Positions 1 to 64,000 of a DNA stretch of 64,000 bases are shown one piece after another. A program made the position numbers and the translations under genes. Below the pieces are notes generated by a model. The model did not search any database. It was not told the origin of the DNA and worked only from the letters and a program-made list of their open reading frames with translations. The DNA comes from Halopseudomonas xinjiangensis (lineage in GTDB: Bacteria; Pseudomonadota; Gammaproteobacteria; Pseudomonadales; Pseudomonadaceae), in the NCBI GenBank assembly GCA_011050525.1, contig DRFO01000030.1, forward strand, positions 248,001-312,000. Direction: 5' to 3'. Every line of letters starts with the position of its first letter. Within the stretch, counting starts at the first letter, position 1.

Positions 1-86
1 ACTCATCAATCAGATCCACTGCCACTAGCACATGAGAGTAAAGCATGCAGGTTCCTCCTGGCTTTTTCGCTGATACTAACAGTCTT

Positions 87-92
87 TATAAT
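87..92 (+). promoter_or_regulatory. Possible -10 element upstream of first gene
   Basis: A perfect TATAAT stands at 87-92, about 60 bases before the first gene. The bases 16-18 positions upstream (TTTTCG or similar) are a poor -35 match. The rest of bases 1-154 shows no gene that I can support. Confidence 0.3.
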
Positions 93-154
93 CCAGTCCA
101 CTGCCTAATAGATACAACGAGTGGTTTTCAAGGCGAATTCATCGGCCTGCCGCT

Positions 155-595
155 ATGAGCTGGGTAATCGTGGGTCTGGTCGCGGCCGTGCTGATATCGA
201 CACTGCAAAAGCTGCTACCTCGGGGCAGAGAGTTGCATCTGCATCGATTGCGAGAAGAAGCGCGCAAGTACGGTTTTATCGTGGAGCGCCAGGCGGCAAA
301 TGAGAGGGACCCGGCGCTTGCTCGTTGCGTCGGTTATCGCCTGGCCCTGAACCGGTGCGCGCTGGAGCAGGAGTTCAGTTTTCGGCGGAACGAGCACGGA
401 TGGGAGAAACGGCACGGGGCTGACGTGGATGAAGAGATCGAATCATTGCTGGTTCAGCTACCAACTTCCGTGGCCGGAATCGACAGGCAAAGCTTTTCGG
501 TGCTGGTGCACTGGATCGAACCTGCCGATATCGGCGCAGTTGAGGTGCTGTACGCGTCGCTGAAACCTCTGCATCAAATGCCGGTCGGACTATAA
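155..595 (+). CDS. Conserved hypothetical small membrane-anchored protein
   Basis: I do not recognise a function. The 146-residue product opens with one hydrophobic helix (about residues 3-20, WVIVGLVAAVLISTL) followed by a basic stretch, so it is probably a single-pass inner-membrane protein with a cytoplasmic soluble domain. The soluble part is charged and has no motif I can name. Similar short proteins with an N-terminal membrane helix occur next to fadBA in pseudomonads and are sometimes loosely annotated as YajC-like, which the sequence does not justify. No strong Shine-Dalgarno sequence precedes the ATG at 155; the start was chosen because it gives the intact membrane helix. Confidence 0.6.
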   Translation: MSWVIVGLVAAVLISTLQKLLPRGRELHLHRLREEARKYGFIVERQAANERDPALARCVGYRLALNRCALEQEFSFRRNEHGWEKRHGADVDEEIESLLVQLPTSVAGIDRQSFSVLVHWIEPADIGAVEVLYASLKPLHQMPVGL

Positions 596-647
596 GATGC
601 AGTGAGTAAGATGCTAATATCGTTTCTGGATTGTATTAATATATTAC

Positions 648-659
648 TGTTTTAAAACA
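648..659. promoter_or_regulatory. AT-rich 12-bp palindrome upstream of fadB
   Basis: TGTTTTAAAACA is a perfect palindrome in an unusually AT-rich stretch (about 610-690) of a GC-rich region. It lies about 250 bases upstream of fadB. The gap 596-912 otherwise holds hairpins of the fadB leader and a weak half-match to the PsrA motif near 764-777 (CAAAC, four bases, GTATG). Function is unknown; it may be a protein-binding site in the fadBA promoter region. Confidence 0.3.
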
Positions 660-783
660 ATATTTTATAGATTTAATCTGATATTTCCGATTTGCGTCGG
701 CGCACCTGCTCGGTAGCGCATTGACAATCAAGTGGTTTTCCGAGAAGGTGTGCGCACCCGAATCAAACAAGCGTATGAATTTT

Positions 784-878
784 CGTGCAGAGCCTGCACG
801 TCTTCTGTCGCATCGGGAACGTTCATGACATCGTCCAGCAACGGCCTGCCTCGATTGGGGCTGGTATCTGGACGATGT
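784..878 (+). promoter_or_regulatory. Two hairpins in the fadB 5' leader
   Basis: The first hairpin pairs CGTGCAG (784-790) with CTGCACG (794-800) around a three-base loop. The second pairs ACATCGTCCAG (828-838) with CTGGACGATGT (868-878), a perfect 11-bp stem around a 29-base loop. Both lie in the untranslated region just before the fadB ribosome-binding site at 901-904. No poly-T tract follows either one, so they are not simple terminators; a role in mRNA stability or translation is possible. Confidence 0.45.
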
Positions 879-912
879 TTCTCATGTGCTTTTATAGCGT
901 GGAGATCAGTTG

Positions 913-3060
913 ATGATTTACGAAGGTAAAGCCATCACGGTTCAAGCCCTTGAAGACGGCATCGTCGAACTCAAGTTCGATCTGCAGGGCGAGTCTGTCA
1001 ACAAGTTCAATCGTGCGACCCTGGCGGAGCTTCAAGCTGCCGTCGAGTCAATTCAGTCTGACGCCAGCGTCAAGGGCGTTATCGTCACCAGCGGCAAGGA
1101 CGTTTTCATCGTCGGCGCCGATATCAACGAGTTTGTCAACACGTTCCAGCTGCCAGAGGAAGATCTGGTCGCGGGCAACCTCGAAGCCAATCAGATTTTC
1201 AATGCCTTTGAAGATCTTAAAGTACCTACCGTCGCCGCCATCAACGGCCTGGCGCTGGGTGGCGGTTTCGAAATGTGTCTGGCTTGCGACTATCGCGTCA
1301 TGTCTTCCACTGCAAAGGTGGGTTTGCCTGAAGTCAAGCTGGGCATCTATCCCGGTTTTGGCGGTACCGTTCGCGCTCCTCGTATCATGGGCGTGGATAA
1401 CGCCATTGAATGGATTTGTGGCGGCAGCGAGCAGCGTGCAGACAAGGCGCTGGGCATGCGTGCTGTCGACGGCGTGGTTGAGCCCGGTAAATTGAAAGAA
1501 GCTGCCATTGATCTGGCCAAGCGCGCCATATCCGGTGAAATGGATTACATGGCCAAGCGTCAGCCCAAGCTGGAAAAGGTCAAGCTCAACACCATCGAGC
1601 AGATGATGGCGTTCGAGACGGCCAAGGGTTTCGTTGCCGGCCAGGCTGGTCCTAACTATCCGGCGCCGGTTGAAGCAATCAAGACCATTCAGAAAGCAGC
1701 CAACCACGGCCGTGACAAAGCGTTGGAAATCGAAGCGGCTGGTTTTGCCAAGCTTGCCAAGACCTCTGTTGCTGCCAGCCTGGTAGGTCTGTTTCTGAAT
1801 GATCAGGCGCTTAAGCAGAAAGCCAAGCAATATGACAAGCAGGCCGCCGATGTAAAACTGGCTGCCGTGCTGGGTGCGGGCATCATGGGTGGCGGCATCG
1901 CCTACCAGTCCGCGGTCAAGGGCACGCCGATCATGATGAAGGATATCCGCGAAGAGGGTATCCAGATGGGTCTGGAAGAAGCGTCCAAACTGCTCGGCAA
2001 GCGTGTCGAGAAGGGTCGCCTGACGCCCGCCAAGATGGCCGAAGCATTGAATGCCATTCGTCCGACGCTGTCCTACGGCGACTTCGGCAATGTCGATATC
2101 GTCGTTGAAGCTGTTGTCGAGAATCCCAAGGTCAAGCACGCCGTGCTGGCTGAAGTGGAAGGTCACGTGAAGGACGATGCCATCATTGCGTCCAACACCT
2201 CGACCATCTCCATCACCTACCTGGCGCAGGCACTCAAGCGTCCGGAAAACTTCTGCGGAATGCACTTCTTCAACCCGGTGCACATGATGCCGCTGGTTGA
2301 GGTCATCCGTGGCGAGAAGTCCAGCGAGAAAGCGATTGCCACCACCGTCGCCTATGCCAAAGCGATGGGCAAAACGCCAATCGTCGTTAACGATTGCCCA
2401 GGCTTTCTGGTCAACCGTGTACTGTTCCCATACTTCGGCGGTTTTGCCCGCCTGATCAACATGGGCGCCGATTTCCAGCGCGTCGACAAGCTGCTCGAGA
2501 AGTTTGGCTGGCCGATGGGTCCGGCCTACCTGATGGATGTGGTCGGCATGGATACTGGTCACCATGGTCGGGACGTGATGGCTGAAGGCTACCCGGACCG
2601 CATGGCGGACAAGACCCGCACCGCCGTAGACGTCATGTATGACGCGGGCCGTCTGGGCCAGAAGACCGGCAAGGGCTTCTACAAGTACGAGATGGACAAG
2701 AAAGGCAAGCCGAAGAAGGTTGTCGACCAGGAAAGCTACGAACTGCTGAAGCCTATCGTGCTGGAGCAGCGTGAGTTTACCGACGAAGAAATCGTTGAGA
2801 TCATGATGGTTCCGCTGTGCCTGGAAACCGTGCGTTGTCTTGAGGATGGTATTGTCGAGTCGGCAGCTGACGCAGATATGGGTCTTATCTACGGCATCGG
2901 CTTCCCTCCCTTCCGTGGTGGCGCATTGCGCTACATCGACACCCTTGGCGTGGCCGAGTTCGTTGCCATCGCCGACAAGTACGCCGAGTTTGGCGCCATG
3001 TATCACCCGACTGAGAAGTTGCGTGAAATGGCCAAGACCGGTCAGAAATTCTTCGGTTAA
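913..3060 (+). CDS. fadB: Fatty acid oxidation complex alpha subunit FadB
   Basis: FadB carries enoyl-CoA hydratase, delta3-cis-delta2-trans-enoyl-CoA isomerase, 3-hydroxyacyl-CoA epimerase and 3-hydroxyacyl-CoA dehydrogenase activities and forms an alpha2beta2 complex with FadA. The 715-residue length matches the family. The crotonase domain (1-190) has the two catalytic glutamates in the GGGFE (E120) and GLPE (E140) motifs. The NAD-binding Rossmann motif LGAGIMGGG follows near residue 317, and the dehydrogenase histidine lies in GMHFFNP. A TTG one codon earlier (910) is in frame, but the ATG at 913 with GGAG eight bases upstream is preferred. It forms an operon with fadA 30 bases downstream. 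In Pseudomonas fadBA is controlled by PsrA, whose gene is also in this window. Confidence 0.97.
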
Positions 3061-4266
<1,206 letters not shown>

Positions 4267-4281
4267 AGCGTTCTTGAACTG

Positions 4282-4312
4282 AAAAAACCGGGGTTAGCGC
4301 TCCGGTTTTTTT
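4282..4312 (+). terminator. Rho-independent terminator after fadA
   Basis: AAAAAACCGG (4282-4291) pairs with CCGGTTTTTT (4302-4311) around a short loop and ends in a T run. It begins 15 bases after the fadA stop codon and closes the fadBA operon. The A run on the other side could make it work in both directions. Confidence 0.85.
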
Positions 4313-4336
4313 ATGCAAAAATTCAAGGAGCCAAGC

Positions 4337-4555
4337 ATGACCATTCCGACGGGCCGTTACCGCCACTATAAAGGAAGCGATTACGAAGTGATCGGCGTTG
4401 CGCAGCATTCCGAAACCGGGGAGCAGCTTGTGGTCTACCGCACACTTTATGGGAATTATGACCTATGGGTGCGCCCGTTGAGCATGTTCATTGAACAGGT
4501 GCAGGTAAACGGCATCGCATCTCCACGCTTTACCTTTATCAATGAAGACGTGTAG
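4337..4555 (+). CDS. DUF1653 domain protein
   Basis: A 72-residue protein of the DUF1653 family, with the typical opening GRYRHYKGSDYEVIG, the central VVYRTLYG and the PLSMFIEQV end. The family is widespread in proteobacteria and has no assigned function. An in-frame codon at 4313 would add eight residues but lies inside the terminator; the ATG at 4337 has AAGGAG at 4325-4330, six bases upstream. It lies between fadA and topA as in P. aeruginosa. Confidence 0.85.
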   Translation: MTIPTGRYRHYKGSDYEVIGVAQHSETGEQLVVYRTLYGNYDLWVRPLSMFIEQVQVNGIASPRFTFINEDV

Positions 4556-4657
4556 GCTCTGGCCCTCCGGCATCCGGCTGACCGCCCGAGCTATGCCGAC
4601 TATTCTTTGTCCCGAGCGGACAATCCAGTTTCGATTGAGTTAGGAATACAACTACCC

Positions 4658-7288
4658 ATGGGAAAAGCACTGGTCATTGTGGAGTCTCCGGCCAAGGCCA
4701 AGACGATCAACAAGTACCTTGGTAACGATTTCGTTGTGAAGTCGAGTATCGGGCATATCCGTGATCTGCCCACCAGCGGCAGCAGCAAGACCGAGAGCAA
4801 ACCCAAGGGTACCCGCAAGGCGGCCTCCGCTCCGGAACTGGACAAGGGAACCAAGGCGCGCTTGCAGCTTGTCAATCGTATGGGCGTCGATCCGGAAAAC
4901 GGTTGGAAAGCACATTACGAAATTCTTCCGGGCAAGGAAAAGGTCATTGAAGAACTCAGGCGGCTGGCGAAGGACGCCGACACCATCTATCTTGCGACGG
5001 ATTTGGATAGGGAAGGGGAGGCAATCGCCTGGCATCTGCGCGAGTCCATTGGTGGCGATGAAAGCCGATACAAGCGGGTGGTATTCAACGAGATCACCAA
5101 AAAAGCCATTCAGGAGGCGTTCTCCAAACCTGGTTCGCTGGACATCAATCGCGTCAATGCTCAGCAAGCCCGCCGTTTCCTCGACCGTGTCGTGGGTTAT
5201 ATGGTGTCTCCTCTGTTGTGGCAAAAGATTGCCCGTGGTCTGTCCGCAGGGCGCGTTCAATCCGTCGCGGTCAAGCTCATCGTTGACCGCGAACGAGAGA
5301 TTCGTGCATTCATCCCGGAAGAGTTCTGGGAAATACATGCTCTGCTGAACACTCCGAAAGGAGAGGCAGCGCGTTTTGAGGTGGTAAGGGAAAAGGGGGA
5401 AGCTTTCCGGCCGCTCAACAAGCAGCAGGCCGATGCTGCCCTGGCGCTACTCAAAGGCGTCGATTATCGCGTAGACAAGCGCGAAGACAAACCGACCACC
5501 ACGCGGCCAAATGCGCCTTTTATTACCTCAACCTTGCAGCAGGCGGCCAGCACGCGGCTGGGCTTCAGCGTCAAGAAAACCATGATGATGGCCCAAAGGC
5601 TGTACGAGGCGGGTTACATCACCTACATGCGGACCGATTCGACCAATCTTTCGGCCGATGCTATAGAGATGGCCAGAACCTTCATCAAGAAAACCTATGG
5701 CGAGAAGTACCTCCCGGAAAAGCCCAATCTCTATAGCAGCAAAGAGGGCGCACAGGAGGCGCACGAAGCGATTCGACCGTCTGACGTCAAGCTCAAAACC
5801 GACGATCTGAAAAGCATGGAACGAGACGCCGAGCGGCTTTATGAGCTGATCTGGCGCCAGTTTGTCGCTTGTCAGATGCCGCCCGCCAGATACCTGTCGA
5901 CCAGCATCACGGTAAAGGCAGGCGACTTTGATCTGCGTGCCAAGGGTCGCATCCTGCAATTCGACGGTTATACCCGGGTCATGCCGCCACAAGGCAAGGG
6001 CGGCGAAGACGAAGTGCTTCCCGATATTCAGCTGGATAATATCCTCAAGCTCCACAAGCTGGACCCCAAACAGCATTTCACCAAGCCGCCTGCGCGCTAC
6101 GCCGAGGCCAGTCTGGTGAGGGAGCTGGAAAAGCGTGGTATTGGCCGGCCCTCCACCTACGCTTCGATCATATCGACGATTCAGGAGAGGGGTTATGTGG
6201 AACTCAACAACCGCCGTTTCTATGCAGAAAAAATGGGCGACATCGTTACCGAACGGTTGAGCGAGAGCTTTCCCAATCTGATGGACTATAGTTTTACCGC
6301 GCGCATGGAAGAATCGCTGGATGACGTAGCCCAGGGCGGACTGCCCTGGAAGCGGGTTCTTGACGATTTCTATACCGATTTCAAATTGAAACTGAGCGCT
6401 GCGGCGCTGGCAGATGATGGCAAGGGAATGCGCGCCAATCTGCCTACGCTCACCGATATCCCCTGTGTCGAATGTGGTCGGCCCATGATGATCCGTACCG
6501 CTTCCACAGGCGTCTTCCTGGGCTGTTCAGGCTATGCCTTGCCACCGAAAGAACGCTGCAAAGCCACGGTGAATCTGGTGCCTGGCAACGAAGTGGCGAC
6601 GGATGATGAAGAAGGTGAATCCAGGGTGTTGCGCAGCAAGCGTCGCTGCCCTATCTGCGCTACGGCCATGGACAGCTATCTGGTTGACGAAAAGCACAAG
6701 CTGCATGTGTGCGGCAACAATCCTGACTGTAATGGGTTCGAGATAGAAGAAGGTCAGTTCAAGATCAAGGGCTATGACGGTCCGATAATCGAATGCGACA
6801 AGTGCGGCAGCGAGATGCAGCTCAAGACGGGTCGCTTTGGTAAATACTTTGGTTGTACCAGCGCCGAATGTAAAAACACCCGCAAGCTTCTGAAGAGTGG
6901 CGAGGCCGCACCGCCAAAAATGGATCCGGTAAAAATGCCGGAACTGAAATGCGAGAAAGTGGATGACGTCTACATTCTGCGTGACGGCGCGTCGGGATTA
7001 TTTCTTGCAGCTAGCCAGTTCCCCAAAAATCGTGAAACCCGCGCGCCGCTGGTCAAAGAGCTGTTGCCGCACAAGGACGAGATAGATCCCAAATACCATT
7101 TCTTGATGGATGCGCCGGTAAAAGATCCCGACGGAAATCCGACGGTGGTACGTTACAGTCGCAAGACGAAAGAGCAGTATGTACAGACCGAGGTTGACGG
7201 TAAGCCCAGCGGATGGCGCGCCTTCCACGATGGCAAGCGCTGGACCGTGGATGATGCGCGCACCAAGGCGAAGAAAAAAGAGGGTTGA
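4658..7288 (+). CDS. topA: DNA topoisomerase I (type IA)
   Basis: TopA relaxes negatively supercoiled DNA by transient single-strand cleavage. The 876-residue product begins with the Toprim domain ([16 protein letters not shown] and the DxDxE acidic triad in [13 protein letters not shown]). The active-site tyrosine is in [11 protein letters not shown]. Three C-terminal zinc-ribbon units follow, with Cys pairs in [15 protein letters not shown] and CDKCGSEM, and then a C-terminal extension rich in lysine. An in-frame TTG at 4607 would add 17 residues not seen in the family, so the ATG at 4658 is chosen. The next gene starts three bases after the stop, suggesting co-transcription. Confidence 0.97.
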
Positions 7289-7291
7289 GCA

Positions 7292-7801
7292 ATGGCACAT
7301 GAAGTCTATACCCGGACTAATCAGGCAGTGTTCTTTGCCCGCAAAGCCATAGCATCCTGGCGTGACGCCGCCAATTCGAACGCGCTGGACGCCATCACCC
7401 AGGCGCGCTATCACCGCGAGCATGCCCTATTTCATTTATACAGGGCTGTGCTAGCAGTGGTACATGAGGTTGCCGACCGGTATCGCTGGCCGCTGATGGA
7501 CGTACGCACTGTCGAACAGGTCCTGGGAGGCGATGCAGCAGAGCGCTTTCCTGGCCCGGAACTGGCTGAACTAACCGAACTGGCTTCCATGCCCGATACC
7601 TGGCTGGGACGCTTGCTGGCTGGCTGGCAGCATCTGCAGGCGCCGCCAACACCGATGGACAGCAAGCCTTCGGACGATTCGTTGATTGCCAGCAGCGCCG
7701 TCAGGTCACAGGACGACTGGGCGCTGGAGGATGCTGAAGAAGCGTTGCAGGCGATTGTCGAACGTATTGGCTGTTATCGGGAGGGGCTGGTGGAATGGTA
7801 G
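7292..7801 (+). CDS. DUF6586 family protein
   Basis: A 169-residue soluble protein, mostly helical by composition, matching the conserved protein that follows topA in Pseudomonas (PA3010 in PAO1, DUF6586). It starts MAHEVYTRTNQAVFFARKA and has a conserved helical N-terminal half (RYHREHALFHLYRAV). The function is unknown. It begins three bases after topA and is likely translated from the same message. Confidence 0.75.
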   Translation: MAHEVYTRTNQAVFFARKAIASWRDAANSNALDAITQARYHREHALFHLYRAVLAVVHEVADRYRWPLMDVRTVEQVLGGDAAERFPGPELAELTELASMPDTWLGRLLAGWQHLQAPPTPMDSKPSDDSLIASSAVRSQDDWALEDAEEALQAIVERIGCYREGLVEW

Positions 7802-7861
7802 AGGAATTCGTCAACCGAGGCCTGTGTTACAATGCCCAGCTCTCAGACAGGAGACCGAACC

Positions 7862-8095
7862 ATGCCTTCATCCTTCCTCGAAATTGTTGAGCTTGCCAAT
7901 GGCAAGGTCGCATTAAGACGCTCCGACGAAGACGGTGAGCCGTTGTTGGTCATCGAATTTTCGGATGACGCAAAAAACTTTCTGCAGGGACAATATATTG
8001 AAGTAGCCAAGGCGATGATCAGTGCTGGCATGCAAATGGCCGGGCAAGTCATCGACGAAGATGATGTGATTCCAGAAGATCGCGTCCTGCACTAA
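7862..8095 (+). CDS. Small conserved Pseudomonas protein (PA3009-like)
   Basis: A 77-residue acidic protein starting MPSSFLEIVELANGKVALRR. It corresponds by position and sequence style to PA3009, a conserved pseudomonad protein of unknown function. AGGAG at 7849-7853 stands eight bases before the ATG at 7862; a longer in-frame start at 7832 would overlap that site and is not favoured. No catalytic motif is visible. Confidence 0.75.
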   Translation: MPSSFLEIVELANGKVALRRSDEDGEPLLVIEFSDDAKNFLQGQYIEVAKAMISAGMQMAGQVIDEDDVIPEDRVLH

Positions 8096-8096
8096 C

Positions 8097-8115
8097 CCGG
8101 GCCGTCCTGGCCCGG
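8097..8115. terminator. GC-rich hairpin between convergent genes
   Basis: CCGGGCC (8097-8103) pairs with GGCCCGG (8109-8115) around a five-base loop, between the PA3009-like gene and sulA, which converge here. No T tract follows on either strand, so termination is only suggested. Confidence 0.35.
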
Positions 8116-8146
8116 ATTCACCTACCCCTGATCTGAATATGCCGCT

Positions 8147-8641
8147 TCAGGCGGCCCTGGAAGCTTCAATCCGTACGTTGAGACTCCGACAGTTGCCTAG
8201 GCGGGCCGCTCCCGCCATCTGGGCGCTTTCGCGGGAATCCGCCGCTAGCCAACTGACCACAGTATGGCTGTATCCCAGACGCAGGATGTCGCAACAGAGC
8301 GCCAGGCTGTTCATGCCCCGATTGGGCCGCACGATCAGGATACGCTGGGGATCGAGGCCCGCGGCGCGTAGCCAGCCATGGCTTACGTGATCAGGAGGAT
8401 CAATAAGCGTGAGCCAGCCCGGAACGTTTGCCTGGCTCAGATCCCGTAAAACCGGAGCCAGCCATTGCAGGCATTGGCGAGGTGCGCCGTTCAGGCAAAT
8501 TTCGCTATAGCCAGAATCATTTTCTTCGAAGGGCTGGGATTCGCCGAAGATCGGTGAGCACCGACTTTGGTCAGCAGGAACTGGTGTGTTTGGTACCAAG
8601 CCGAGCTGGGTGTTTCTACGGGTTTCACGAGCATACTGCAT
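8147..8641 (-). CDS. sulA: SOS cell division inhibitor SulA
   Basis: SulA blocks FtsZ polymerisation during the SOS response. The 164-residue product carries the family core WLTLIDPP, LRAAGLDPQRILIV and the region around ALCCDILRLGYSHTVVSW. In pseudomonads sulA follows lexA in one operon; here it begins nine bases after the lexA stop, so the SOS boxes in front of lexA should control both. The N-terminal 45 residues are low in recognisable motif. Confidence 0.9.
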   Translation of the reverse strand: MQYARETRRNTQLGLVPNTPVPADQSRCSPIFGESQPFEENDSGYSEICLNGAPRQCLQWLAPVLRDLSQANVPGWLTLIDPPDHVSHGWLRAAGLDPQRILIVRPNRGMNSLALCCDILRLGYSHTVVSWLAADSRESAQMAGAARLGNCRSLNVRIEASRAA

Positions 8642-8650
8642 GATTAGCTC

Positions 8651-9259
8651 CTAGCGGCGTATGACGCCGACACTCAAACCTTCAATGGTCACTTCTTGTT
8701 CTGCCAGGTCTACTTCGATAGGAGCAAAATCGGCGTTTTCCGCGATCAGCGACACCTTTCGCCCCTGCTTCATGAACCGCTTCACCGTTACTTCATCGCC
8801 TATCCGCGCCACAACAATCTGGCCGTTGCGTGCTTCTGTGGTGCGGTGTACCGCCAGTAGGTCACCATCGAGAATCCCGATATCTTTCATGCTCATCCCT
8901 TTTACCCGGAGCAGATAGTCTGCCTTGGGTCTGAAAAAATCAGGTGAGATGCGGCAATGATCTTCAATGTTTTCAAGTGCCATGATAGGCGCACCGGCTG
9001 CTACCTGACCGATCACCGGCAAGCGGTCTTCATCCGCTTCCGCATCGCTGTCAGGGAGCCTGATGCCGCGTGACGCACCGGGAATCATTTCGATAGCCCC
9101 TTTGCGGGCCAGAGCACGAAGATGATCTTCCGCTGCGTTGGGAGACTTGAAACCAAGCACTCTTGCAATATCCGCCCTAGTGGGCGGATAGCCATTGGCA
9201 TCCATGTACTCCTTGATGAAGGCAAGTATCTGTTGTTGCCGTGCTGTCAGCTTTTGCAT
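8651..9259 (-). CDS. lexA: LexA repressor
   Basis: LexA represses SOS genes and undergoes RecA-stimulated self-cleavage. The 202-residue protein has the N-terminal winged helix-turn-helix ([20 protein letters not shown]), the scissile Ala-Gly bond in VAAGAP (A88-G89), and the catalytic Ser in GMSM (S123) with Lys in VTVKRF (K160). An upstream in-frame codon at 9334 would add 25 residues and run through the operators, so the ATG at 9259 is the true start. Two SOS boxes precede it, showing autoregulation. It is divergent from psrA. Confidence 0.97.
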
Positions 9260-9268
9260 CGGATCGAC

Positions 9269-9284
9269 CTGTTTTTTTATCCAG
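9269..9284 (-). promoter_or_regulatory. SOS box 2 (LexA operator)
   Basis: CTG, ten bases, CAG. The inner bases are TTTTTTTATC on the plus strand, a weaker fit than the first box to the alternating TA consensus. It lies ten bases before the lexA start codon, 19 bases from the start of the other box. Confidence 0.65.
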
Positions 9285-9287
9285 TAG

Positions 9288-9303
9288 CTGTGATTATATA
9301 CAG
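9288..9303 (-). promoter_or_regulatory. SOS box 1 (LexA operator)
   Basis: CTGTGATTATATACAG fits the LexA consensus CTG-N10-CAG with an AT-rich centre. It overlaps the lexA -10 element, so bound LexA would block RNA polymerase directly. Confidence 0.9.
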
Positions 9304-9320
9304 TTGTTTTGTCAGGGCAA
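9293..9320 (-). promoter_or_regulatory. lexA-sulA promoter
   Basis: On the minus strand TATAAT (plus 9293-9298) is preceded 16 bases upstream by TTGCCC (plus 9315-9320). The perfect -10 lies inside SOS box 1. The transcript would start near 9286, 27 bases before the lexA ATG. Confidence 0.7.
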
Positions 9321-9393
9321 GCTCGAATCGTCATATTAAAGTTGCGCTTCGCTCTGCCGTTGGTTACAACGTCGGTGTAAGCGCAATCGTTCC

Positions 9394-9423
9394 TTGACAG
9401 CTACCTTGTTTGAAACGTATGTT
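9394..9423 (+). promoter_or_regulatory. psrA promoter
   Basis: TTGACA (9394-9399) and TATGTT (9418-9423) are 18 bases apart. The PsrA palindrome spans the spacer end and the -10, consistent with autorepression. Confidence 0.65.
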
Positions 9424-9438
9424 TCAAACATTCGTTTG
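9408..9438. promoter_or_regulatory. Overlapping PsrA operators
   Basis: GTTTGAAAC (9408-9416) and GTTTCAAAC (9421-9429) form a perfect 9-bp inverted repeat with a four-base centre. This contains the PsrA motif GAAAC-N4-GTTTC. A second motif, CAAAC (9425-9429), four bases, GTTTG (9434-9438), overlaps its right arm. Both fit the published Pseudomonas PsrA consensus (G/C)AAAC-N2-4-GTTT(G/C) as I recall it. Confidence 0.85.
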
Positions 9439-9454
9439 CTGCAGGGAGCCAGCC

Positions 9455-10138
9455 ATGGCCCAGTCCGATACCGTAGAACGCATCCTTGATGCGGCTGAGC
9501 AGTTGTTTGCCGAAAAGGGATTTGCTGAAACCTCCCTACGCCTTATCACCAGTAAGGCGGGTGTCAATCTGGCCGCCGTCAACTACCATTTCGGCTCCAA
9601 GAAAGCTTTGATTCAAGCGGTTTTTGTTCGTTTTCTAGGCCCTTTCGTCAGCAGTCTCGAACAGGAGCTGGATCGTCAGCATCTGGCAGGCAACACTGAA
9701 CTTACGGTTGAGGAGCTGCTTGAAATGCTGGTAAGGCAGGCTCTGGCGGTCAAACCTCGCAGCGGCAATGATCTTTCCACTTTCATGCGCCTGCTCGGCC
9801 TAGCGTTCAGCCAGAGCCAGGGGCACCTGCGCAAATACCTCGGTGAGGTTTACGGCAAGGTTTTCCAGCGCTACATGGATCTGCTTCTCAAGGCTGCCCC
9901 GCAACTGCCTCCTAGCGAGCTTTTCTGGCGCGTGCACTTCATGCTCGGAAGCGCAGCTTTCACCATGTCCAGCATGAAGGCGCTACGTGCTATTGCCGAA
10001 GCTGAATTTGGCGCACATCACGGAGTCGATCAGGTGTTGCGCTTGATGGTGCCATTCCTTGCGGCGGGAATGCGGGCCGATGGCGGGGCCTCGGTCCCTT
10101 CCCCGAGGAAAGGTCAGGCGCTGCGAGAAACCGTGTAG
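9455..10138 (+). CDS. psrA: TetR-family regulator PsrA
   Basis: PsrA senses long-chain fatty acids, represses fadBA and its own gene, and activates rpoS in Pseudomonas. The 227-residue protein begins MAQSDTVERILDAAEQLFAE, nearly the PAO1 sequence, with the TetR helix-turn-helix in LRLITSKAGVNLAAVNYHF. The C-terminal ligand domain is less conserved and ends in a Pro/Arg-rich tail. An in-frame TTG at 9410 would put 15 residues in the operator and is rejected; the ATG at 9455 has GGGAG upstream. It stands divergent to lexA, as in P. aeruginosa. Confidence 0.95.
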   Translation: MAQSDTVERILDAAEQLFAEKGFAETSLRLITSKAGVNLAAVNYHFGSKKALIQAVFVRFLGPFVSSLEQELDRQHLAGNTELTVEELLEMLVRQALAVKPRSGNDLSTFMRLLGLAFSQSQGHLRKYLGEVYGKVFQRYMDLLLKAAPQLPPSELFWRVHFMLGSAAFTMSSMKALRAIAEAEFGAHHGVDQVLRLMVPFLAAGMRADGGASVPSPRKGQALRETV

Positions 10139-10197
10139 CAGGCTTACCTCTTGGACGCTGATCCAGTATCGTGTGCACTTTGCTTTTGGAGTGGCGC

Positions 10198-10722
10198 ATG
10201 CGGCTGGATCTGATTCACATCTCTCTGCCCGATCAACAGCTGACCGGTTACCGGGACGGCGCGGTGATGTGCAGCTATCCGGTATCCACCGCGGTGAATG
10301 GTCCGGGCGAGCTGAGCAATAGTGGTTGCACCCCCCGCGGCAGACATAGGGTTCGGGCGCGTATTGGCGCCGGGCAGCCCCTGGGGGCGGTGTTCATCGG
10401 CAGGCGACCTACGGGGGAGGTTTGGTCTCCCCAGCTAGCGGCAAGTCATCCCGACCGGGACTGGATATTGACCAGAATTCTCTGGCTCTGCGGTGAACAA
10501 CCGGGCTTCAACCGGGGCAGTAACCACGACTCCCAGCGGCGCTATATTTATCTACATGGTACCGGCGATGATCAGCCGCTGGGTATTCCTCTCTCCCACG
10601 GCTGCATTCGCCTCCGAAGTTCTGACATGCTCGCACTGTTCGATGTGACACCGGTCGGGTGCCGCGTGGTCATCGCCGAACAGGCCGAAGCTGGCTCGTC
10701 CCCCAACACTATTCGGGAGTAA
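10198..10722 (+). CDS. YkuD-domain L,D-transpeptidase-like protein without signal peptide
   Basis: The 174-residue protein is almost only a YkuD domain, with the catalytic signature HGTGDDQPLG...SHGCIRL containing the nucleophile Cys. Family members normally crosslink peptidoglycan outside the cytoplasmic membrane, but this one starts MRLDLIHISLPDQQLTG with no signal peptide or membrane helix. A related signal-less YkuD enzyme in Acinetobacter (ElsL) acts in the cytoplasm as an L,D-carboxypeptidase in peptidoglycan recycling. The overlap with nagZ, itself a cytoplasmic recycling enzyme, fits that role. GGAG lies six bases before the ATG at 10198; an earlier in-frame codon at 10171 lacks support. 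Confidence 0.85.
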   Translation: MRLDLIHISLPDQQLTGYRDGAVMCSYPVSTAVNGPGELSNSGCTPRGRHRVRARIGAGQPLGAVFIGRRPTGEVWSPQLAASHPDRDWILTRILWLCGEQPGFNRGSNHDSQRRYIYLHGTGDDQPLGIPLSHGCIRLRSSDMLALFDVTPVGCRVVIAEQAEAGSSPNTIRE

Positions 10723-10727
10723 CAAGA

Positions 10728-11732
10728 TTGAAACAGGGTTCCTTGATGTTGGATGTGGCAGGTACCTGGCTGGACGCCTCGGATCGCCATCTTCTACGGC
10801 AGCCTGAAGTGGGCGGCATGATTTTGTTCGCCCGCAATACAGAGGCACCCGCTCAGGTGTTAGAGCTGGTCAGGTCGATCCGCGCGGTGCGGCCCGACAT
10901 GCTGATCGCCATTGATCAGGAAGGGGGCAGGGTGCAGCGTTTGCGTAACGGTGTTCTCCGGCTGCCTGCCTTGCGCGATATCGTCGAGAAAGGCGGCGAC
11001 CAGGTTGAACAGGCTGCCCATAGTGCGGCCTGGCTGATGGCGACCGAGGTACTCGCCTGCGGAATCGATATCAGCTTTGCGCCGGTTCTCGATCTTGATC
11101 ATGGTCGCAGCGAAGTAATTGGAAATCGCTCGCTGGGAGGTGATCCAGAACAGGTTATTCGTTTGGCCCGCGCTTATATTTCAGGCCTGCATGACGCTGG
11201 AATGGCGGCTACCGGCAAGCATTTTCCCGGTCATGGTTGGGCTGAAGCAGATTCGCACACGGATCTGCCGGTTGATGATCGGTCAGAGGCAGATATCCGT
11301 GCGGCGGATTTGCAGCCGTTCGTTGCGCTGGCCCAGGAGCTGGACGGGATCATGCCTGCGCATGTTGTGTATCCTGCGATCGATTCGTTACCGGCCGGTT
11401 TTTCCCGTCGCTGGTTACAAGAGATTCTGCGCGGTGAGCTTGGCTTCCGTGGGGTCATATTCAGCGATGATCTGACCATGGCTGGCGCGCATGCGGTCGG
11501 TGGCATGAATGAGCGAGTGGATGCAGCGGTTGCGTCTGGCTGCGATATGTTGCTGGTGTGCAATGATCGCGGTGCGGCCGAGCAAGCGCTGACGCACGCG
11601 CAGCATGTCGGCATGTCGGCACCCGCCAATATTGCCGGGATGCTCGCCACGCCACGCCAGGGGGTCGATTACAAATCCGCACCGGCTTGGCGCCGGGCTG
11701 TCAGTTTGCTACAAGATCTGGAGCTCGTTTAA
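10728..11732 (+). CDS. nagZ: Beta-N-acetylhexosaminidase NagZ
   Basis: NagZ removes GlcNAc from anhydro-muropeptides in the cytoplasm, a step of peptidoglycan recycling that also controls AmpC induction. The 334-residue glycoside hydrolase family 3 protein has the signature KHFPGHGWAEADSHTDLP and the nucleophile Asp in SDDLTMAGAH. The start is taken as TTG at 10728 (MKQGSLMLDVAGTWL), which aligns with known NagZ N-termini and has GGGAG eight bases upstream, inside the end of the YkuD gene. Longer in-frame codons inside that gene are unlikely. Confidence 0.95.
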   Translation: MKQGSLMLDVAGTWLDASDRHLLRQPEVGGMILFARNTEAPAQVLELVRSIRAVRPDMLIAIDQEGGRVQRLRNGVLRLPALRDIVEKGGDQVEQAAHSAAWLMATEVLACGIDISFAPVLDLDHGRSEVIGNRSLGGDPEQVIRLARAYISGLHDAGMAATGKHFPGHGWAEADSHTDLPVDDRSEADIRAADLQPFVALAQELDGIMPAHVVYPAIDSLPAGFSRRWLQEILRGELGFRGVIFSDDLTMAGAHAVGGMNERVDAAVASGCDMLLVCNDRGAAEQALTHAQHVGMSAPANIAGMLATPRQGVDYKSAPAWRRAVSLLQDLELV

Positions 11733-11737
11733 CGCCT

Positions 11738-13620
<1,883 letters not shown>

Positions 13621-13636
13621 TGTAGCACCACCATCG

Positions 13637-14191
13637 CTAGTTGGAACTTACCTTGATCAGCAATCCCATGCTCTGGTGATCGAGGTAATGGGTTTCGCCC
13701 AGCCGCAACCGTCTGGTCTGGCGTAGCAGTTCGCTGACCGGCTCGGTCTCTGCCGAGGTCAGATGATTGATCCAGAATGAAACGTCAGCTTCCATTGCTG
13801 CTGTTTGCGACAGGCTAACCAGCCCCTGGGCGGCGTTGCGACCATTCTGGCTTTCCTCCCGTACTGCTACCGTCAGACCATCATCGGCCGGTTGGGTCCA
13901 GGCTTTATGCATGACTATCTGATAACCCCTGCCTGACAACTGCCTGGCCTGATCGGATAGCTGGTGCCTGGACGCATCAATCCGTCGAACATCACTGCGA
14001 GCGGTGCTATCCAGCAGTACCGCCTGGTCTGCCCAATTCGGCTCCGGGCTCCGGGCGCCAACAATCTGCGCGCCGGGCTGGCTGAATAGCACGACCTCAA
14101 CGATATAGGCCTGCTGCGCATAAGCCAGTGACGCACCAGCCATAAAAAGCAGAAATGAGGCTCCGCGTAGCGCATTTGCTATCAGGGTCAT
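13637..14191 (-). CDS. csiV: CsiV family protein
   Basis: A 184-residue exported protein with a signal peptide (residues 1-25, ending ASLAYAQ) and the CsiV-type beta-rich body starting AYIVEVVLFSQPG. The name comes from a Shewanella protein needed for survival when grown with Vibrio parahaemolyticus or similar neighbours; function in pseudomonads is unknown. It overlaps the mfd stop by four bases and is probably co-transcribed with it, as PA3003 is with PA3002. Confidence 0.8.
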   Translation of the reverse strand: MTLIANALRGASFLLFMAGASLAYAQQAYIVEVVLFSQPGAQIVGARSPEPNWADQAVLLDSTARSDVRRIDASRHQLSDQARQLSGRGYQIVMHKAWTQPADDGLTVAVREESQNGRNAAQGLVSLSQTAAMEADVSFWINHLTSAETEPVSELLRQTRRLRLGETHYLDHQSMGLLIKVSSN

Positions 14192-17100
14192 CGTTTTTTT
14201 CCTTTGCCTTGCGAATCGGTAGGGGTTTTTTCCAGTCGATCAATTAGCGCCTCAACGGTATTGAGGCGCAGATCGGCCGCCCCCATGGGGGCATTGAAAC
14301 GAAATAGCGTGGCTCCTTCAAGCCGATATCGTTGCGGACTGTCCTGAATAAGCCGCACCAGAACCAGTGGGTCGATTTGCGTATCGGCAGCAAATTCAAG
14401 CCTCCCGTGCTCGGGGCCTACGTCGACTTTGCTGATACCCAGCGGCTCGCAACGCAGTTTCAGCGTGGTAACCCGAAAGAGTGTCTTGACTGGCTCCGGC
14501 AACAGGCCAAAACGATCAATCATTTCAACCTGGAGATCACGCAGCGCGTCCTCGTCGGCCGCATTGGAAATACGTTTGTAGAGAATCAGTCGGGCATGAA
14601 CGTCCGGCAGATAATCATCGGGAATGAGCGCAGGGAGACGCAAGTTGATCTCTGGACCACCGCTGAGGGGCTGGTCGAGATTGGGAACCTGGCCTTTCTG
14701 AATTGCCTTGACCGCGCGTTCGAGCATATCCATATACAGGGTGAACCCGACCGCCTGGATCTGGCCGCTCTGTCCGTCACCTAGCAGTTCACCTGCACCG
14801 CGAATTTCCAGATCGTGGGTGGCCAGGGTAAAACCGGCGCCCAGGTCCTGGGCAGCGGCAATGGCTTCGAGGCGCTTCTCGGCATCGCCGGTAATCTTTT
14901 TTCCGGGAGGGGTCAGGAGGTACGCATAGGCCTGATGGTGGCTGCGCCCCACGCGGCCGCGTAGCTGATGAAGCTGAGCCAGCCCGAACTTGTCGGCACG
15001 CTCGATGATAATGGTGTTGGCGCTCGGTACGTCGATTCCTGTCTCGATAATGGTGGTAGTGACCAGGATATTGAAGCGGCGATGGTAGAAGTCCCGCATC
15101 ACCTGTTCGAGCGCCCGTTCAGGCATTTGCCCGTGGCTAACGCCGATGCGCGCTTCCGGCACCAGGGAGGCCAGATCGGCAGCACATTTCTCGATGGTCT
15201 GAACTTCATTGTGCAGGAAGTAGATCTGCCCGCCGCGCAGCAGTTCACGCAGGATCGCCTCCTTGAGGACGGGCGCCTGTTGTTGCATGACGAATGTCTT
15301 GACCGATAGACGCCGTGCAGGCGGAGTGGCGATGATGGACAAATCCCGCATGCCGGACATGGCCATATTCAACGTTCGCGGTATCGGCGTCGCGGTCAGA
15401 GTCAGAATATCCACCTCGCTGCGTAGTGCCTTCAAGCGTTCCTTCTGACGGACCCCGAAACGGTGTTCTTCATCGATGATCACCAGTCCAAGATCCTTGA
15501 ACTGGATATCCTCCTGCAGCAATTTATGTGTGCCGATCATGATGTCGACTTTGCCTTCGCCGAGTTCGGCCGCAGCGGCTTTGATTTCCTTGGCGGATTT
15601 GAAGCGGGACATGACGTCGACTTTCACTGGCCAGTCGGCAAAGCGGTCGCTGAAACTGTTGAAATGCTGCTGGGCCAGGAGGGTCGTGGGGACCAGCACG
15701 GCAACCTGCTTGCCGCTGTGCACGGCCACAAAGGCGGCACGCATAGCCACTTCGGTCTTGCCGAAACCTACATCTCCGCACACCAGCCTATCCATCGGCT
15801 GGCTGCCGGTCATATCGCGTATGACCGCTTCAATTGCAGCCTGCTGGTCTGCTGTTTCCTCAAACGGAAAGGTATCGGCGAACGCCTGGTAATCCCGCTC
15901 CGGCTGGGTAAAGCTGAACCCTTTGCGGGCCGCGCGACGGGCATAGACATCCAGCAGCTCGGCGGCGACATCCCTAACCTGTTCTGCGGCCTTGCGCTTG
16001 GCTTTTTGCCACTGTTCCGAGCCCAGCCGGTGAAGGGGCGCGTTCTCGTCCTCCGAGCCGGTGTACCGAGCGATGAGATGCAGATTCGCAACGGGCACAT
16101 AGAGCGTGGCCTCGTCAGCATATTCCAACATCAGAAATTCCGCTTGCTGATCCTCAATGGTGAGATTGACCAGCCCTCGGTAGCGTCCGACGCCGTGGTC
16201 GATATGCACTACGGGCGCGCCTTCACGCAGCTCGGTCAGATTGCGGATGACCGCATCGCCCAGGTCGGTAGCCTTGCCCCGGCGCCGACGTTGCATCACA
16301 CGCTTGCCGAACAGCTGGCTTTCGGCAACGAGAGCTACGGCAGGGTTGGTCGAGACGAGTCCCTGGTCAATGGGGGCAATGATAATGCCCGCGGTGGAAG
16401 TCGACCCCACGAAAGCTTGCCAACTGTCATATTCGGTCGGCTTCATGTCAATGCCAGCAAGCAGCTCAAGCAGAGCCTCGCGCCGGCCGGCGGATTCAGC
16501 CGCGAATAATATGCGTCCCTTGAACTGCTCCACAAACCGTTCCAGTTCAAGCAGGGGCCGTTCCTGCTTGTTGTTGATCGGCAGCTCCGGAGGTGCCATG
16601 CAGTCGAAGTTGGTCCGACCGGCAGCAGGCTCAAGCTCGGCTTCGTGGCAGACGATGCGGGGGTAACGCTTGATGCGCGCGAAGCACTCTTCCACGGTAA
16701 GAAAAAGCTCTCCGGGCGGCAGCAAGGGTCGGGTGGGATCCACGCCCTGTTCTTCATAGCGAGTGCGCACGTCTTGCCAGAAATGTTCGGCGCTGCCTTC
16801 GATGTCCGGGAGGCTGAAAAGCAAGGTATTGTCGGGCAGATAATCGAACAGGGTGCCGAGCTCCTCGAAGAACAACGGCAGGTAATATTCGATTCCAGGT
16901 GGTATCAGACCTTCGCTGATGTCCTGGTACAGGGGGACCTTGCGGTGGTCGATCTCGAAGCGTTCGCGAAACCGTGCGCGGAAGCCGGTCAGCGCTGACT
17001 TGTCGAGGGGAAACTCTCTTGCCGGAAGCAGATGTATCCGTTCCACCTTGTCGATCGAGCGCTGGTTTTCCGGATCAAAGGTACGCAGGGTTTCGATCTC

Positions 17101-17673
17101 GTCATCGAACAGGTCTATCCGGTATGGCAGTTTGCTGCCCATCGGAAACAGATCCAGCAGCGCCCCGCGCACGGCGTAATCGCCATGCTCATATACAGTA
17201 TCCACGCAGCGGTAGCCGGCAGCGTCCAGGTTCAGGCGCATGCGGTCGATGTCCAGTCTCTGGCCGGTTTCCATCATCAAAACTGAACCGCCTAGAAAGG
17301 GGCGGGGAGGTATCCGGTGCAGGAGCGTGGTCATGGGTACGACGAGAATACCCTGGTCCACCTGCGGGAGCTGGTAAAGAGTCTTGAGCCGCTGGGAGAT
17401 AATGTCCTGGTGCGGGGAAAATCGGTCGTAAGGTAGTGTTTCCCAGTCGGGAAATGTCAGGACCGGCAGGTGGGGGGCAAAGAAATGCAGCTCCCGCTCC
17501 AGGCGGTCGGCCATCGCCATGTCGCGGGTTACAACCAGGCTGAGACCCGCGTGAGCACTGGCAGCCTCGGCAATTGCCAGTGCACGTGCTGCGCCCTCAA
17601 GCCGGCCCCAGGAAGTTTTGCCACTACTAATATTGAACTTAGGCGCAGCTAGGATCGTCTGATTGGCGGGCAT
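14188..17673 (-). CDS. mfd: Transcription-repair coupling factor Mfd
   Basis: Mfd removes RNA polymerase stalled at DNA lesions and recruits UvrA. The 1161-residue protein has an N-terminal UvrB-like module, an RNA polymerase interaction domain (about 480-550), a RecG-like helicase with Walker A GDVGFGKTEVAMRA and the DEEH box in IIDEEHRFGVRQ, and motif VI in LHQLRGRVGRS. The TRG region and the C-terminal UvrA-masking domain follow. Length is close to the PAO1 protein. It is the first gene of the mfd-csiV pair and is divergent from the GAPDH gene. Confidence 0.97.
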   Translation of the reverse strand: MPANQTILAAPKFNISSGKTSWGRLEGAARALAIAEAASAHAGLSLVVTRDMAMADRLERELHFFAPHLPVLTFPDWETLPYDRFSPHQDIISQRLKTLYQLPQVDQGILVVPMTTLLHRIPPRPFLGGSVLMMETGQRLDIDRMRLNLDAAGYRCVDTVYEHGDYAVRGALLDLFPMGSKLPYRIDLFDDEIETLRTFDPENQRSIDKVERIHLLPAREFPLDKSALTGFRARFRERFEIDHRKVPLYQDISEGLIPPGIEYYLPLFFEELGTLFDYLPDNTLLFSLPDIEGSAEHFWQDVRTRYEEQGVDPTRPLLPPGELFLTVEECFARIKRYPRIVCHEAELEPAAGRTNFDCMAPPELPINNKQERPLLELERFVEQFKGRILFAAESAGRREALLELLAGIDMKPTEYDSWQAFVGSTSTAGIIIAPIDQGLVSTNPAVALVAESQLFGKRVMQRRRRGKATDLGDAVIRNLTELREGAPVVHIDHGVGRYRGLVNLTIEDQQAEFLMLEYADEATLYVPVANLHLIARYTGSEDENAPLHRLGSEQWQKAKRKAAEQVRDVAAELLDVYARRAARKGFSFTQPERDYQAFADTFPFEETADQQAAIEAVIRDMTGSQPMDRLVCGDVGFGKTEVAMRAAFVAVHSGKQVAVLVPTTLLAQQHFNSFSDRFADWPVKVDVMSRFKSAKEIKAAAAELGEGKVDIMIGTHKLLQEDIQFKDLGLVIIDEEHRFGVRQKERLKALRSEVDILTLTATPIPRTLNMAMSGMRDLSIIATPPARRLSVKTFVMQQQAPVLKEAILRELLRGGQIYFLHNEVQTIEKCAADLASLVPEARIGVSHGQMPERALEQVMRDFYHRRFNILVTTTIIETGIDVPSANTIIIERADKFGLAQLHQLRGRVGRSHHQAYAYLLTPPGKKITGDAEKRLEAIAAAQDLGAGFTLATHDLEIRGAGELLGDGQSGQIQAVGFTLYMDMLERAVKAIQKGQVPNLDQPLSGGPEINLRLPALIPDDYLPDVHARLILYKRISNAADEDALRDLQVEMIDRFGLLPEPVKTLFRVTTLKLRCEPLGISKVDVGPEHGRLEFAADTQIDPLVLVRLIQDSPQRYRLEGATLFRFNAPMGAADLRLNTVEALIDRLEKTPTDSQGKGKKR

Positions 17674-17756
17674 GCTTTGGGTCCGTCAGGAAAAGCACCT
17701 AGTGTAACGCCGTCTGGTCCCGTCTGTCGCAGAACCATGGCTTTTTCCATGTATGA

Positions 17757-17785
17757 TTGCCTCCGCTGCCCACTGAACGCATAAT
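17757..17785 (+). promoter_or_regulatory. Probable promoter of the GAPDH gene
   Basis: TTGCCT (17757-17762) and CATAAT (17780-17785) are separated by 17 bases. They match four and five of six consensus bases and lie about 40 bases before the start codon. Confidence 0.5.
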
Positions 17786-17823
17786 ATTCGCCCTTTAGCT
17801 CCCATGACCTGGAAGGATACGCT

Positions 17824-19263
17824 GTGACTCAAGCCCATTATGATCAATGCCTGGAAGCCTGGACTGAACGCGAAGCCACTGCCGAGGCAATGATCCCTCT
17901 GATTGGCCGCCTGTATCGTGAAAACAATGTAGTGACGTCGATATACGGTCGTGGCCTGGTCAATCGTTCTGTGATCAGTCTGCTCAAATCGCACCGTTTT
18001 GCCCGTCAGATCGACAACTCCGAGTTGTCGGTACATGACACTTTCCCGGTTATCAAGACGCTGCTGGAAATGAAGCTCGGGCCGGCTTCCATTGACCTCG
18101 GTCGGCTGGTCGAGAAATTCCGCAAGCAGGGCGGTGACAACCTCGATGCCTTTTTGCGCGACGAACTAGCCAGCGTTATCGACAAGAAGGGTGACAGACG
18201 CCAGGGCCGGGATGTTGTGCTGTACGGCTTCGGTCGCATCGGTCGCTTGCTGGCTCGTATCATGGTGGAAAAGACCGGCGCCGGCGATGGGCTGCGCTTG
18301 CGTGCAATCGTCGTCCGCAAGGGTGCATCGAACGATCTGGCCAAGCGTGCCAGCTTGCTGCGCCGCGATTCGGTACACGGCTCATTCCAGGGCACCATCA
18401 CCATTGATGAGGAAAACAACACCCTCACCGCCAATGGCAACGTCATTCAAGTTATCTACGCCAGCGATCCGAGCAGCGTTGTTTATACCCAGTACGGCAT
18501 CAAGGACGCGATCATCGTCGACAATACCGGTGTGTGGCGCGACGAAGCAGGACTAGCGCAGCATCTCAAGTGCCCCGGCGCGAGTCAGGTGGTTCTGACG
18601 GCACCAGGCAAGGGTGATCTGAAGAACATCGTCCACGGCATCAATCATGCGACCATTACGCCAGAAGACAAGATCATTTCGGCTGCGTCCTGTACTACCA
18701 ATGCCATCGTGCCGGTGCTCAAGGCGATTAATGACAAATACGGCATCGAGAACGGTCACGTTGAAACGGTGCACTCTTACACCAACGACCAGAATCTGAT
18801 CGACAACTTCCACAAGGGTAATCGCCGGGGTCGTAGCGCAGCGCTGAATATGGTGATCACCGAGACAGGTGCTGCCAAGGCCGTCGCCAAGGCGTTGCCT
18901 GAGCTTGCTGGCAAGCTCTCTGGAAATGCGATCCGGGTGCCCACGCCCAACGTGTCCATGGCAATCCTGAATCTGAACCTCAAGAACAGCACCAATCGCG
19001 ACGAGGTAAACGATTATCTGCGCTACATGGCGCTGCACTCTGATCTGCACAAGCAGATCGATTTCACCCATTCCCTAGAAGTTGTGTCGAGTGATTTCGT
19101 CGGCTCTCGCCATGCTGGGGTAGTGGATGCAGAAGCCACCATTTGCAACGATAATCGGGTAATACTCTACGTCTGGTATGACAATGAGTTCGGTTACAGC
19201 TGTCAGGTGGTACGGATTCTGGAAGACATGGCGGATGTCAATCCGCCGGCTTTTCCGGTCTGA
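17824..19263 (+). CDS. gap: Glyceraldehyde-3-phosphate dehydrogenase with N-terminal extension
   Basis: A 479-residue GAPDH of the long class found in pseudomonads (PA3001 type). The first 130 residues are an extra helical domain; the NAD-binding fold then begins at DVVLYGFGRIGRLLAR. The catalytic Cys is in SAASCTTNAIVPV, and the C-terminal WYDNEFGYSCQVVR motif is intact. The extended class is probably used in gluconeogenesis rather than glycolysis, but that is inference. The GTG start at 17824 has GGAAGGA six bases upstream. A strong terminator follows. Confidence 0.93.
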   Translation: MTQAHYDQCLEAWTEREATAEAMIPLIGRLYRENNVVTSIYGRGLVNRSVISLLKSHRFARQIDNSELSVHDTFPVIKTLLEMKLGPASIDLGRLVEKFRKQGGDNLDAFLRDELASVIDKKGDRRQGRDVVLYGFGRIGRLLARIMVEKTGAGDGLRLRAIVVRKGASNDLAKRASLLRRDSVHGSFQGTITIDEENNTLTANGNVIQVIYASDPSSVVYTQYGIKDAIIVDNTGVWRDEAGLAQHLKCPGASQVVLTAPGKGDLKNIVHGINHATITPEDKIISAASCTTNAIVPVLKAINDKYGIENGHVETVHSYTNDQNLIDNFHKGNRRGRSAALNMVITETGAAKAVAKALPELAGKLSGNAIRVPTPNVSMAILNLNLKNSTNRDEVNDYLRYMALHSDLHKQIDFTHSLEVVSSDFVGSRHAGVVDAEATICNDNRVILYVWYDNEFGYSCQVVRILEDMADVNPPAFPV

Positions 19264-19273
19264 GGTGGACTTG

Positions 19274-19298
19274 AAAAAGGCGCTGCGGCGCCTTTTTT
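19274..19298 (+). terminator. Rho-independent terminator after the GAPDH gene
   Basis: AAAAAGGCGC (19274-19283) pairs with GCGCCTTTTT around a TGCG loop, followed by further T. It begins 10 bases after the stop codon. The rest of the gap to nqrA (19299-19581) has an AT-rich part with TATACT at 19437-19442 but no convincing -35, and nothing else I can support. Confidence 0.85.
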
Positions 19299-19581
19299 AT
19301 TGGCCTCGATTTGCTCGGCAAGGAGCGTTGCCCATAGTGTTTCCAAAGAGCAGATAATCAGAGCCGAGCGCATCTTGTAATAGTAAAAAACCTGAAAAAT
19401 CCAAATGCTTGAGTAGCATTGGACACCTATGGTCTTTATACTTAGCGGGATTTTTGGTGGGGGTTTGTGGCCGCCTTGCTTTGATCCGCGCCTGTTTGCC
19501 AGAGCCTTATCGTCGGGGCTCCTAGTCTCCAGTATCGGCAGCCCGCCCTTTAAAATTCCAATCAGTGATTAGGCTATTCGT

Positions 19582-20919
19582 ATGATAAAAATCAAACGGG
19601 GCTTGGATTTGCCAATCACCGGTTCGCCCGAGCAGCGTATCCATGACGGACGTCAGGTACGTAGCGTTGCCGTTGTAGGCTTCGACTACCAAGGTATGAA
19701 ACCTACCATGGAAGTGCAAGTGGGTGACCGGGTCAAGTTGGGTCAGATTCTGTTCAGTGACAAGAAGACGCCGGGTGTCGTTTACACTGCACCTGCCGGC
19801 GGAGTGGTAAGCGCCATCAACCGTGGTGAAAAGCGTACGTTACAGTCGGTGGTTATCGACGTTGAAGGCGATGAAGCAGTGAATTTCGATGCTCATGACG
19901 CCGCCCGTCTCGATGCCCTCGATTCTCAAGCAGTTCGCGATCAACTGGTCGCTTCCGGTCTCTGGACTGCTCTGCGCACTCGTCCTTTCAGCAAGGTCCC
20001 GGCTGTAGACAGCAAGCCGACGTCGATTTTCGTCACTGCCATTGATACCAACCCACTGGCGGCTGACCCTGCCGTGGTGCTTGAATCCTATGCGGTAGAG
20101 TTTGAAAATGGTCTTAAAGTTCTTAGCCGAATAGCCAATATCTGGCTTTGCAAGGCGCAAGGCGCTTCAATCCCCGGTGAGCAGCTCGCTGGCGTGCGCT
20201 GCGAAAGCTTTGCAGGCCCCCATCCCGCTGGTCTGCCTGGCACGCATATTCATATGCTCGATCCGGTTGATGGAACCAGGCAGGTCTGGCATATCAATTA
20301 TCAGGAAGTGATTGCCATCGGCAAGCTGTTCACCGAAGGCAAGCTATGGACTGATCGCATAGTTGCTTTGGGCGGCCCTCAAGTAGAAAAGCCAAGACTA
20401 TTGAAGACGCGTCTGGGAGCCAATCTGGACGAGTTGACTGCTGGTGAGCTCAAGACAGGTAACAATCGGGTGGTTTCCGGTTCCGTGTTTGGCGGACGCC
20501 AAGCCCGTGGCCCGGTAGCCTATCTGGGTCGCTACCATCAACAGGTCTCCGTACTGCTGGAGGGCGATGATCGCCAAATGGTTCATTACCTGCGCCCCGG
20601 TGCGGACAAGCACTCCGTATTGAACATCTTTATTTCCAAGTTCAGCCCTTCACGGCTGTTCGACATGACTACAACCACCAATGGCAGCCCGCGGGCTATG
20701 GTTCCGGTTGGTAATTATGAGCAAGTCATGCCTCTGGATATCCTGCCAACGCAGCTTCTGCGTTATCTGATCGTTGGCGATACCGATATGGCCCAGAAAC
20801 TGGGTTGTCTGGAGCTGGACGAAGACGATCTGGCGCTGTGCAGTTACGTCTGTGCCGGGAAGTACGAGTACGGCCCGATTCTGCGCGACAACCTCACCCG
20901 CATTGAGAAGGAGGGTTAA
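19582..20919 (+). CDS. nqrA: Na+-NQR subunit A
   Basis: NqrA is the peripheral cytoplasmic subunit of the Na+-translocating NADH:quinone oxidoreductase and takes part in quinone binding. The 445-residue protein has the typical [14 protein letters not shown] start and the conserved barrel-sandwich segment [14 protein letters not shown]. It is the first gene of the nqrABCDEF operon; nqrB begins three bases after its stop. AGG at 19571-19573 is the only visible ribosome-binding signal. Confidence 0.96.
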
Positions 20920-20922
20920 GCC

Positions 20923-22137
20923 ATGGGTATTCGTGCATTTTTGGACAAGATTGAGCACAACTTCGAAAAGGGCGGCAAGCATGAGAAGTACTACGCCCTT
21001 TATGAAGCCATCGATACGTTTTTCTATCGTCCAGCTGATGTGACCCGCACTACGGCACACGTGCGTGACGGTCTCGATCTCAAGCGGATGATGATCACTG
21101 TATGGGTGTGTACCTTTCCGGCGATGTTCTACGGGATGTACAACGTTGGTTTTCAGGCCAACAGCGTCTATGCAGAAACGCCTGAGCTGCTCGGTATGCA
21201 GGAGAACTGGCATATCGCGTTGATCGCGATGTTCGCGGGATTCGACCCGGCTAGCCTGTGGGACAATTTTGTCCACGGCGCAGCCTACTTTCTTCCTATC
21301 TATGCGGTGACTTTTCTAGTCGGTGGATTCTGGGAGGTTGTTTTTGCTTCGATTCGCAAGCATGAGGTCAATGAAGGCTTCTTCGTCACATCTGTATTGT
21401 TCGCGCTGATCCTTCCACCGGATATCCCTCTTTGGCAGGTAGCGTTGGGTATCAGTTTCGGCGTGGTAATCGGCAAGGAAGTATTTGGTGGAACCGGCAA
21501 GAACTTCCTGAATCCGGCGCTGACCGGTCGAGCTTTTCTGTTTTTCGCCTATCCAGCGGAAATTTCTGGCGACGCGGTCTGGACGGCAGTAGATGGTTAT
21601 GCGTCGGCCACTGCACTGAGCGCTGTGGCGCTGGGTGGAATGGAAGCGGTGGCCAGCCAGGGAATTACCTGGTGGGAAGCCTTTTCCGGCAACATTCATG
21701 GCTCTATCGGTGAGACGTCCACTATCGCCATCTTTATCGGCGGTGCGGTGCTACTGATGACGCGGATTGCCAGCTATCGAATAGTTTTCGGGGTAATGGC
21801 CGGTCTCATCGCCATGAGCCTGCTGTTCAATCTGATCGGTTCCGAAACCAACCCGATGTTCGCCATGCCGTGGTACTGGCACATGGTAGTTGGCGGCTTT
21901 GCATTCGGCATGATTTTCATGGCTACTGATCCAGTGTCGGCTTCGATGACCAATACGGGCAAATGGATCTTCGGTGCGCTGATCGGCGTTATGGTCATGC
22001 TGATCCGTGTGGTTAACCCCGCCTTCCCCGAGGGCATGATGCTGGCAATCCTGTTTGCCAACCTGTTCGCGCCCCTGATCGACCACTTCGTCGTCCAGGC
22101 CAACATCAACCGGAGGCTTGCACGCAATGTCCAGTAA
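20923..22137 (+). CDS. nqrB: Na+-NQR subunit B
   Basis: NqrB is the main membrane subunit, carrying covalent FMN and riboflavin and forming the sodium and quinone sites. The 404-residue protein has about ten membrane helices. The flavinylation motif DGYASAT ends at T230, where FMN is linked through phosphate by ApbE, whose gene is in the same cluster. The N-terminal cytoplasmic part (1-55) is typical of the family. Confidence 0.96.
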
Positions 22138-22903
22138 AAAAGAATCCGTCAGTCGTACCATTATTGTTGCCTTGATGGTCTGCCTGGTCTGCTCGGTTGT
22201 CGTGTCAGTTGCTGCCGTCGCGTTGAAGCCCATTCAGGTTACCAACCAGATCATCGACAAGCAGCGCAACATTCTGCTGATTGCGGGACTTCTGGAGGAA
22301 GGACCAAGCATTGGCGAACAGTTCGAGAAGATCACCCCGCGCCTGGTTGACCTGCGTACTGGCGAATACAGCGATGCCAGAGATCCGCTGACCTACGACC
22401 AGCAGTTGGCAGCCAAGAACCCGGAAATGTCCGCACGGCTTACCAGCGAAGAGGATATCGCCAGTATCCGTCGTCGGGAGCATTACGCCACTGTCTACCT
22501 GGTTGAAAACGAGGAGGGCATCGAAACGGTCATCCTTCCGATTCATGGCTATGGCCTGTGGTCTACCCTTTACGGCTTCATAGCCCTTGAAGGCGATCTC
22601 AATACCATCGTTGGACTGGGTTTTTATCAGCACGGAGAGACACCTGGCCTGGGCGGTGAGGTAGACAATCCCAACTGGCGTGAGCTGTGGCAGGGTAATT
22701 TGGTTTATGACGACGAGGGCGAAGTGGCTGTGGAGTTAGTGAAGGGCACTGTCGACCCTCGCAATCCGGATGCGCAGTATCAGGTCGATGGCCTGGCTGG
22801 CGCCACGCTCACCAGCCGCGGTGTTGAAAATCTGGTTCGTTTCTGGATGGGCGAAAGTGGATTCCGCTCTTACTTGCAAAACCTGCGTTCAGGGGAGGCA
22901 TAA
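22127..22903 (+). CDS. nqrC: Na+-NQR subunit C
   Basis: NqrC is anchored by one N-terminal helix (about residues 11-33) and exposes a periplasmic FMN-binding domain. The flavinylation motif [10 protein letters not shown] is present, with T227 as the likely FMN-linked threonine. The ATG at 22127 overlaps the end of nqrB by 11 bases and has CGGAGG ten bases upstream; a TTG three codons earlier lies too close to that site. 258 residues, normal for the family. Confidence 0.96.
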
Positions 22904-22905
22904 AC

Positions 22906-23577
22906 ATGGCTAACGTAAGCGCCAAAGGGGTCCTGTTCGATCCTGTTTTCAAGAACAACCCCATCGCTCTGCAGATTCTGGGTATCTGTTCGGCTCTGGC
23001 TGTCACCACCAGTCTCAACGTGACTCTGGTGATGTGTATGGCCCTGACCTCGGTTGTGGCCCTGTCCAATCTGTTCATTTCGGTTATTCGCAATCAGATT
23101 CCGAGTTCGATCCGAATGATTGTGCAGATGGTCATCATCGCCTCGCTGGTGATTGTGGTCGACCAGTTACTCAAGGCTTATGCTTTTGATATCAGCAAGC
23201 AACTGTCGGTATTCGTTGGTCTTATCATTACCAACTGTATCGTGATGGGGCGCGCCGAGGCTTTTGCCATGCAGAACCCACCGCACATGAGCTTCCTGGA
23301 TGGTATTGGCAACGGGCTGGGTTACAGCTTTATTCTGATTGTCGTGGCCAGCATTCGCGAGTTGCTTGGTGCGGGCAAGCTGTTCGGTATAGAGATTCTG
23401 CCGGTCGTCAACGAAGGTGGCTGGTATCAACCGAACGGATTGTTGCTGCTACCGCCGTCCGCGTTCTTCATCATTGGTTTGATCATCTGGGCCTTGCGTT
23501 CATGGAAAACCGAGCAGATAGAGGCCAAGGATTACACCATGGCGCCTCAGTCGCGTGTTGTTAAGGAGGCTATGTAA
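22906..23577 (+). CDS. nqrD: Na+-NQR subunit D
   Basis: NqrD is a six-helix membrane protein related to RnfE and shares an intramembrane iron-sulfur site with NqrE. The 223-residue protein has the conserved cysteine segments [13 protein letters not shown] and [18 protein letters not shown]. It lies three bases after nqrC; AAGGAGG near its end serves nqrE. Confidence 0.96.
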
Positions 23578-23580
23578 ATC

Positions 23581-24192
23581 ATGGTCGAACATTATTTAAG
23601 CCTTATAGTCCGGGCTATATTCGTCGAAAATATGGCGTTGGCGTTTTTCCTCGGCATGTGTACTTTCATTGCGATTTCCAAGAAAGTGCAGACAGCTATA
23701 GGTCTGGGTATCGCGGTGATTGTGGTTCTGACGATTACCGTGCCGGCCAACAATCTGATTTATACCTATCTGCTGAAAGATGGCGCGCTGGCCTGGGCTG
23801 GGCTGCCCAACGTCGACCTAAGCTTTCTAGGCCTGCTCAGTTATATCGGTGTGATCGCAGCTATCGTCCAGATCATGGAGATGCTGCTCGATAAACTGGT
23901 TCCTTCGCTTTACAACGCTCTGGGTGTATTCCTTCCGTTGATCACGGTGAACTGCGCCATCCTGGGTGCGGCATTGTTCATGGTCGAGCGTGAATACGCC
24001 TTTGGTGAGAGCGTCGTTTACGGTTTCGGTGCCGGTGCAGGGTGGGCGCTGGCGATCATCGCTCTAGCGGGCATTCGCGAGAAGCTCAAATACAGCGATG
24101 TGCCAGACGGTTTGCGTGGACTGGGCATCACGTTCATCACCGTGGGTCTGATGTCCCTCGGTTTCATGTCGTTTTCCGGCGTGCAACTGTAA
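23581..24192 (+). CDS. nqrE: Na+-NQR subunit E
   Basis: NqrE is the six-helix partner of NqrD, related to RnfA. The 203-residue protein opens [26 protein letters not shown] and has the second conserved cysteine in [16 protein letters not shown]. Together with NqrD these cysteines hold the 2Fe-2S centre inside the membrane. The start at 23581 follows AAGGAGG (23563-23569). Confidence 0.96.
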
Positions 24193-24206
24193 AGAGGAGT
24201 TGACTC

Positions 24207-25430
24207 ATGAACGTTGAAATCTATCTGGGTGTAGGGATGTTTACCGCTATCGTGCTGACGCTCGTAGCTGTGATCCTGCTTGCCCGATCCAAGCTGGTGG
24301 CCAGCGGTGATGTCTCCATTGAAATCAATGGTGAGCGCACTATCACCGTGCCCGCTGGCGGCAAGCTGTTGAACACCTTGTCTTCGAACGGCGTTTTCCT
24401 GTCCTCCGCCTGCGGTGGAGGCGGTACCTGCGCTCAATGCAAGTGCATTGTAGAGAGCGGTGGCGGCGAGATGCTGCCTACCGAGGAGTCGCACTTCACC
24501 AAGCGCGAAGCAAAAGAGGGCTGGCGCTTGTCATGTCAGGCGCCGGTCAAGCAGGACATGAAGATCGAGGTGCCTGAAGAGGTTTTCGGGGTCAAGAAGT
24601 GGGAATGCACCGTCGAGTCGAACCCCAACGTGGCCACCTTCATCAAGGAGCTGACGTTGAAGCTGCCTGAAGGCGAAAACGTCGATTTCCGCGCGGGTGG
24701 TTACGTGCAGCTTGAATGTCCGCCGCATACAGTGAACTACAAGGATTTTGACATTCAGCCCGAGTTCCGAGGCGACTGGGACAAGTTCGACATGTGGCGG
24801 TTCGTGTCCAAGGTGGACGAGAGCGTTATCCGCGCGTATTCGATGGCCAACTACCCAGAAGAGCGGGGCGTCGTCAAATTCAATTTGCGCGTGGCTTCAC
24901 CGCCACCGGGCCGTGATGATCTGCCACCGGGCAAGATGTCCTCCTGGTGTTTCGCGCTCAAGCCTGGCGACAAGGTTACCGTTTACGGTCCCTTCGGTGA
25001 GTTTTTTGCCAAGGAAACCGATGCTGAAATGGTGTTCATTGGTGGCGGTGCCGGTATGGCGCCGATGCGCTCGCACATTTTCGACCAGCTTGGGCGGATC
25101 AAGACTAAGCGCAAAATCAGCTTCTGGTATGGCGCTCGTTCGCTGCGAGAGGCCTTTTATGTCGATGAGTACGACAAGCTCCAGGAAGAGCATGAGAACT
25201 TTGAGTGGCACTTGGCTCTATCTGACCCGTTACCAGAAGATAACTGGGAAGGTAAAACAGGTTTCATTCACAACGTGCTTTATGAGAATTACCTGAAGGA
25301 TCACCCTGCGCCGGAGGACTGCGAGTTCTACATGTGCGGGCCCCCGATGATGAACGCGTCGGTGATCAAAATGCTGCAGGACCTTGGTGTAGAGCCGGAA
25401 AATATCCTGCTAGATGATTTTGGCGGATAA
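24207..25430 (+). CDS. nqrF: Na+-NQR subunit F, NADH dehydrogenase
   Basis: NqrF accepts electrons from NADH. The 407-residue protein has one membrane helix (6-27), a 2Fe-2S ferredoxin domain with cysteines C69, C75, C78 and C110, an FAD domain (RAYSMANYP) and a C-terminal NAD-binding domain ([22 protein letters not shown]). All are intact, so the complex should be functional. It is the last structural subunit before apbE. Confidence 0.96.
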
Positions 25431-25431
25431 G

Positions 25432-26454
25432 ATGTTTCCACGCATTGCCTGGCCCGTTATAGCTGTCGCTTTGGTGACAGCCCTAACGGGCTGTTTCAGT
25501 TCTGAGGCGCCGGTTTCAGAAATTTACGGCTCGGCCATGGGTAGCACCTATTCGGTTAAATGGGTCAGCGTCGATGGCGCGCCAGATGAACAGGCTCTGC
25601 AGAAGTCGATTGACGAATTGCTGGGCCAGTTTGACCGCGAAGTCTCGACCTGGCGTGCCGATTCGGACCTGGCGCTATTCAACGCGGAGTCTGGCGGGAT
25701 TTGCATGACCATGCCCACCTCAGTGCTGGAACTGGCGACACTTGCCAATACGCTCCACCGACAAAGCGGCGGGTCTTTCGATGTCACCGTTGGTCCGTTG
25801 TTGAAGTTGTGGGGCTTTCACGGCGGCAACGGCGCTCAGATCATTCCCTCTGAAGAAGCATTGGCCCAGGTGTTGAGTGGGGTAGGTCAGCAGCGGTTGC
25901 GTATTGAAGGAAACAGACTGTGTAAAGACGCAAACATTTCGGTCGATGTGAGCGCAGTGGCCGCTGGATATATGGTAGACAAATTGGTGGAACACCTGGG
26001 CTCGTTCGGCATCACAAGCTATATGGTCGAAGTCACCGGTGAATTAAAGGCAGCTGGGCTCAAGCCCGGCCGCCGGCCGTGGCGCATCGCAATTGAAGAG
26101 CCACGTGATCATAACCGGGTGGCTCAGCTTATTATCCCCTTGGATGGGTACGGCGTTTCCACGTCGGGGGACTATCGCAATTATTTTGAGTTCGAGGGCA
26201 AGCGTTACTCGCATACCTTTGATCCCGCAAGCGGAAAGCCGGTGATGCACCAGTTGGCGGCCGTTACAGTGTTGCGGCCCTCGGCCGCGGAGGCTGATGG
26301 GTTGTCCACCATCCTGCTGGTCAAAGGGCCCAAAGACGGCTGGCAGTTCGCTATGGATAACGACATTGCGGCGCTTTTTGTGATCCGCAAGAACGAGGGC
26401 TTCGTGTCGCGAAGCACTCCACAGTTCAAAGCCCTGCAACAGGGCGAGGAGTGA
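25432..26454 (+). CDS. apbE: FAD:protein FMN transferase ApbE
   Basis: ApbE attaches FMN to threonines of NqrB and NqrC. The 340-residue protein is a lipoprotein, with a signal sequence and lipobox ending LTGC (Cys 21), and it acts on the periplasmic side. The AMGSTYSVKW opening, the VDVSAVAAGYMVD segment and the HTFDPASGKPV motif are typical. The start is put at ATG 25432, one base after the nqrF stop; an in-frame ATG at 25414 overlapping nqrF is possible but would precede the signal peptide. Confidence 0.93.
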   Translation: MFPRIAWPVIAVALVTALTGCFSSEAPVSEIYGSAMGSTYSVKWVSVDGAPDEQALQKSIDELLGQFDREVSTWRADSDLALFNAESGGICMTMPTSVLELATLANTLHRQSGGSFDVTVGPLLKLWGFHGGNGAQIIPSEEALAQVLSGVGQQRLRIEGNRLCKDANISVDVSAVAAGYMVDKLVEHLGSFGITSYMVEVTGELKAAGLKPGRRPWRIAIEEPRDHNRVAQLIIPLDGYGVSTSGDYRNYFEFEGKRYSHTFDPASGKPVMHQLAAVTVLRPSAAEADGLSTILLVKGPKDGWQFAMDNDIAALFVIRKNEGFVSRSTPQFKALQQGEE

Positions 26455-26457
26455 ATT

Positions 26458-26691
26458 ATGGTTTGGTTGCTCGCATTTCTACTGATGTCTTTGATAGTGG
26501 CCGGCATGGCGGTTGGAGTGATGATGGGTCGCAAGCCCATAGCGGGTTCCTGTGGCGGAATAGGCTTGGTCGGGCTCGACAAGAGTTGCTCAATTTGCGG
26601 CGGTAATCCCAACAAATGTGAAGAGATTGACGAGGATGACAATTCCCGCAAGGCGAAAGACATGAGTTACGACGCTACCAAGGTCGACTAG
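26458..26691 (+). CDS. nqrM: Na+-NQR maturation factor NqrM
   Basis: NqrM (DUF539) is needed to build the iron centre between NqrD and NqrE. The 77-residue protein has one membrane helix (2-23) and the conserved cysteine region GSCGGIGLVGLDKSCSICGG. It begins three bases after apbE, so the operon holds all known accessory factors of the complex. Confidence 0.94.
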   Translation: MVWLLAFLLMSLIVAGMAVGVMMGRKPIAGSCGGIGLVGLDKSCSICGGNPNKCEEIDEDDNSRKAKDMSYDATKVD

Positions 26692-26743
26692 TTTTCAGCT
26701 AGCTGGCGTGAAAGCATCGGGCTAATGGACAAGGAAATGATGA

Positions 26744-28141
26744 ATGGCCGTATATAACTATGACGTAGTGGTGCTGGGTTCAGGTCCTGCTGGCGAAGGG
26801 GCGGCAATGAATGCCGCCAAGCACGGGCGCAAGGTAGCAGTTGTCGAGGCTTACAGCCTGGTAGGTGGCAACTGCACTCATCTGGGCACCATTCCATCGA
26901 AGGCGCTGCGTTATTCGGTCAAGCAGATTATCAACTTCAACACCAATCCGATGTTCCGAGCGATTGGTGATCCGCGCTGGTTTTCCTTCCCCGACGTGTT
27001 GAAAAGCGCCGAAAAGGTAATGGCCAAGCAAGTGGCGTCACGCACCAGCTATTACGCCCGCAACCGGGTTGATTTGTTTTTTGGTCGAGGCAGCTTCGCG
27101 GATGAGCACACAATTGAACTGGTGAACGCCTCAGGGGTGGTGGATAAGCTCGTTGCCAAGGAAATAATCATCGCAACGGGTTCCAGACCTTATCGTCCCG
27201 CCGACGTGAATTTCAATCACCCGCGTATCTATGAAAGCGACACGATTCTGAAATTGAACCACACTCCGCGCACCTTGATTATCTACGGCGCTGGCGTAAT
27301 CGGATGCGAATATGCATCGATATTCTGTGGCCTCGGGGTCAAGGTCGATCTGATCGACAATCGCGACCGTCTCTTGAGCTTTCTTGATGATGAGATTTCC
27401 GATGCGTTGAGCTATCACTTGCGCAATAACAGTGTGCTCATTCGTCATAACGAGGAATACGACAAGATTGAGGGTCTGGATAGCAGGGGAGTGGTACTGC
27501 ATCTCAAGTCAGGTAAGAAGCTCAAGGCGGATGCACTACTCTGGTGCAATGGTCGCACGGGCAACACCGATGGCCTGGGCCTGGAGAATATCGGTCTGCA
27601 AGCCAATGGCCGTGGTCAACTGACGGTGGACGAGAACTATCGCACCTCCGTGCCGAATGTATATGCAGTGGGTGACGTAATCGGCTGGCCAAGCCTTGCC
27701 AGCGCTGCGTTCGATCAGGGTCGGTCAGCGGCTGGCAATATTGTCAGCAACGATGCCTGGCGGTTTGTCGATGACGTTCCCACGGGTATCTACACTATTC
27801 CGGAGATCAGCTCGCTGGGTAAGACTGAGCGTGAACTCACTGACGAGAAGCAGCCTTACGAGATCGGGCAGGCCTTTTTCAAGAACATGGCTCGCGCGCA
27901 GATCAGCAGCGAGCCTGTCGGTATGCTGAAGTTGCTGTTCCATCGTGAAACGCTGGAAGTGCTGGGCATTCATTGCTTCGGCGACCAGGCCTCAGAGATC
28001 GTGCATATCGGCCAGGCGATCATGAACCAGAAAGGCGAAGCTAACACCATCAAGTACTTCGTCAACACCACCTTCAACTATCCGACTATGGCCGAGGCCT
28101 ATCGGGTGGCGGCGCTGGACGGCCTGAACCGGCTGTTCTGA
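26744..28141 (+). CDS. sthA: Soluble pyridine nucleotide transhydrogenase
   Basis: SthA transfers hydride between NADPH and NAD, a FAD flavoprotein of the pyridine nucleotide-disulfide oxidoreductase class. The 465-residue protein has the FAD motif [13 protein letters not shown] and the second nucleotide motif [13 protein letters not shown]. As usual for this enzyme the redox-disulfide site is incomplete: [16 protein letters not shown] has Cys 44 but Thr at 49 where lipoamide dehydrogenases have the second Cys. It lies after the nqr genes as in P. aeruginosa. Confidence 0.96.
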
Positions 28142-28156
28142 GAAGGAGCTGGGGTA

Positions 28157-28885
28157 TTAGTTTGGTATATTCAGCGTCTTCATGGCCAAATGTGGCAAAT
28201 CGGTAATAATGCTGTCCACTTTCATATCGACCAGGCGCCGCATCAGTTCAGGTTCATTGACCGTCCAGACGGAGACATGTAATCCCCGCTGCTGCGCCTG
28301 ACGGATCCGCTTCGATGTGCACAGTTTCCAATTGAGAATCAGGTACTTGCAGCCATAACGTGAGGCGTTTTTGATTGGATCCAGAAATCCGTACTCCTCC
28401 ACCAGCCCGGTAGGCAACGGATACCCGGACTGCTTTGCGTAGCGCAGCAAGGTGCGGCTTGCGGAGGTGATCACTACTTTCTCGGCCAGAGCAAAACGAT
28501 CAACAAGATGTTTGATGGCCTGCAGTACTATCCGGGACTGGCTCGCTGAACCAGACTTTACTTCCAACTGGTAATGCTGAATCTCCGGCATGGCTGAGAA
28601 GAGCTGTTCCAGGGTAGGGATCGGGCAGGGCTGATGCCACCCTGCGAAGCTCTTGCTGGCGTCGATGCGCTGGAGCTTCTCCGCGGTATGCTGTGCGACC
28701 TTGCCGCGCAAACCTGTGGTTCGTTGCAACGTGGGGTCATGAATCACCATCAATTGGTTGTCCGAGGATAGATGCAGATCCAGTTCAACCCGGGTAACGC
28801 CTGCGTCGATCGACTTCTTGAAGCTGGGAAGGGTATTTTCTGGGGCTTCGCCACGAGCCCCTCGATGGCCGTATAACAGGGTCAT
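28157..28885 (-). CDS. Glycerophosphodiester phosphodiesterase family protein
   Basis: A 242-residue GDPD-fold protein without signal peptide, hence cytoplasmic, likely hydrolysing deacylated phospholipids to glycerol-3-phosphate. The metal and catalytic residues are in YGHRGARGEAPENT, RVELDLHLSSDNQLMVIHD and LEVKSG. It overlaps the start of the next minus-strand gene by four bases (28882-28885), so the three genes 28157-29774 look like one operon transcribed from the 29774 end. Confidence 0.9.
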   Translation of the reverse strand: MTLLYGHRGARGEAPENTLPSFKKSIDAGVTRVELDLHLSSDNQLMVIHDPTLQRTTGLRGKVAQHTAEKLQRIDASKSFAGWHQPCPIPTLEQLFSAMPEIQHYQLEVKSGSASQSRIVLQAIKHLVDRFALAEKVVITSASRTLLRYAKQSGYPLPTGLVEEYGFLDPIKNASRYGCKYLILNWKLCTSKRIRQAQQRGLHVSVWTVNEPELMRRLVDMKVDSIITDLPHLAMKTLNIPN

Positions 28886-29187
28886 TTTTGCCCGATTGCC
28901 CCAGGTACATGCTTGTGAACGCTGTGCACTACCTTGTCGTATTCAAAGTAAACGCTGAAGTCCGAGTAATCCCAGCGACTGATAGGGGGCTGGCCCACGG
29001 CAGCGTGCTGGTTGGCAGGCGCACCGTAATGTTGTTCAACCTGGGTGGTTGAAGCCCCTCTCTGGGGCAAGTCCAAGCGCTTCGCGCCCGCCTGCTGGCC
29101 TAGCGGGAAAGTGATCGTTTCAGCAGTTACGCCCTGGCTGGCGAATAGCACCACGCTGAGGGGCAGCGAGACGATAAAAGCCTTCAT
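28882..29187 (-). CDS. Small secreted protein, conserved in pseudomonads
   Basis: A 101-residue protein with a clear signal peptide (1-22, ending GVTAET). The mature part includes TTQVEQHYGAP and WDYSDFSVYFEYDKVVHSV, which resembles the short fold of SmpA/OmlA (BamE)-like periplasmic proteins, but it has no lipobox. Function unknown. It overlaps both neighbouring genes by four bases, so it is translated in a PilZ protein - this protein - GDPD order. Confidence 0.75.
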   Translation of the reverse strand: MKAFIVSLPLSVVLFASQGVTAETITFPLGQQAGAKRLDLPQRGASTTQVEQHYGAPANQHAAVGQPPISRWDYSDFSVYFEYDKVVHSVHKHVPGAIGQK

Positions 29188-29774
29188 GTTGGAATCCTTT
29201 CACTGGTTTTGGCGGCACGAATTTCCTGCGCCTGTTTCTGTAGGATGTGTCGGGCGAGAAGTTGGCGCTGGGGATCGGTCAGCGCCTCGAAACCGACACC
29301 GATAATCCAGCAGCCAGGCGCTGCCGTGTCGGCATCGCAACGTAATACCCTGGCTGGAATAGTCAGGCCCAGCAAGGCGGGGAGAAGCGTTATCCGCATG
29401 CCCAGCCATGAGCCCAGCTCGACCTTCTTGGTAGCCGGAAAGGACATACCACCTTCGCTCAGGGTAACTTCCACTGTGTCCCAGCTTTCTTCGGTCGACT
29501 GCAGGGCGACCACCTTGCCAATCAGATCAATGCGTTTGTTGATGATCTTCAGATAGTTGGCAAGTGTTCGATCCTTTTCGCCAATCTGCCGGAGCAGATG
29601 CTGTGATTCGTGATCCAGCAAATGCAGATCACTAAGCAATTGATAAAGCGGTGATTGTTCTTTTAACCCGACGTGTTCGAGCTCATCGGGCCCCGTTATA
29701 GGGCAATATTCCAAGCCAAGTTTGTCCTGGATTCGGAAAAAATCCCTTTTGTCTTCATCAGTATCGTTTTGCAT
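29184..29774 (-). CDS. PilZ-domain protein
   Basis: A 196-residue protein with a helical N-terminal region and a C-terminal PilZ-like domain. RDFFR near residue 10 is a possible RxxxR c-di-GMP motif and TLSEGGMSF resembles the second motif DxSxxG with Thr in place of Asp, so c-di-GMP binding is uncertain. Its orthologue precedes the same two genes in P. aeruginosa. It is divergent from lolC, with 94 bases between the starts. Confidence 0.75.
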   Translation of the reverse strand: MQNDTDEDKRDFFRIQDKLGLEYCPITGPDELEHVGLKEQSPLYQLLSDLHLLDHESQHLLRQIGEKDRTLANYLKIINKRIDLIGKVVALQSTEESWDTVEVTLSEGGMSFPATKKVELGSWLGMRITLLPALLGLTIPARVLRCDADTAAPGCWIIGVGFEALTDPQRQLLARHILQKQAQEIRAAKTSERIPT

Positions 29775-29868
29775 CGCATGGCCCGTTTATCCAAACCGAA
29801 TTCAGTGTAACATGTCAGCCCGAACAGCCACTCATCGGGGCTACCCCCTCTCAGGTAACTGGTAATCC

Positions 29869-31113
29869 ATGTTCAGACCTTTGCCTTTCTTTATTGGCCT
29901 GCGCTATACCCGCGCCAAGCGACGCAACCATTTCATCTCTTTTATATCACTGATCTCCATGCTGGGTCTGACGCTTGGCGTCATGGTCATGATTCTGGTG
30001 CTCTCGGTAATGAACGGTTTTGACCGGGAACTGCGCACCCGCATTTTAGGAATGGTGCCGCATGCGACGATCAATGGCTATCAGCCTATTAATGACTGGC
30101 GGACGGTGGCCGAGTCGCTGGCCGAGCATCCGCGTGTGGACGCGGCGGCGCCATTTGTGCAACTGCAGGGCATGCTGACGCATAACGGAAGCGTGGCCCC
30201 GGTATTGGTAACCGGTATCGTTCCAGAGGCTGAGCGGGGTGTGTCGATCATCGAGGAGCATATGCAGGCAGGCGCTCTTGAGGATCTGGTCGACGGCGAA
30301 TTCGGCATCATAATCGGCGAACTCACGGCCAATCGTTTCGGCGTATCGCTCGGCGACAAGCTTACCTTCGTCCTGCCTGAGGCCTCCGTCACGCCGGCGG
30401 GGGTGTTCCCGCGACTTAAGCGTTTCGAGGTCAAGGGCATATTCAAGGTGGGCGCTGAGCTGGATGGCTCATTGGCGATGATTCACGCTGCAGACGCCGC
30501 GCGTCTGGCGCGATTGGAGCCGGGACAGGTTCAGGGTATACGGATCAAGCTTGATGACCTGTTCCAGGCGCCGCAGGTTTCATGGGAGCTGGTATCGAAC
30601 CTGCCGGGCGATTATTTCGCCCAGGACTGGACTCGCAGCCATGGGAATCTTTTCGCGGCTATCCGAATGGAGAAAACCATGATTGGATTGCTGCTGCTGT
30701 TGATCGTCGCGGTGGCCGCCTTCAATATCATTTCCACCCTGGTCATGGTCGTGACCGACAAGAAGTCCGACATCGCTATCCTTCGCACCCTGGGCGCCTC
30801 ACCCTCGACAATCATGGGGATCTTCATGGTGCAGGGGTCGGTTATCGGCGTAGTTGGAACTGTTGCCGGCTGCGTGCTGGGGGTGCTGGCCGCGCTCAAC
30901 GTCTCGGCATTGGTTGCTGGACTGGAAAAACTGTTGGGCACGCAATTCCTCAGCTCGGATGTTTACTTCATCAGTTATCTCCCGTCCGAACTGATCTGGA
31001 CCGACGTGGTAGTGATCTGCGGCACAGCATTGGGCATGAGTTTCCTGGCTACCCTTTATCCAGCTTGGCGGGCTTCCCGCACGGAACCTGCGGAGGCGTT
31101 GCGTTATGACTGA
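29869..31113 (+). CDS. lolC: LolC/E-type lipoprotein-releasing permease
   Basis: A 414-residue inner-membrane permease of the LolCDE ABC transporter, which extracts outer-membrane lipoproteins and hands them to LolA. It has a membrane helix near 22-48, a large periplasmic domain, then three helices (about 270-400). The N-terminal [20 protein letters not shown] and C-terminal [18 protein letters not shown] are diagnostic. Only this one permease gene is present next to lolD; P. aeruginosa has lolE after lolD. It may therefore act as a homodimer (LolF type). The lolD start overlaps its end by eight bases. Confidence 0.92.
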
Positions 31114-31792
31114 GGTCGTTCTTGAGTGCCGCGAATTAAGCAAGGAATACGCGATCGGACCCCAACGGCTGAAGGTGCTGGACAAGGTCAATCTCAAGCT
31201 TTCTGGCGGCGAGCGCATCGCCATTGTGGGCAGCTCGGGTTCCGGTAAGACAACTCTGCTTAATATGCTCGGCGGGCTTGATACGCCCAGTGAAGGGGAA
31301 GTCTGGCTGGCAGGACAGCAAATGTCAGCGCTGAAGGAGTCTGATCGGGGCAAGCTACGCAATACCGGGTTGGGTTTTGTTTATCAATTCCATCATTTGC
31401 TGGCGGAGTTTACTGCTCTGGAAAACGTCTGCATGCCGCTTTTGATTAGCAATACGCCGGTAGGAAAGGCCCGCGAGCTGGCTGGTGCTATGCTGGAAAG
31501 TGTCGGGCTCGGAGCTCGCAGCGGCCACAAGCCGGCAGAGCTTTCCGGCGGTGAGCGTCAGCGAGTGGCGATTGCCAGGGCGCTCATCAATCAGCCAGCC
31601 TGTGTGTTGCTCGACGAACCCACGGGCAACCTAGACCACCATACGGCACGGGATGTCCAGGAGCTTATGCTGGACCTTAGCCAACGCCTGAATACGGCTT
31701 TTCTGGTAGTGACCCATGATCTAGCCCTTGCGGGACAAATGGACAGGGTGCTGACGTTGCAGGAGGGAAGACTGGAAGAAAGGTCTGCCTGA
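31106..31792 (+). CDS. lolD: Lipoprotein-releasing ABC ATPase LolD
   Basis: A 228-residue ABC ATPase with Walker [14 protein letters not shown], the LolD-type [18 protein letters not shown]-loop region, signature [15 protein letters not shown] and Walker [13 protein letters not shown]. It powers lipoprotein release from the inner membrane. It overlaps the permease gene by eight bases. The gene after it, where lolE would be expected, is instead a convergent DUF2062 gene. Confidence 0.95.
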
Positions 31793-31807
31793 GTAGCTGG
31801 TTTTTGT

Positions 31808-32332
31808 TCAGGTTTGGCTACGGCGTCGCAACTTGCGACGCTGCCAGTTGCGTGACACCCAGAAACGCCAATACAACATGGTGGCACTGTAACCAATGGT
31901 GGCCAAAATCAGCCCGACCAGTATGGAGCCTAGTAGCAACGGCTGCCATATGTGATGAAATTCCGCGCTTAGCCACGCCAGTGAAAGCTCTATCGGCATC
32001 GTGCGTTCCGGGGTACCGAGCAACAGCGTGCCGATCTTGTACTGAGTGAAGAAAATCGGCGGCATGGTAACCGGATTGGTCAGCCACACCAGCCCCACGG
32101 AAATAGGCAGATTGGCCCTGGCTGGGGTCGCAATCGAGGCGGAAGCGAGCATTTGCATGGGCATCGGCAGCATGGCGACAAACAAACCGATAGCCATCGC
32201 CCGCGCGACGCTATGGCGATTGAGATGCCATAGATTCGGATCATGCAACATGGTGCCCATGAACCGCAGTGATTTGCTGTTCTTTATGCGCTCCGGACTC
32301 GGCATGTAGCGCTTTAAAAGGCGGCGGGGCAT
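31808..32332 (-). CDS. DUF2062 membrane protein
   Basis: A 174-residue inner-membrane protein with two to three hydrophobic helices and the family core RHSVARAMAIGLFVAMLPMP and GLVWLTNPVTMPPIFF. DUF2062 has no established function. It converges with lolD, 15 bases from its stop, and is the neighbour of comEC as in other pseudomonads. Confidence 0.85.
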   Translation of the reverse strand: MPRRLLKRYMPSPERIKNSKSLRFMGTMLHDPNLWHLNRHSVARAMAIGLFVAMLPMPMQMLASASIATPARANLPISVGLVWLTNPVTMPPIFFTQYKIGTLLLGTPERTMPIELSLAWLSAEFHHIWQPLLLGSILVGLILATIGYSATMLYWRFWVSRNWQRRKLRRRSQT

Positions 32333-32431
32333 TCGCAGTTAATCGGCAGCTGGAAGTGACTCAATTATGCATGGAATGCCAGCCACGGACTACAGGCTGG
32401 TCGCAGCGTAGGTGAACAGGATGTTTCCACC

Positions 32432-34684
32432 ATGGTTTTATCTCTGCTTGTAACGTTTTTCGCTGGCTTGCTGGCCCCGCTTTGCCTGACAACCTTGCCT
32501 CCCGTCTGGTTATTGATAGTTTGCGTTTGCCTGCTGCCCCTACTCGTACTTTTCCGTCCCTATGGCAGATTCGCCGCCGCTTTTCTGGCCGGTTTCGTGT
32601 GGGCCGGTGCTGGGCATCAATTAGCTATCAATGATCGCCTCGCCCACGAGCTGGACGGCGAAAGGGTCTGGATCGAGGCTCGAGTGGCTGATCTGCCTGA
32701 AGCCACTGTGACTGGGTGGCGATTTCTACTGGCCGATGCCCATTTGCGCGACAGCGATGCTCCGCTGCCGCTGATTCGTGCCCATTGGTATGGCGGGGAA
32801 CAAGTGGCTGCGGGGGAAATGTGGCGTTTTGAAGCGACATTGCGAAGGCCCAGAGGGATGTCCAATCCAGGCGGGTTCGACTACGAAGCCTGGCTCTATG
32901 CGCAGGGTATTGGGGCCTTGGCGAGCATACGCAGCGGAGAGCGAATCCGAAACGAGCCGGAAGCTGGCACAGACTCGTTCCGCGGTCAGGTTCGGGAGCG
33001 GCTGGTTGATGCATTGCAGCCGATACCCGGCGGGCAACGTTTGATTGCGCTGGTGGTAGGCGATAAAAGTGTGCTCACCAAAGCTGACTGGACGGTCCTG
33101 CAAGCGACGGGAACCAGCCACCTTATGGTGATTTCCGGTTTGCACGTGGGCATGCTCGCGGCAGCGGTGTTTCTCCTTCTCGGAGGGCTGGGCCGGACAG
33201 GCTGGATTTACGTCAGCTGGCCGCGTTTCTGGCTGGCTGCCCCTTTGGGCATAGTGGCTGCAGGAGTTTATGCGGCGCTGGCCGGTTTCGCCGTCCCAAC
33301 CCAGCGGGCGTTAATGATGGTGGCGCTCGTCCTGTTCGCCAAACTGCTGTACCGCCAACCCAACCCCTGGACGTTCTGGCTCGTAGCGATCATCACCGTC
33401 GTAATGCTGGCCCCGGCTGCACCGCTGCGGGCAGGATTCTGGCTCTCGTTCTGCGCCGTCGGGTTGTTGATCTTCGGATTGTCAGGCCGCCTGGCTACGA
33501 GGGGTTTGTGGGCCAGATGGGGACGCGCGCAATGGGTCATATTCATGGGCTTATGGCCCTGGCTGCTGCTGTGGGGGATGCCAGGAAGTCTTGTCGCTCC
33601 GCTGGTCAATGTATTGGCGATTCCCTGGGTAAGCGTCCTGGTGGTGCCAGCGGCACTGACAGGAACGCTTGTCGAGTTGCTGTTTGACGTTCCCTGGTTT
33701 TTATGGGGGGCGGCCTACGCGTTAAATGGATTGTTTCAGGCATTGACCTGGGCGGCTGACTGGCATCCACCTGTTCGGCTTGCGTTCCCTGGCTGGATCT
33801 CCTGGTTGTTCGGCGTTGTCGGGATCACCGCGCTGCTCAGTCCGGTCGGCCGGTTGCTGGGCCTTCCCGCCATGGCCTGTGTGACTGCTTTGCTGTTTCC
33901 GGTATATCAAAGGCCAGCGGAAGGGCAGCTGTGGGTAACGGTCCTGGATGTAGGGCAGGGACTGTCGGTATTGCTCCAGACGCGCCAACACGCATTGCTT
34001 TACGATGCGGGTGCACGACTATCCAGTGGGTTTGATCTTGGCGAGGCGGTAGTGACCCCCGCGCTCATATCCTTTGGTATCAAGCACCTGGACACGCTAT
34101 TGATAAGCCATGCTGACAATGACCATGCGGGAGGTGCGCCAGCTGTCCATCAAGCTTTGTCAGTAGGCAAGGTCATGGCTGGGCAGCATGAAGAGATTGA
34201 TCGTCGGCTGGGTGCCGAACCCTGTGAGGAGGGTGACAACTGGGAATGGAACGGCGTTAGATTTGAAATCGTTTACAGTGCGCTGGCGCCGTTGCCCTCC
34301 AATGAACGCTCATGTGTCTTGCGAGTGGTTGCCGGCGACTCCGGGGTCATGCTGAGTGGTGACCTTGGCATGGACGGGGAATATCAGATGCTACGTCATG
34401 AACTGGGCGCAGATCTGTTGCTGGCACCCCATCATGGTAGCCGTACCTCCTCTTCATATGCGTTCATACGAGCAGTAGATCCCGCCTGGGTGGTATACAG
34501 TGCCGGCCACAACAACAGGTTCAACCATCCGCATCCGCAAGTTGTGGCGCGATACCGCGAATTGCAGGTCGAACCGGTTTATACTGCTGCCTCTGGCGCG
34601 CTACGGTTCGTCCTGGGTGATTCGCCGGGTGGAAGACTTGCCTGGAGCTGGCGGGAGCATTCTCGACGCTTCTGGCATGAATAA
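32432..34684 (+). CDS. comEC: ComEC/Rec2 DNA-uptake channel
   Basis: ComEC transports single-stranded DNA across the inner membrane during natural transformation. The 750-residue protein has an N-terminal DUF4131 region with membrane helices, the competence domain (TSHLMVISGLHVGML, helices to about 490) and a C-terminal metallo-beta-lactamase-like domain with LLISHADNDHAGG and LLLAPHHGSRTSSS. All three domains are complete, so competence is plausible if type IV pili and other factors are present. Confidence 0.93.
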   Translation: MVLSLLVTFFAGLLAPLCLTTLPPVWLLIVCVCLLPLLVLFRPYGRFAAAFLAGFVWAGAGHQLAINDRLAHELDGERVWIEARVADLPEATVTGWRFLLADAHLRDSDAPLPLIRAHWYGGEQVAAGEMWRFEATLRRPRGMSNPGGFDYEAWLYAQGIGALASIRSGERIRNEPEAGTDSFRGQVRERLVDALQPIPGGQRLIALVVGDKSVLTKADWTVLQATGTSHLMVISGLHVGMLAAAVFLLLGGLGRTGWIYVSWPRFWLAAPLGIVAAGVYAALAGFAVPTQRALMMVALVLFAKLLYRQPNPWTFWLVAIITVVMLAPAAPLRAGFWLSFCAVGLLIFGLSGRLATRGLWARWGRAQWVIFMGLWPWLLLWGMPGSLVAPLVNVLAIPWVSVLVVPAALTGTLVELLFDVPWFLWGAAYALNGLFQALTWAADWHPPVRLAFPGWISWLFGVVGITALLSPVGRLLGLPAMACVTALLFPVYQRPAEGQLWVTVLDVGQGLSVLLQTRQHALLYDAGARLSSGFDLGEAVVTPALISFGIKHLDTLLISHADNDHAGGAPAVHQALSVGKVMAGQHEEIDRRLGAEPCEEGDNWEWNGVRFEIVYSALAPLPSNERSCVLRVVAGDSGVMLSGDLGMDGEYQMLRHELGADLLLAPHHGSRTSSSYAFIRAVDPAWVVYSAGHNNRFNHPHPQVVARYRELQVEPVYTAASGALRFVLGDSPGGRLAWSWREHSRRFWHE

Positions 34685-34764
34685 CAACGTTGTTGGCGCT
34701 GTCGATAGATCCGGGCCCCGGGGCCTGTGCTAGAGTAGGCAACCATTTTGGGGAGGGATCGCTT

Positions 34765-35439
34765 GTGTGGGAATTGATCAGTGCAGGGGGTTGGTTGATG
34801 CTGCCAATCCTTGTTTCGTCTGTTATAGCCGTAGCCATCGTTATTGAAAGATTATGGACCCTGCGGGCGAGCAAGATAGCGCCACCAAACCTCCTCAGTC
34901 AGGTATGGCGCTGGGTCAAGGACGGCCAACTGGATGCCGTCAAACTCAAGACCCTGCGCGCCGATTCACCCCTGGGCGAGGTGCTGGCGGCGGGATTGGC
35001 CAACTCCAGGCACGGCCGGGAGATCATGAAGGAAAGCATTCAGGAAGCTGCCGGCAAGGTCATCCACGAAATGGAACGCTACCTGAGCACGCTGGGAACC
35101 ATCGCTGCGATTACGCCGCTGTTGGGACTGCTCGGTACCGTCGTCGGCATGATCGATGTTTTCAGTGCCATCATGATCCAGGGTACGGGTAACACGGGCG
35201 CGCTCGCAGGGGGTATTTCCACTGCCCTGGTCACGACTGCGGCAGGCCTGACGGTTGCCATCCCGGCGCTGTTCTTTCACCGTTTCTTCGTGCGTCGAAT
35301 CGATGAGCTGGTGATTGCCATGGAGCAGGAAGCCACCAAGCTGGTCGAGGTAGTGCAGGGCAATCGTGACGTGGATGCGGTTGGCACTGCTCCGGAGGCC
35401 GCTCCATTGCGCCCCGGCAGTATTCGCAAAGGGGTTTGA
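34765..35439 (+). CDS. exbB: ExbB/TolQ-family proton channel
   Basis: A 224-residue MotA/TolQ/ExbB protein that, with the ExbD-like partner three bases downstream, uses the proton gradient to energise envelope processes such as TonB transport. Three membrane helices are visible (about 4-26, 110-140, 155-180), with conserved ITPLLGLLGTVVGMIDVF and GISTALVTTAAGLTVAIPA. The start is taken as GTG 34765, with AGGGA six bases upstream; a longer frame from 34690 is not supported. This pair sits before lpxK in pseudomonads. Confidence 0.9.
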   Translation: MWELISAGGWLMLPILVSSVIAVAIVIERLWTLRASKIAPPNLLSQVWRWVKDGQLDAVKLKTLRADSPLGEVLAAGLANSRHGREIMKESIQEAAGKVIHEMERYLSTLGTIAAITPLLGLLGTVVGMIDVFSAIMIQGTGNTGALAGGISTALVTTAAGLTVAIPALFFHRFFVRRIDELVIAMEQEATKLVEVVQGNRDVDAVGTAPEAAPLRPGSIRKGV

Positions 35440-35442
35440 ACC

Positions 35443-35877
35443 GTGAACTTCCGTCGTACCAGATCCGAAGAAGTCAGTGTAAATCTCACGCCATTGATCG
35501 ATGTCGTGTTCCTGCTGTTGATTTTCTTTATGGTCTCCACGACATTTACCCGCGAAACTCAGCTTAAGGTCGACCTGCCACAAGCGGCTTCGGGTGATCC
35601 GTCGGAAAGTACCAGCGTGCAGCAGATTGAGGTGACCATCGCCGCTAACGGAGAGGTGGCGATCAATGACAAAGCACTCATGGCGCCGGGCCTCGGTACC
35701 ATCAAGGCTGCCTTGCAACGGGAATCAGGGGGCGACATGAACCTGCCTGTGATTATTACTGCCGATGCCCAGACTCCCCACCAATCGGTCATTACCGCCA
35801 TGGATGCAGCGGGGCAGCTGGGTTTCAGTCGGTTGCGGCTGACCACCAGCGAGATGGGGACGGAAGGGCAGCAGTGA
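35443..35877 (+). CDS. exbD: ExbD/TolR-family protein
   Basis: A 144-residue partner of the ExbB-like protein, with one membrane helix that carries the essential proton-conducting Asp (D20 in NLTPLIDVVFLLLIFFMV) and a periplasmic domain ending QLGFSRLRLTT. It starts with GTG three bases after exbB and overlaps lpxK by four bases, so exbB-exbD-lpxK are co-transcribed. Confidence 0.92.
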   Translation: MNFRRTRSEEVSVNLTPLIDVVFLLLIFFMVSTTFTRETQLKVDLPQAASGDPSESTSVQQIEVTIAANGEVAINDKALMAPGLGTIKAALQRESGGDMNLPVIITADAQTPHQSVITAMDAAGQLGFSRLRLTTSEMGTEGQQ

Positions 35878-36881
35878 AGGGGTTTTCCCTGGAACAGTTC
35901 ATGCTGAAAGCCTGGTACGGTTGCCACGGCTGGCTCTTGTTGCTGCGCCCGCTTTCCTTCCTGTACCGAACGGGAGCAGTGCGTCGACGTCAGCGATACT
36001 TGGCTGGCCTCGCTAAGCATTGGCATCCGCCGGTTCCGCTGATAGTGGTGGGCAATATCACCCTTGGCGGCACCGGTAAAACCCCTATGGTTATCTGGTT
36101 GGTCGACCACCTGCGGCAACAGGGCCGCAGGGTGGGCGTGATTAGCCGGGGATACGGTGCTTCTCCTCCCTCGTTGCCCTGGCTGATAGATCCTGGCAGC
36201 GATGTGCCCGAACAGGTTGGCGATGAGCCCCTGCTGATCGCCCGGCGTTGCTCGGTTCCGGTGGTCGTCGATCCGGTCCGTTCCCGCGCCGCCCGTTTTT
36301 TACTCGATGAGCAGACGGTAGATGTCATTGTCAGTGATGACGGGCTGCAGCACTATGCCATGGGCCGCACCCTGGAGCTGGTCATGATCGACCATCGCCG
36401 TGGGTTGGGGAATGCCCGCTGTCTTCCCGAGGGGCCTCTGCGCGAGCCGGTTGAAAGACTCGCAACAGTTGATTTCGTTATCCGCAACGGCGCAGACGCA
36501 GACGGGGAAAACAGTTACGCCATGCGTCTGGCTCCTGCTGCCCTGATCAATGTGCTTAGCGGAGAGATCTGCGCCGTAGCCAACTGGGTGGGTGGCCGAG
36601 AGGTCAATGCTGTCGCTGGAATAGGCAACCCGCAACGTTTCTTCGAAACGCTCGAGAGCCTGTCGTTCGTGCCAAAGAAATATGCCTTTCCCGATCATGC
36701 CCGTTACAATGCCGCCAGTTTTTCCGGGTTTGATCCTGCTATGCCAGTGATCATGACCGAAAAGGACGCCGTGAAATGTTGCGGGTTCGCCGAGCCCAAC
36801 TGGTGGTATCTGAGTGTCGAGGCATCAATGAGCGAGGCCTTTGTTCAACGTTTCGATGCAGCTTTGAGTGCGGCTAAATAG
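35874..36881 (+). CDS. lpxK: Tetraacyldisaccharide 4'-kinase LpxK
   Basis: LpxK phosphorylates the lipid A disaccharide at the 4' position, on the inner face of the inner membrane. The 335-residue protein has the P-loop [12 protein letters not shown] (60-71), the conserved VISRGYG and ISDDGLQHY-like [11 protein letters not shown]. The GTG start overlaps the exbD stop; an ATG at 35901 is possible but would shorten the N-terminal helix. Trm112 and kdsB follow, a lipopolysaccharide-centred group. Confidence 0.94.
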
Positions 36882-36901
36882 TTTTCTTCAGGAGTCATAC
36901 G

Positions 36902-37087
36902 ATGGATCCCAAACTGCTCGATATTCTAGCCTGCCCGTTATGCAAAGGCCCGTTGGCTCAGAACACCGACAAGACCGAGCTCTGGTGTCGTGCCGATGGC
37001 CTGGCCTATCCTGTTCGGGATGGCATTCCGGTGATGCTGGAAGGGGAGGCTCGTGCTCTGGATGCTGACGAGCGCCTGGATCGTTGA
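36902..37087 (+). CDS. Trm112-like zinc-finger protein
   Basis: A 61-residue Trm112 family protein (YcaR type) with [13 protein letters not shown] and the Asp-Gly-Ile-Pro motif RDGIPVML. Such proteins serve as small activator partners of methyltransferases in eukaryotes; the bacterial role is not settled. Only one full Cys pair is visible. It lies between lpxK and kdsB and ends overlapping the region before the kdsB start. Confidence 0.88.
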
Positions 37088-37089
37088 GC

Positions 37090-37848
37090 ATGTATCACGT
37101 CATCATTCCGGCCCGTTACGCATCCACCCGCTTACCAGGCAAGCCGCTGCAGGACATAGCAGGCAAGCCGATGATCCAGCATGTGTGGGAGCAGGCGCGT
37201 AAAAGCCGGGCGGCAAGCGTTACGGTTGCCACCGACGATCAACGAATCGCCGATGCTTGCGGTGAATTTGGAGCCGATGTGGTAATGACCCGCTCCGATC
37301 ATCCTTCCGGTACTGACCGCCTGCAGGAAGTGGTCTCCCAGTTGGGGCTCGCCGACGACGCTTGCGTCGTCAACGTTCAGGGTGACGAGCCGATGATCCC
37401 GCCAGCGCTCATTGAGCAGGTCGCCGAGAACCTGCTTTCTTTCCCGGAAGCCAGTATCGCTACGTTGTCCGAACCCTTGACGGATATCGATACGCTGTTC
37501 AACCCCAACGCGGTCAAGGTTGTGTCTGACCATCGCGGCTTCGCCTTGTATTTCAGCCGTGCTCCAATGCCCTGGTGTCGGGATGCCTTCGCCATCAAGC
37601 CCAATGAATTGCCCCCCGGGGTTCCTTTCCAGCGGCATATCGGACTCTATGCTTACAAAGTCCGGTTTCTGCATGATTATGTTTGCTGGCCGGCTAGCCC
37701 CATTGAGTCGGCGGAAGCGCTGGAGCAGCTGCGAGCGTTGTGGTTTGGATGTCGTATCCACGTAGCCGTTGCCCGCGAAACGCCGCCAGCCGGGGTTGAT
37801 ACGGCGGCAGATCTGGACAGAGTTCGAGCGCTACTGGGAGCCGGATGA
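37090..37848 (+). CDS. kdsB: CMP-KDO synthetase KdsB
   Basis: KdsB activates KDO for lipopolysaccharide core assembly. The 252-residue protein has the nucleotide-binding start [16 protein letters not shown], the VVNVQGDEP motif and [17 protein letters not shown] at 37084 would add two residues and overlap the preceding stop; ATG 37090 is preferred. In P. aeruginosa a tyrosine phosphatase gene comes next; here murB follows directly. Confidence 0.95.
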
Positions 37849-37916
37849 TCCGACCCCCTGGATCTGCACGTACAGGGCCCATCCAGTGCAATTACTTCCT
37901 TTGAGTCTGTAATGAC

Positions 37917-38942
37917 GTGACCTTATCCATAACAGAGCAGGTTGATCTGCAGCCTTACAACTCCTTCGGCATTGCCGAGCGGGCGCGCCAATTGGTTCTG
38001 GTTCACAGTGAGCGCGCATTGCATTGCGCGCTGACGCTAGCTGCCGCACGTGAATGGCCGGTAACCCTGCTCGGAGGGGGGAGCAATGTCGTTCTAACAG
38101 GGGAGCTGCCCGGTTTGGTCGTGGTGATGCGCAACCGAGGCAGGCGGGTGCTGTCACGAGAGTCTGAAACGGTGGTGATAGAAGCCGAGGCTGGAGAGAA
38201 CTGGCATGCGCTGGTGAACTGGACACTGGACCTTGGACTGTCAGGTCTTGAGAACCTATCGCTTATACCCGGTACGGTGGGCGCTTCACCCGTGCAGAAT
38301 ATCGGCGCATATGGGGTTGAATTGCAGGACGTGTTCGAAAGTCTGGATGCTTTTGATCGCCAGACAGGGCAGACACATCAGTTCACTCTGCAAGATTGCT
38401 GTTTTGCCTACCGCGACAGTTTGTTCAAGCAGCGACCTGGGCGCTACGTCATCTTGCGGGTGCGCTTGCGTCTGTCCCGGCGCCAGCAACTAAAAATCGA
38501 CTATGGTCCACTGAAAGCGGCCTGGCTAGCCACGGGCCTAACCCATGCCAGCGCGCGGGTTGTGAGTGAACTGGTGTGCACTATTCGCCGCTCGAAATTA
38601 CCTGACCCGGCGAAGCTGGGGAATGCTGGCAGCTTTTTCAAGAATCCACTGGTAACGGCCGCTCAGGCTGAGCAGTTGACCAGGACCTGGCCACAATTAC
38701 CCTGTTATCCCCAATCGAATGGCGGTGCCAAGCTCGCGGCTGGCTGGTTGATTGATCAGGCTGGGTGGAAAGGTCACCGGCAGGGTGCTGTTGGGGTGCA
38801 TAGCGAGCAGGCGCTGGTGCTGGTGAATTTCGGCGGAGCCAGGGGTGATGAGGTGATGACTTTGGCCAGGCGAATTCAGGCCGATATTCGTCAACGCTTT
38901 GGCATCGAACTAGAGATGGAGCCGCAACTTATCGGCGGTTGA
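37917..38942 (+). CDS. murB: UDP-N-acetylenolpyruvoylglucosamine reductase MurB
   Basis: MurB makes UDP-MurNAc with NADPH and FAD, an early cytoplasmic step of peptidoglycan synthesis. The 341-residue protein is type I (E. coli-like) in length. It has the FAD motif LGGGSNVVL, NLSLIPGTVGASPVQNIGAYG, the catalytic Ser in LGNAGSFFKNP and GAKLAAGWLIDQAG near the end. The GTG start at 37917 has only a weak ribosome-binding site. A strong terminator separates it from the convergent rne. Confidence 0.94.
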   Translation: MTLSITEQVDLQPYNSFGIAERARQLVLVHSERALHCALTLAAAREWPVTLLGGGSNVVLTGELPGLVVVMRNRGRRVLSRESETVVIEAEAGENWHALVNWTLDLGLSGLENLSLIPGTVGASPVQNIGAYGVELQDVFESLDAFDRQTGQTHQFTLQDCCFAYRDSLFKQRPGRYVILRVRLRLSRRQQLKIDYGPLKAAWLATGLTHASARVVSELVCTIRRSKLPDPAKLGNAGSFFKNPLVTAAQAEQLTRTWPQLPCYPQSNGGAKLAAGWLIDQAGWKGHRQGAVGVHSEQALVLVNFGGARGDEVMTLARRIQADIRQRFGIELEMEPQLIGG

Positions 38943-38946
38943 ATTG

Positions 38947-38974
38947 AAAAGGGGATGCCGAAGCATCCCCTTTT
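38947..38974. terminator. Bidirectional terminator between murB and rne
   Basis: AAAAGGGGATGC (38947-38958) pairs perfectly with GCATCCCCTTTT (38963-38974) around a CGAA loop. The A and T runs on both sides let it stop transcripts from either convergent gene. Confidence 0.9.
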
Positions 38975-38992
38975 TGTTTCCTCGGTCAGAGC

Positions 38993-41900
38993 TTACTGTT
39001 TAGGCTCTTCCCGCTGCTGCTCAAGTACGCTGGTGTCCGGGTTTCCGTCCTTGCCCGTACCGTCATGGGTTGGCTTGGTCTTGGTTGTATCCGCATCCTC
39101 ACCCTCTTCAAGCTGCTGGGCGGGTACATTAGTATCCGGATGACCCTTTACGTCGCTAGGCTCAGGCAGCACCTCGGAGCTCTCTACCTCTGAGCGCGTC
39201 GGTGCATCAAATTGCTGCTCCAGAACGCTGGTTTCCGGATTAGCGCCGCCACCAGTGCCGTCGTGGGTCGGCTTGAGGTCCGATGATTCGGCTGGTTGCT
39301 CGAACTGCTGAGCGAGCACTTGCGTCTCCGGATGGCTCTCGGTTCCGGTAGCGTCTGCTGACTCCGGCGCCTCCGCCGTGGCGATGGGAGACGCCGCCTC
39401 CGGTTCAGAAACGCCAGCGCCCGCCGGCTTGGGCTCATTCGCCTGCTGCTCGGCAAGGCGCTTGGCTTCCAACTGACGACGCCGGATTTCACGCGGGTCG
39501 TTGTAGGCACGGCCGCTTTCGGTCACGACTGGAGCAGCCTTGGCCGCCTCAACTGTGGGCGCGACCGGTGCGTCTTCAACTGCGGCGATGCTGGTCTGCG
39601 TGTCATCGCTTGCGGCAGGTTGATCAGGGGTTGCTTGAACAGACGGGGTCTGTTCAACATCCTGGCTGACCGGCTGCTCATTCTTGACGACCTCAGGCTC
39701 GCTTTGCTCGGTTGATGATTCCAGATCGTCCCCGGCATCTTGCCGATTGGACTGGCTGAAAGACTCAACAGCATTCTCGATCGATTGCTCGACGTTGACT
39801 ACGGTTTGATTCAACCCCTCTTCGACGGGCAATGTCACTTCGTCGAGCGGGTTGGAGGAAGACATTTCTGCTTCAACTTGTCTTTCGGTCTGGGTCTCAG
39901 GCTGAGACATCTCTCCCATGGAAGATGCCATGGCGGCCGTTGCAGCAATGGCCGCCGCAGGCGGCACTATGTCGCTGGAAGGCTCGGAAGCGTCAACCGG
40001 GTTTTCTGGCCGAACGGAATCAGAAGCCGCTGCGGTTTCTTCCTGGCCGGGACGGCTGCGGCGATTGTTGCGCCGACGCTGGCTGTTACGGGAGCGGCGC
40101 TTGGGACGATCGCTCTCGCTTCCATCCTCGGCTTGCTCGACTGAGTTGTTGACGTCCTCGACGTCAACGGCCTCGTCGTTGCGCTGTGGACGGCGCTCGG
40201 CTGGGGCTGCGCTGCGGGTGTTCTCCTCGTCACGCTGCGGGCGCTGCTCGGAAGCTTCCGGGCTGCGACGGCGGCGGCGAGTGCTTGGTGTGGTTTCAAC
40301 CGGTGCGCTTTCTACCGACTGATCGACTACCTCGGCCTTGCGTTCCTGACGCTCGGGGCGTTCTCCCCTCGCAGGACGCGCAGTCTGCGGTTTTTCGCCA
40401 CGTTCTGGCCGTTCACTACGCTCGGCTCGTTCAGGGCGCTGACGGCGAGGGCGGGAATTGCGACCTTCGCCGCCACGGCTGTTGTCTTTCGCAGGTTTGC
40501 GTTCAGTGCTGGCAGCGGCCGGTTTGCTTTCCTTCGCAGCGGGTTGCTCGTCACTGGCAAACAAGCTTACCAGTGATTTGATCAGCCCCTTGAACAGGCC
40601 AGGCTGGGTTTCATGAATGGCCTGGGTGGCGGCAATCGGCGCAGGTGCCGGGGCAGGGCGAGAAGGAGCAATGCTCTTCACGGCTGCTTCCTGGCGCACA
40701 ATGGCACGAGTCTGACTGACCGGAGTCGGCTCTTCGGCTTCGATGTCAGCGCTCATGGTGTAGCTGGTCTCACCGTTGAGTACTGCCTCGTGATCATCAC
40801 GCAGACGTTGCACATCGAAATGCGGCGTTTCCATGTGTTCGCTTGGCAAAATCAGCAGCCGCACCTTGGTGCGCGCTTCGGTTTTTGCCAGCGCATCACG
40901 CTTTTCGTTCAGCAGAAAGGTGGCGACAGCAATCGGCACGTGGGCACGTACCTCTGCAGTGCGCTCCTTCAGTGCCTCTTCCTCTATCAGGCGCAGGACG
41001 GAAAGCGACAGCGACTCGACGTCACGAATGGTGCCCCGGCCGTTACAGCGCGGGCAGACGATACCGCTGGTTTCGCCAAGAGAAGGACGCAGGCGCTGAC
41101 GCGACATTTCCAGCAAGCCAAAGCGAGAGATGCGTCCAACCTGGACGCGAGCGCGATCAGCTTCGAGGCTTTCACGCACCTTTTCTTCAACGGCGCGCTG
41201 GTTCTTGGCCGGGGTCATGTCGATAAAGTCGATGACGATCAGGCCGCCGATGTCACGCAGCCGGAGCTGACGGGCGATTTCTTCCGCCGCTTCCAGGTTC
41301 GTCTGCAACGCGGTTTCTTCAATGTCGCCGCCTTTGGTGGCGCGGGCCGAGTTGATATCGACCGATACAAGAGCTTCAGTGTGGTCGATAACAATCGAAC
41401 CGCCAGACGGCAACTTAACTTCGCGTTCAAAGGCGGTTTCGATCTGGCTTTCGATCTGGAAGCGGTTGAACAGGGGAACGCTGTCTTCGTACAGCTTGAC
41501 CTTGCTCGCGTACTGCGGCATGACCTGACTGATGAAGTTCATTGCCTCTTCCTTCACCGTCTCGCTGTCGATCAGTACTTCGCCAATGTCCTGGCGCAGA
41601 TAATCGCGGATGGCGCGGATGATAACGTTGCTTTCCTGGTAGATCAGGAAGGTGCCGCTACGTTCGGTGGAGGCGCCCTTGATCGCTTCCCAGAGTTGCA
41701 GCAGATAATCCAGGTCCCACTGCAGTTCTTCGGCGCTGCGGCCAAGACCTGCGGTGCGTACGATCATACCCATGTCAGCAGGAACGTTGAGACTGTTAAG
41801 GGCCTCACGCAGTTCGTTGCGCTCTTCGCCTTCGATTCGGCGGGAAATACCCCCTGCTCGGGGGTTGTTGGGCATCAATACCAGATAACGGCCGGCGAGG

Positions 41901-42256
41901 CTGATGAAGCTGGTCAGGGCTGCGCCCTTGTTGCCGCGCTCTTCCTTGTCGACCTGGACGATAATTTCCTGGCCTTCCTTGAGAACGTCCTTAATGTTGA
42001 CGCGCCCTTCAGGCTGCCTGGAAAAGTATTCGCGGGAAATTTCCTTGAGGGGTAGAAAACCGTGACGCTCGGAACCGAAGTCCACAAAAGCGGCTTCCAG
42101 GCTGGGCTCGACGCGGGTGATCCGGCCTTTATAGATGTTGGCTTTCTTCTGTTCACGAGCACCGGATTCTATATCCAGATCGTACAGGCGCTGGCCATCT
42201 ACCAGGGCTACGCGCAACTCTTCTGGCTGAGTTGCGTTGATCAGCATTCTTTTCAT
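38993..42256 (-). CDS. rne: Ribonuclease E
   Basis: RNase E is the main mRNA-decay endonuclease and scaffold of the degradosome. The 1087-residue protein has the S1 domain (about 35-120), the 5'-sensor/RNase H-like part, the catalytic Asp pair in [10 protein letters not shown] and IVIDFIDM, and the Zn-link CPRCNGRG. The long C-terminal half is disordered, with Arg-rich blocks (about 590-760), an NDPR motif near residue 919 that resembles the partner-binding motif reported for P. aeruginosa, and four copies of an H/N-P-E/D-T-x-V-x-x-Q-Q repeat in the last 114 residues. The ATG at 42256 is chosen over an upstream in-frame codon at 42304. Confidence 0.96.
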
Positions 42257-42575
42257 GAAGTACCGTTGTGTTCCAGTGCTACCCGGAAAACACGAATACG
42301 GCACCTGCGACTCTTCCGTTAGGTGTCAGGTGTGTTTCTGCTTGGGCCAACCTTGCCCTTGTTCAGAGTTCATATCGCAGCCTGTTGGGCATCGACAGTT
42401 CAGTCTGTGGCGAGTACAGAGAAACGTTACTTTAGGGAGGAATCAGCCGGACTGGGAACGGGGACACATTGAATGGCAAGTGTCAGCGCTCGTCACATGA
42501 TCCTGAAGCTGTGCATCTCCACCTAAACACTTACCCATCTGAATCGGGTGCCGCTCATCGCTTTTCGGGAGCGGG

Positions 42576-42603
42576 TTGATATTCTGCCTGCCCTAATTGG
42601 CAA
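42576..42603 (-). promoter_or_regulatory. Possible rne promoter and long 5' leader
   Basis: On the minus strand TTGCCA (plus 42598-42603) and TATCAA (plus 42576-42581) are 16 bases apart. This would give a 5' leader of about 310 bases, similar in length to the self-regulating rne leader of E. coli. A possible leader hairpin pairs CACCTG (42302-42307) with CAGGTG (42327-42332). Nothing else stands out in the 535-base gap 42257-42791. Confidence 0.35.
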
Positions 42604-42791
42604 GCAGCGTGTCGATCATGAGGCTCGCCGGTTTGTCTTGTGGCCTGGCGAAGGCTCTATGTCGGTATTTCTGGGGATCATTACATGGCTTTTAAGTGCC
42701 TGGTTTCCCCAGCTGCAATAACCGCAGCTCGCCGGACTATATCAGTATTTTTTAAGTGCTTCAATTGCATGAAAAAATGTATTATGCGCGG

Positions 42792-43766
42792 ATGAAAATC
42801 CCTGCATCCGAAACCCCTTCCGCCGTCCAGATCGATCTGATTCCTGAGGATCTGGCCGGGCAACGCATCGATAACTATCTGCTTACCCGCTTGAAAGGCG
42901 CGCCTCGAACACTGATCTACCGTATTTTGCGCAAAGGCGAGGTGCGGGTGAATAAAGGACGGATCAAGCCGGACTACCGATTGAAAGCCGGGGATAGCAT
43001 CCGGATCCCCCCTGTGCGACTACCTGAGCCTAACGAGCCGGTGCTGGTGGGGCAAGGTATTCTGCAGGCTCTGGAAAGCAATATTCTTTATGAAGACAAG
43101 GCGCTGATCGTGGTGAACAAGCCGGCGGGTCTGGCTGTGCATGGTGGCAGCGGGTTGAACTTTGGTGTGATCGAGGCGATGCGCCAACTGCGGCCGGAGA
43201 GCGATCAGTTGGAACTGGTTCATCGCCTTGATCGCGACACGTCAGGTTGCCTGATGATTGCCAAGCGTCGCAGCATGCTCCGCCATCTGCACGCAGCGCT
43301 ACGGAGAGATGGTGCTGGGGACGGCGTGACCAAATGTTATATAGCCTTGGTCCGGGGCCGTTGGCCGGCAACCACCAAGCGAGTTCATGCTCCGTTACAA
43401 AAGAACAATCTGCGCTCGGGCGAGCGCATGGTAGAAGTGAATGCCGAGGGCAAGGAATCGCTGACCGAGTTCAGGGTTTTGCAGCGCTATGGCGATTTCG
43501 CCACACTGGTCGAGGCGCGACCGATTACCGGCCGGACGCATCAGATCAGAGTGCACGCTCGCCACGCAGGGCACCCCATCGCGGGCGATCCCAAGTACGG
43601 TGATGATGAATTTTCGCAGCAGGTCCGTGAGCTGGGGGGCAAGCGGCTGTTTCTTCATGCGGCTTCCCTGCAAACCGAATTGCCCGATGGAGCTGTTTTG
43701 AATGTGCAGGCCGAGCCTGGACCCATGTGGGATAAAACGATCGCCAGGCTGGTTCGGGATGTCTGA
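42792..43766 (+). CDS. rluC: 23S rRNA pseudouridine synthase RluC
   Basis: RluC forms pseudouridines 955, 2504 and 2580 (E. coli numbering) in 23S rRNA. The 324-residue product has an N-terminal S4 domain ([15 protein letters not shown] to RVNKGRIK) and the catalytic Asp in [16 protein letters not shown], followed by [24 protein letters not shown]. In-frame starts at 42756 and 42777 exist; the ATG at 42792 fits the family N-terminus. A TATTAT -10-like element at 42780-42785 would place the transcript start at or near this ATG. Confidence 0.93.
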
Positions 43767-44442
43767 GCTGAACACGCTGATTTTTGACTGGGATGGCACC
43801 CTCGTGGATTCCATCCAGAAGATCGTGACGGCCATGCAATTCGCCGCTGAGCATGTTGGGTTGCCGGCATTGGAGGCACAGGCGGTACGCGACATCATCG
43901 GGCTGGGTTTGCCTGAGGCTGTTGCCGCGCTCTATCCGGATTTGCAGGATGCGTCGCTGAAGGCCGAATTGGTACGTGCCTATGGCGTCCATTACGTCAG
44001 ACTGGAAGAAACGCCCTCGCCGATGTTTGCAGGAGTGGTTGAGTCGCTCGAGTCTCTTCGCGAGAAGGGATTCAAGCTGGCGGTCGCGACTGGAAAGAGC
44101 CGCCGCGGGCTGGATCGTATTCTGGCGCAACACGGAATGAGTGATTATTTCGATGCGACGCGTTGCGCAGATGAAACGGCAAGCAAGCCCCATCCGCTGA
44201 TGCTCGAACAGATTATGCAGCAGCTGCAAACAGCGCCGGCTGAAGCGCTGATGCTGGGTGACAGTGAGCATGATTTGCGTATGGCGCAAAATGCAGGAAT
44301 AAGATCGGTGGCGGTCAGCTACGGGGCGCAGCCACGGGAGCATTTGCTTAGCTGCAGCCCGGACCATTGTATTGATGCTTTTATTGATTTCCATGGCTGG
44401 GTGATGCCGCAATACGGTGCCCGCCCTACAGTTGAGGTGTGA
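43759..44442 (+). CDS. HAD-family phosphatase, Gph-like
   Basis: A 227-residue haloacid dehalogenase-type phosphatase next to rluC, as in most pseudomonads. The nucleophile motif is [10 protein letters not shown] (D10 and D12), followed by [11 protein letters not shown], a conserved Lys in SKPHP and the acidic [11 protein letters not shown]. Similarity is closest to phosphoglycolate phosphatase-like enzymes; substrate is unknown. It overlaps rluC by eight bases and is followed by sppA. Confidence 0.88.
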
Positions 44443-44444
44443 GA

Positions 44445-45452
44445 ATGCGTTCGGATGAATGGACTGACGGCCCTATGCGTACCAAGGAACAAGAGGTAAG
44501 CGCGAGAGAAGATGGAAAGGCCTGGAAGCTTCTGGAGAACACGCTTCAGGCTTCCATTCAGGAGCAGCGTCGGTCCCGGCGCTGGGGGATTTTCTTCAAA
44601 AGCCTGACCTTCGTTTATCTGATTGGCGCGTTCCTGCTTTTCTCGCCCCTGGGCAGTCTCGACAACAGCGCAGGCGTCAATGAGCCGCATACAGCGGTTA
44701 TCGAACTGCGTGGCACCATTGCCGATCTGGAGGAGGCGAGCGCCGATAACCTCATTACCAGCTTGCGGCGGGCGTTTGAGGACACGAATACCCGAGGGGT
44801 GGTGCTGCGTATCAACAGCGGAGGTGGAAGTCCGGTTCAGTCTGGATATGTCTATGACGAGATCAAGCGGCTCCGTGGCAAATATCCGGACATCAGGGTT
44901 TATGCCGTTATTGCCGATATTGGTGCGTCAGGTGCCTATTATATTGCTGCCGCCGCTGATGAGATTTATGCGGACAAAGCCAGTCTGGTCGGGTCCATAG
45001 GGGTGACTGCGGCAGGCTTCGGCTTTGTCGAGACCCTCGACAAGCTGGGTGTGGAGCGCCGCACCTACGCGGCGGGCGAGCACAAGACGTTTCTTGATCC
45101 TTTCCAGCCTGAAAAGCCTGAAGAGCGCGCGTTCTGGCAAACGGTACTGAATGACACGCACCAGCAGTTCATCAGCCAGGTGAAGGCGGGGCGCGGTGAA
45201 CGGCTCAAGGATCATCCAGACCTGTTCAGCGGGCTCGTCTGGTCGGGCGAGCAGGCACTGCAACTTGGCCTGGTAGACGGGCTCGCGAGCACCTCCACCG
45301 TGGCAAGAGACATTATCGGCGCAGAAGAAACAGTCGATTTTACCCATCGCGAATCGCCCCTTGCCCGTTTTACCCGTCAGTTGGGGACAAGCATCGGATC
45401 TGCCATCGCGACGCATCTGGGAATGAGTTCAGGTATGCCTGTATTGCGTTGA
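44445..45452 (+). CDS. sppA: Signal peptide peptidase SppA-like S49 protease
   Basis: A 335-residue membrane-anchored serine protease of the short (36K) S49 type that degrades cleaved signal peptides. One membrane helix is near residues 46-66. The nucleophile Ser is in ADIGASGAYYIAAAADEI and the general-base Lys is probably in GEHKTFLDPF. The ATG at 44445 has GAGG seven bases upstream and overlaps the preceding gene region slightly; a GTG two codons earlier is less likely. Confidence 0.92.
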   Translation: MRSDEWTDGPMRTKEQEVSAREDGKAWKLLENTLQASIQEQRRSRRWGIFFKSLTFVYLIGAFLLFSPLGSLDNSAGVNEPHTAVIELRGTIADLEEASADNLITSLRRAFEDTNTRGVVLRINSGGGSPVQSGYVYDEIKRLRGKYPDIRVYAVIADIGASGAYYIAAAADEIYADKASLVGSIGVTAAGFGFVETLDKLGVERRTYAAGEHKTFLDPFQPEKPEERAFWQTVLNDTHQQFISQVKAGRGERLKDHPDLFSGLVWSGEQALQLGLVDGLASTSTVARDIIGAEETVDFTHRESPLARFTRQLGTSIGSAIATHLGMSSGMPVLR

Positions 45453-45457
45453 CAGGT

Positions 45458-46036
45458 TCAGGGGATGGCGAGGCCTTCGTTCCTCAGCATGTCGCACAGC
45501 CTTATCAGGGGTAACCCGATCAGGCTGTTAGGGTCATCGCCCTGCATTGCTCGAAACAGGCTGATGCCCAGGCCTTCCGCTTTGAAGCTGCCCGCACAAT
45601 CGTAGGGTTTTTCAATCTGCAGGTAGCGCTCGATGCATTCATCATCAAGCTCCCTGAAATGCACAGTGAAGGGCTCATTGATAAGCTGATGCTGGCCGCT
45701 GCGGCTGTTGAGCAGGCAAATCGATGTGATGAATTTCACCGTTTTACCACTGGACTGCCGTAGCTGATTGACCGCTGCACTGTGCTCGCCAGGTTTGCTC
45801 ACTGGCGATCCGTTAAGTAGTACCACCTGATCTGATCCGATAATTAGATGGTTGGGAAACTGGCCCGCCAGTGCCTTGGCTTTCTCCAGCGCCAGGCGCA
45901 ACGTGAGCTGTTCCGCCGTTTCGCCATCCCTTGATGCCTCGTCTATGTTCGGTGTCGCCCATTGGAACGGAATCGCCAATCGGTTCAGTAATTGGCGGCG
46001 GTACGGGGAGCTTGAGGCCAGTACCAGATCAGGCAT
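45458..46036 (-). CDS. maf: Maf/YceF-like nucleotide pyrophosphatase
   Basis: A 192-residue Maf family protein that hydrolyses non-canonical nucleotides; this genomic position matches YceF, which prefers 7-methyl-GTP. The family motif LASSSPYRRQLL (residues 6-17), the GSDQVVLLNG segment and the C-terminal LIGLPL are present. It is convergent with sppA, five bases away, and divergent from yceD. Confidence 0.92.
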   Translation of the reverse strand: MPDLVLASSSPYRRQLLNRLAIPFQWATPNIDEASRDGETAEQLTLRLALEKAKALAGQFPNHLIIGSDQVVLLNGSPVSKPGEHSAAVNQLRQSSGKTVKFITSICLLNSRSGQHQLINEPFTVHFRELDDECIERYLQIEKPYDCAGSFKAEGLGISLFRAMQGDDPNSLIGLPLIRLCDMLRNEGLAIP

Positions 46037-46133
46037 TGTTCTTTCCTTTATATAGTGTTGTGTTCTCGATAAAGGCTCATTTTATAGTGTTTGGTGTGAT
46101 ATCGGATTATTGATGTTTTTTTGCCAAATAGCT

Positions 46134-46162
46134 TTGACAGCAGACGGCATGGTCCCTAGAAT
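46134..46162 (+). promoter_or_regulatory. Strong promoter of the yceD-rpmF-plsX-fab cluster
   Basis: TTGACA (46134-46139), a 17-base spacer and TAGAAT (46157-46162) make a near-consensus sigma70 promoter. Transcription would begin near 46168-46170, only a few bases before the yceD ATG at 46172. Confidence 0.85.
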
Positions 46163-46171
46163 TGCGCGCTT

Positions 46172-46693
46172 ATGTCTGGACCCATACCCGCACACATAGA
46201 GCCGCGCAGGCTGGTTGACCGCAGCATAGTTCTGAAAGGGACTGTTTCTGCTGACAAAATGCCACGTCTAAGCGCCTTACTGGACGCTCCAGCTGGAGAC
46301 GTTCAGGTAGAGCTTTCGTTCGCGCGCGACGAGCAGGGCGTTAATGCCATGCACGGTCATTATCAGGTAGATGTGGCGTTGATCTGTCAACGTTGTCTTG
46401 AACAGGTAGTGGTGCCACTCGACAGTGAGTGCGATGTGGGTTTTGTAGAAAGTGACGAGGCAGCCAAAAATCTGCCACGGAACTACGAACCGGTTATTCT
46501 GGATGATGAAAAACTCGATCTGCACGCCTTGATCGAAGATGAACTCTTGTTGGCTTTGCCAGCAGTTCCGATGCATCCATTGGAAACATGTCAGCATCCG
46601 CCAGGCTACCAGCCTGATCCTGCGGAGCTGGAGGAAGAGGTTGAGAAACCGAATCCCTTCAGCGTGCTGGCCAAGTTGAAACGTGATACCTAA
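46172..46693 (+). CDS. yceD: YceD (DUF177) family protein
   Basis: A 173-residue DUF177 protein, the usual upstream neighbour of rpmF and linked to 23S rRNA metabolism in plants and bacteria. The CQRCLEQ motif and the acidic DDEKLDLHALIEDELLLALP segment are typical. It has no ribosome-binding site, because the mapped promoter puts the start codon almost at the 5' end of the message. Confidence 0.93.
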   Translation: MSGPIPAHIEPRRLVDRSIVLKGTVSADKMPRLSALLDAPAGDVQVELSFARDEQGVNAMHGHYQVDVALICQRCLEQVVVPLDSECDVGFVESDEAAKNLPRNYEPVILDDEKLDLHALIEDELLLALPAVPMHPLETCQHPPGYQPDPAELEEEVEKPNPFSVLAKLKRDT

Positions 46694-46712
46694 AGCTTAG
46701 GAGCTTATAGTC

Positions 46713-46895
46713 ATGGCTGTACAGCAGAACAAAAAGTCTCGTTCCGCGCGTGACATGCGTCGTTCACACGATGCTCTGTCCGCACCGGCTCTGTCCGTCG
46801 ACAAGACCACTGGCGAGACTCACCTCCGTCACCACGTGTCCCCCGATGGTTTTTACCGTGGCCGTCAGGTGATTAACAAGGACAACGACGAATAA
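46713..46895 (+). CDS. rpmF: Ribosomal protein L32
   Basis: A 60-residue L32 of the large subunit, starting [20 protein letters not shown]. The zinc-binding cysteine pair found in some L32 proteins is absent, so this is the zinc-independent form. TAGGAG precedes the ATG. It lies between yceD and plsX, the standard order. Confidence 0.97.
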
Positions 46896-46898
46896 GTC

Positions 46899-47921
46899 TT
46901 GTCCACGTCAGTTCGCTTAGCGATTGATGTGATGGGCGGGGACTTCGGTCCTCGCTGCATTATCCCCGCTGTTGCTCACAGCTTGCGGCTTTTGCCCGAG
47001 CTCGACGTTATCCTGGTAGGCTCCCCTGAACCGCTTCAGCAGCTTTGCTCTGAATATCCCCTGCCTGCCGATCGTGTTCGTTTCGTTTACACCTCCGAAA
47101 TTATTCTCGCAGATGATTCCCCTGCCAGTGTGCTGCGCTCCAAGCGCGATGCTTCCATGCGCGTGGCCATTGAGCAGGTCAGGGACGGGCTGGCTGATGG
47201 CTGCCTTAGTGCGGGCAATACCGGTGCTCTAATGGTGCTTGCGCGATCTATTCTAGGCACCCTGGACGGCATTCAGCGGCCTGCCATAATGGCGGCTTTG
47301 CCGGTTTCGGCAAAAGGCTGCTATCTGCTGGATATGGGCGCCAACGTTGACTGCTCGGCCAAACAGTTGTTCGAATTCGCCGTGATGGGCTCCGAAGCCG
47401 TAACCGAGCTGACTGGCATGCAAAAGCCGCGCATAGGGTTACTCAATATAGGCAGCGAAACCCACAAGGGCAGCCGCCAGGTCCGGGAGGTATCGGAGAT
47501 GCTTCGCGGTTGTTCGGATCTGAACTATATAGGGCATATCGAGGGCGACGGCCTGTTTCAAGACCAGGCTGACGTTGTGGTGTGCGACGGGTTCGTGGGT
47601 AATGTCGTGTTGAAGGCAAGCGAAGGTCTGGCTGGCTACCTGCAAAACGAAATACGCAGGGCTTTGCACTCGAACCTTCTGCTGCGACTCATCGCGCCGG
47701 TGTTACGCAGTGTTTTGCGTCCGGTGCGCGAGCGACACGATCCGGGTCGCTACAATGGTGCTAGCCTGCTCGGCTTGCGCGGCGTGGTGGTCAAAAGTCA
47801 TGGTGGTGCAAATCAGCAGGCTTTTGAAGCAGCCATCGCCCAAGCCATGCTTGCAAGCCAGGCAAGACTGCCTGAGCGTATTGCGCGGCGTTTGGCGTTA
47901 TGTCGAAGCGATGCGTCGTGA
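46899..47921 (+). CDS. plsX: Phosphate acyltransferase PlsX
   Basis: PlsX makes acyl-phosphate from acyl-ACP for phospholipid synthesis. The 340-residue protein begins with the conserved RLAIDVMGGDFGP and continues with SAGNTGALM and the YNGASLLGLRGVVVKSHG segment near the C-terminus. The start is a TTG three bases after rpmF without a good Shine-Dalgarno sequence, so translation may be coupled to rpmF. Confidence 0.95.
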   Translation: MSTSVRLAIDVMGGDFGPRCIIPAVAHSLRLLPELDVILVGSPEPLQQLCSEYPLPADRVRFVYTSEIILADDSPASVLRSKRDASMRVAIEQVRDGLADGCLSAGNTGALMVLARSILGTLDGIQRPAIMAALPVSAKGCYLLDMGANVDCSAKQLFEFAVMGSEAVTELTGMQKPRIGLLNIGSETHKGSRQVREVSEMLRGCSDLNYIGHIEGDGLFQDQADVVVCDGFVGNVVLKASEGLAGYLQNEIRRALHSNLLLRLIAPVLRSVLRPVRERHDPGRYNGASLLGLRGVVVKSHGGANQQAFEAAIAQAMLASQARLPERIARRLALCRSDAS

Positions 47922-48004
47922 CCTGGTTGCGACAGCCGGCATCCAAACAGCCAGTAACGCAAACTATATAAACTTTTCAACTAATTGATAACGAGGAAGG
48001 CCGC

Positions 48005-48952
48005 ATGACCAGATCCCTCGCATTTGTATTTCCCGGCCAAGGCTCACAGTCTATTGGCATGCTTGCAGAAGTGGCTGCGCAGTATGGCTCGATAGGTGAG
48101 ACCTTCGCTGAAGCCTCCGAAGCGCTGGGTTACGATCTTTGGCAGCTTGTGCAGGGCGGTCCCGAAGCTGACCTGAACCGAACGGATCGTACCCAGCCGG
48201 CAATTCTGGCAGCATCTGTTGCGCTGTGGCGCTTGTGGTCTACCCATACCGACGTCAGACCGGCTTTTGTGGCAGGGCATAGCCTGGGCGAATACACCGC
48301 TCTGGTGGCGGCTCAGGCTATCGGATTTGCCGAAGCCCTGCGCCTGGTCGAACGTCGTGGCCAACTCATGCAGCAGGCTGTGGCGGAAGGCGAGGGCGGC
48401 ATGGCCGCGATTCTGGGGCTGGAAGATCAACAGATTATCGACCTGTGCGCGCAGGCAGCCCAGGGGCAGGTGGTGAGCGCTGTGAATTTCAATGCGCCGG
48501 GACAGGTCGTTATCGCCGGGCAGGCAGTTGCCGTTCAGCGAGCGATCGAAGCATGCAAGGAAGCCGGCGCCAAGCGGGCGATTGCATTGCCCGTGAGCGT
48601 ACCCTCCCATTGCGCGTTGATGAAGCCGGCCGCCGAGCAACTGGCAAAGGACTTTCGTGCAATCGAGTGGCATACCCCCTCTGTTACGCTGGTGCAGAAC
48701 GTAACCGCCAAGCCCGCCGCCGACGCCGACGCGATGCGCACTCTGCTGGTCGAGCAGCTTTATAGTCCAGTACGCTGGGTGCAGACGATTGAGTATATTG
48801 CCGCGCAGGGCGTGACTGACCTGATCGAGTGTGGTCCGGGCAAGGTGCTTTCGGGACTGAACAAGCGCTGCGTTAAAGGTGTCAACACTTATAATCTGGA
48901 AAGCGTCGACGGTTTTGCAGCGGCACTCGAACGTTTTACACAAGGAGCTTGA
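48005..48952 (+). CDS. fabD: Malonyl-CoA:ACP transacylase FabD
   Basis: FabD loads malonyl groups onto ACP. The 315-residue protein has the opening FVFPGQGSQSIGM, the active-site Ser in AGHSLGEYTALV and the catalytic His in VPSHCALM. GAGGAAGG lies before the ATG. fabG starts two bases after its stop. Confidence 0.96.
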   Translation: MTRSLAFVFPGQGSQSIGMLAEVAAQYGSIGETFAEASEALGYDLWQLVQGGPEADLNRTDRTQPAILAASVALWRLWSTHTDVRPAFVAGHSLGEYTALVAAQAIGFAEALRLVERRGQLMQQAVAEGEGGMAAILGLEDQQIIDLCAQAAQGQVVSAVNFNAPGQVVIAGQAVAVQRAIEACKEAGAKRAIALPVSVPSHCALMKPAAEQLAKDFRAIEWHTPSVTLVQNVTAKPAADADAMRTLLVEQLYSPVRWVQTIEYIAAQGVTDLIECGPGKVLSGLNKRCVKGVNTYNLESVDGFAAALERFTQGA

Positions 48953-48954
48953 AG

Positions 48955-49698
48955 ATGAGTTTTGAGGGGAAAGTTGCGCTGATAACTGGCGCCAGTCGAG
49001 GTATCGGCCAAGCCATCGCTCATGCGCTTGCTGCAGAAGGCGCCGTAGTGGTGGGCACTGCTACCAGCGAAAGTGGCGCCCAATCGATTACCGAAAGCCT
49101 CGCTGCCGCAGGTTACAAGGGCACCGGGATGAAGCTTGATGTGCGTGATCCGCAGTCCATTTCGCTGGTCGTGGATGCCATAGCGCAACAGTTCGGCGCA
49201 CCGACCATTCTCGTGAATAATGCAGGCATAACCAGCGATAACCTGCTAATGCGAATGAAAGACGACGAATGGGATGACGTGATCAGTACCAACTTGAGCT
49301 CGGTTTACCGTTTGTCCAAGGCGGTATTGCGAGGCATGACCAAAGCGCGTTGGGGGCGTATTATCAACATCAGTTCGGTGGTCGCTGGCATGGGTAATGG
49401 CGGGCAGTCCAACTACGCGGCTGCCAAGGCGGGAATGGAAGGTTTCGCCCGAGCGCTGGCCCGAGAGGTTGGGTCTCGATCAGTGACGGTCAATTCCATT
49501 GCACCTGGATTTATTGACACCGACATGACTCGCGCCTTGAATGATAGTCAGCGCTCAGTCATGCTTGAACAGATTCCACTGGGACGTCTGGGTCAGGCTG
49601 AGGAAATTGCCGCAACCGTTGTTTTCCTTGCGAGTGAACAGGCTGGATACATTACTGGCGCGACGATCCCGGTGAACGGCGGGATGTTCATGAGCTGA
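48955..49698 (+). CDS. fabG: 3-oxoacyl-ACP reductase FabG
   Basis: FabG reduces 3-ketoacyl-ACP with NADPH. The 247-residue short-chain dehydrogenase has the cofactor motif TGASRGIG and the catalytic Ser-Tyr-Lys set in NISSVV and SNYAAAKAG. AAGGAG is seven bases before the ATG at 48955; a TTG two codons earlier is rejected. Confidence 0.97.
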   Translation: MSFEGKVALITGASRGIGQAIAHALAAEGAVVVGTATSESGAQSITESLAAAGYKGTGMKLDVRDPQSISLVVDAIAQQFGAPTILVNNAGITSDNLLMRMKDDEWDDVISTNLSSVYRLSKAVLRGMTKARWGRIINISSVVAGMGNGGQSNYAAAKAGMEGFARALAREVGSRSVTVNSIAPGFIDTDMTRALNDSQRSVMLEQIPLGRLGQAEEIAATVVFLASEQAGYITGATIPVNGGMFMS

Positions 49699-49802
49699 AT
49701 GACTGGTCACGGTTATGTGACCTAGGTATGCTCTGCACGCGAATAAATAACCCGGTACGGGTCTTCTGGCCCCGTCCATTTGCAGATAGATGCTATTGGC
49801 GC

Positions 49803-49830
49803 TTGAAAAAACGCAAATTGTTTCTATAAA
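49803..49830 (+). promoter_or_regulatory. acpP promoter
   Basis: TTGAAA (49803-49808) and TATAAA (49825-49830) are 16 bases apart, about 50 bases before acpP. ACP is needed in large amounts, so an extra promoter inside the cluster is expected. Confidence 0.65.
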
Positions 49831-49880
49831 CTACCCGCAGTCCGGCTTCTCGGAACTGCAAATAGGAGTGAGAACAAGGT

Positions 49881-50117
49881 ATGAGTACCATCGAAGAACG
49901 CGTCAAGAAAATCGTGGCCGAGCAGCTCGGCGTCAAAGAAGAAGAAGTGACCAACAGCGCTTCTTTTGTTGAAGATCTTGGCGCCGACTCCCTCGACACT
50001 GTCGAGCTGGTGATGGCTCTCGAAGAAGAGTTCGAGACCGAGATTCCGGATGAAGAAGCCGAGAAGATCACCACTGTTCAGGAAGCTATCAACTACGTGA
50101 ACTCCCACCAGAAGTAA
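49881..50117 (+). CDS. acpP: Acyl carrier protein
   Basis: The 78-residue acidic acyl carrier of fatty acid synthesis. The phosphopantetheine Ser is in the [18 protein letters not shown] motif. It begins [19 protein letters not shown]. It has its own promoter and a strong terminator immediately after, giving a short abundant message. Confidence 0.98.
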
Positions 50118-50143
50118 TCACGTAGCCTGCTGACAGATCATCA

Positions 50144-50178
50144 AAGCCGCAGTTCTGGCCAGGAACTGCGGCTTTTTT
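50144..50178 (+). terminator. Rho-independent terminator after acpP
   Basis: AAGCCGCAGTTC (50144-50155) pairs with GAACTGCGGCTT (50163-50174) around a seven-base loop, followed by T residues. The 12-bp stem makes this one of the strongest terminators in the window; fabF expression needs read-through or its own promoter in 50179-50312. Confidence 0.9.
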
Positions 50179-50312
50179 GTACGTGTGAGGATTGTCGCCG
50201 AGTTTGCGATGATCCTTCGTATTGCCGCGAGCCCGCTTTATGCGGACAATATGACGTTTGCGGGGGGCTTATGGTTGCCCGCATTTCCTGAGAGTTGAAT
50301 AAGGAGTTTCCT

Positions 50313-51554
50313 GTGTCGCGCAGACGCGTCGTGGTAACCGGCTTGGGTATGTTGTCACCGCTGGGTAATTCGGTCGACAGCAGTTGGCAGGCAGCGCTGG
50401 CGGGCAAGAGTGGTATCGGCCCGATCGAACACATGGACGTCAGTGCCTTTGGCACACGTTTCGGCGGCTCCATCAAAGACTTCGATATCGAGCCCTACAT
50501 GTCTCCCAAGGAGGCTCGTAAACTCGATCTGTTTATCCAGTACGGTGTAGCGGCGTGCATCCAGGCGTTGCGTGACTCCGGATTGGAAGTAACCGATGAA
50601 AATCGCGACCGCATTGGCGTATCGATGGGGTCGGGCATCGGCGGGTTAACCAATATCGAAAAGAATCATGAGCTTCTGCTCGGTAGCGGCCCGCGCCGCA
50701 TTTCCCCGTTTTTTGTGCCCGGCTCGATCATCAATATGGTTGCTGGTTACATGTCTATTCAGTTCGGTCTGCAGGGCCCGAACTATGCGCTGACCACGGC
50801 GTGCACGACCGGGACTCACAGTATCGGCATGGCGGCCCGCAATATTGCTTATGGCGAAGCCGACGTGATGATCGCTGGCGGTTCGGAAATGGCTACCAGC
50901 AGCCTGGGCCTTGGCGGTTTCAGTGCCGCACGTGCCTTGTCGACACGCAATGAAGACCCTCAAGCAGCAAGCCGCCCCTGGGATCGAGATCGGGATGGGT
51001 TCGTACTGTCCGATGGCTCCGGTGCGATGCTGCTTGAAGAATACGAGCAGGCCAAGGCGCGGGGCGCGACAATTTACGCGGAAGTGATTGGCTTTGGCAT
51101 GAGCGGTGACGCTTACCATATGACCGCTCCGCCGGAAGATGGTCGCGGAGGCGCTGCCTGCATGCGCAACGCTTTGCGCGATGCGCAGGTGAACCCTGAC
51201 CAGGTTGGCTATATCAACGCCCACGGCACCTCGACCATGGCCGGCGACCTTGCCGAAACGCGAGCTGTCAAAACGGTGTTTGGAGAACATGCCAGCGCTC
51301 TGGCAATCAGTTCTACCAAGTCGATGACTGGCCACCTGCTGGGCGCGGCTGGCGCGGTTGAAGCCATCTTCAGTGTCCTGGCGCTGCGGGATCAGGTAGC
51401 ACCGCCGACCATCAATCTGGACAATCCCGACGAAGGTTGCGATCTCAATTATGTCGCTCATCAGGCGCAACAGCGTCCGCTTGAGACGGTTGTTTCCAAC
51501 TCCTTCGGGTTTGGCGGAACCAACGGCAGCCTGGTATTCCGTCGTCACGAATGA
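50313..51554 (+). CDS. fabF: 3-oxoacyl-ACP synthase II FabF
   Basis: FabF elongates acyl-ACP by condensation with malonyl-ACP. The 413-residue protein has the Cys-His-His triad in [24 protein letters not shown] and [15 protein letters not shown]. The start is the GTG at 50313, with AAGGAG six bases upstream; a longer in-frame TTG at 50295 would contain that site. It overlaps pabC by four bases. Confidence 0.96.
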
Positions 51555-52392
51555 CGGATATACCAGCGCGCTCCTCGTTTGACCCTACCTGCCTGGTGAA
51601 CGGAGTCCCGGCCAGCCAAGTGTCTGCCCATGACCGAGGCCTCGCCTATGGTGACGGCTTGTTCGAGACCATGCGCGTATCGGCTGGGCGGGCTCCTCTG
51701 GATGAGTATCACTTTTCCCGGCTGGAGTTCGGCGCTTCCTGTTTGCACTTGCCATTGAATATGCCGGAGATTCGAGCGGAGATTTCCGGCGTGGCAGCCC
51801 AACTGAACGAGGGCGTTATCAAGCTCATTGTTACCAGGGGCGAGGGCAAGCGTGGCTACGCGTCAGTAGAAGTGCCCCGGGTCACACGCATCGTCCAGAC
51901 ATCTTCTCTGCCAATCTATCCTCCTGACAGGGCCGAACGGGGCGTTGTTCTTTACCCCTGTGAAACCCGCCTGGCTATTCAGCCCAGGCTGGCTGGCGTC
52001 AAACATCTCAATCGGCTGGAACAGATCCTGGCGCGGGGCGAATGGCAGGATGACGCGTTCGGCGAAGGGTTGGTATGCGACATGCGTGGTCGCCCGATAG
52101 AGTGCACCATGAGCAATCTGTTTCTGCGCGGCGAAAACGGATGGGTTACTCCGCAGATCAGCGATTGCGGAGTAAGGGGCGTGATGCGTGATTACCTTGT
52201 TTCCCAACTGACCTCGGCTGGCGAAACGGTTGATCAGCGCTCTGTTACCATGCAGGAGTTGATGGATAGCTCCGAAATGTTTTGCTGTAACAGTGTTTTC
52301 GGGGTCTGGCCTATAGTCGGCCTCAAGGACAGAAAATGGCCCGTAGGGCCCTTCACTCGCGTCGCTCAAGCCATGGCGCAGCAGGTATTCAT

Positions 52393-52396
<4 letters not shown>
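51551..52396 (+). CDS. pabC: Aminodeoxychorismate lyase PabC
   Basis: PabC converts aminodeoxychorismate to 4-aminobenzoate for folate synthesis. The 281-residue fold-type IV PLP enzyme has the [15 protein letters not shown] motif and the PLP lysine in [13 protein letters not shown]. It sits between fabF and mltG as in most gammaproteobacteria, and its stop overlaps the mltG start. Confidence 0.93.
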
Positions 52397-55083
<2,687 letters not shown>

Positions 55084-55122
55084 CCTGAGCGCTGTGCTGG
55101 AATCCAGAGGACTAAGTGAGAC

Positions 55123-55479
55123 ATGAGCAATCCGACCGCATCGGGGCCACGTAACGGTATTCTTTCACTGACAATCAAAGACAAGTCAGTGCTTTATGCT
55201 GCCTACATGCCCTTCGTAAAGCACGGAGGGCTGTTTATTCCCACCAACAAGAGCTATCGGCCAGGTGACGAAGTGTTCATGCTGCTCAACCTGATGGACG
55301 AGCCGGAGAAAATTCCGGTCGCCGGCAAGGTTATCTGGGTCACTCCTAAAGGCGCCCAGGGCAACCGGGCAGCGGGTATTGGCGTGCAGTTCAGCGATCA
55401 GGACAATACCGCTCGCAGCAAGATAGAAACCTATCTGGCTGGTGCGCTCAAGTCGGACCGACCGACTCACACGATGTGA
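55123..55479 (+). CDS. pilZ: Type IV pilus assembly protein PilZ
   Basis: A 118-residue single-domain PilZ protein, the founding member of the family. It starts MSNPTASGPRNGILSLTIKDKSVLYAAYMPFV and lacks the RxxxR motif, as in the P. aeruginosa protein, which does not bind c-di-GMP but is needed for type IV pilus biogenesis with FimX and PilB. Context between holB and tatD agrees. Confidence 0.94.
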   Translation: MSNPTASGPRNGILSLTIKDKSVLYAAYMPFVKHGGLFIPTNKSYRPGDEVFMLLNLMDEPEKIPVAGKVIWVTPKGAQGNRAAGIGVQFSDQDNTARSKIETYLAGALKSDRPTHTM

Positions 55480-55482
55480 TTC

Positions 55483-56259
55483 ATGCTGATAGACTCGCAC
55501 TGCCATCTTGATCGTCTCGACCTTGCTCCGCATAACGGTTCCCTTGATGCCGCGCTCGATGTCGCGAGGCAGCGTGGCGTAGGGCGCTTCCTGTGCATTG
55601 GGGTGGATGCCGATAATGCGCCAGTGGTCAAGGCACTCGCTGAGCGCTATGCAGATGTCTACTGCAGCGTAGGTATTCATCCTCTGGATCTGACCCGTGA
55701 ATACCCTACCGATCTCGCCTGGCTGTTGCAGGCACTTGATCACCCCAGAGTCGTAGCTATCGGCGAAACAGGCCTGGATTACCATTACGAACCGGACATG
55801 GCGGAACAGCAGAAGATATCTTTCCGCTGCCATCTGGATGCATCCAGGCAGACGGGCAAACCGGTGATCATTCATACCCGGGAGGCGCGAGCGGATACGC
55901 TGGCGTTGTTACGGGAGGCGGATCTGAGTCAGGCGGGCGTTCTGCACTGTTTTACCGAAGACTGGGATATGGCTCGCGCTGCCCTGGATCTTGGCTATTA
56001 CATCTCGCTTTCCGGCATTGTGACCTTTCGCAACGCCGACGCCCTGAGAGACGTCGCCAGGCGGGTGCCGGCAGATCGCTTGCTGGTCGAGACCGATTCT
56101 CCCTACCTGGCGCCGGTGCCTTACCGGGGCAAGCCCAACGAGCCGCAATATGTATGTGAAGTGGCGGCGTTCCTCGCCGAGTTGCGCGGGGAGCCGTTGG
56201 ACCGTTTATGGGAAAACACTACCGCTAACTTCCATCGCCTCTTTCCCTTGGCTTCCTGA
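55483..56259 (+). CDS. tatD: TatD-family deoxyribonuclease
   Basis: A 258-residue metal-dependent hydrolase of the TatD (YcfH) type, with metal ligands in DSHCHLD, GETGLDYHY and TDSPYLAPVPYRGK. These enzymes have 3'-5' exonuclease or related nuclease activity and the YcfH type is usually coded beside holB and pilZ. It begins three bases after pilZ. Confidence 0.93.
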   Translation: MLIDSHCHLDRLDLAPHNGSLDAALDVARQRGVGRFLCIGVDADNAPVVKALAERYADVYCSVGIHPLDLTREYPTDLAWLLQALDHPRVVAIGETGLDYHYEPDMAEQQKISFRCHLDASRQTGKPVIIHTREARADTLALLREADLSQAGVLHCFTEDWDMARAALDLGYYISLSGIVTFRNADALRDVARRVPADRLLVETDSPYLAPVPYRGKPNEPQYVCEVAAFLAELRGEPLDRLWENTTANFHRLFPLAS

Positions 56260-56264
56260 AGGAC

Positions 56265-56296
56265 AAAAAAAACCCGAACTCGGGGACGAATTCGGG
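56265..56296 (-). terminator. Rho-independent terminator of the minus-strand RNA
   Basis: On the minus strand CCCGAA and TTCGGG (plus 56273-56278 and 56291-56296) form a stem followed by eight T. The T tract lies on the minus strand, six bases after the tatD stop codon, so the signal belongs to a transcript coming from the right and not to tatD. Confidence 0.8.
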
Positions 56297-56379
56297 CCAA
56301 GACCATTAGGAGTGTTACATGGGCAAGTCTGAACTTGCCCCGACAGGCGCGACACTTGGGGGAATGCCGCAAACCTGTT
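56265..56379 (-). ncRNA. rgsA: Probable RgsA (P16)-like small RNA
   Basis: In P. aeruginosa the sigma-S-dependent small RNA RgsA (about 120 bases, also called P16) lies in this same gap downstream of tatD. Here the minus strand shows a possible -10 element TAATACT (plus 56386-56392), then a hairpin GGGCAAGT/ACTTGCCC (plus 56321-56340) and a strong terminator. The predicted length is about 115 bases. The identity is inferred from position and structure; I could not compare the sequence. Confidence 0.65.
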
Positions 56380-56639
56380 GCCTTCAGTATTAACGATATC
56401 CTTCAGCTTTCCAGCGTGTTTGCGTCATTTTATAAACCTATTTGGAATCGACCGTCCTCCCGTTATCGTGATGCGTTGTTATGCTGCTGGCGTACCCCGG
56501 CCAGTTGGTCCCATGATCTTGATCCGATCAGTCTGCGGACACCAGTGAACCTGGCAGTCAAGTTTTAACCCTTAATGGGCAACTGGTCATAAAGTTGGCA
56601 TAATGGCGCGCTATGACGTTATGGATTCCAGGTATGCCA

Positions 56640-57290
56640 ATGCAAAAAGAGTCACGAAAGGTTCGCGAATTCCGACGCCGGGAGCAGGAAATTCTTGATA
56701 CTGCGCTGCGTCTTTTCCTTGAGCAGGGCGAAGACAGCGTAACCGTAGAAATGATTGCCGACGAAGTAGGCATCGGTAAGGGCACTATTTACAAGCACTT
56801 CAAATCCAAGGCGGAAATTTACCTGAGGCTGATGCTGGATTACGAGCGAGACCTTGCTACCTTGCTGCATTCGGAAACCATCGAGCGCGACAAAGAAGCA
56901 CTTTCCAGACAGTATTTCGCCTTCCGCATGAGCGACCCGGATCGCTATCGCCTGTTTGACCGGCTGGAGGAAAAGGTCGTCAAGTCCAGCCAGATGCCGG
57001 AGATGATCGACCAGTTGCACCATATCCGCGCCTCGAATTTCAACCATCTGACCGGGGTGATTCAGGAACGCATAGACGAAGGCAAGCTAGAGGACGTTCC
57101 GGCGTACTTTCACTACTGCGCAGCCTGGGCGCTGGTTCACGGCGCCATGGCCATGTACCACTCGCCGTTCTGGCAGGAAGTGATAGAGGACAAGGAAGGC
57201 TATATGCGTTTCCTTACCGATATCGGCGTCCGGATGGGTAACAAGTCCAAGCGCAAGAAAGACTCGGAACCAGCGGAGCAGGCTGGCTGA
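56640..57290 (+). CDS. TetR-family transcriptional regulator (PA2957-like)
   Basis: A 216-residue regulator with the TetR helix-turn-helix in VTVEMIADEVGIGKGTIYKHF. The N-terminus MQKESRKVREFRRREQEILD matches the pseudomonad PA2957 group, which is conserved at this place. The C-terminal ligand domain has no identified ligand, and the last 15 residues are a charged tail. The ATG at 56640 is used; in-frame codons at 56613 and 56634 are possible. The gap 56380-56639 upstream of it shows no gene. Confidence 0.88.
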   Translation: MQKESRKVREFRRREQEILDTALRLFLEQGEDSVTVEMIADEVGIGKGTIYKHFKSKAEIYLRLMLDYERDLATLLHSETIERDKEALSRQYFAFRMSDPDRYRLFDRLEEKVVKSSQMPEMIDQLHHIRASNFNHLTGVIQERIDEGKLEDVPAYFHYCAAWALVHGAMAMYHSPFWQEVIEDKEGYMRFLTDIGVRMGNKSKRKKDSEPAEQAG

Positions 57291-57371
57291 GTCCGCAGCG
57301 CCGCCTGAATTATTGAACTTGGCAGACGTGGCTGGGGTCTAGTCCACCGATACCCTCTCAGGAGAAGGATT

Positions 57372-58394
57372 TTGCCCGCAGCGTTTCGCCCTTTGTTATT
57401 AGTGGCCTGTTTGATTGCCGGAAGCTCCCACGCGCGGGACTACGTTTATACCGATGCGCATCTGCACTATTTGGACTTCTTTCAGGAGTCCGAAGGCATG
57501 CAGCCTCTGCTGGATGAGATGGATGCCCATGACATCGAGCATGTAATGATTTCGGGTATTCCCGTGGCGAAAAAGTGGCATGAGAACGAGCCGAAGCGTC
57601 CGCGTTATTACGCTGGGGATGATGCCAGCGCCTACTGGTACAGCGCCACCGATGTAGTCGTTGCGCACGCGTTGAAAAAACTGCCGAAGGAGCAGCGGAA
57701 ACGGTTCCATCCTTTTCTCGCCGGTTTCAATCCGAACGACAAGAATTCAGCTGATCACATACGCAGGATGCTCGAGATGGACCCTGGTCTATGGCAGGGG
57801 CTGGGAGAGGTTTTCACCCGGCATGATGACGTGACCGCATTGACCCACGGTGACGTGCCCAGGGCCAACAGTGAGGCCATGACACGGGTTTATTACCTCG
57901 CCGAGGAATTTGACCTTCCGGTGATGATTCACAGTAACATTACTTCAAAACGTGAGCGCAACCCTTTGTATTTGCAGGAATTCGAAGAGCCCCTGAGTAA
58001 TCATCCAAACGTTCGGTTCATATGGGCTCACGCGGGCACGAGCATGGAAATACACAGGCATCAGGAAAAGATGGATTTCATTCTTCCGACGCTTGAAAGA
58101 ATGCTGGGTATCTATCCCAACCTGTATATAGATCTCTCCTGGACGATGCTCAAACCCTACCTGCTGGACAAGAACGATCAGCCTGACCCTGACTGGGTCA
58201 ACTTGGTGGAAGCCTATCCCAAGCGCTTCATGATTGGCTCGGATGTGGTGGGAAGGTTCAACAGCGTGGGCAGTAATCTGAAAGAGTTTCATCCGTTCCT
58301 GGATGCATTGAGCGAGGAAACGGCGCATAACGTGGCGCGGGATAACTTTCTGGATGTGCTTCCGCAGCGAGTGCCGGATGAGCCTCGGCCGTAA
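57372..58394 (+). CDS. Exported amidohydrolase-2 family protein
   Basis: A 340-residue metal-dependent hydrolase of the amidohydrolase_2 type with a signal peptide (1-21, ending SSHARD), hence probably periplasmic. Metal-ligand motifs are TDAHLHYLDFF near the N-terminus, MIHSNI, IWAHAGTS and FMIGSDVVGR. Substrate unknown; family members include decarboxylases and lactonases. The start is TTG with GGAG seven bases upstream. It converges with the esterase genes. Confidence 0.8.
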   Translation: MPAAFRPLLLVACLIAGSSHARDYVYTDAHLHYLDFFQESEGMQPLLDEMDAHDIEHVMISGIPVAKKWHENEPKRPRYYAGDDASAYWYSATDVVVAHALKKLPKEQRKRFHPFLAGFNPNDKNSADHIRRMLEMDPGLWQGLGEVFTRHDDVTALTHGDVPRANSEAMTRVYYLAEEFDLPVMIHSNITSKRERNPLYLQEFEEPLSNHPNVRFIWAHAGTSMEIHRHQEKMDFILPTLERMLGIYPNLYIDLSWTMLKPYLLDKNDQPDPDWVNLVEAYPKRFMIGSDVVGRFNSVGSNLKEFHPFLDALSEETAHNVARDNFLDVLPQRVPDEPRP

Positions 58395-58398
58395 GCCC

Positions 58399-58420
58399 AA
58401 GGCCCCGATTGCAGGGCCTT
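58399..58420. terminator. Hairpin between convergent amidohydrolase and esterase genes
   Basis: AAGGCCC and GGGCCTT form a seven-bp stem with an eight-base loop just after the amidohydrolase stop. No long T tract is present, so the terminator call is tentative. Confidence 0.4.
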
Positions 58421-58441
58421 AGGGTGTTCCTACTTTGAGGA

Positions 58442-60106
58442 TTATTGAGGGTTAGCCCAATACGCGCAGCTGTGATAGTCCACGAACTCGGTTGCAGGTA
58501 CCTGGCTCAATGTTACCGGGTCCAGATCTAGCAGGTTTCCTTGAAGGCCCGTGTATCCATCCCACGTGACGGCCCCGGCGGCCCCATCGGTGCTATTCGG
58601 GTCGCTAAACTTGGCAAAGTTGGCCCAGTATTCGACCATCCTGCGGGACAGTTCGATCTGTGCCTCGGTTGCACCTCGTTGTTGCAGAGCCGCTTCATTG
58701 TTTAGCACATACTGGATTTCAAATGCATGTGTCGCGCCCAGGGGGAAACCAGGAGAGGCGCCAAGAATGTTGGGCGCATTGCGGTCAGTGAACCAGTAAC
58801 CCCAGACCGGAACCTGCGCGCTTCGAACCTGATTCAGTTGATTGAGGTTCGGGCAGGCAAAACGCCAATCGGTTTGGATTGCGGCTAGAGCCAGAGGGTA
58901 TACCTGTGCCTCGGTCGTTGCGATTCCTTCTTCGCGGGTGTCAATCAGGTAGTCTTCAGCGATGGGCTCTCTAGGGTAGGGCCTCGGATCCAAGGCCAGC
59001 AAATCGTTCACCTTTGTCTGATAATTATCGGCCGTGACCGGTCTTTGACTAAATACGTCGATCGCCACGAACAATCGGCCTTCGTCCTGGTTGCTGCCCA
59101 TCAGCATTGGCGCCTGATTGAAGTCGCCGCTTGAAAGACCGGCATCTATCGACAGCGGCAATATCCCGGTGTTGGTGGCGTTCACCACGGGAATATAATT
59201 GCTCAGCTGATTTGCCAAAACGGTTGCTACCGGCAGCCCACGTAAGCACTGCCCTGTATCCGCCGCCTCATCGCATCCAGTCGCTTCGACGAACGGCGTG
59301 CCAAGGCCTATCTGGCCTGCCGCCTGGCTTACCTGAGTGGGATTGTATGCACCGCTCTGGACGATGGCTTTGTGAAACAGCCCTTCGGACGAGGGCGATA
59401 CGACGTGGCTCAGCACGCTGTGACCGCCTGCCGACTCGCCAAAGATGGTGACGTTATCGGGATCGCCATCAAACGCGCTGATGTTTTCCTGCACCCAGCG
59501 AAGCGCTTCCTGCTGATCCATCAAACCGTAATTGCCATAGTTGCCGGACTCGTCAGCCAGGCTGGAGTGAGGCAGAAATCCCAACGCGCCAAGTCTGTAG
59601 TTAATAGTGACCACCACCACTCCCTGCTCAACCAGACGGGAGGGCTCGTAGCTGGCTCCGCCAGAACCTGTTACAAAGGCGCCGCCGTGTATCCAGAGCA
59701 TTACCGGATAGTCGCCTGGGGCCTGGGGCGCATAAACATTCAGGAACAGGCAATCCTCAGCTGTGCTCTCGCTGCCAAAGGTCCCGCCGGGCTGGGCACA
59801 ATCCGCACCGAAGTCTTCGGTCAGTTGAAGTGTCGAGGCACGATTCAGGGCTGGTTCTGGTGCTGCAAAGCGAACCGGCGGAGCGGCGTAGGGAATACCT
59901 CGAAAAACACGCATATTGGTGAGCTCGACACCTTGGACATCTCCCTGTGCGGTCGTGGCAATCAGCGGATTAGCTGGCGGCGGCGTGGCCGCGTCGGAAT
60001 CAGAACCTGAGCCGGACAGGCACCCACCTAAGCTCGCAGCGATGATAACCATGGAAAGAGAGGAGAGAAGAAACCGGGGGCGGGCCAGACTGGCTTTCAT
60101 CGTCAT
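58442..60106 (-). CDS. Type-B carboxylesterase lipoprotein (copy 1)
   Basis: A 554-residue esterase/lipase of the cholinesterase-like (type B) family, with a signal sequence and lipobox SLGGC, so it is membrane-anchored outside the cytoplasm. The catalytic Ser is in FGESAGGHSVLS and the oxyanion region is WIHGGAFVTG. Compared with the neighbouring paralogue, the usual PPVGxLRF motif has lost three residues (PPVRFAAP). Substrate unknown, perhaps short-chain esters or polymers. It has no close neighbour gene upstream other than its paralogue. Confidence 0.88.
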   Translation of the reverse strand: MTMKASLARPRFLLSSLSMVIIAASLGGCLSGSGSDSDAATPPPANPLIATTAQGDVQGVELTNMRVFRGIPYAAPPVRFAAPEPALNRASTLQLTEDFGADCAQPGGTFGSESTAEDCLFLNVYAPQAPGDYPVMLWIHGGAFVTGSGGASYEPSRLVEQGVVVVTINYRLGALGFLPHSSLADESGNYGNYGLMDQQEALRWVQENISAFDGDPDNVTIFGESAGGHSVLSHVVSPSSEGLFHKAIVQSGAYNPTQVSQAAGQIGLGTPFVEATGCDEAADTGQCLRGLPVATVLANQLSNYIPVVNATNTGILPLSIDAGLSSGDFNQAPMLMGSNQDEGRLFVAIDVFSQRPVTADNYQTKVNDLLALDPRPYPREPIAEDYLIDTREEGIATTEAQVYPLALAAIQTDWRFACPNLNQLNQVRSAQVPVWGYWFTDRNAPNILGASPGFPLGATHAFEIQYVLNNEAALQQRGATEAQIELSRRMVEYWANFAKFSDPNSTDGAAGAVTWDGYTGLQGNLLDLDPVTLSQVPATEFVDYHSCAYWANPQ

Positions 60107-60281
60107 ATTATTATCCGTTATTGTTGGTTGAGCTGATCAAAGTGGCAATTTGCCTTGATTCAGGTCTAAAACGATAAAAGATTTTTGGCTGCTGTGCGAA
60201 GACCCATCCGGGTGATCCCGGATGCGGCTGTGATGTGGTAAGTCAGGTCAAGAGAGCCGGGGAGGGACGAGAGGGTATAAC

Positions 60282-60309
60282 GACAAAAGCCCCCTTGGGG
60301 GCTTTTGTC
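60282..60309 (-). terminator. Perfect palindromic terminator after esterase copy 2
   Basis: GACAAAAGCCCCC (60282-60294) and its complement GGGGGCTTTTGTC (60297-60309) form a perfect 13-bp inverted repeat. It lies 32 bases beyond the stop of esterase copy 2 on the minus strand, and the T-rich arm can act as the release tract. Confidence 0.75.
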
Positions 60310-60340
60310 TTGCTGGACGAATAGCCAAAGCGTATCAGTC

Positions 60341-61996
60341 TTAAGGGGTGCCAGCATTCCAGAAGTCGCAGTAGTGGAAACCTGCGAAATCAGCTGACGG
60401 GACCTGACGAAGCGTGGCCGGATCAAGATCGATGATGGTTTCATCGACATTGAACTGATCCCACTCCACTGATTCACTCGCACCATCGGTGCTGTTGGGG
60501 TCACCAAACTTGGCAAAATTGGCCCAGTAGCCGGTCATGGCATCCGCCAGGTCGAGTTGCGCTGCGGTCGCGCCGCGCTCTTCCAGCGATTCATTATTGG
60601 CCAGTACGTATTGGATTTCGAAAGCATGCGCGGCGCCCCAGGGGAATCGCGGGGTGAACGGCAAAATACTGGGAGCGTCGCGGTCGGTAAACCAGTAGCC
60701 CCACACAGGCACCTGGGCGTCGCTGACCTGATTCATCTGATTCAGGTTGGAACAGGCGAAACGCCAGTCGGTCTGAATAGCGGCCAGTGCCAATGGATAA
60801 ATAACCGGATCGTTTGGCGCAATGCCTTCGATATCTTGCATGCGCTGCAGGTAGGTGTTGGCTACGGTGATGTTGTCATAGGCGCTAGCGGGAAGCAGGT
60901 TATTTACCTGTTGCTGATAGTTCCCTGCAGTCACCTCACCGGCCAAGCGTTCCTGTATTCCCACAAACAGCCGCCCTTCATCCAGATTGTTGCCAAGCAC
61001 CATGGGCACCTGGTTGAAATCTCCGGTGCTTAGCGCTTCGTCAATGGAGATAGGCAGCGTGTCGGTTCCCGTGACCGGTATGGAACTTGAGACCTGATTC
61101 GCCAGAATATCTTCCACTGGCAACGCTCGCAGGCACGCGGCTATATCCGGGTCATCCGAACATCCGGTATTGGTAGCAAACGAATTGCCGAAAATGGTTT
61201 CGCCAGCAGCCAAGGTGACTTGTCTGGGGCTGTAGGCGCCGCTCTGCACTATCGCCTTGTCGAACAGTCCGGCGGCAGCGGGAGAAGCCACCTGGCTCAA
61301 TACGCTATGACCACCAGCGGATTCTCCGAATATAGTTACGTTGTCCGGATCGCCGCCAAAACCATCGATATTCTCCTGGACCCAACGCAGTGCTTCCTGC
61401 TGGTCCATGAGACCATAATTGCCGGAAGAGCCCGTTTCGGCCGTCAAGCTGGCATGCGGCAGGAAACCTAGCGCACCGACCCGGTAGTTGATGGTGACCA
61501 CCACAATGTCTTGTTCAACAAGCCGACTCGGTTCGTAGCTGCTGCCGCCTGAGCCGGTGACCAACGATCCCCCATGAATCCACACCATGACCGGGTAATC
61601 ACCAGGCTCTGGCGGCGCGTAGACGTTGAGAAACAGACAGTCCTCATCGACGCTGTCGACGGCAAAGGTACTACCGCCCTGCGGGCAGGCTGAGCCGAAT
61701 TCTTCATTCAGCTCAAGAGTGCCATTGCGGTCTGGTGCAGGCTGGGTAGCGGCAAATCGCAACGCGCCCACTGGTGGTGCTGCATAAGGAATGCCGCGGA
61801 ACACGCGCATGCCCTCAAGTTCAATGCCTTGTACGTCGCCTTGCTGAGTACTGATAACCAGCGAGTTCTCTGGCAAATCGTCGTCGTCGTCATCATCGTC
61901 GTCGTCCAGGCAGCCCGTTAGCGCGGTTGCGAGGATGGCGACTGAAAGGGTGGTAAGAAAAAAACGTGGTTTGAACACATCAGTCATTTTGGTCAT
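60341..61996 (-). CDS. Type-B carboxylesterase lipoprotein (copy 2) with poly-Asp
   Basis: A 551-residue paralogue of copy 1, with lipobox ALTGC followed by Leu and ten consecutive Asp. The catalytic Ser is in FGESAGGHSVLSQV, and the motif PPVGALRFAA is complete. The start is the ATG at 61996 with a GGA nine bases upstream; an in-frame codon at 62083 would precede the signal peptide. The gene was probably duplicated with copy 1. The two genes are separated by a terminator and are not one clear operon. Confidence 0.88.
   Translation of the reverse strand: MTKMTDVFKPRFFLTTLSVAILATALTGCLDDDDDDDDDDLPENSLVISTQQGDVQGIELEGMRVFRGIPYAAPPVGALRFAATQPAPDRNGTLELNEEFGSACPQGGSTFAVDSVDEDCLFLNVYAPPEPGDYPVMVWIHGGSLVTGSGGSSYEPSRLVEQDIVVVTINYRVGALGFLPHASLTAETGSSGNYGLMDQQEALRWVQENIDGFGGDPDNVTIFGESAGGHSVLSQVASPAAAGLFDKAIVQSGAYSPRQVTLAAGETIFGNSFATNTGCSDDPDIAACLRALPVEDILANQVSSSIPVTGTDTLPISIDEALSTGDFNQVPMVLGNNLDEGRLFVGIQERLAGEVTAGNYQQQVNNLLPASAYDNITVANTYLQRMQDIEGIAPNDPVIYPLALAAIQTDWRFACSNLNQMNQVSDAQVPVWGYWFTDRDAPSILPFTPRFPWGAAHAFEIQYVLANNESLEERGATAAQLDLADAMTGYWANFAKFGDPNSTDGASESVEWDQFNVDETIIDLDPATLRQVPSADFAGFHYCDFWNAGTP
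61877..61908 (-). repeat. GAC/GAT codon microsatellite coding poly-Asp
   Basis: A run of GTC/ATC triplets on the plus strand, ten Asp codons on the minus strand, directly after the lipobox of esterase copy 2. Both codons are used, which lowers slippage compared with a pure repeat, but length changes are still likely. Confidence 0.7.
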
Positions 61997-62160
61997 TGTT
62001 GTTATTCCGTATTGAGTGAAACGCTCTTGAAGCCCGCAGTCTCGCACCGGGCTGATCGCGACTATGGAATCGCCTTTATCCATCCCGCCTTCGATCCCAT
62101 TCGTAGCTCCGATCGTTTAGACTTCACTGTTGGCTAAAGTTTTTAATATCGGAGACGTAA

Positions 62161-62286
62161 ATGTCTGGACATTCATTCCCCATCAGTTACATCGAACCGG
62201 TATTCAGGCCGCCCAGCGAGGCGCACTCGCTTATTCTGCCGGTGACCAATGGGTGTTCATGGAACAAGTGCACCTTTTGCGATTAG
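62161..62286 (+). pseudogene. Radical SAM protein gene, truncated by the island
   Basis: GGAG at 62151-62154 precedes an ATG at 62161 that opens a 41-codon frame. Its product, [20 protein letters not shown] and then [16 protein letters not shown], is the clear N-terminus of a radical SAM protein whose cluster motif is CX4CX2C. The frame then meets TAG at 62284-62286 and loses all family similarity. The intact family runs to several hundred residues and usually continues CxMY after the last Cys. The break falls at or just after 62280, where the recombinase-bearing element begins. The missing part should lie at the right end of the element or be lost. Confidence 0.85.
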
Positions 62287-62404
62287 TTACCCCCGCCCGT
62301 AGTCCTAAATACCGCCTCGGAATCTATCTTTTTCTATAAAAGAACCGATTTAGCACCAGATACCGCTTGCCTGTATGGATAGCCAAGATTAGAGTTCTCC
62401 CAAT

Positions 62405-62414
62405 TTTGTACAAA
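62405..62414. promoter_or_regulatory. Palindrome upstream of gmtY
   Basis: TTTGTACAAA is a perfect ten-bp palindrome, 28 bases before the gmtY start. It may be a regulator or recombinase site, or chance in an AT-rich stretch. Confidence 0.25.
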
Positions 62415-62442
62415 TAAACCAAAAAGCATTGCGGAATAGCGC

Positions 62443-63825
62443 TTGGCTATCATCCTCGAATCATCCCACCGAGAATTCAGAACCTTTATTGCTGGAGCGA
62501 CTGGCGTTCAGTCAGTTTTGCCGGTCATCGTCACCGAGCATGGGGTTCTGGATCAGTTCGCTCGCTACATGCACCTGAACCGGCTCAAGAGCCGTGCATG
62601 GCAAGAGTCTTCGACTTTCGCGGTGAGGTTGCTGTTGGAGTACATGGAGGCCAACCAGGGCTTCTATGAGGCGGCGAGGGCATTGTTCACAGCCTTTTCC
62701 GACGCGCTCTACACCGGCACTGTCTCGAATAGCATCGACCCCTCCGGCCTATGGTGGCAGCCCAGACAACCGGACGATGCCGGCAAGTTGATCGGCCATG
62801 TCACCCGATTCAGCGATTGGCTTGCGGTTGTCAACGAGGACGCCCAGTTGCAACTCAATCCCTGGCGCCACGCGACTCGGCATGAGGAACGGCTAAATTG
62901 GGCGGCATACGCGCATCGCAGGGACAACGCGTTCCTTTCTCATTTGTGGCGTTCCAAGCCTCAAACGAACCAATCCAGAGCCGTGCGCTCAAGGACAATG
63001 CCCGTAGAACGGCAAACGGCTGCCAAGGCGTTTCCGGAGGAATACTTCGAACTACTGGTAGTCGAGGGTTTTCGCAGGCGAGTGCGGGATTCACGTGGGC
63101 CGATTGATCTTCGCAATGTTCTCATTACCTATCTGATGCACTTTGGCGGGCTGAGGCTATCCGAGGCGCTATCGTTATGGAGCGAGGACGTTAGCATCGA
63201 GGCGGGAGAGGTGATCGTCCGTGTGTACCATCCCGAGTACGGCCTAGCACCTAGGGGCAAGGGCAATCGTGCTGCTTATCTGCAAAGCCAATACGGTCTG
63301 CAACCCCGTAACCGGCTTGTTAAAGCGACCGACCCGCTTTTCCTAGGGTGGAAGAACGGTCTGATTACCGATCCGCACCGCCGCTGTTTCGAGGTCTTCT
63401 TCTACCCTCATGAAGCCGGGCAGGTTTTTGCTGAGTTGTGGCGGGACTACCACCCGAAGCAGCGTGTGAAGCCGAAGGTCGGTGACGGCCATCCCTACGC
63501 CTTCACCAACAAGAGCGGTCAGCCTTACTCGCACCGGATGTTCCGCAAGGCTCACAAGCTGGGTGTTGAGCGTGTCGGTTTGGTGTACGAGAAGATCGAG
63601 GGAACAACACCGCACGGCCACCGACATGCCTATGGACAGCGACTAGCCCGCGATGGCGCCGACTCGCTGTTACTCAAGAATGCCATGCACCATGCCTCGA
63701 TTACATCGAGTCAGACCTACACGCAGCCGACTACCACGCAGATGCGCCAGTTTCTCCGCGACCTTGAAACGCGGCTGCGCTTGCAGCACAGAGACAGCGA
63801 CCTAGATCCGTATACCGAGGACTGA
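62443..63825 (+). CDS. gmtY: GMT tyrosine recombinase GmtY
   Basis: A 460-residue DNA breaking-rejoining enzyme. The N-terminal half (REFRTFI to the NPWR and RHEERLNWAAY region) is typical of GmtY. The catalytic domain has Arg in HFGGLRLSEAL (R238), the HxxR box in TPHGHRHAYGQRL (H391 to R394), His in AMHHAS and the nucleophile Tyr in SQTYTQP (Y426), so it should be active. The start is a TTG with GGA eight bases upstream. gmtZ begins three bases after its stop. The assignment to GmtY is from remembered family sequences; a generic tyrosine recombinase is certain. Confidence 0.88.
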   Translation: MAIILESSHREFRTFIAGATGVQSVLPVIVTEHGVLDQFARYMHLNRLKSRAWQESSTFAVRLLLEYMEANQGFYEAARALFTAFSDALYTGTVSNSIDPSGLWWQPRQPDDAGKLIGHVTRFSDWLAVVNEDAQLQLNPWRHATRHEERLNWAAYAHRRDNAFLSHLWRSKPQTNQSRAVRSRTMPVERQTAAKAFPEEYFELLVVEGFRRRVRDSRGPIDLRNVLITYLMHFGGLRLSEALSLWSEDVSIEAGEVIVRVYHPEYGLAPRGKGNRAAYLQSQYGLQPRNRLVKATDPLFLGWKNGLITDPHRRCFEVFFYPHEAGQVFAELWRDYHPKQRVKPKVGDGHPYAFTNKSGQPYSHRMFRKAHKLGVERVGLVYEKIEGTTPHGHRHAYGQRLARDGADSLLLKNAMHHASITSSQTYTQPTTTQMRQFLRDLETRLRLQHRDSDLDPYTED

Positions 63826-63828
63826 CCG

Positions 63829-64000
63829 ATGCCCGCAAAGAAGAACTTTTGTGCCTATGCCGAGGCCCAATCAGCAGCCCAGGCGCTGGGTTTCAATAGC
63901 CAGACTGAATACAAAAAGCGTTATCGTGAAGACCCTCGGCTGCCGGCCAGCCCCCATGAGGTCTATGCTAATACTGGTTGGACGGACTGGTATGATTTCC
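63829..64000 (+). CDS. gmtZ: GMT protein GmtZ, N-terminal part (runs off the window)
   Basis: The first 57 codons are in the window, starting MPAKKNFCAYAEAQSAAQAL. They form one phage-integrase repeat unit: A-AAQALGF, then Y-KRY, DPRLP and GWTDWYDF. Repeats of this type fill the N-terminal part of GmtZ. GAGG lies eight bases before the ATG, and it follows gmtY by three bases, so the two are co-transcribed. The C-terminal part is beyond the window. Confidence 0.8.
   Translation, partial: MPAKKNFCAYAEAQSAAQALGFNSQTEYKKRYREDPRLPASPHEVYANTGWTDWYDF

Follow-up and report, generated by a model that had tools for sequence, protein, structure and literature searches.

The window, the whole stretch of 64,000 nucleotides analysed here, corresponds to G000:C30:248001-312000 in a draft genome of 44 contigs; contig C30 itself ends at 316751. 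In the window, the 5' fragment of a radical-SAM gene runs directly into the left end of an island that encodes gmtY, gmtZ and, beyond the window, gmtX. The features are:

62161..62286, plus strand: 5' fragment of the radical-SAM gene, comprising 41 codons plus a junction-derived TAG; 3' part at G000:C2:844-1626
62254..62280, plus strand: codons of the CX4CX2C cluster motif (C-S-W-N-K-C-T-F-C), as read from the sequence
62277..62282, plus strand: host core TTGCGA, 6 bp, the left core adjoining the left end of the island; boundary possibly 1-2 bases off
62283..62310, plus strand: left end of the island, TTAGTTACCCC..., an imperfect inverted repeat of the right end on contig C2
62387..62401, plus strand: subterminal GATTAGAGTTCTCCC, similar to the left end, a possible accessory recombinase site (putative function)
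62443..63825, plus strand: gmtY, tyrosine recombinase of 460 aa (NF040693, 499.6 bits, cut-off 340)
63829..64000, plus strand: start of gmtZ, 1284 aa, extending to window-equivalent 67683 (NF047926, 615.6 bits, cut-off 600)
outside the window, after gmtZ: gmtX (NF040692, 184.2 bits, cut-off 40)

The reading frame of the fragment starts with an ATG at 62161, preceded by a ribosome-binding GGAG at 62151-62154. The preliminary description of this DNA had read these signals as leading into 41 radical-SAM codons that close after the CX4CX2C motif, and the codon positions agree. The last Cys codon, TGC, occupies 62278-62280 and is followed by GAT (62281-62283) and TAG (62284-62286), the stop thus being the second codon past the last Cys, as had been noted; likewise, the recombinase gene begins 160 bases on, at 62443, when counted after 62283. 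The 41-residue piece alone matched no Pfam or NCBIfam family. It is matched, at 82-95% identity, in 24 of 37 other genomes searched and, own genome included, in 23 of 25 genus genomes, with no match in genus genomes G004 and G015. The uninterrupted gene that was expected in close strains is found in 20 of the 23 matching genus genomes as an open frame of at least 300 aa, the exceptions being the own genome, G013 and G011. The full-length protein of an intact relative contains the Pfam Radical_SAM domain; its NCBIfam matches were only distant, all far under the cut-offs. Beside the split gene, on the minus strand at 58442-62083, lie two adjacent, similar genes, which we take to be carboxylesterase-like.

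The gmtY, gmtZ and gmtX genes are adjacent and all score above their NCBIfam cut-offs, which places the element among the GMT islands. The start codon of gmtY is TTG, with ATG at the same place in the S. xanthomarina relative (L072). Residues R238, H391, R394, H417 and Y426 are invariant across four aligned GmtY sequences and are presumably the catalytic residues. INT_rpt and Integrase_2 domain matches were obtained at gmtZ. Stretches similar to the subterminal GATTAGAGTTCTCCC occur in L072, L078, L079 and L080.

The 3' part of the radical-SAM gene, whose existence had been predicted, is present in the own draft genome on another contig (C2:844-1626) and is 86% identical to residues 40-300 of a relative's protein. 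Ahead of it, the left end of the island recurs as an imperfect inverted copy: the island closes with ...GGGGTAACTAC at C2:848, AGACGA occupies 849-854, and host sequence GATGTATACC begins at 855. Judged by the gene that results on rejoining and by the agreement of the terminal sequences, the two island ends appear to belong to a single island, which in this draft is spread over two contigs: it runs from 62283 beyond the end of C30 and, across a gap, up to C2:848. In an S. xanthomarina strain, by comparison, an island of 10.5 kb lies on a single contig. The own genome yielded no additional copy of the radical-SAM gene. The attachment site does not lie within a tRNA gene, and the proposal that it lies in a protein gene holds, since the target is the radical-SAM gene, its 3' part has been located and the flanks rejoin.

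A scan of named genomes with the four aligned GmtY sequences gave 220 relatives, the best 80 of which were analysed. Sixteen of these best 80 of 220 loci cut the radical-SAM gene at the same nucleotide as in the window, 29 cut greB, four more have a named target (L079, L090, L091, and L093, the locus of G013) and the remaining 31 lack an assignment. Together with the window and G013 (P. neustonica), the elements at this nucleotide total 18; 15 of them are in Pseudomonas, Stutzerimonas, Marinobacter and Oceanospirillum, and the rest are L080, the window and P. neustonica. G013 shares an identical contig with a Pseudomonas neustonica SSM26 record; it carries the same cut, and its island bears the gmt operon at the right end instead of the left. 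In the P. neustonica island, the left stretch (L023:1-500, G013:C6) enters repeated GTGACCG motifs at the contig end, which to our eye resemble IS21-type ends.

Both gene parts are present in 15 of the 16 cut-gene genomes among the best 80 of 220 loci. The left end of the island, TTAG or ATAG, directly follows TTYTGYGA in 15 of the 16, as well as in the window and G013; the 16th (L071, in G052) has a 6-bp deletion. When the flanks are rejoined without loss or gain, one open frame results in 16 of 17 pairs, window and G013 included. These counts of pairs leave out G060, for which one part was found, and G052, whose left end is damaged and which stands as the 17th pair, left unjoined with its 6-bp deletion. 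The rejoined frames read ...CTFCEMYT or CSFCEMYT... and are 297-337 aa long, stop to stop; that of G063 (309 aa) has a C-terminus unlike the others. Exact matching of the motif in a draw of 390 genomes of the order gave 59 uncut and 3 cut genomes. The cut ones are the own genome, a genome in which a gmtY-like frame follows the junction, and a third with a scar. No replacement radical-SAM copy was found in the own genome, G013 or the 16, where further matches amounted to two weak ones of ~20 bits. The GmtY tree groups the targets: radical-SAM elements fill 12 of 16 rows in one clade and 6 of 10 in another, greB elements 30 of 36 in a third; 8 of the 26 rows in the two radical-SAM clades sit outside this gene.

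Between the right end of the island and the host sequence (G/A)ATGTAYAC stand six bases. Seventeen right junctions were read, and the left and right cores could be compared in 16. A short direct repeat had been expected at the edges of the island, and this expectation fails as a general rule: the right six-mer equals its own left core in two of the 16 (G053 and G064) and differs in the other 14. The ends of the islands are inverted repeats with a 6-bp spacer mostly foreign to the host. Fifteen distinct right six-mers occur among the 17 junctions; their last base is A in 16 of 17, so that the exact right boundary may be 1-2 bases off. In G050 and G051 the last 500 island bases are 99.8% alike, whereas the six-mers, TGGTTG and CGACCA, are unrelated and the host arms are 80% alike over 61 bases. 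These two islands therefore represent two insertion events; across the class, with 14 of 16 six-mers differing from the left core, insertions into the radical-SAM gene seem to have been mostly separate. The island identity of 0.67 obtained for G051 and G052 was set aside as an apparent indel misalignment.

The footprint of SEs and of Tn554, whose target is radC, consists of the target's 6 bp at the intA-like end and a foreign 6 bp at the other. We find this pattern in 14 of the 16 radical-SAM junctions and in all 14 readable greB junctions (see below). For SEs, and as also noted for Tn554, the available text of PMC10214605 describes the target's six bases as staying at the left and the six from the donor's left flank as entering at the right. 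By analogy, the six bases at the right end of the GMT islands may come from the left flank of the donor. If so, 14 of the 16 copies originated elsewhere than at the radical-SAM site; with that many footprints differing from the host core, most copies would have come from other sites, plausibly plasmids. Two plasmids were considered as donors, pMAQU02 (left core TGCTGC) and the HS-18 plasmid (TGCAGG), and rejected: neither core equals any of the 15 distinct radical-SAM six-mers, and no donor site was identified among them.

Apparent scars of island loss, located at the codon where the other genes are cut, occur in two genomes, and both genes stay broken. In G011 (L024), TGGAATAACTACCTGCAAGATG replaces the motif; as read, this is the host left arm fused to the right end of the island with its six bases. 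An ordinary small deletion is the alternative for this genome, in which no GmtY scored above the cut-off. In G283 (L188), TTAGTTACCCT, read as a left island end, is fused to host sequence beyond the motif.

The greB gene is cut at one codon, in the opposite sense, in the 29 loci counted above among the best 80 of 220 and in G019 (loci of this class include L060, L095-L098, L100 and L101). Fifteen of these 30 genomes were searched, and in all 15 the split 5' part is accompanied by a full-size greB frame of 156-172 aa. A full greB lies downstream of gmtY in 21 of the 30 loci, and directly behind gmtX in G019; it looks like a spare copy of the target gene, carried by the island. The 6-bp geometry is the same as in the radical-SAM class: 14 of 15 right junctions were readable, the six-mer differs from the left core in all 14, and L098, whose 5' part does not abut any recognisable end of an element, stands outside this count.

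Other targets were also seen. L079 cuts a nicotinate phosphoribosyltransferase gene, and its GmtY falls within the clades that hold the radical-SAM elements. The elements L087, L089, L090 and L091 are near-identical (94-98% over the first 170 bases) and sit elsewhere than in the radical-SAM gene: L090 and L091 cut homologous GmrSD_C-domain genes, one base apart, L089 lies at a place homologous to the element site on plasmid pMAQU02, and L087 is at a third site. Because near-identical elements occupy different sites, the target can shift within a GmtY clade. Among the related elements L090, L091, L089 and L185, homologous GmrSD_C-domain genes are hit twice and a second homologous site twice, in one case on plasmid pMAQU02. 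A helicase gene, upstream of gmtY in five loci, was considered as a further target and dropped, as the matches reach the end of the query and give no sign of a split gene.

The explanation that we favor, and hold with high confidence, is that the radical-SAM gene is cut by a site-specific GMT island. Islands with related GmtY recur at one nucleotide, at the last cluster Cys codon and the codon following it; the target's own 6 bp remain beside the left end, and the 6 bp at the opposite end mostly bear no relation to the target. GmtY and GmtZ, helped by GmtX, would join the ends of the donor copy into a circle holding 6 bp of the former left flank, and the circle would then insert at attB, by the route that has been put forward for SEs and remarked on for Tn554; losses, of which two are seen, would leave scars without restoring the gene. 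Because the insertion separates the cluster motif from the remainder of the protein, the enzyme is most likely inactivated.

An island of the ordinary lambda or ICE type would exchange identical cores and restore the gene by precise excision. Tyrosine recombinases are indeed encoded, 16 of 17 pairs yield an open gene once their flanks are joined, and the cores of G053 and G064 are equal, but with attL and attR cores unequal in 14 of 16 cases and both observed losses being imprecise scars, this reading appears very unlikely. Hardly any credence can be given to one ancient insertion, inherited vertically, as the source of every cut gene. It would account for the cut at one nucleotide throughout and for the six-mer and host arm common to G051 and G052, yet it is already contradicted by the open full-length frame in 20 of 23 matching genus genomes, by 15 different six-mers in 17 junctions, by near-identical elements with different six-mers in diverged hosts, and by the two GmtY clades.

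The preliminary description had further suggested that the recombinase recognises the conserved coding sequence of a metal-cluster motif. Its claim of site specificity is supported by the 18 elements at the same nucleotide; what does not stand is the last Cys codon as the part recognised. Since this codon lies in the exchanged 6-bp core, the recombinase probably reads the flanking arms, and the recognised part is probably the flanking codons, Cys-Thr-Phe at the left and Met-Tyr-Thr at the right, rather than the last metal-binding codon. We regard it as unlikely, if somewhat less so than the lambda or ICE type, that the recombinase reads the cluster codons themselves and that metal binding is the reason for the choice. 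All 18 elements do cut at the last cluster codon, but that codon is inside the swapped core, its counterpart at the right end varies freely, and the greB, nicotinate phosphoribosyltransferase and GmrSD_C-domain targets are stretches without a cysteine cluster; conserved codons may merely provide a stable DNA target.

Beyond site-specific insertion into the radical-SAM gene, there may be target-specific GMT subfamilies that home on conserved codons (the radical-SAM cluster and GreB, with nicotinate phosphoribosyltransferase and GmrSD_C in single or paired cases) and copy themselves out with the donor's left 6 bp, the greB class carrying a spare whereas the radical-SAM class destroys its target. 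We rate the chances of this broader scheme as even. Under such copy-out, 6 bp flanking the donor on its left would turn up at the new right end, and each island would thereby preserve its last address.

A search of 72,556 plasmid records found relatives of GmtY (E <= 1e-30, all below 60% identity) on 141, of which 85 are typed as conjugative, and a GMT element of the Marinobacter clade resides on the conjugative plasmid pMAQU02. Plasmids may thus serve as vehicles for the islands. Phage carriage was considered and dropped: no GmtY match at E <= 1e-20 was found in 50,697 phage records, and viral contigs yielded two relatives that are 37% identical.

The founding GMT paper is reportedly that of Mahata et al. 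(2024, Nat Microbiol). It stands outside the titles and abstracts that we covered (on GMT, Tn554/radC, radical-SAM/greB islands and VPA1269/VPA1270), in which no GMT target in a radical-SAM gene or greB was found. GMT islands are treated in PMC12039261, PMC12715929 and PMC12259885. The element described here resembles the GMT islands of those sources, as far as their available text goes, in having gmtY, gmtZ and gmtX in the same order and above curated cut-offs; it differs from that text in belonging to a set of members bound to one radical-SAM site with a 6-bp footprint. SEs possess four core genes, intA, tfp, intB and srap, in the portions available of their description, whereas here gmtY, gmtZ and gmtX follow one another without a fourth gene between them; because tfp and srap are part of that four-gene definition, we do not file the window element as an SE. 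Tn554, as partially accessible in PMC3414803 and PMC10214605, is like the GMT element in its three genes, unique target site and 6-bp footprint; it is a Firmicute transposon with another target gene, and the two are likened here by architecture alone. GInts, in the accessible text of PMC5385486, are likewise site-specific islands in protein genes, but have four gin genes and imperfect direct repeats of 10-11 nt at their ends. The dusA integrases (PMC4482086) also define site-specific islands in protein genes, but, like the GInts, do not have the GMT set.

Exact ends, a target site and a footprint are now given for a group of GMT islands, and their movement is linked to that of Tn554 and SEs. 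The recurrent cuts at the same spot in various bacteria show how GMT islands pick landing sites, and the choice of target by GmtYZX becomes testable by a simple plasmid assay. The right-end six-mers, if donor-derived, would become markers of island origin.

GMT islands are said to spread defence and antibacterial genes in the available text of PMC12039261. In the window element, the contig ends 4.75 kb beyond the window, and past gmtX an ORF and a helicase gene seem to survive only as a decayed remnant. The remnant lies at L002:10313-10752; the 146-aa ORF and the helicase are intact in relatives such as L179 and L059. The helicase is elsewhere found downstream of gmtY, as apparent cargo.
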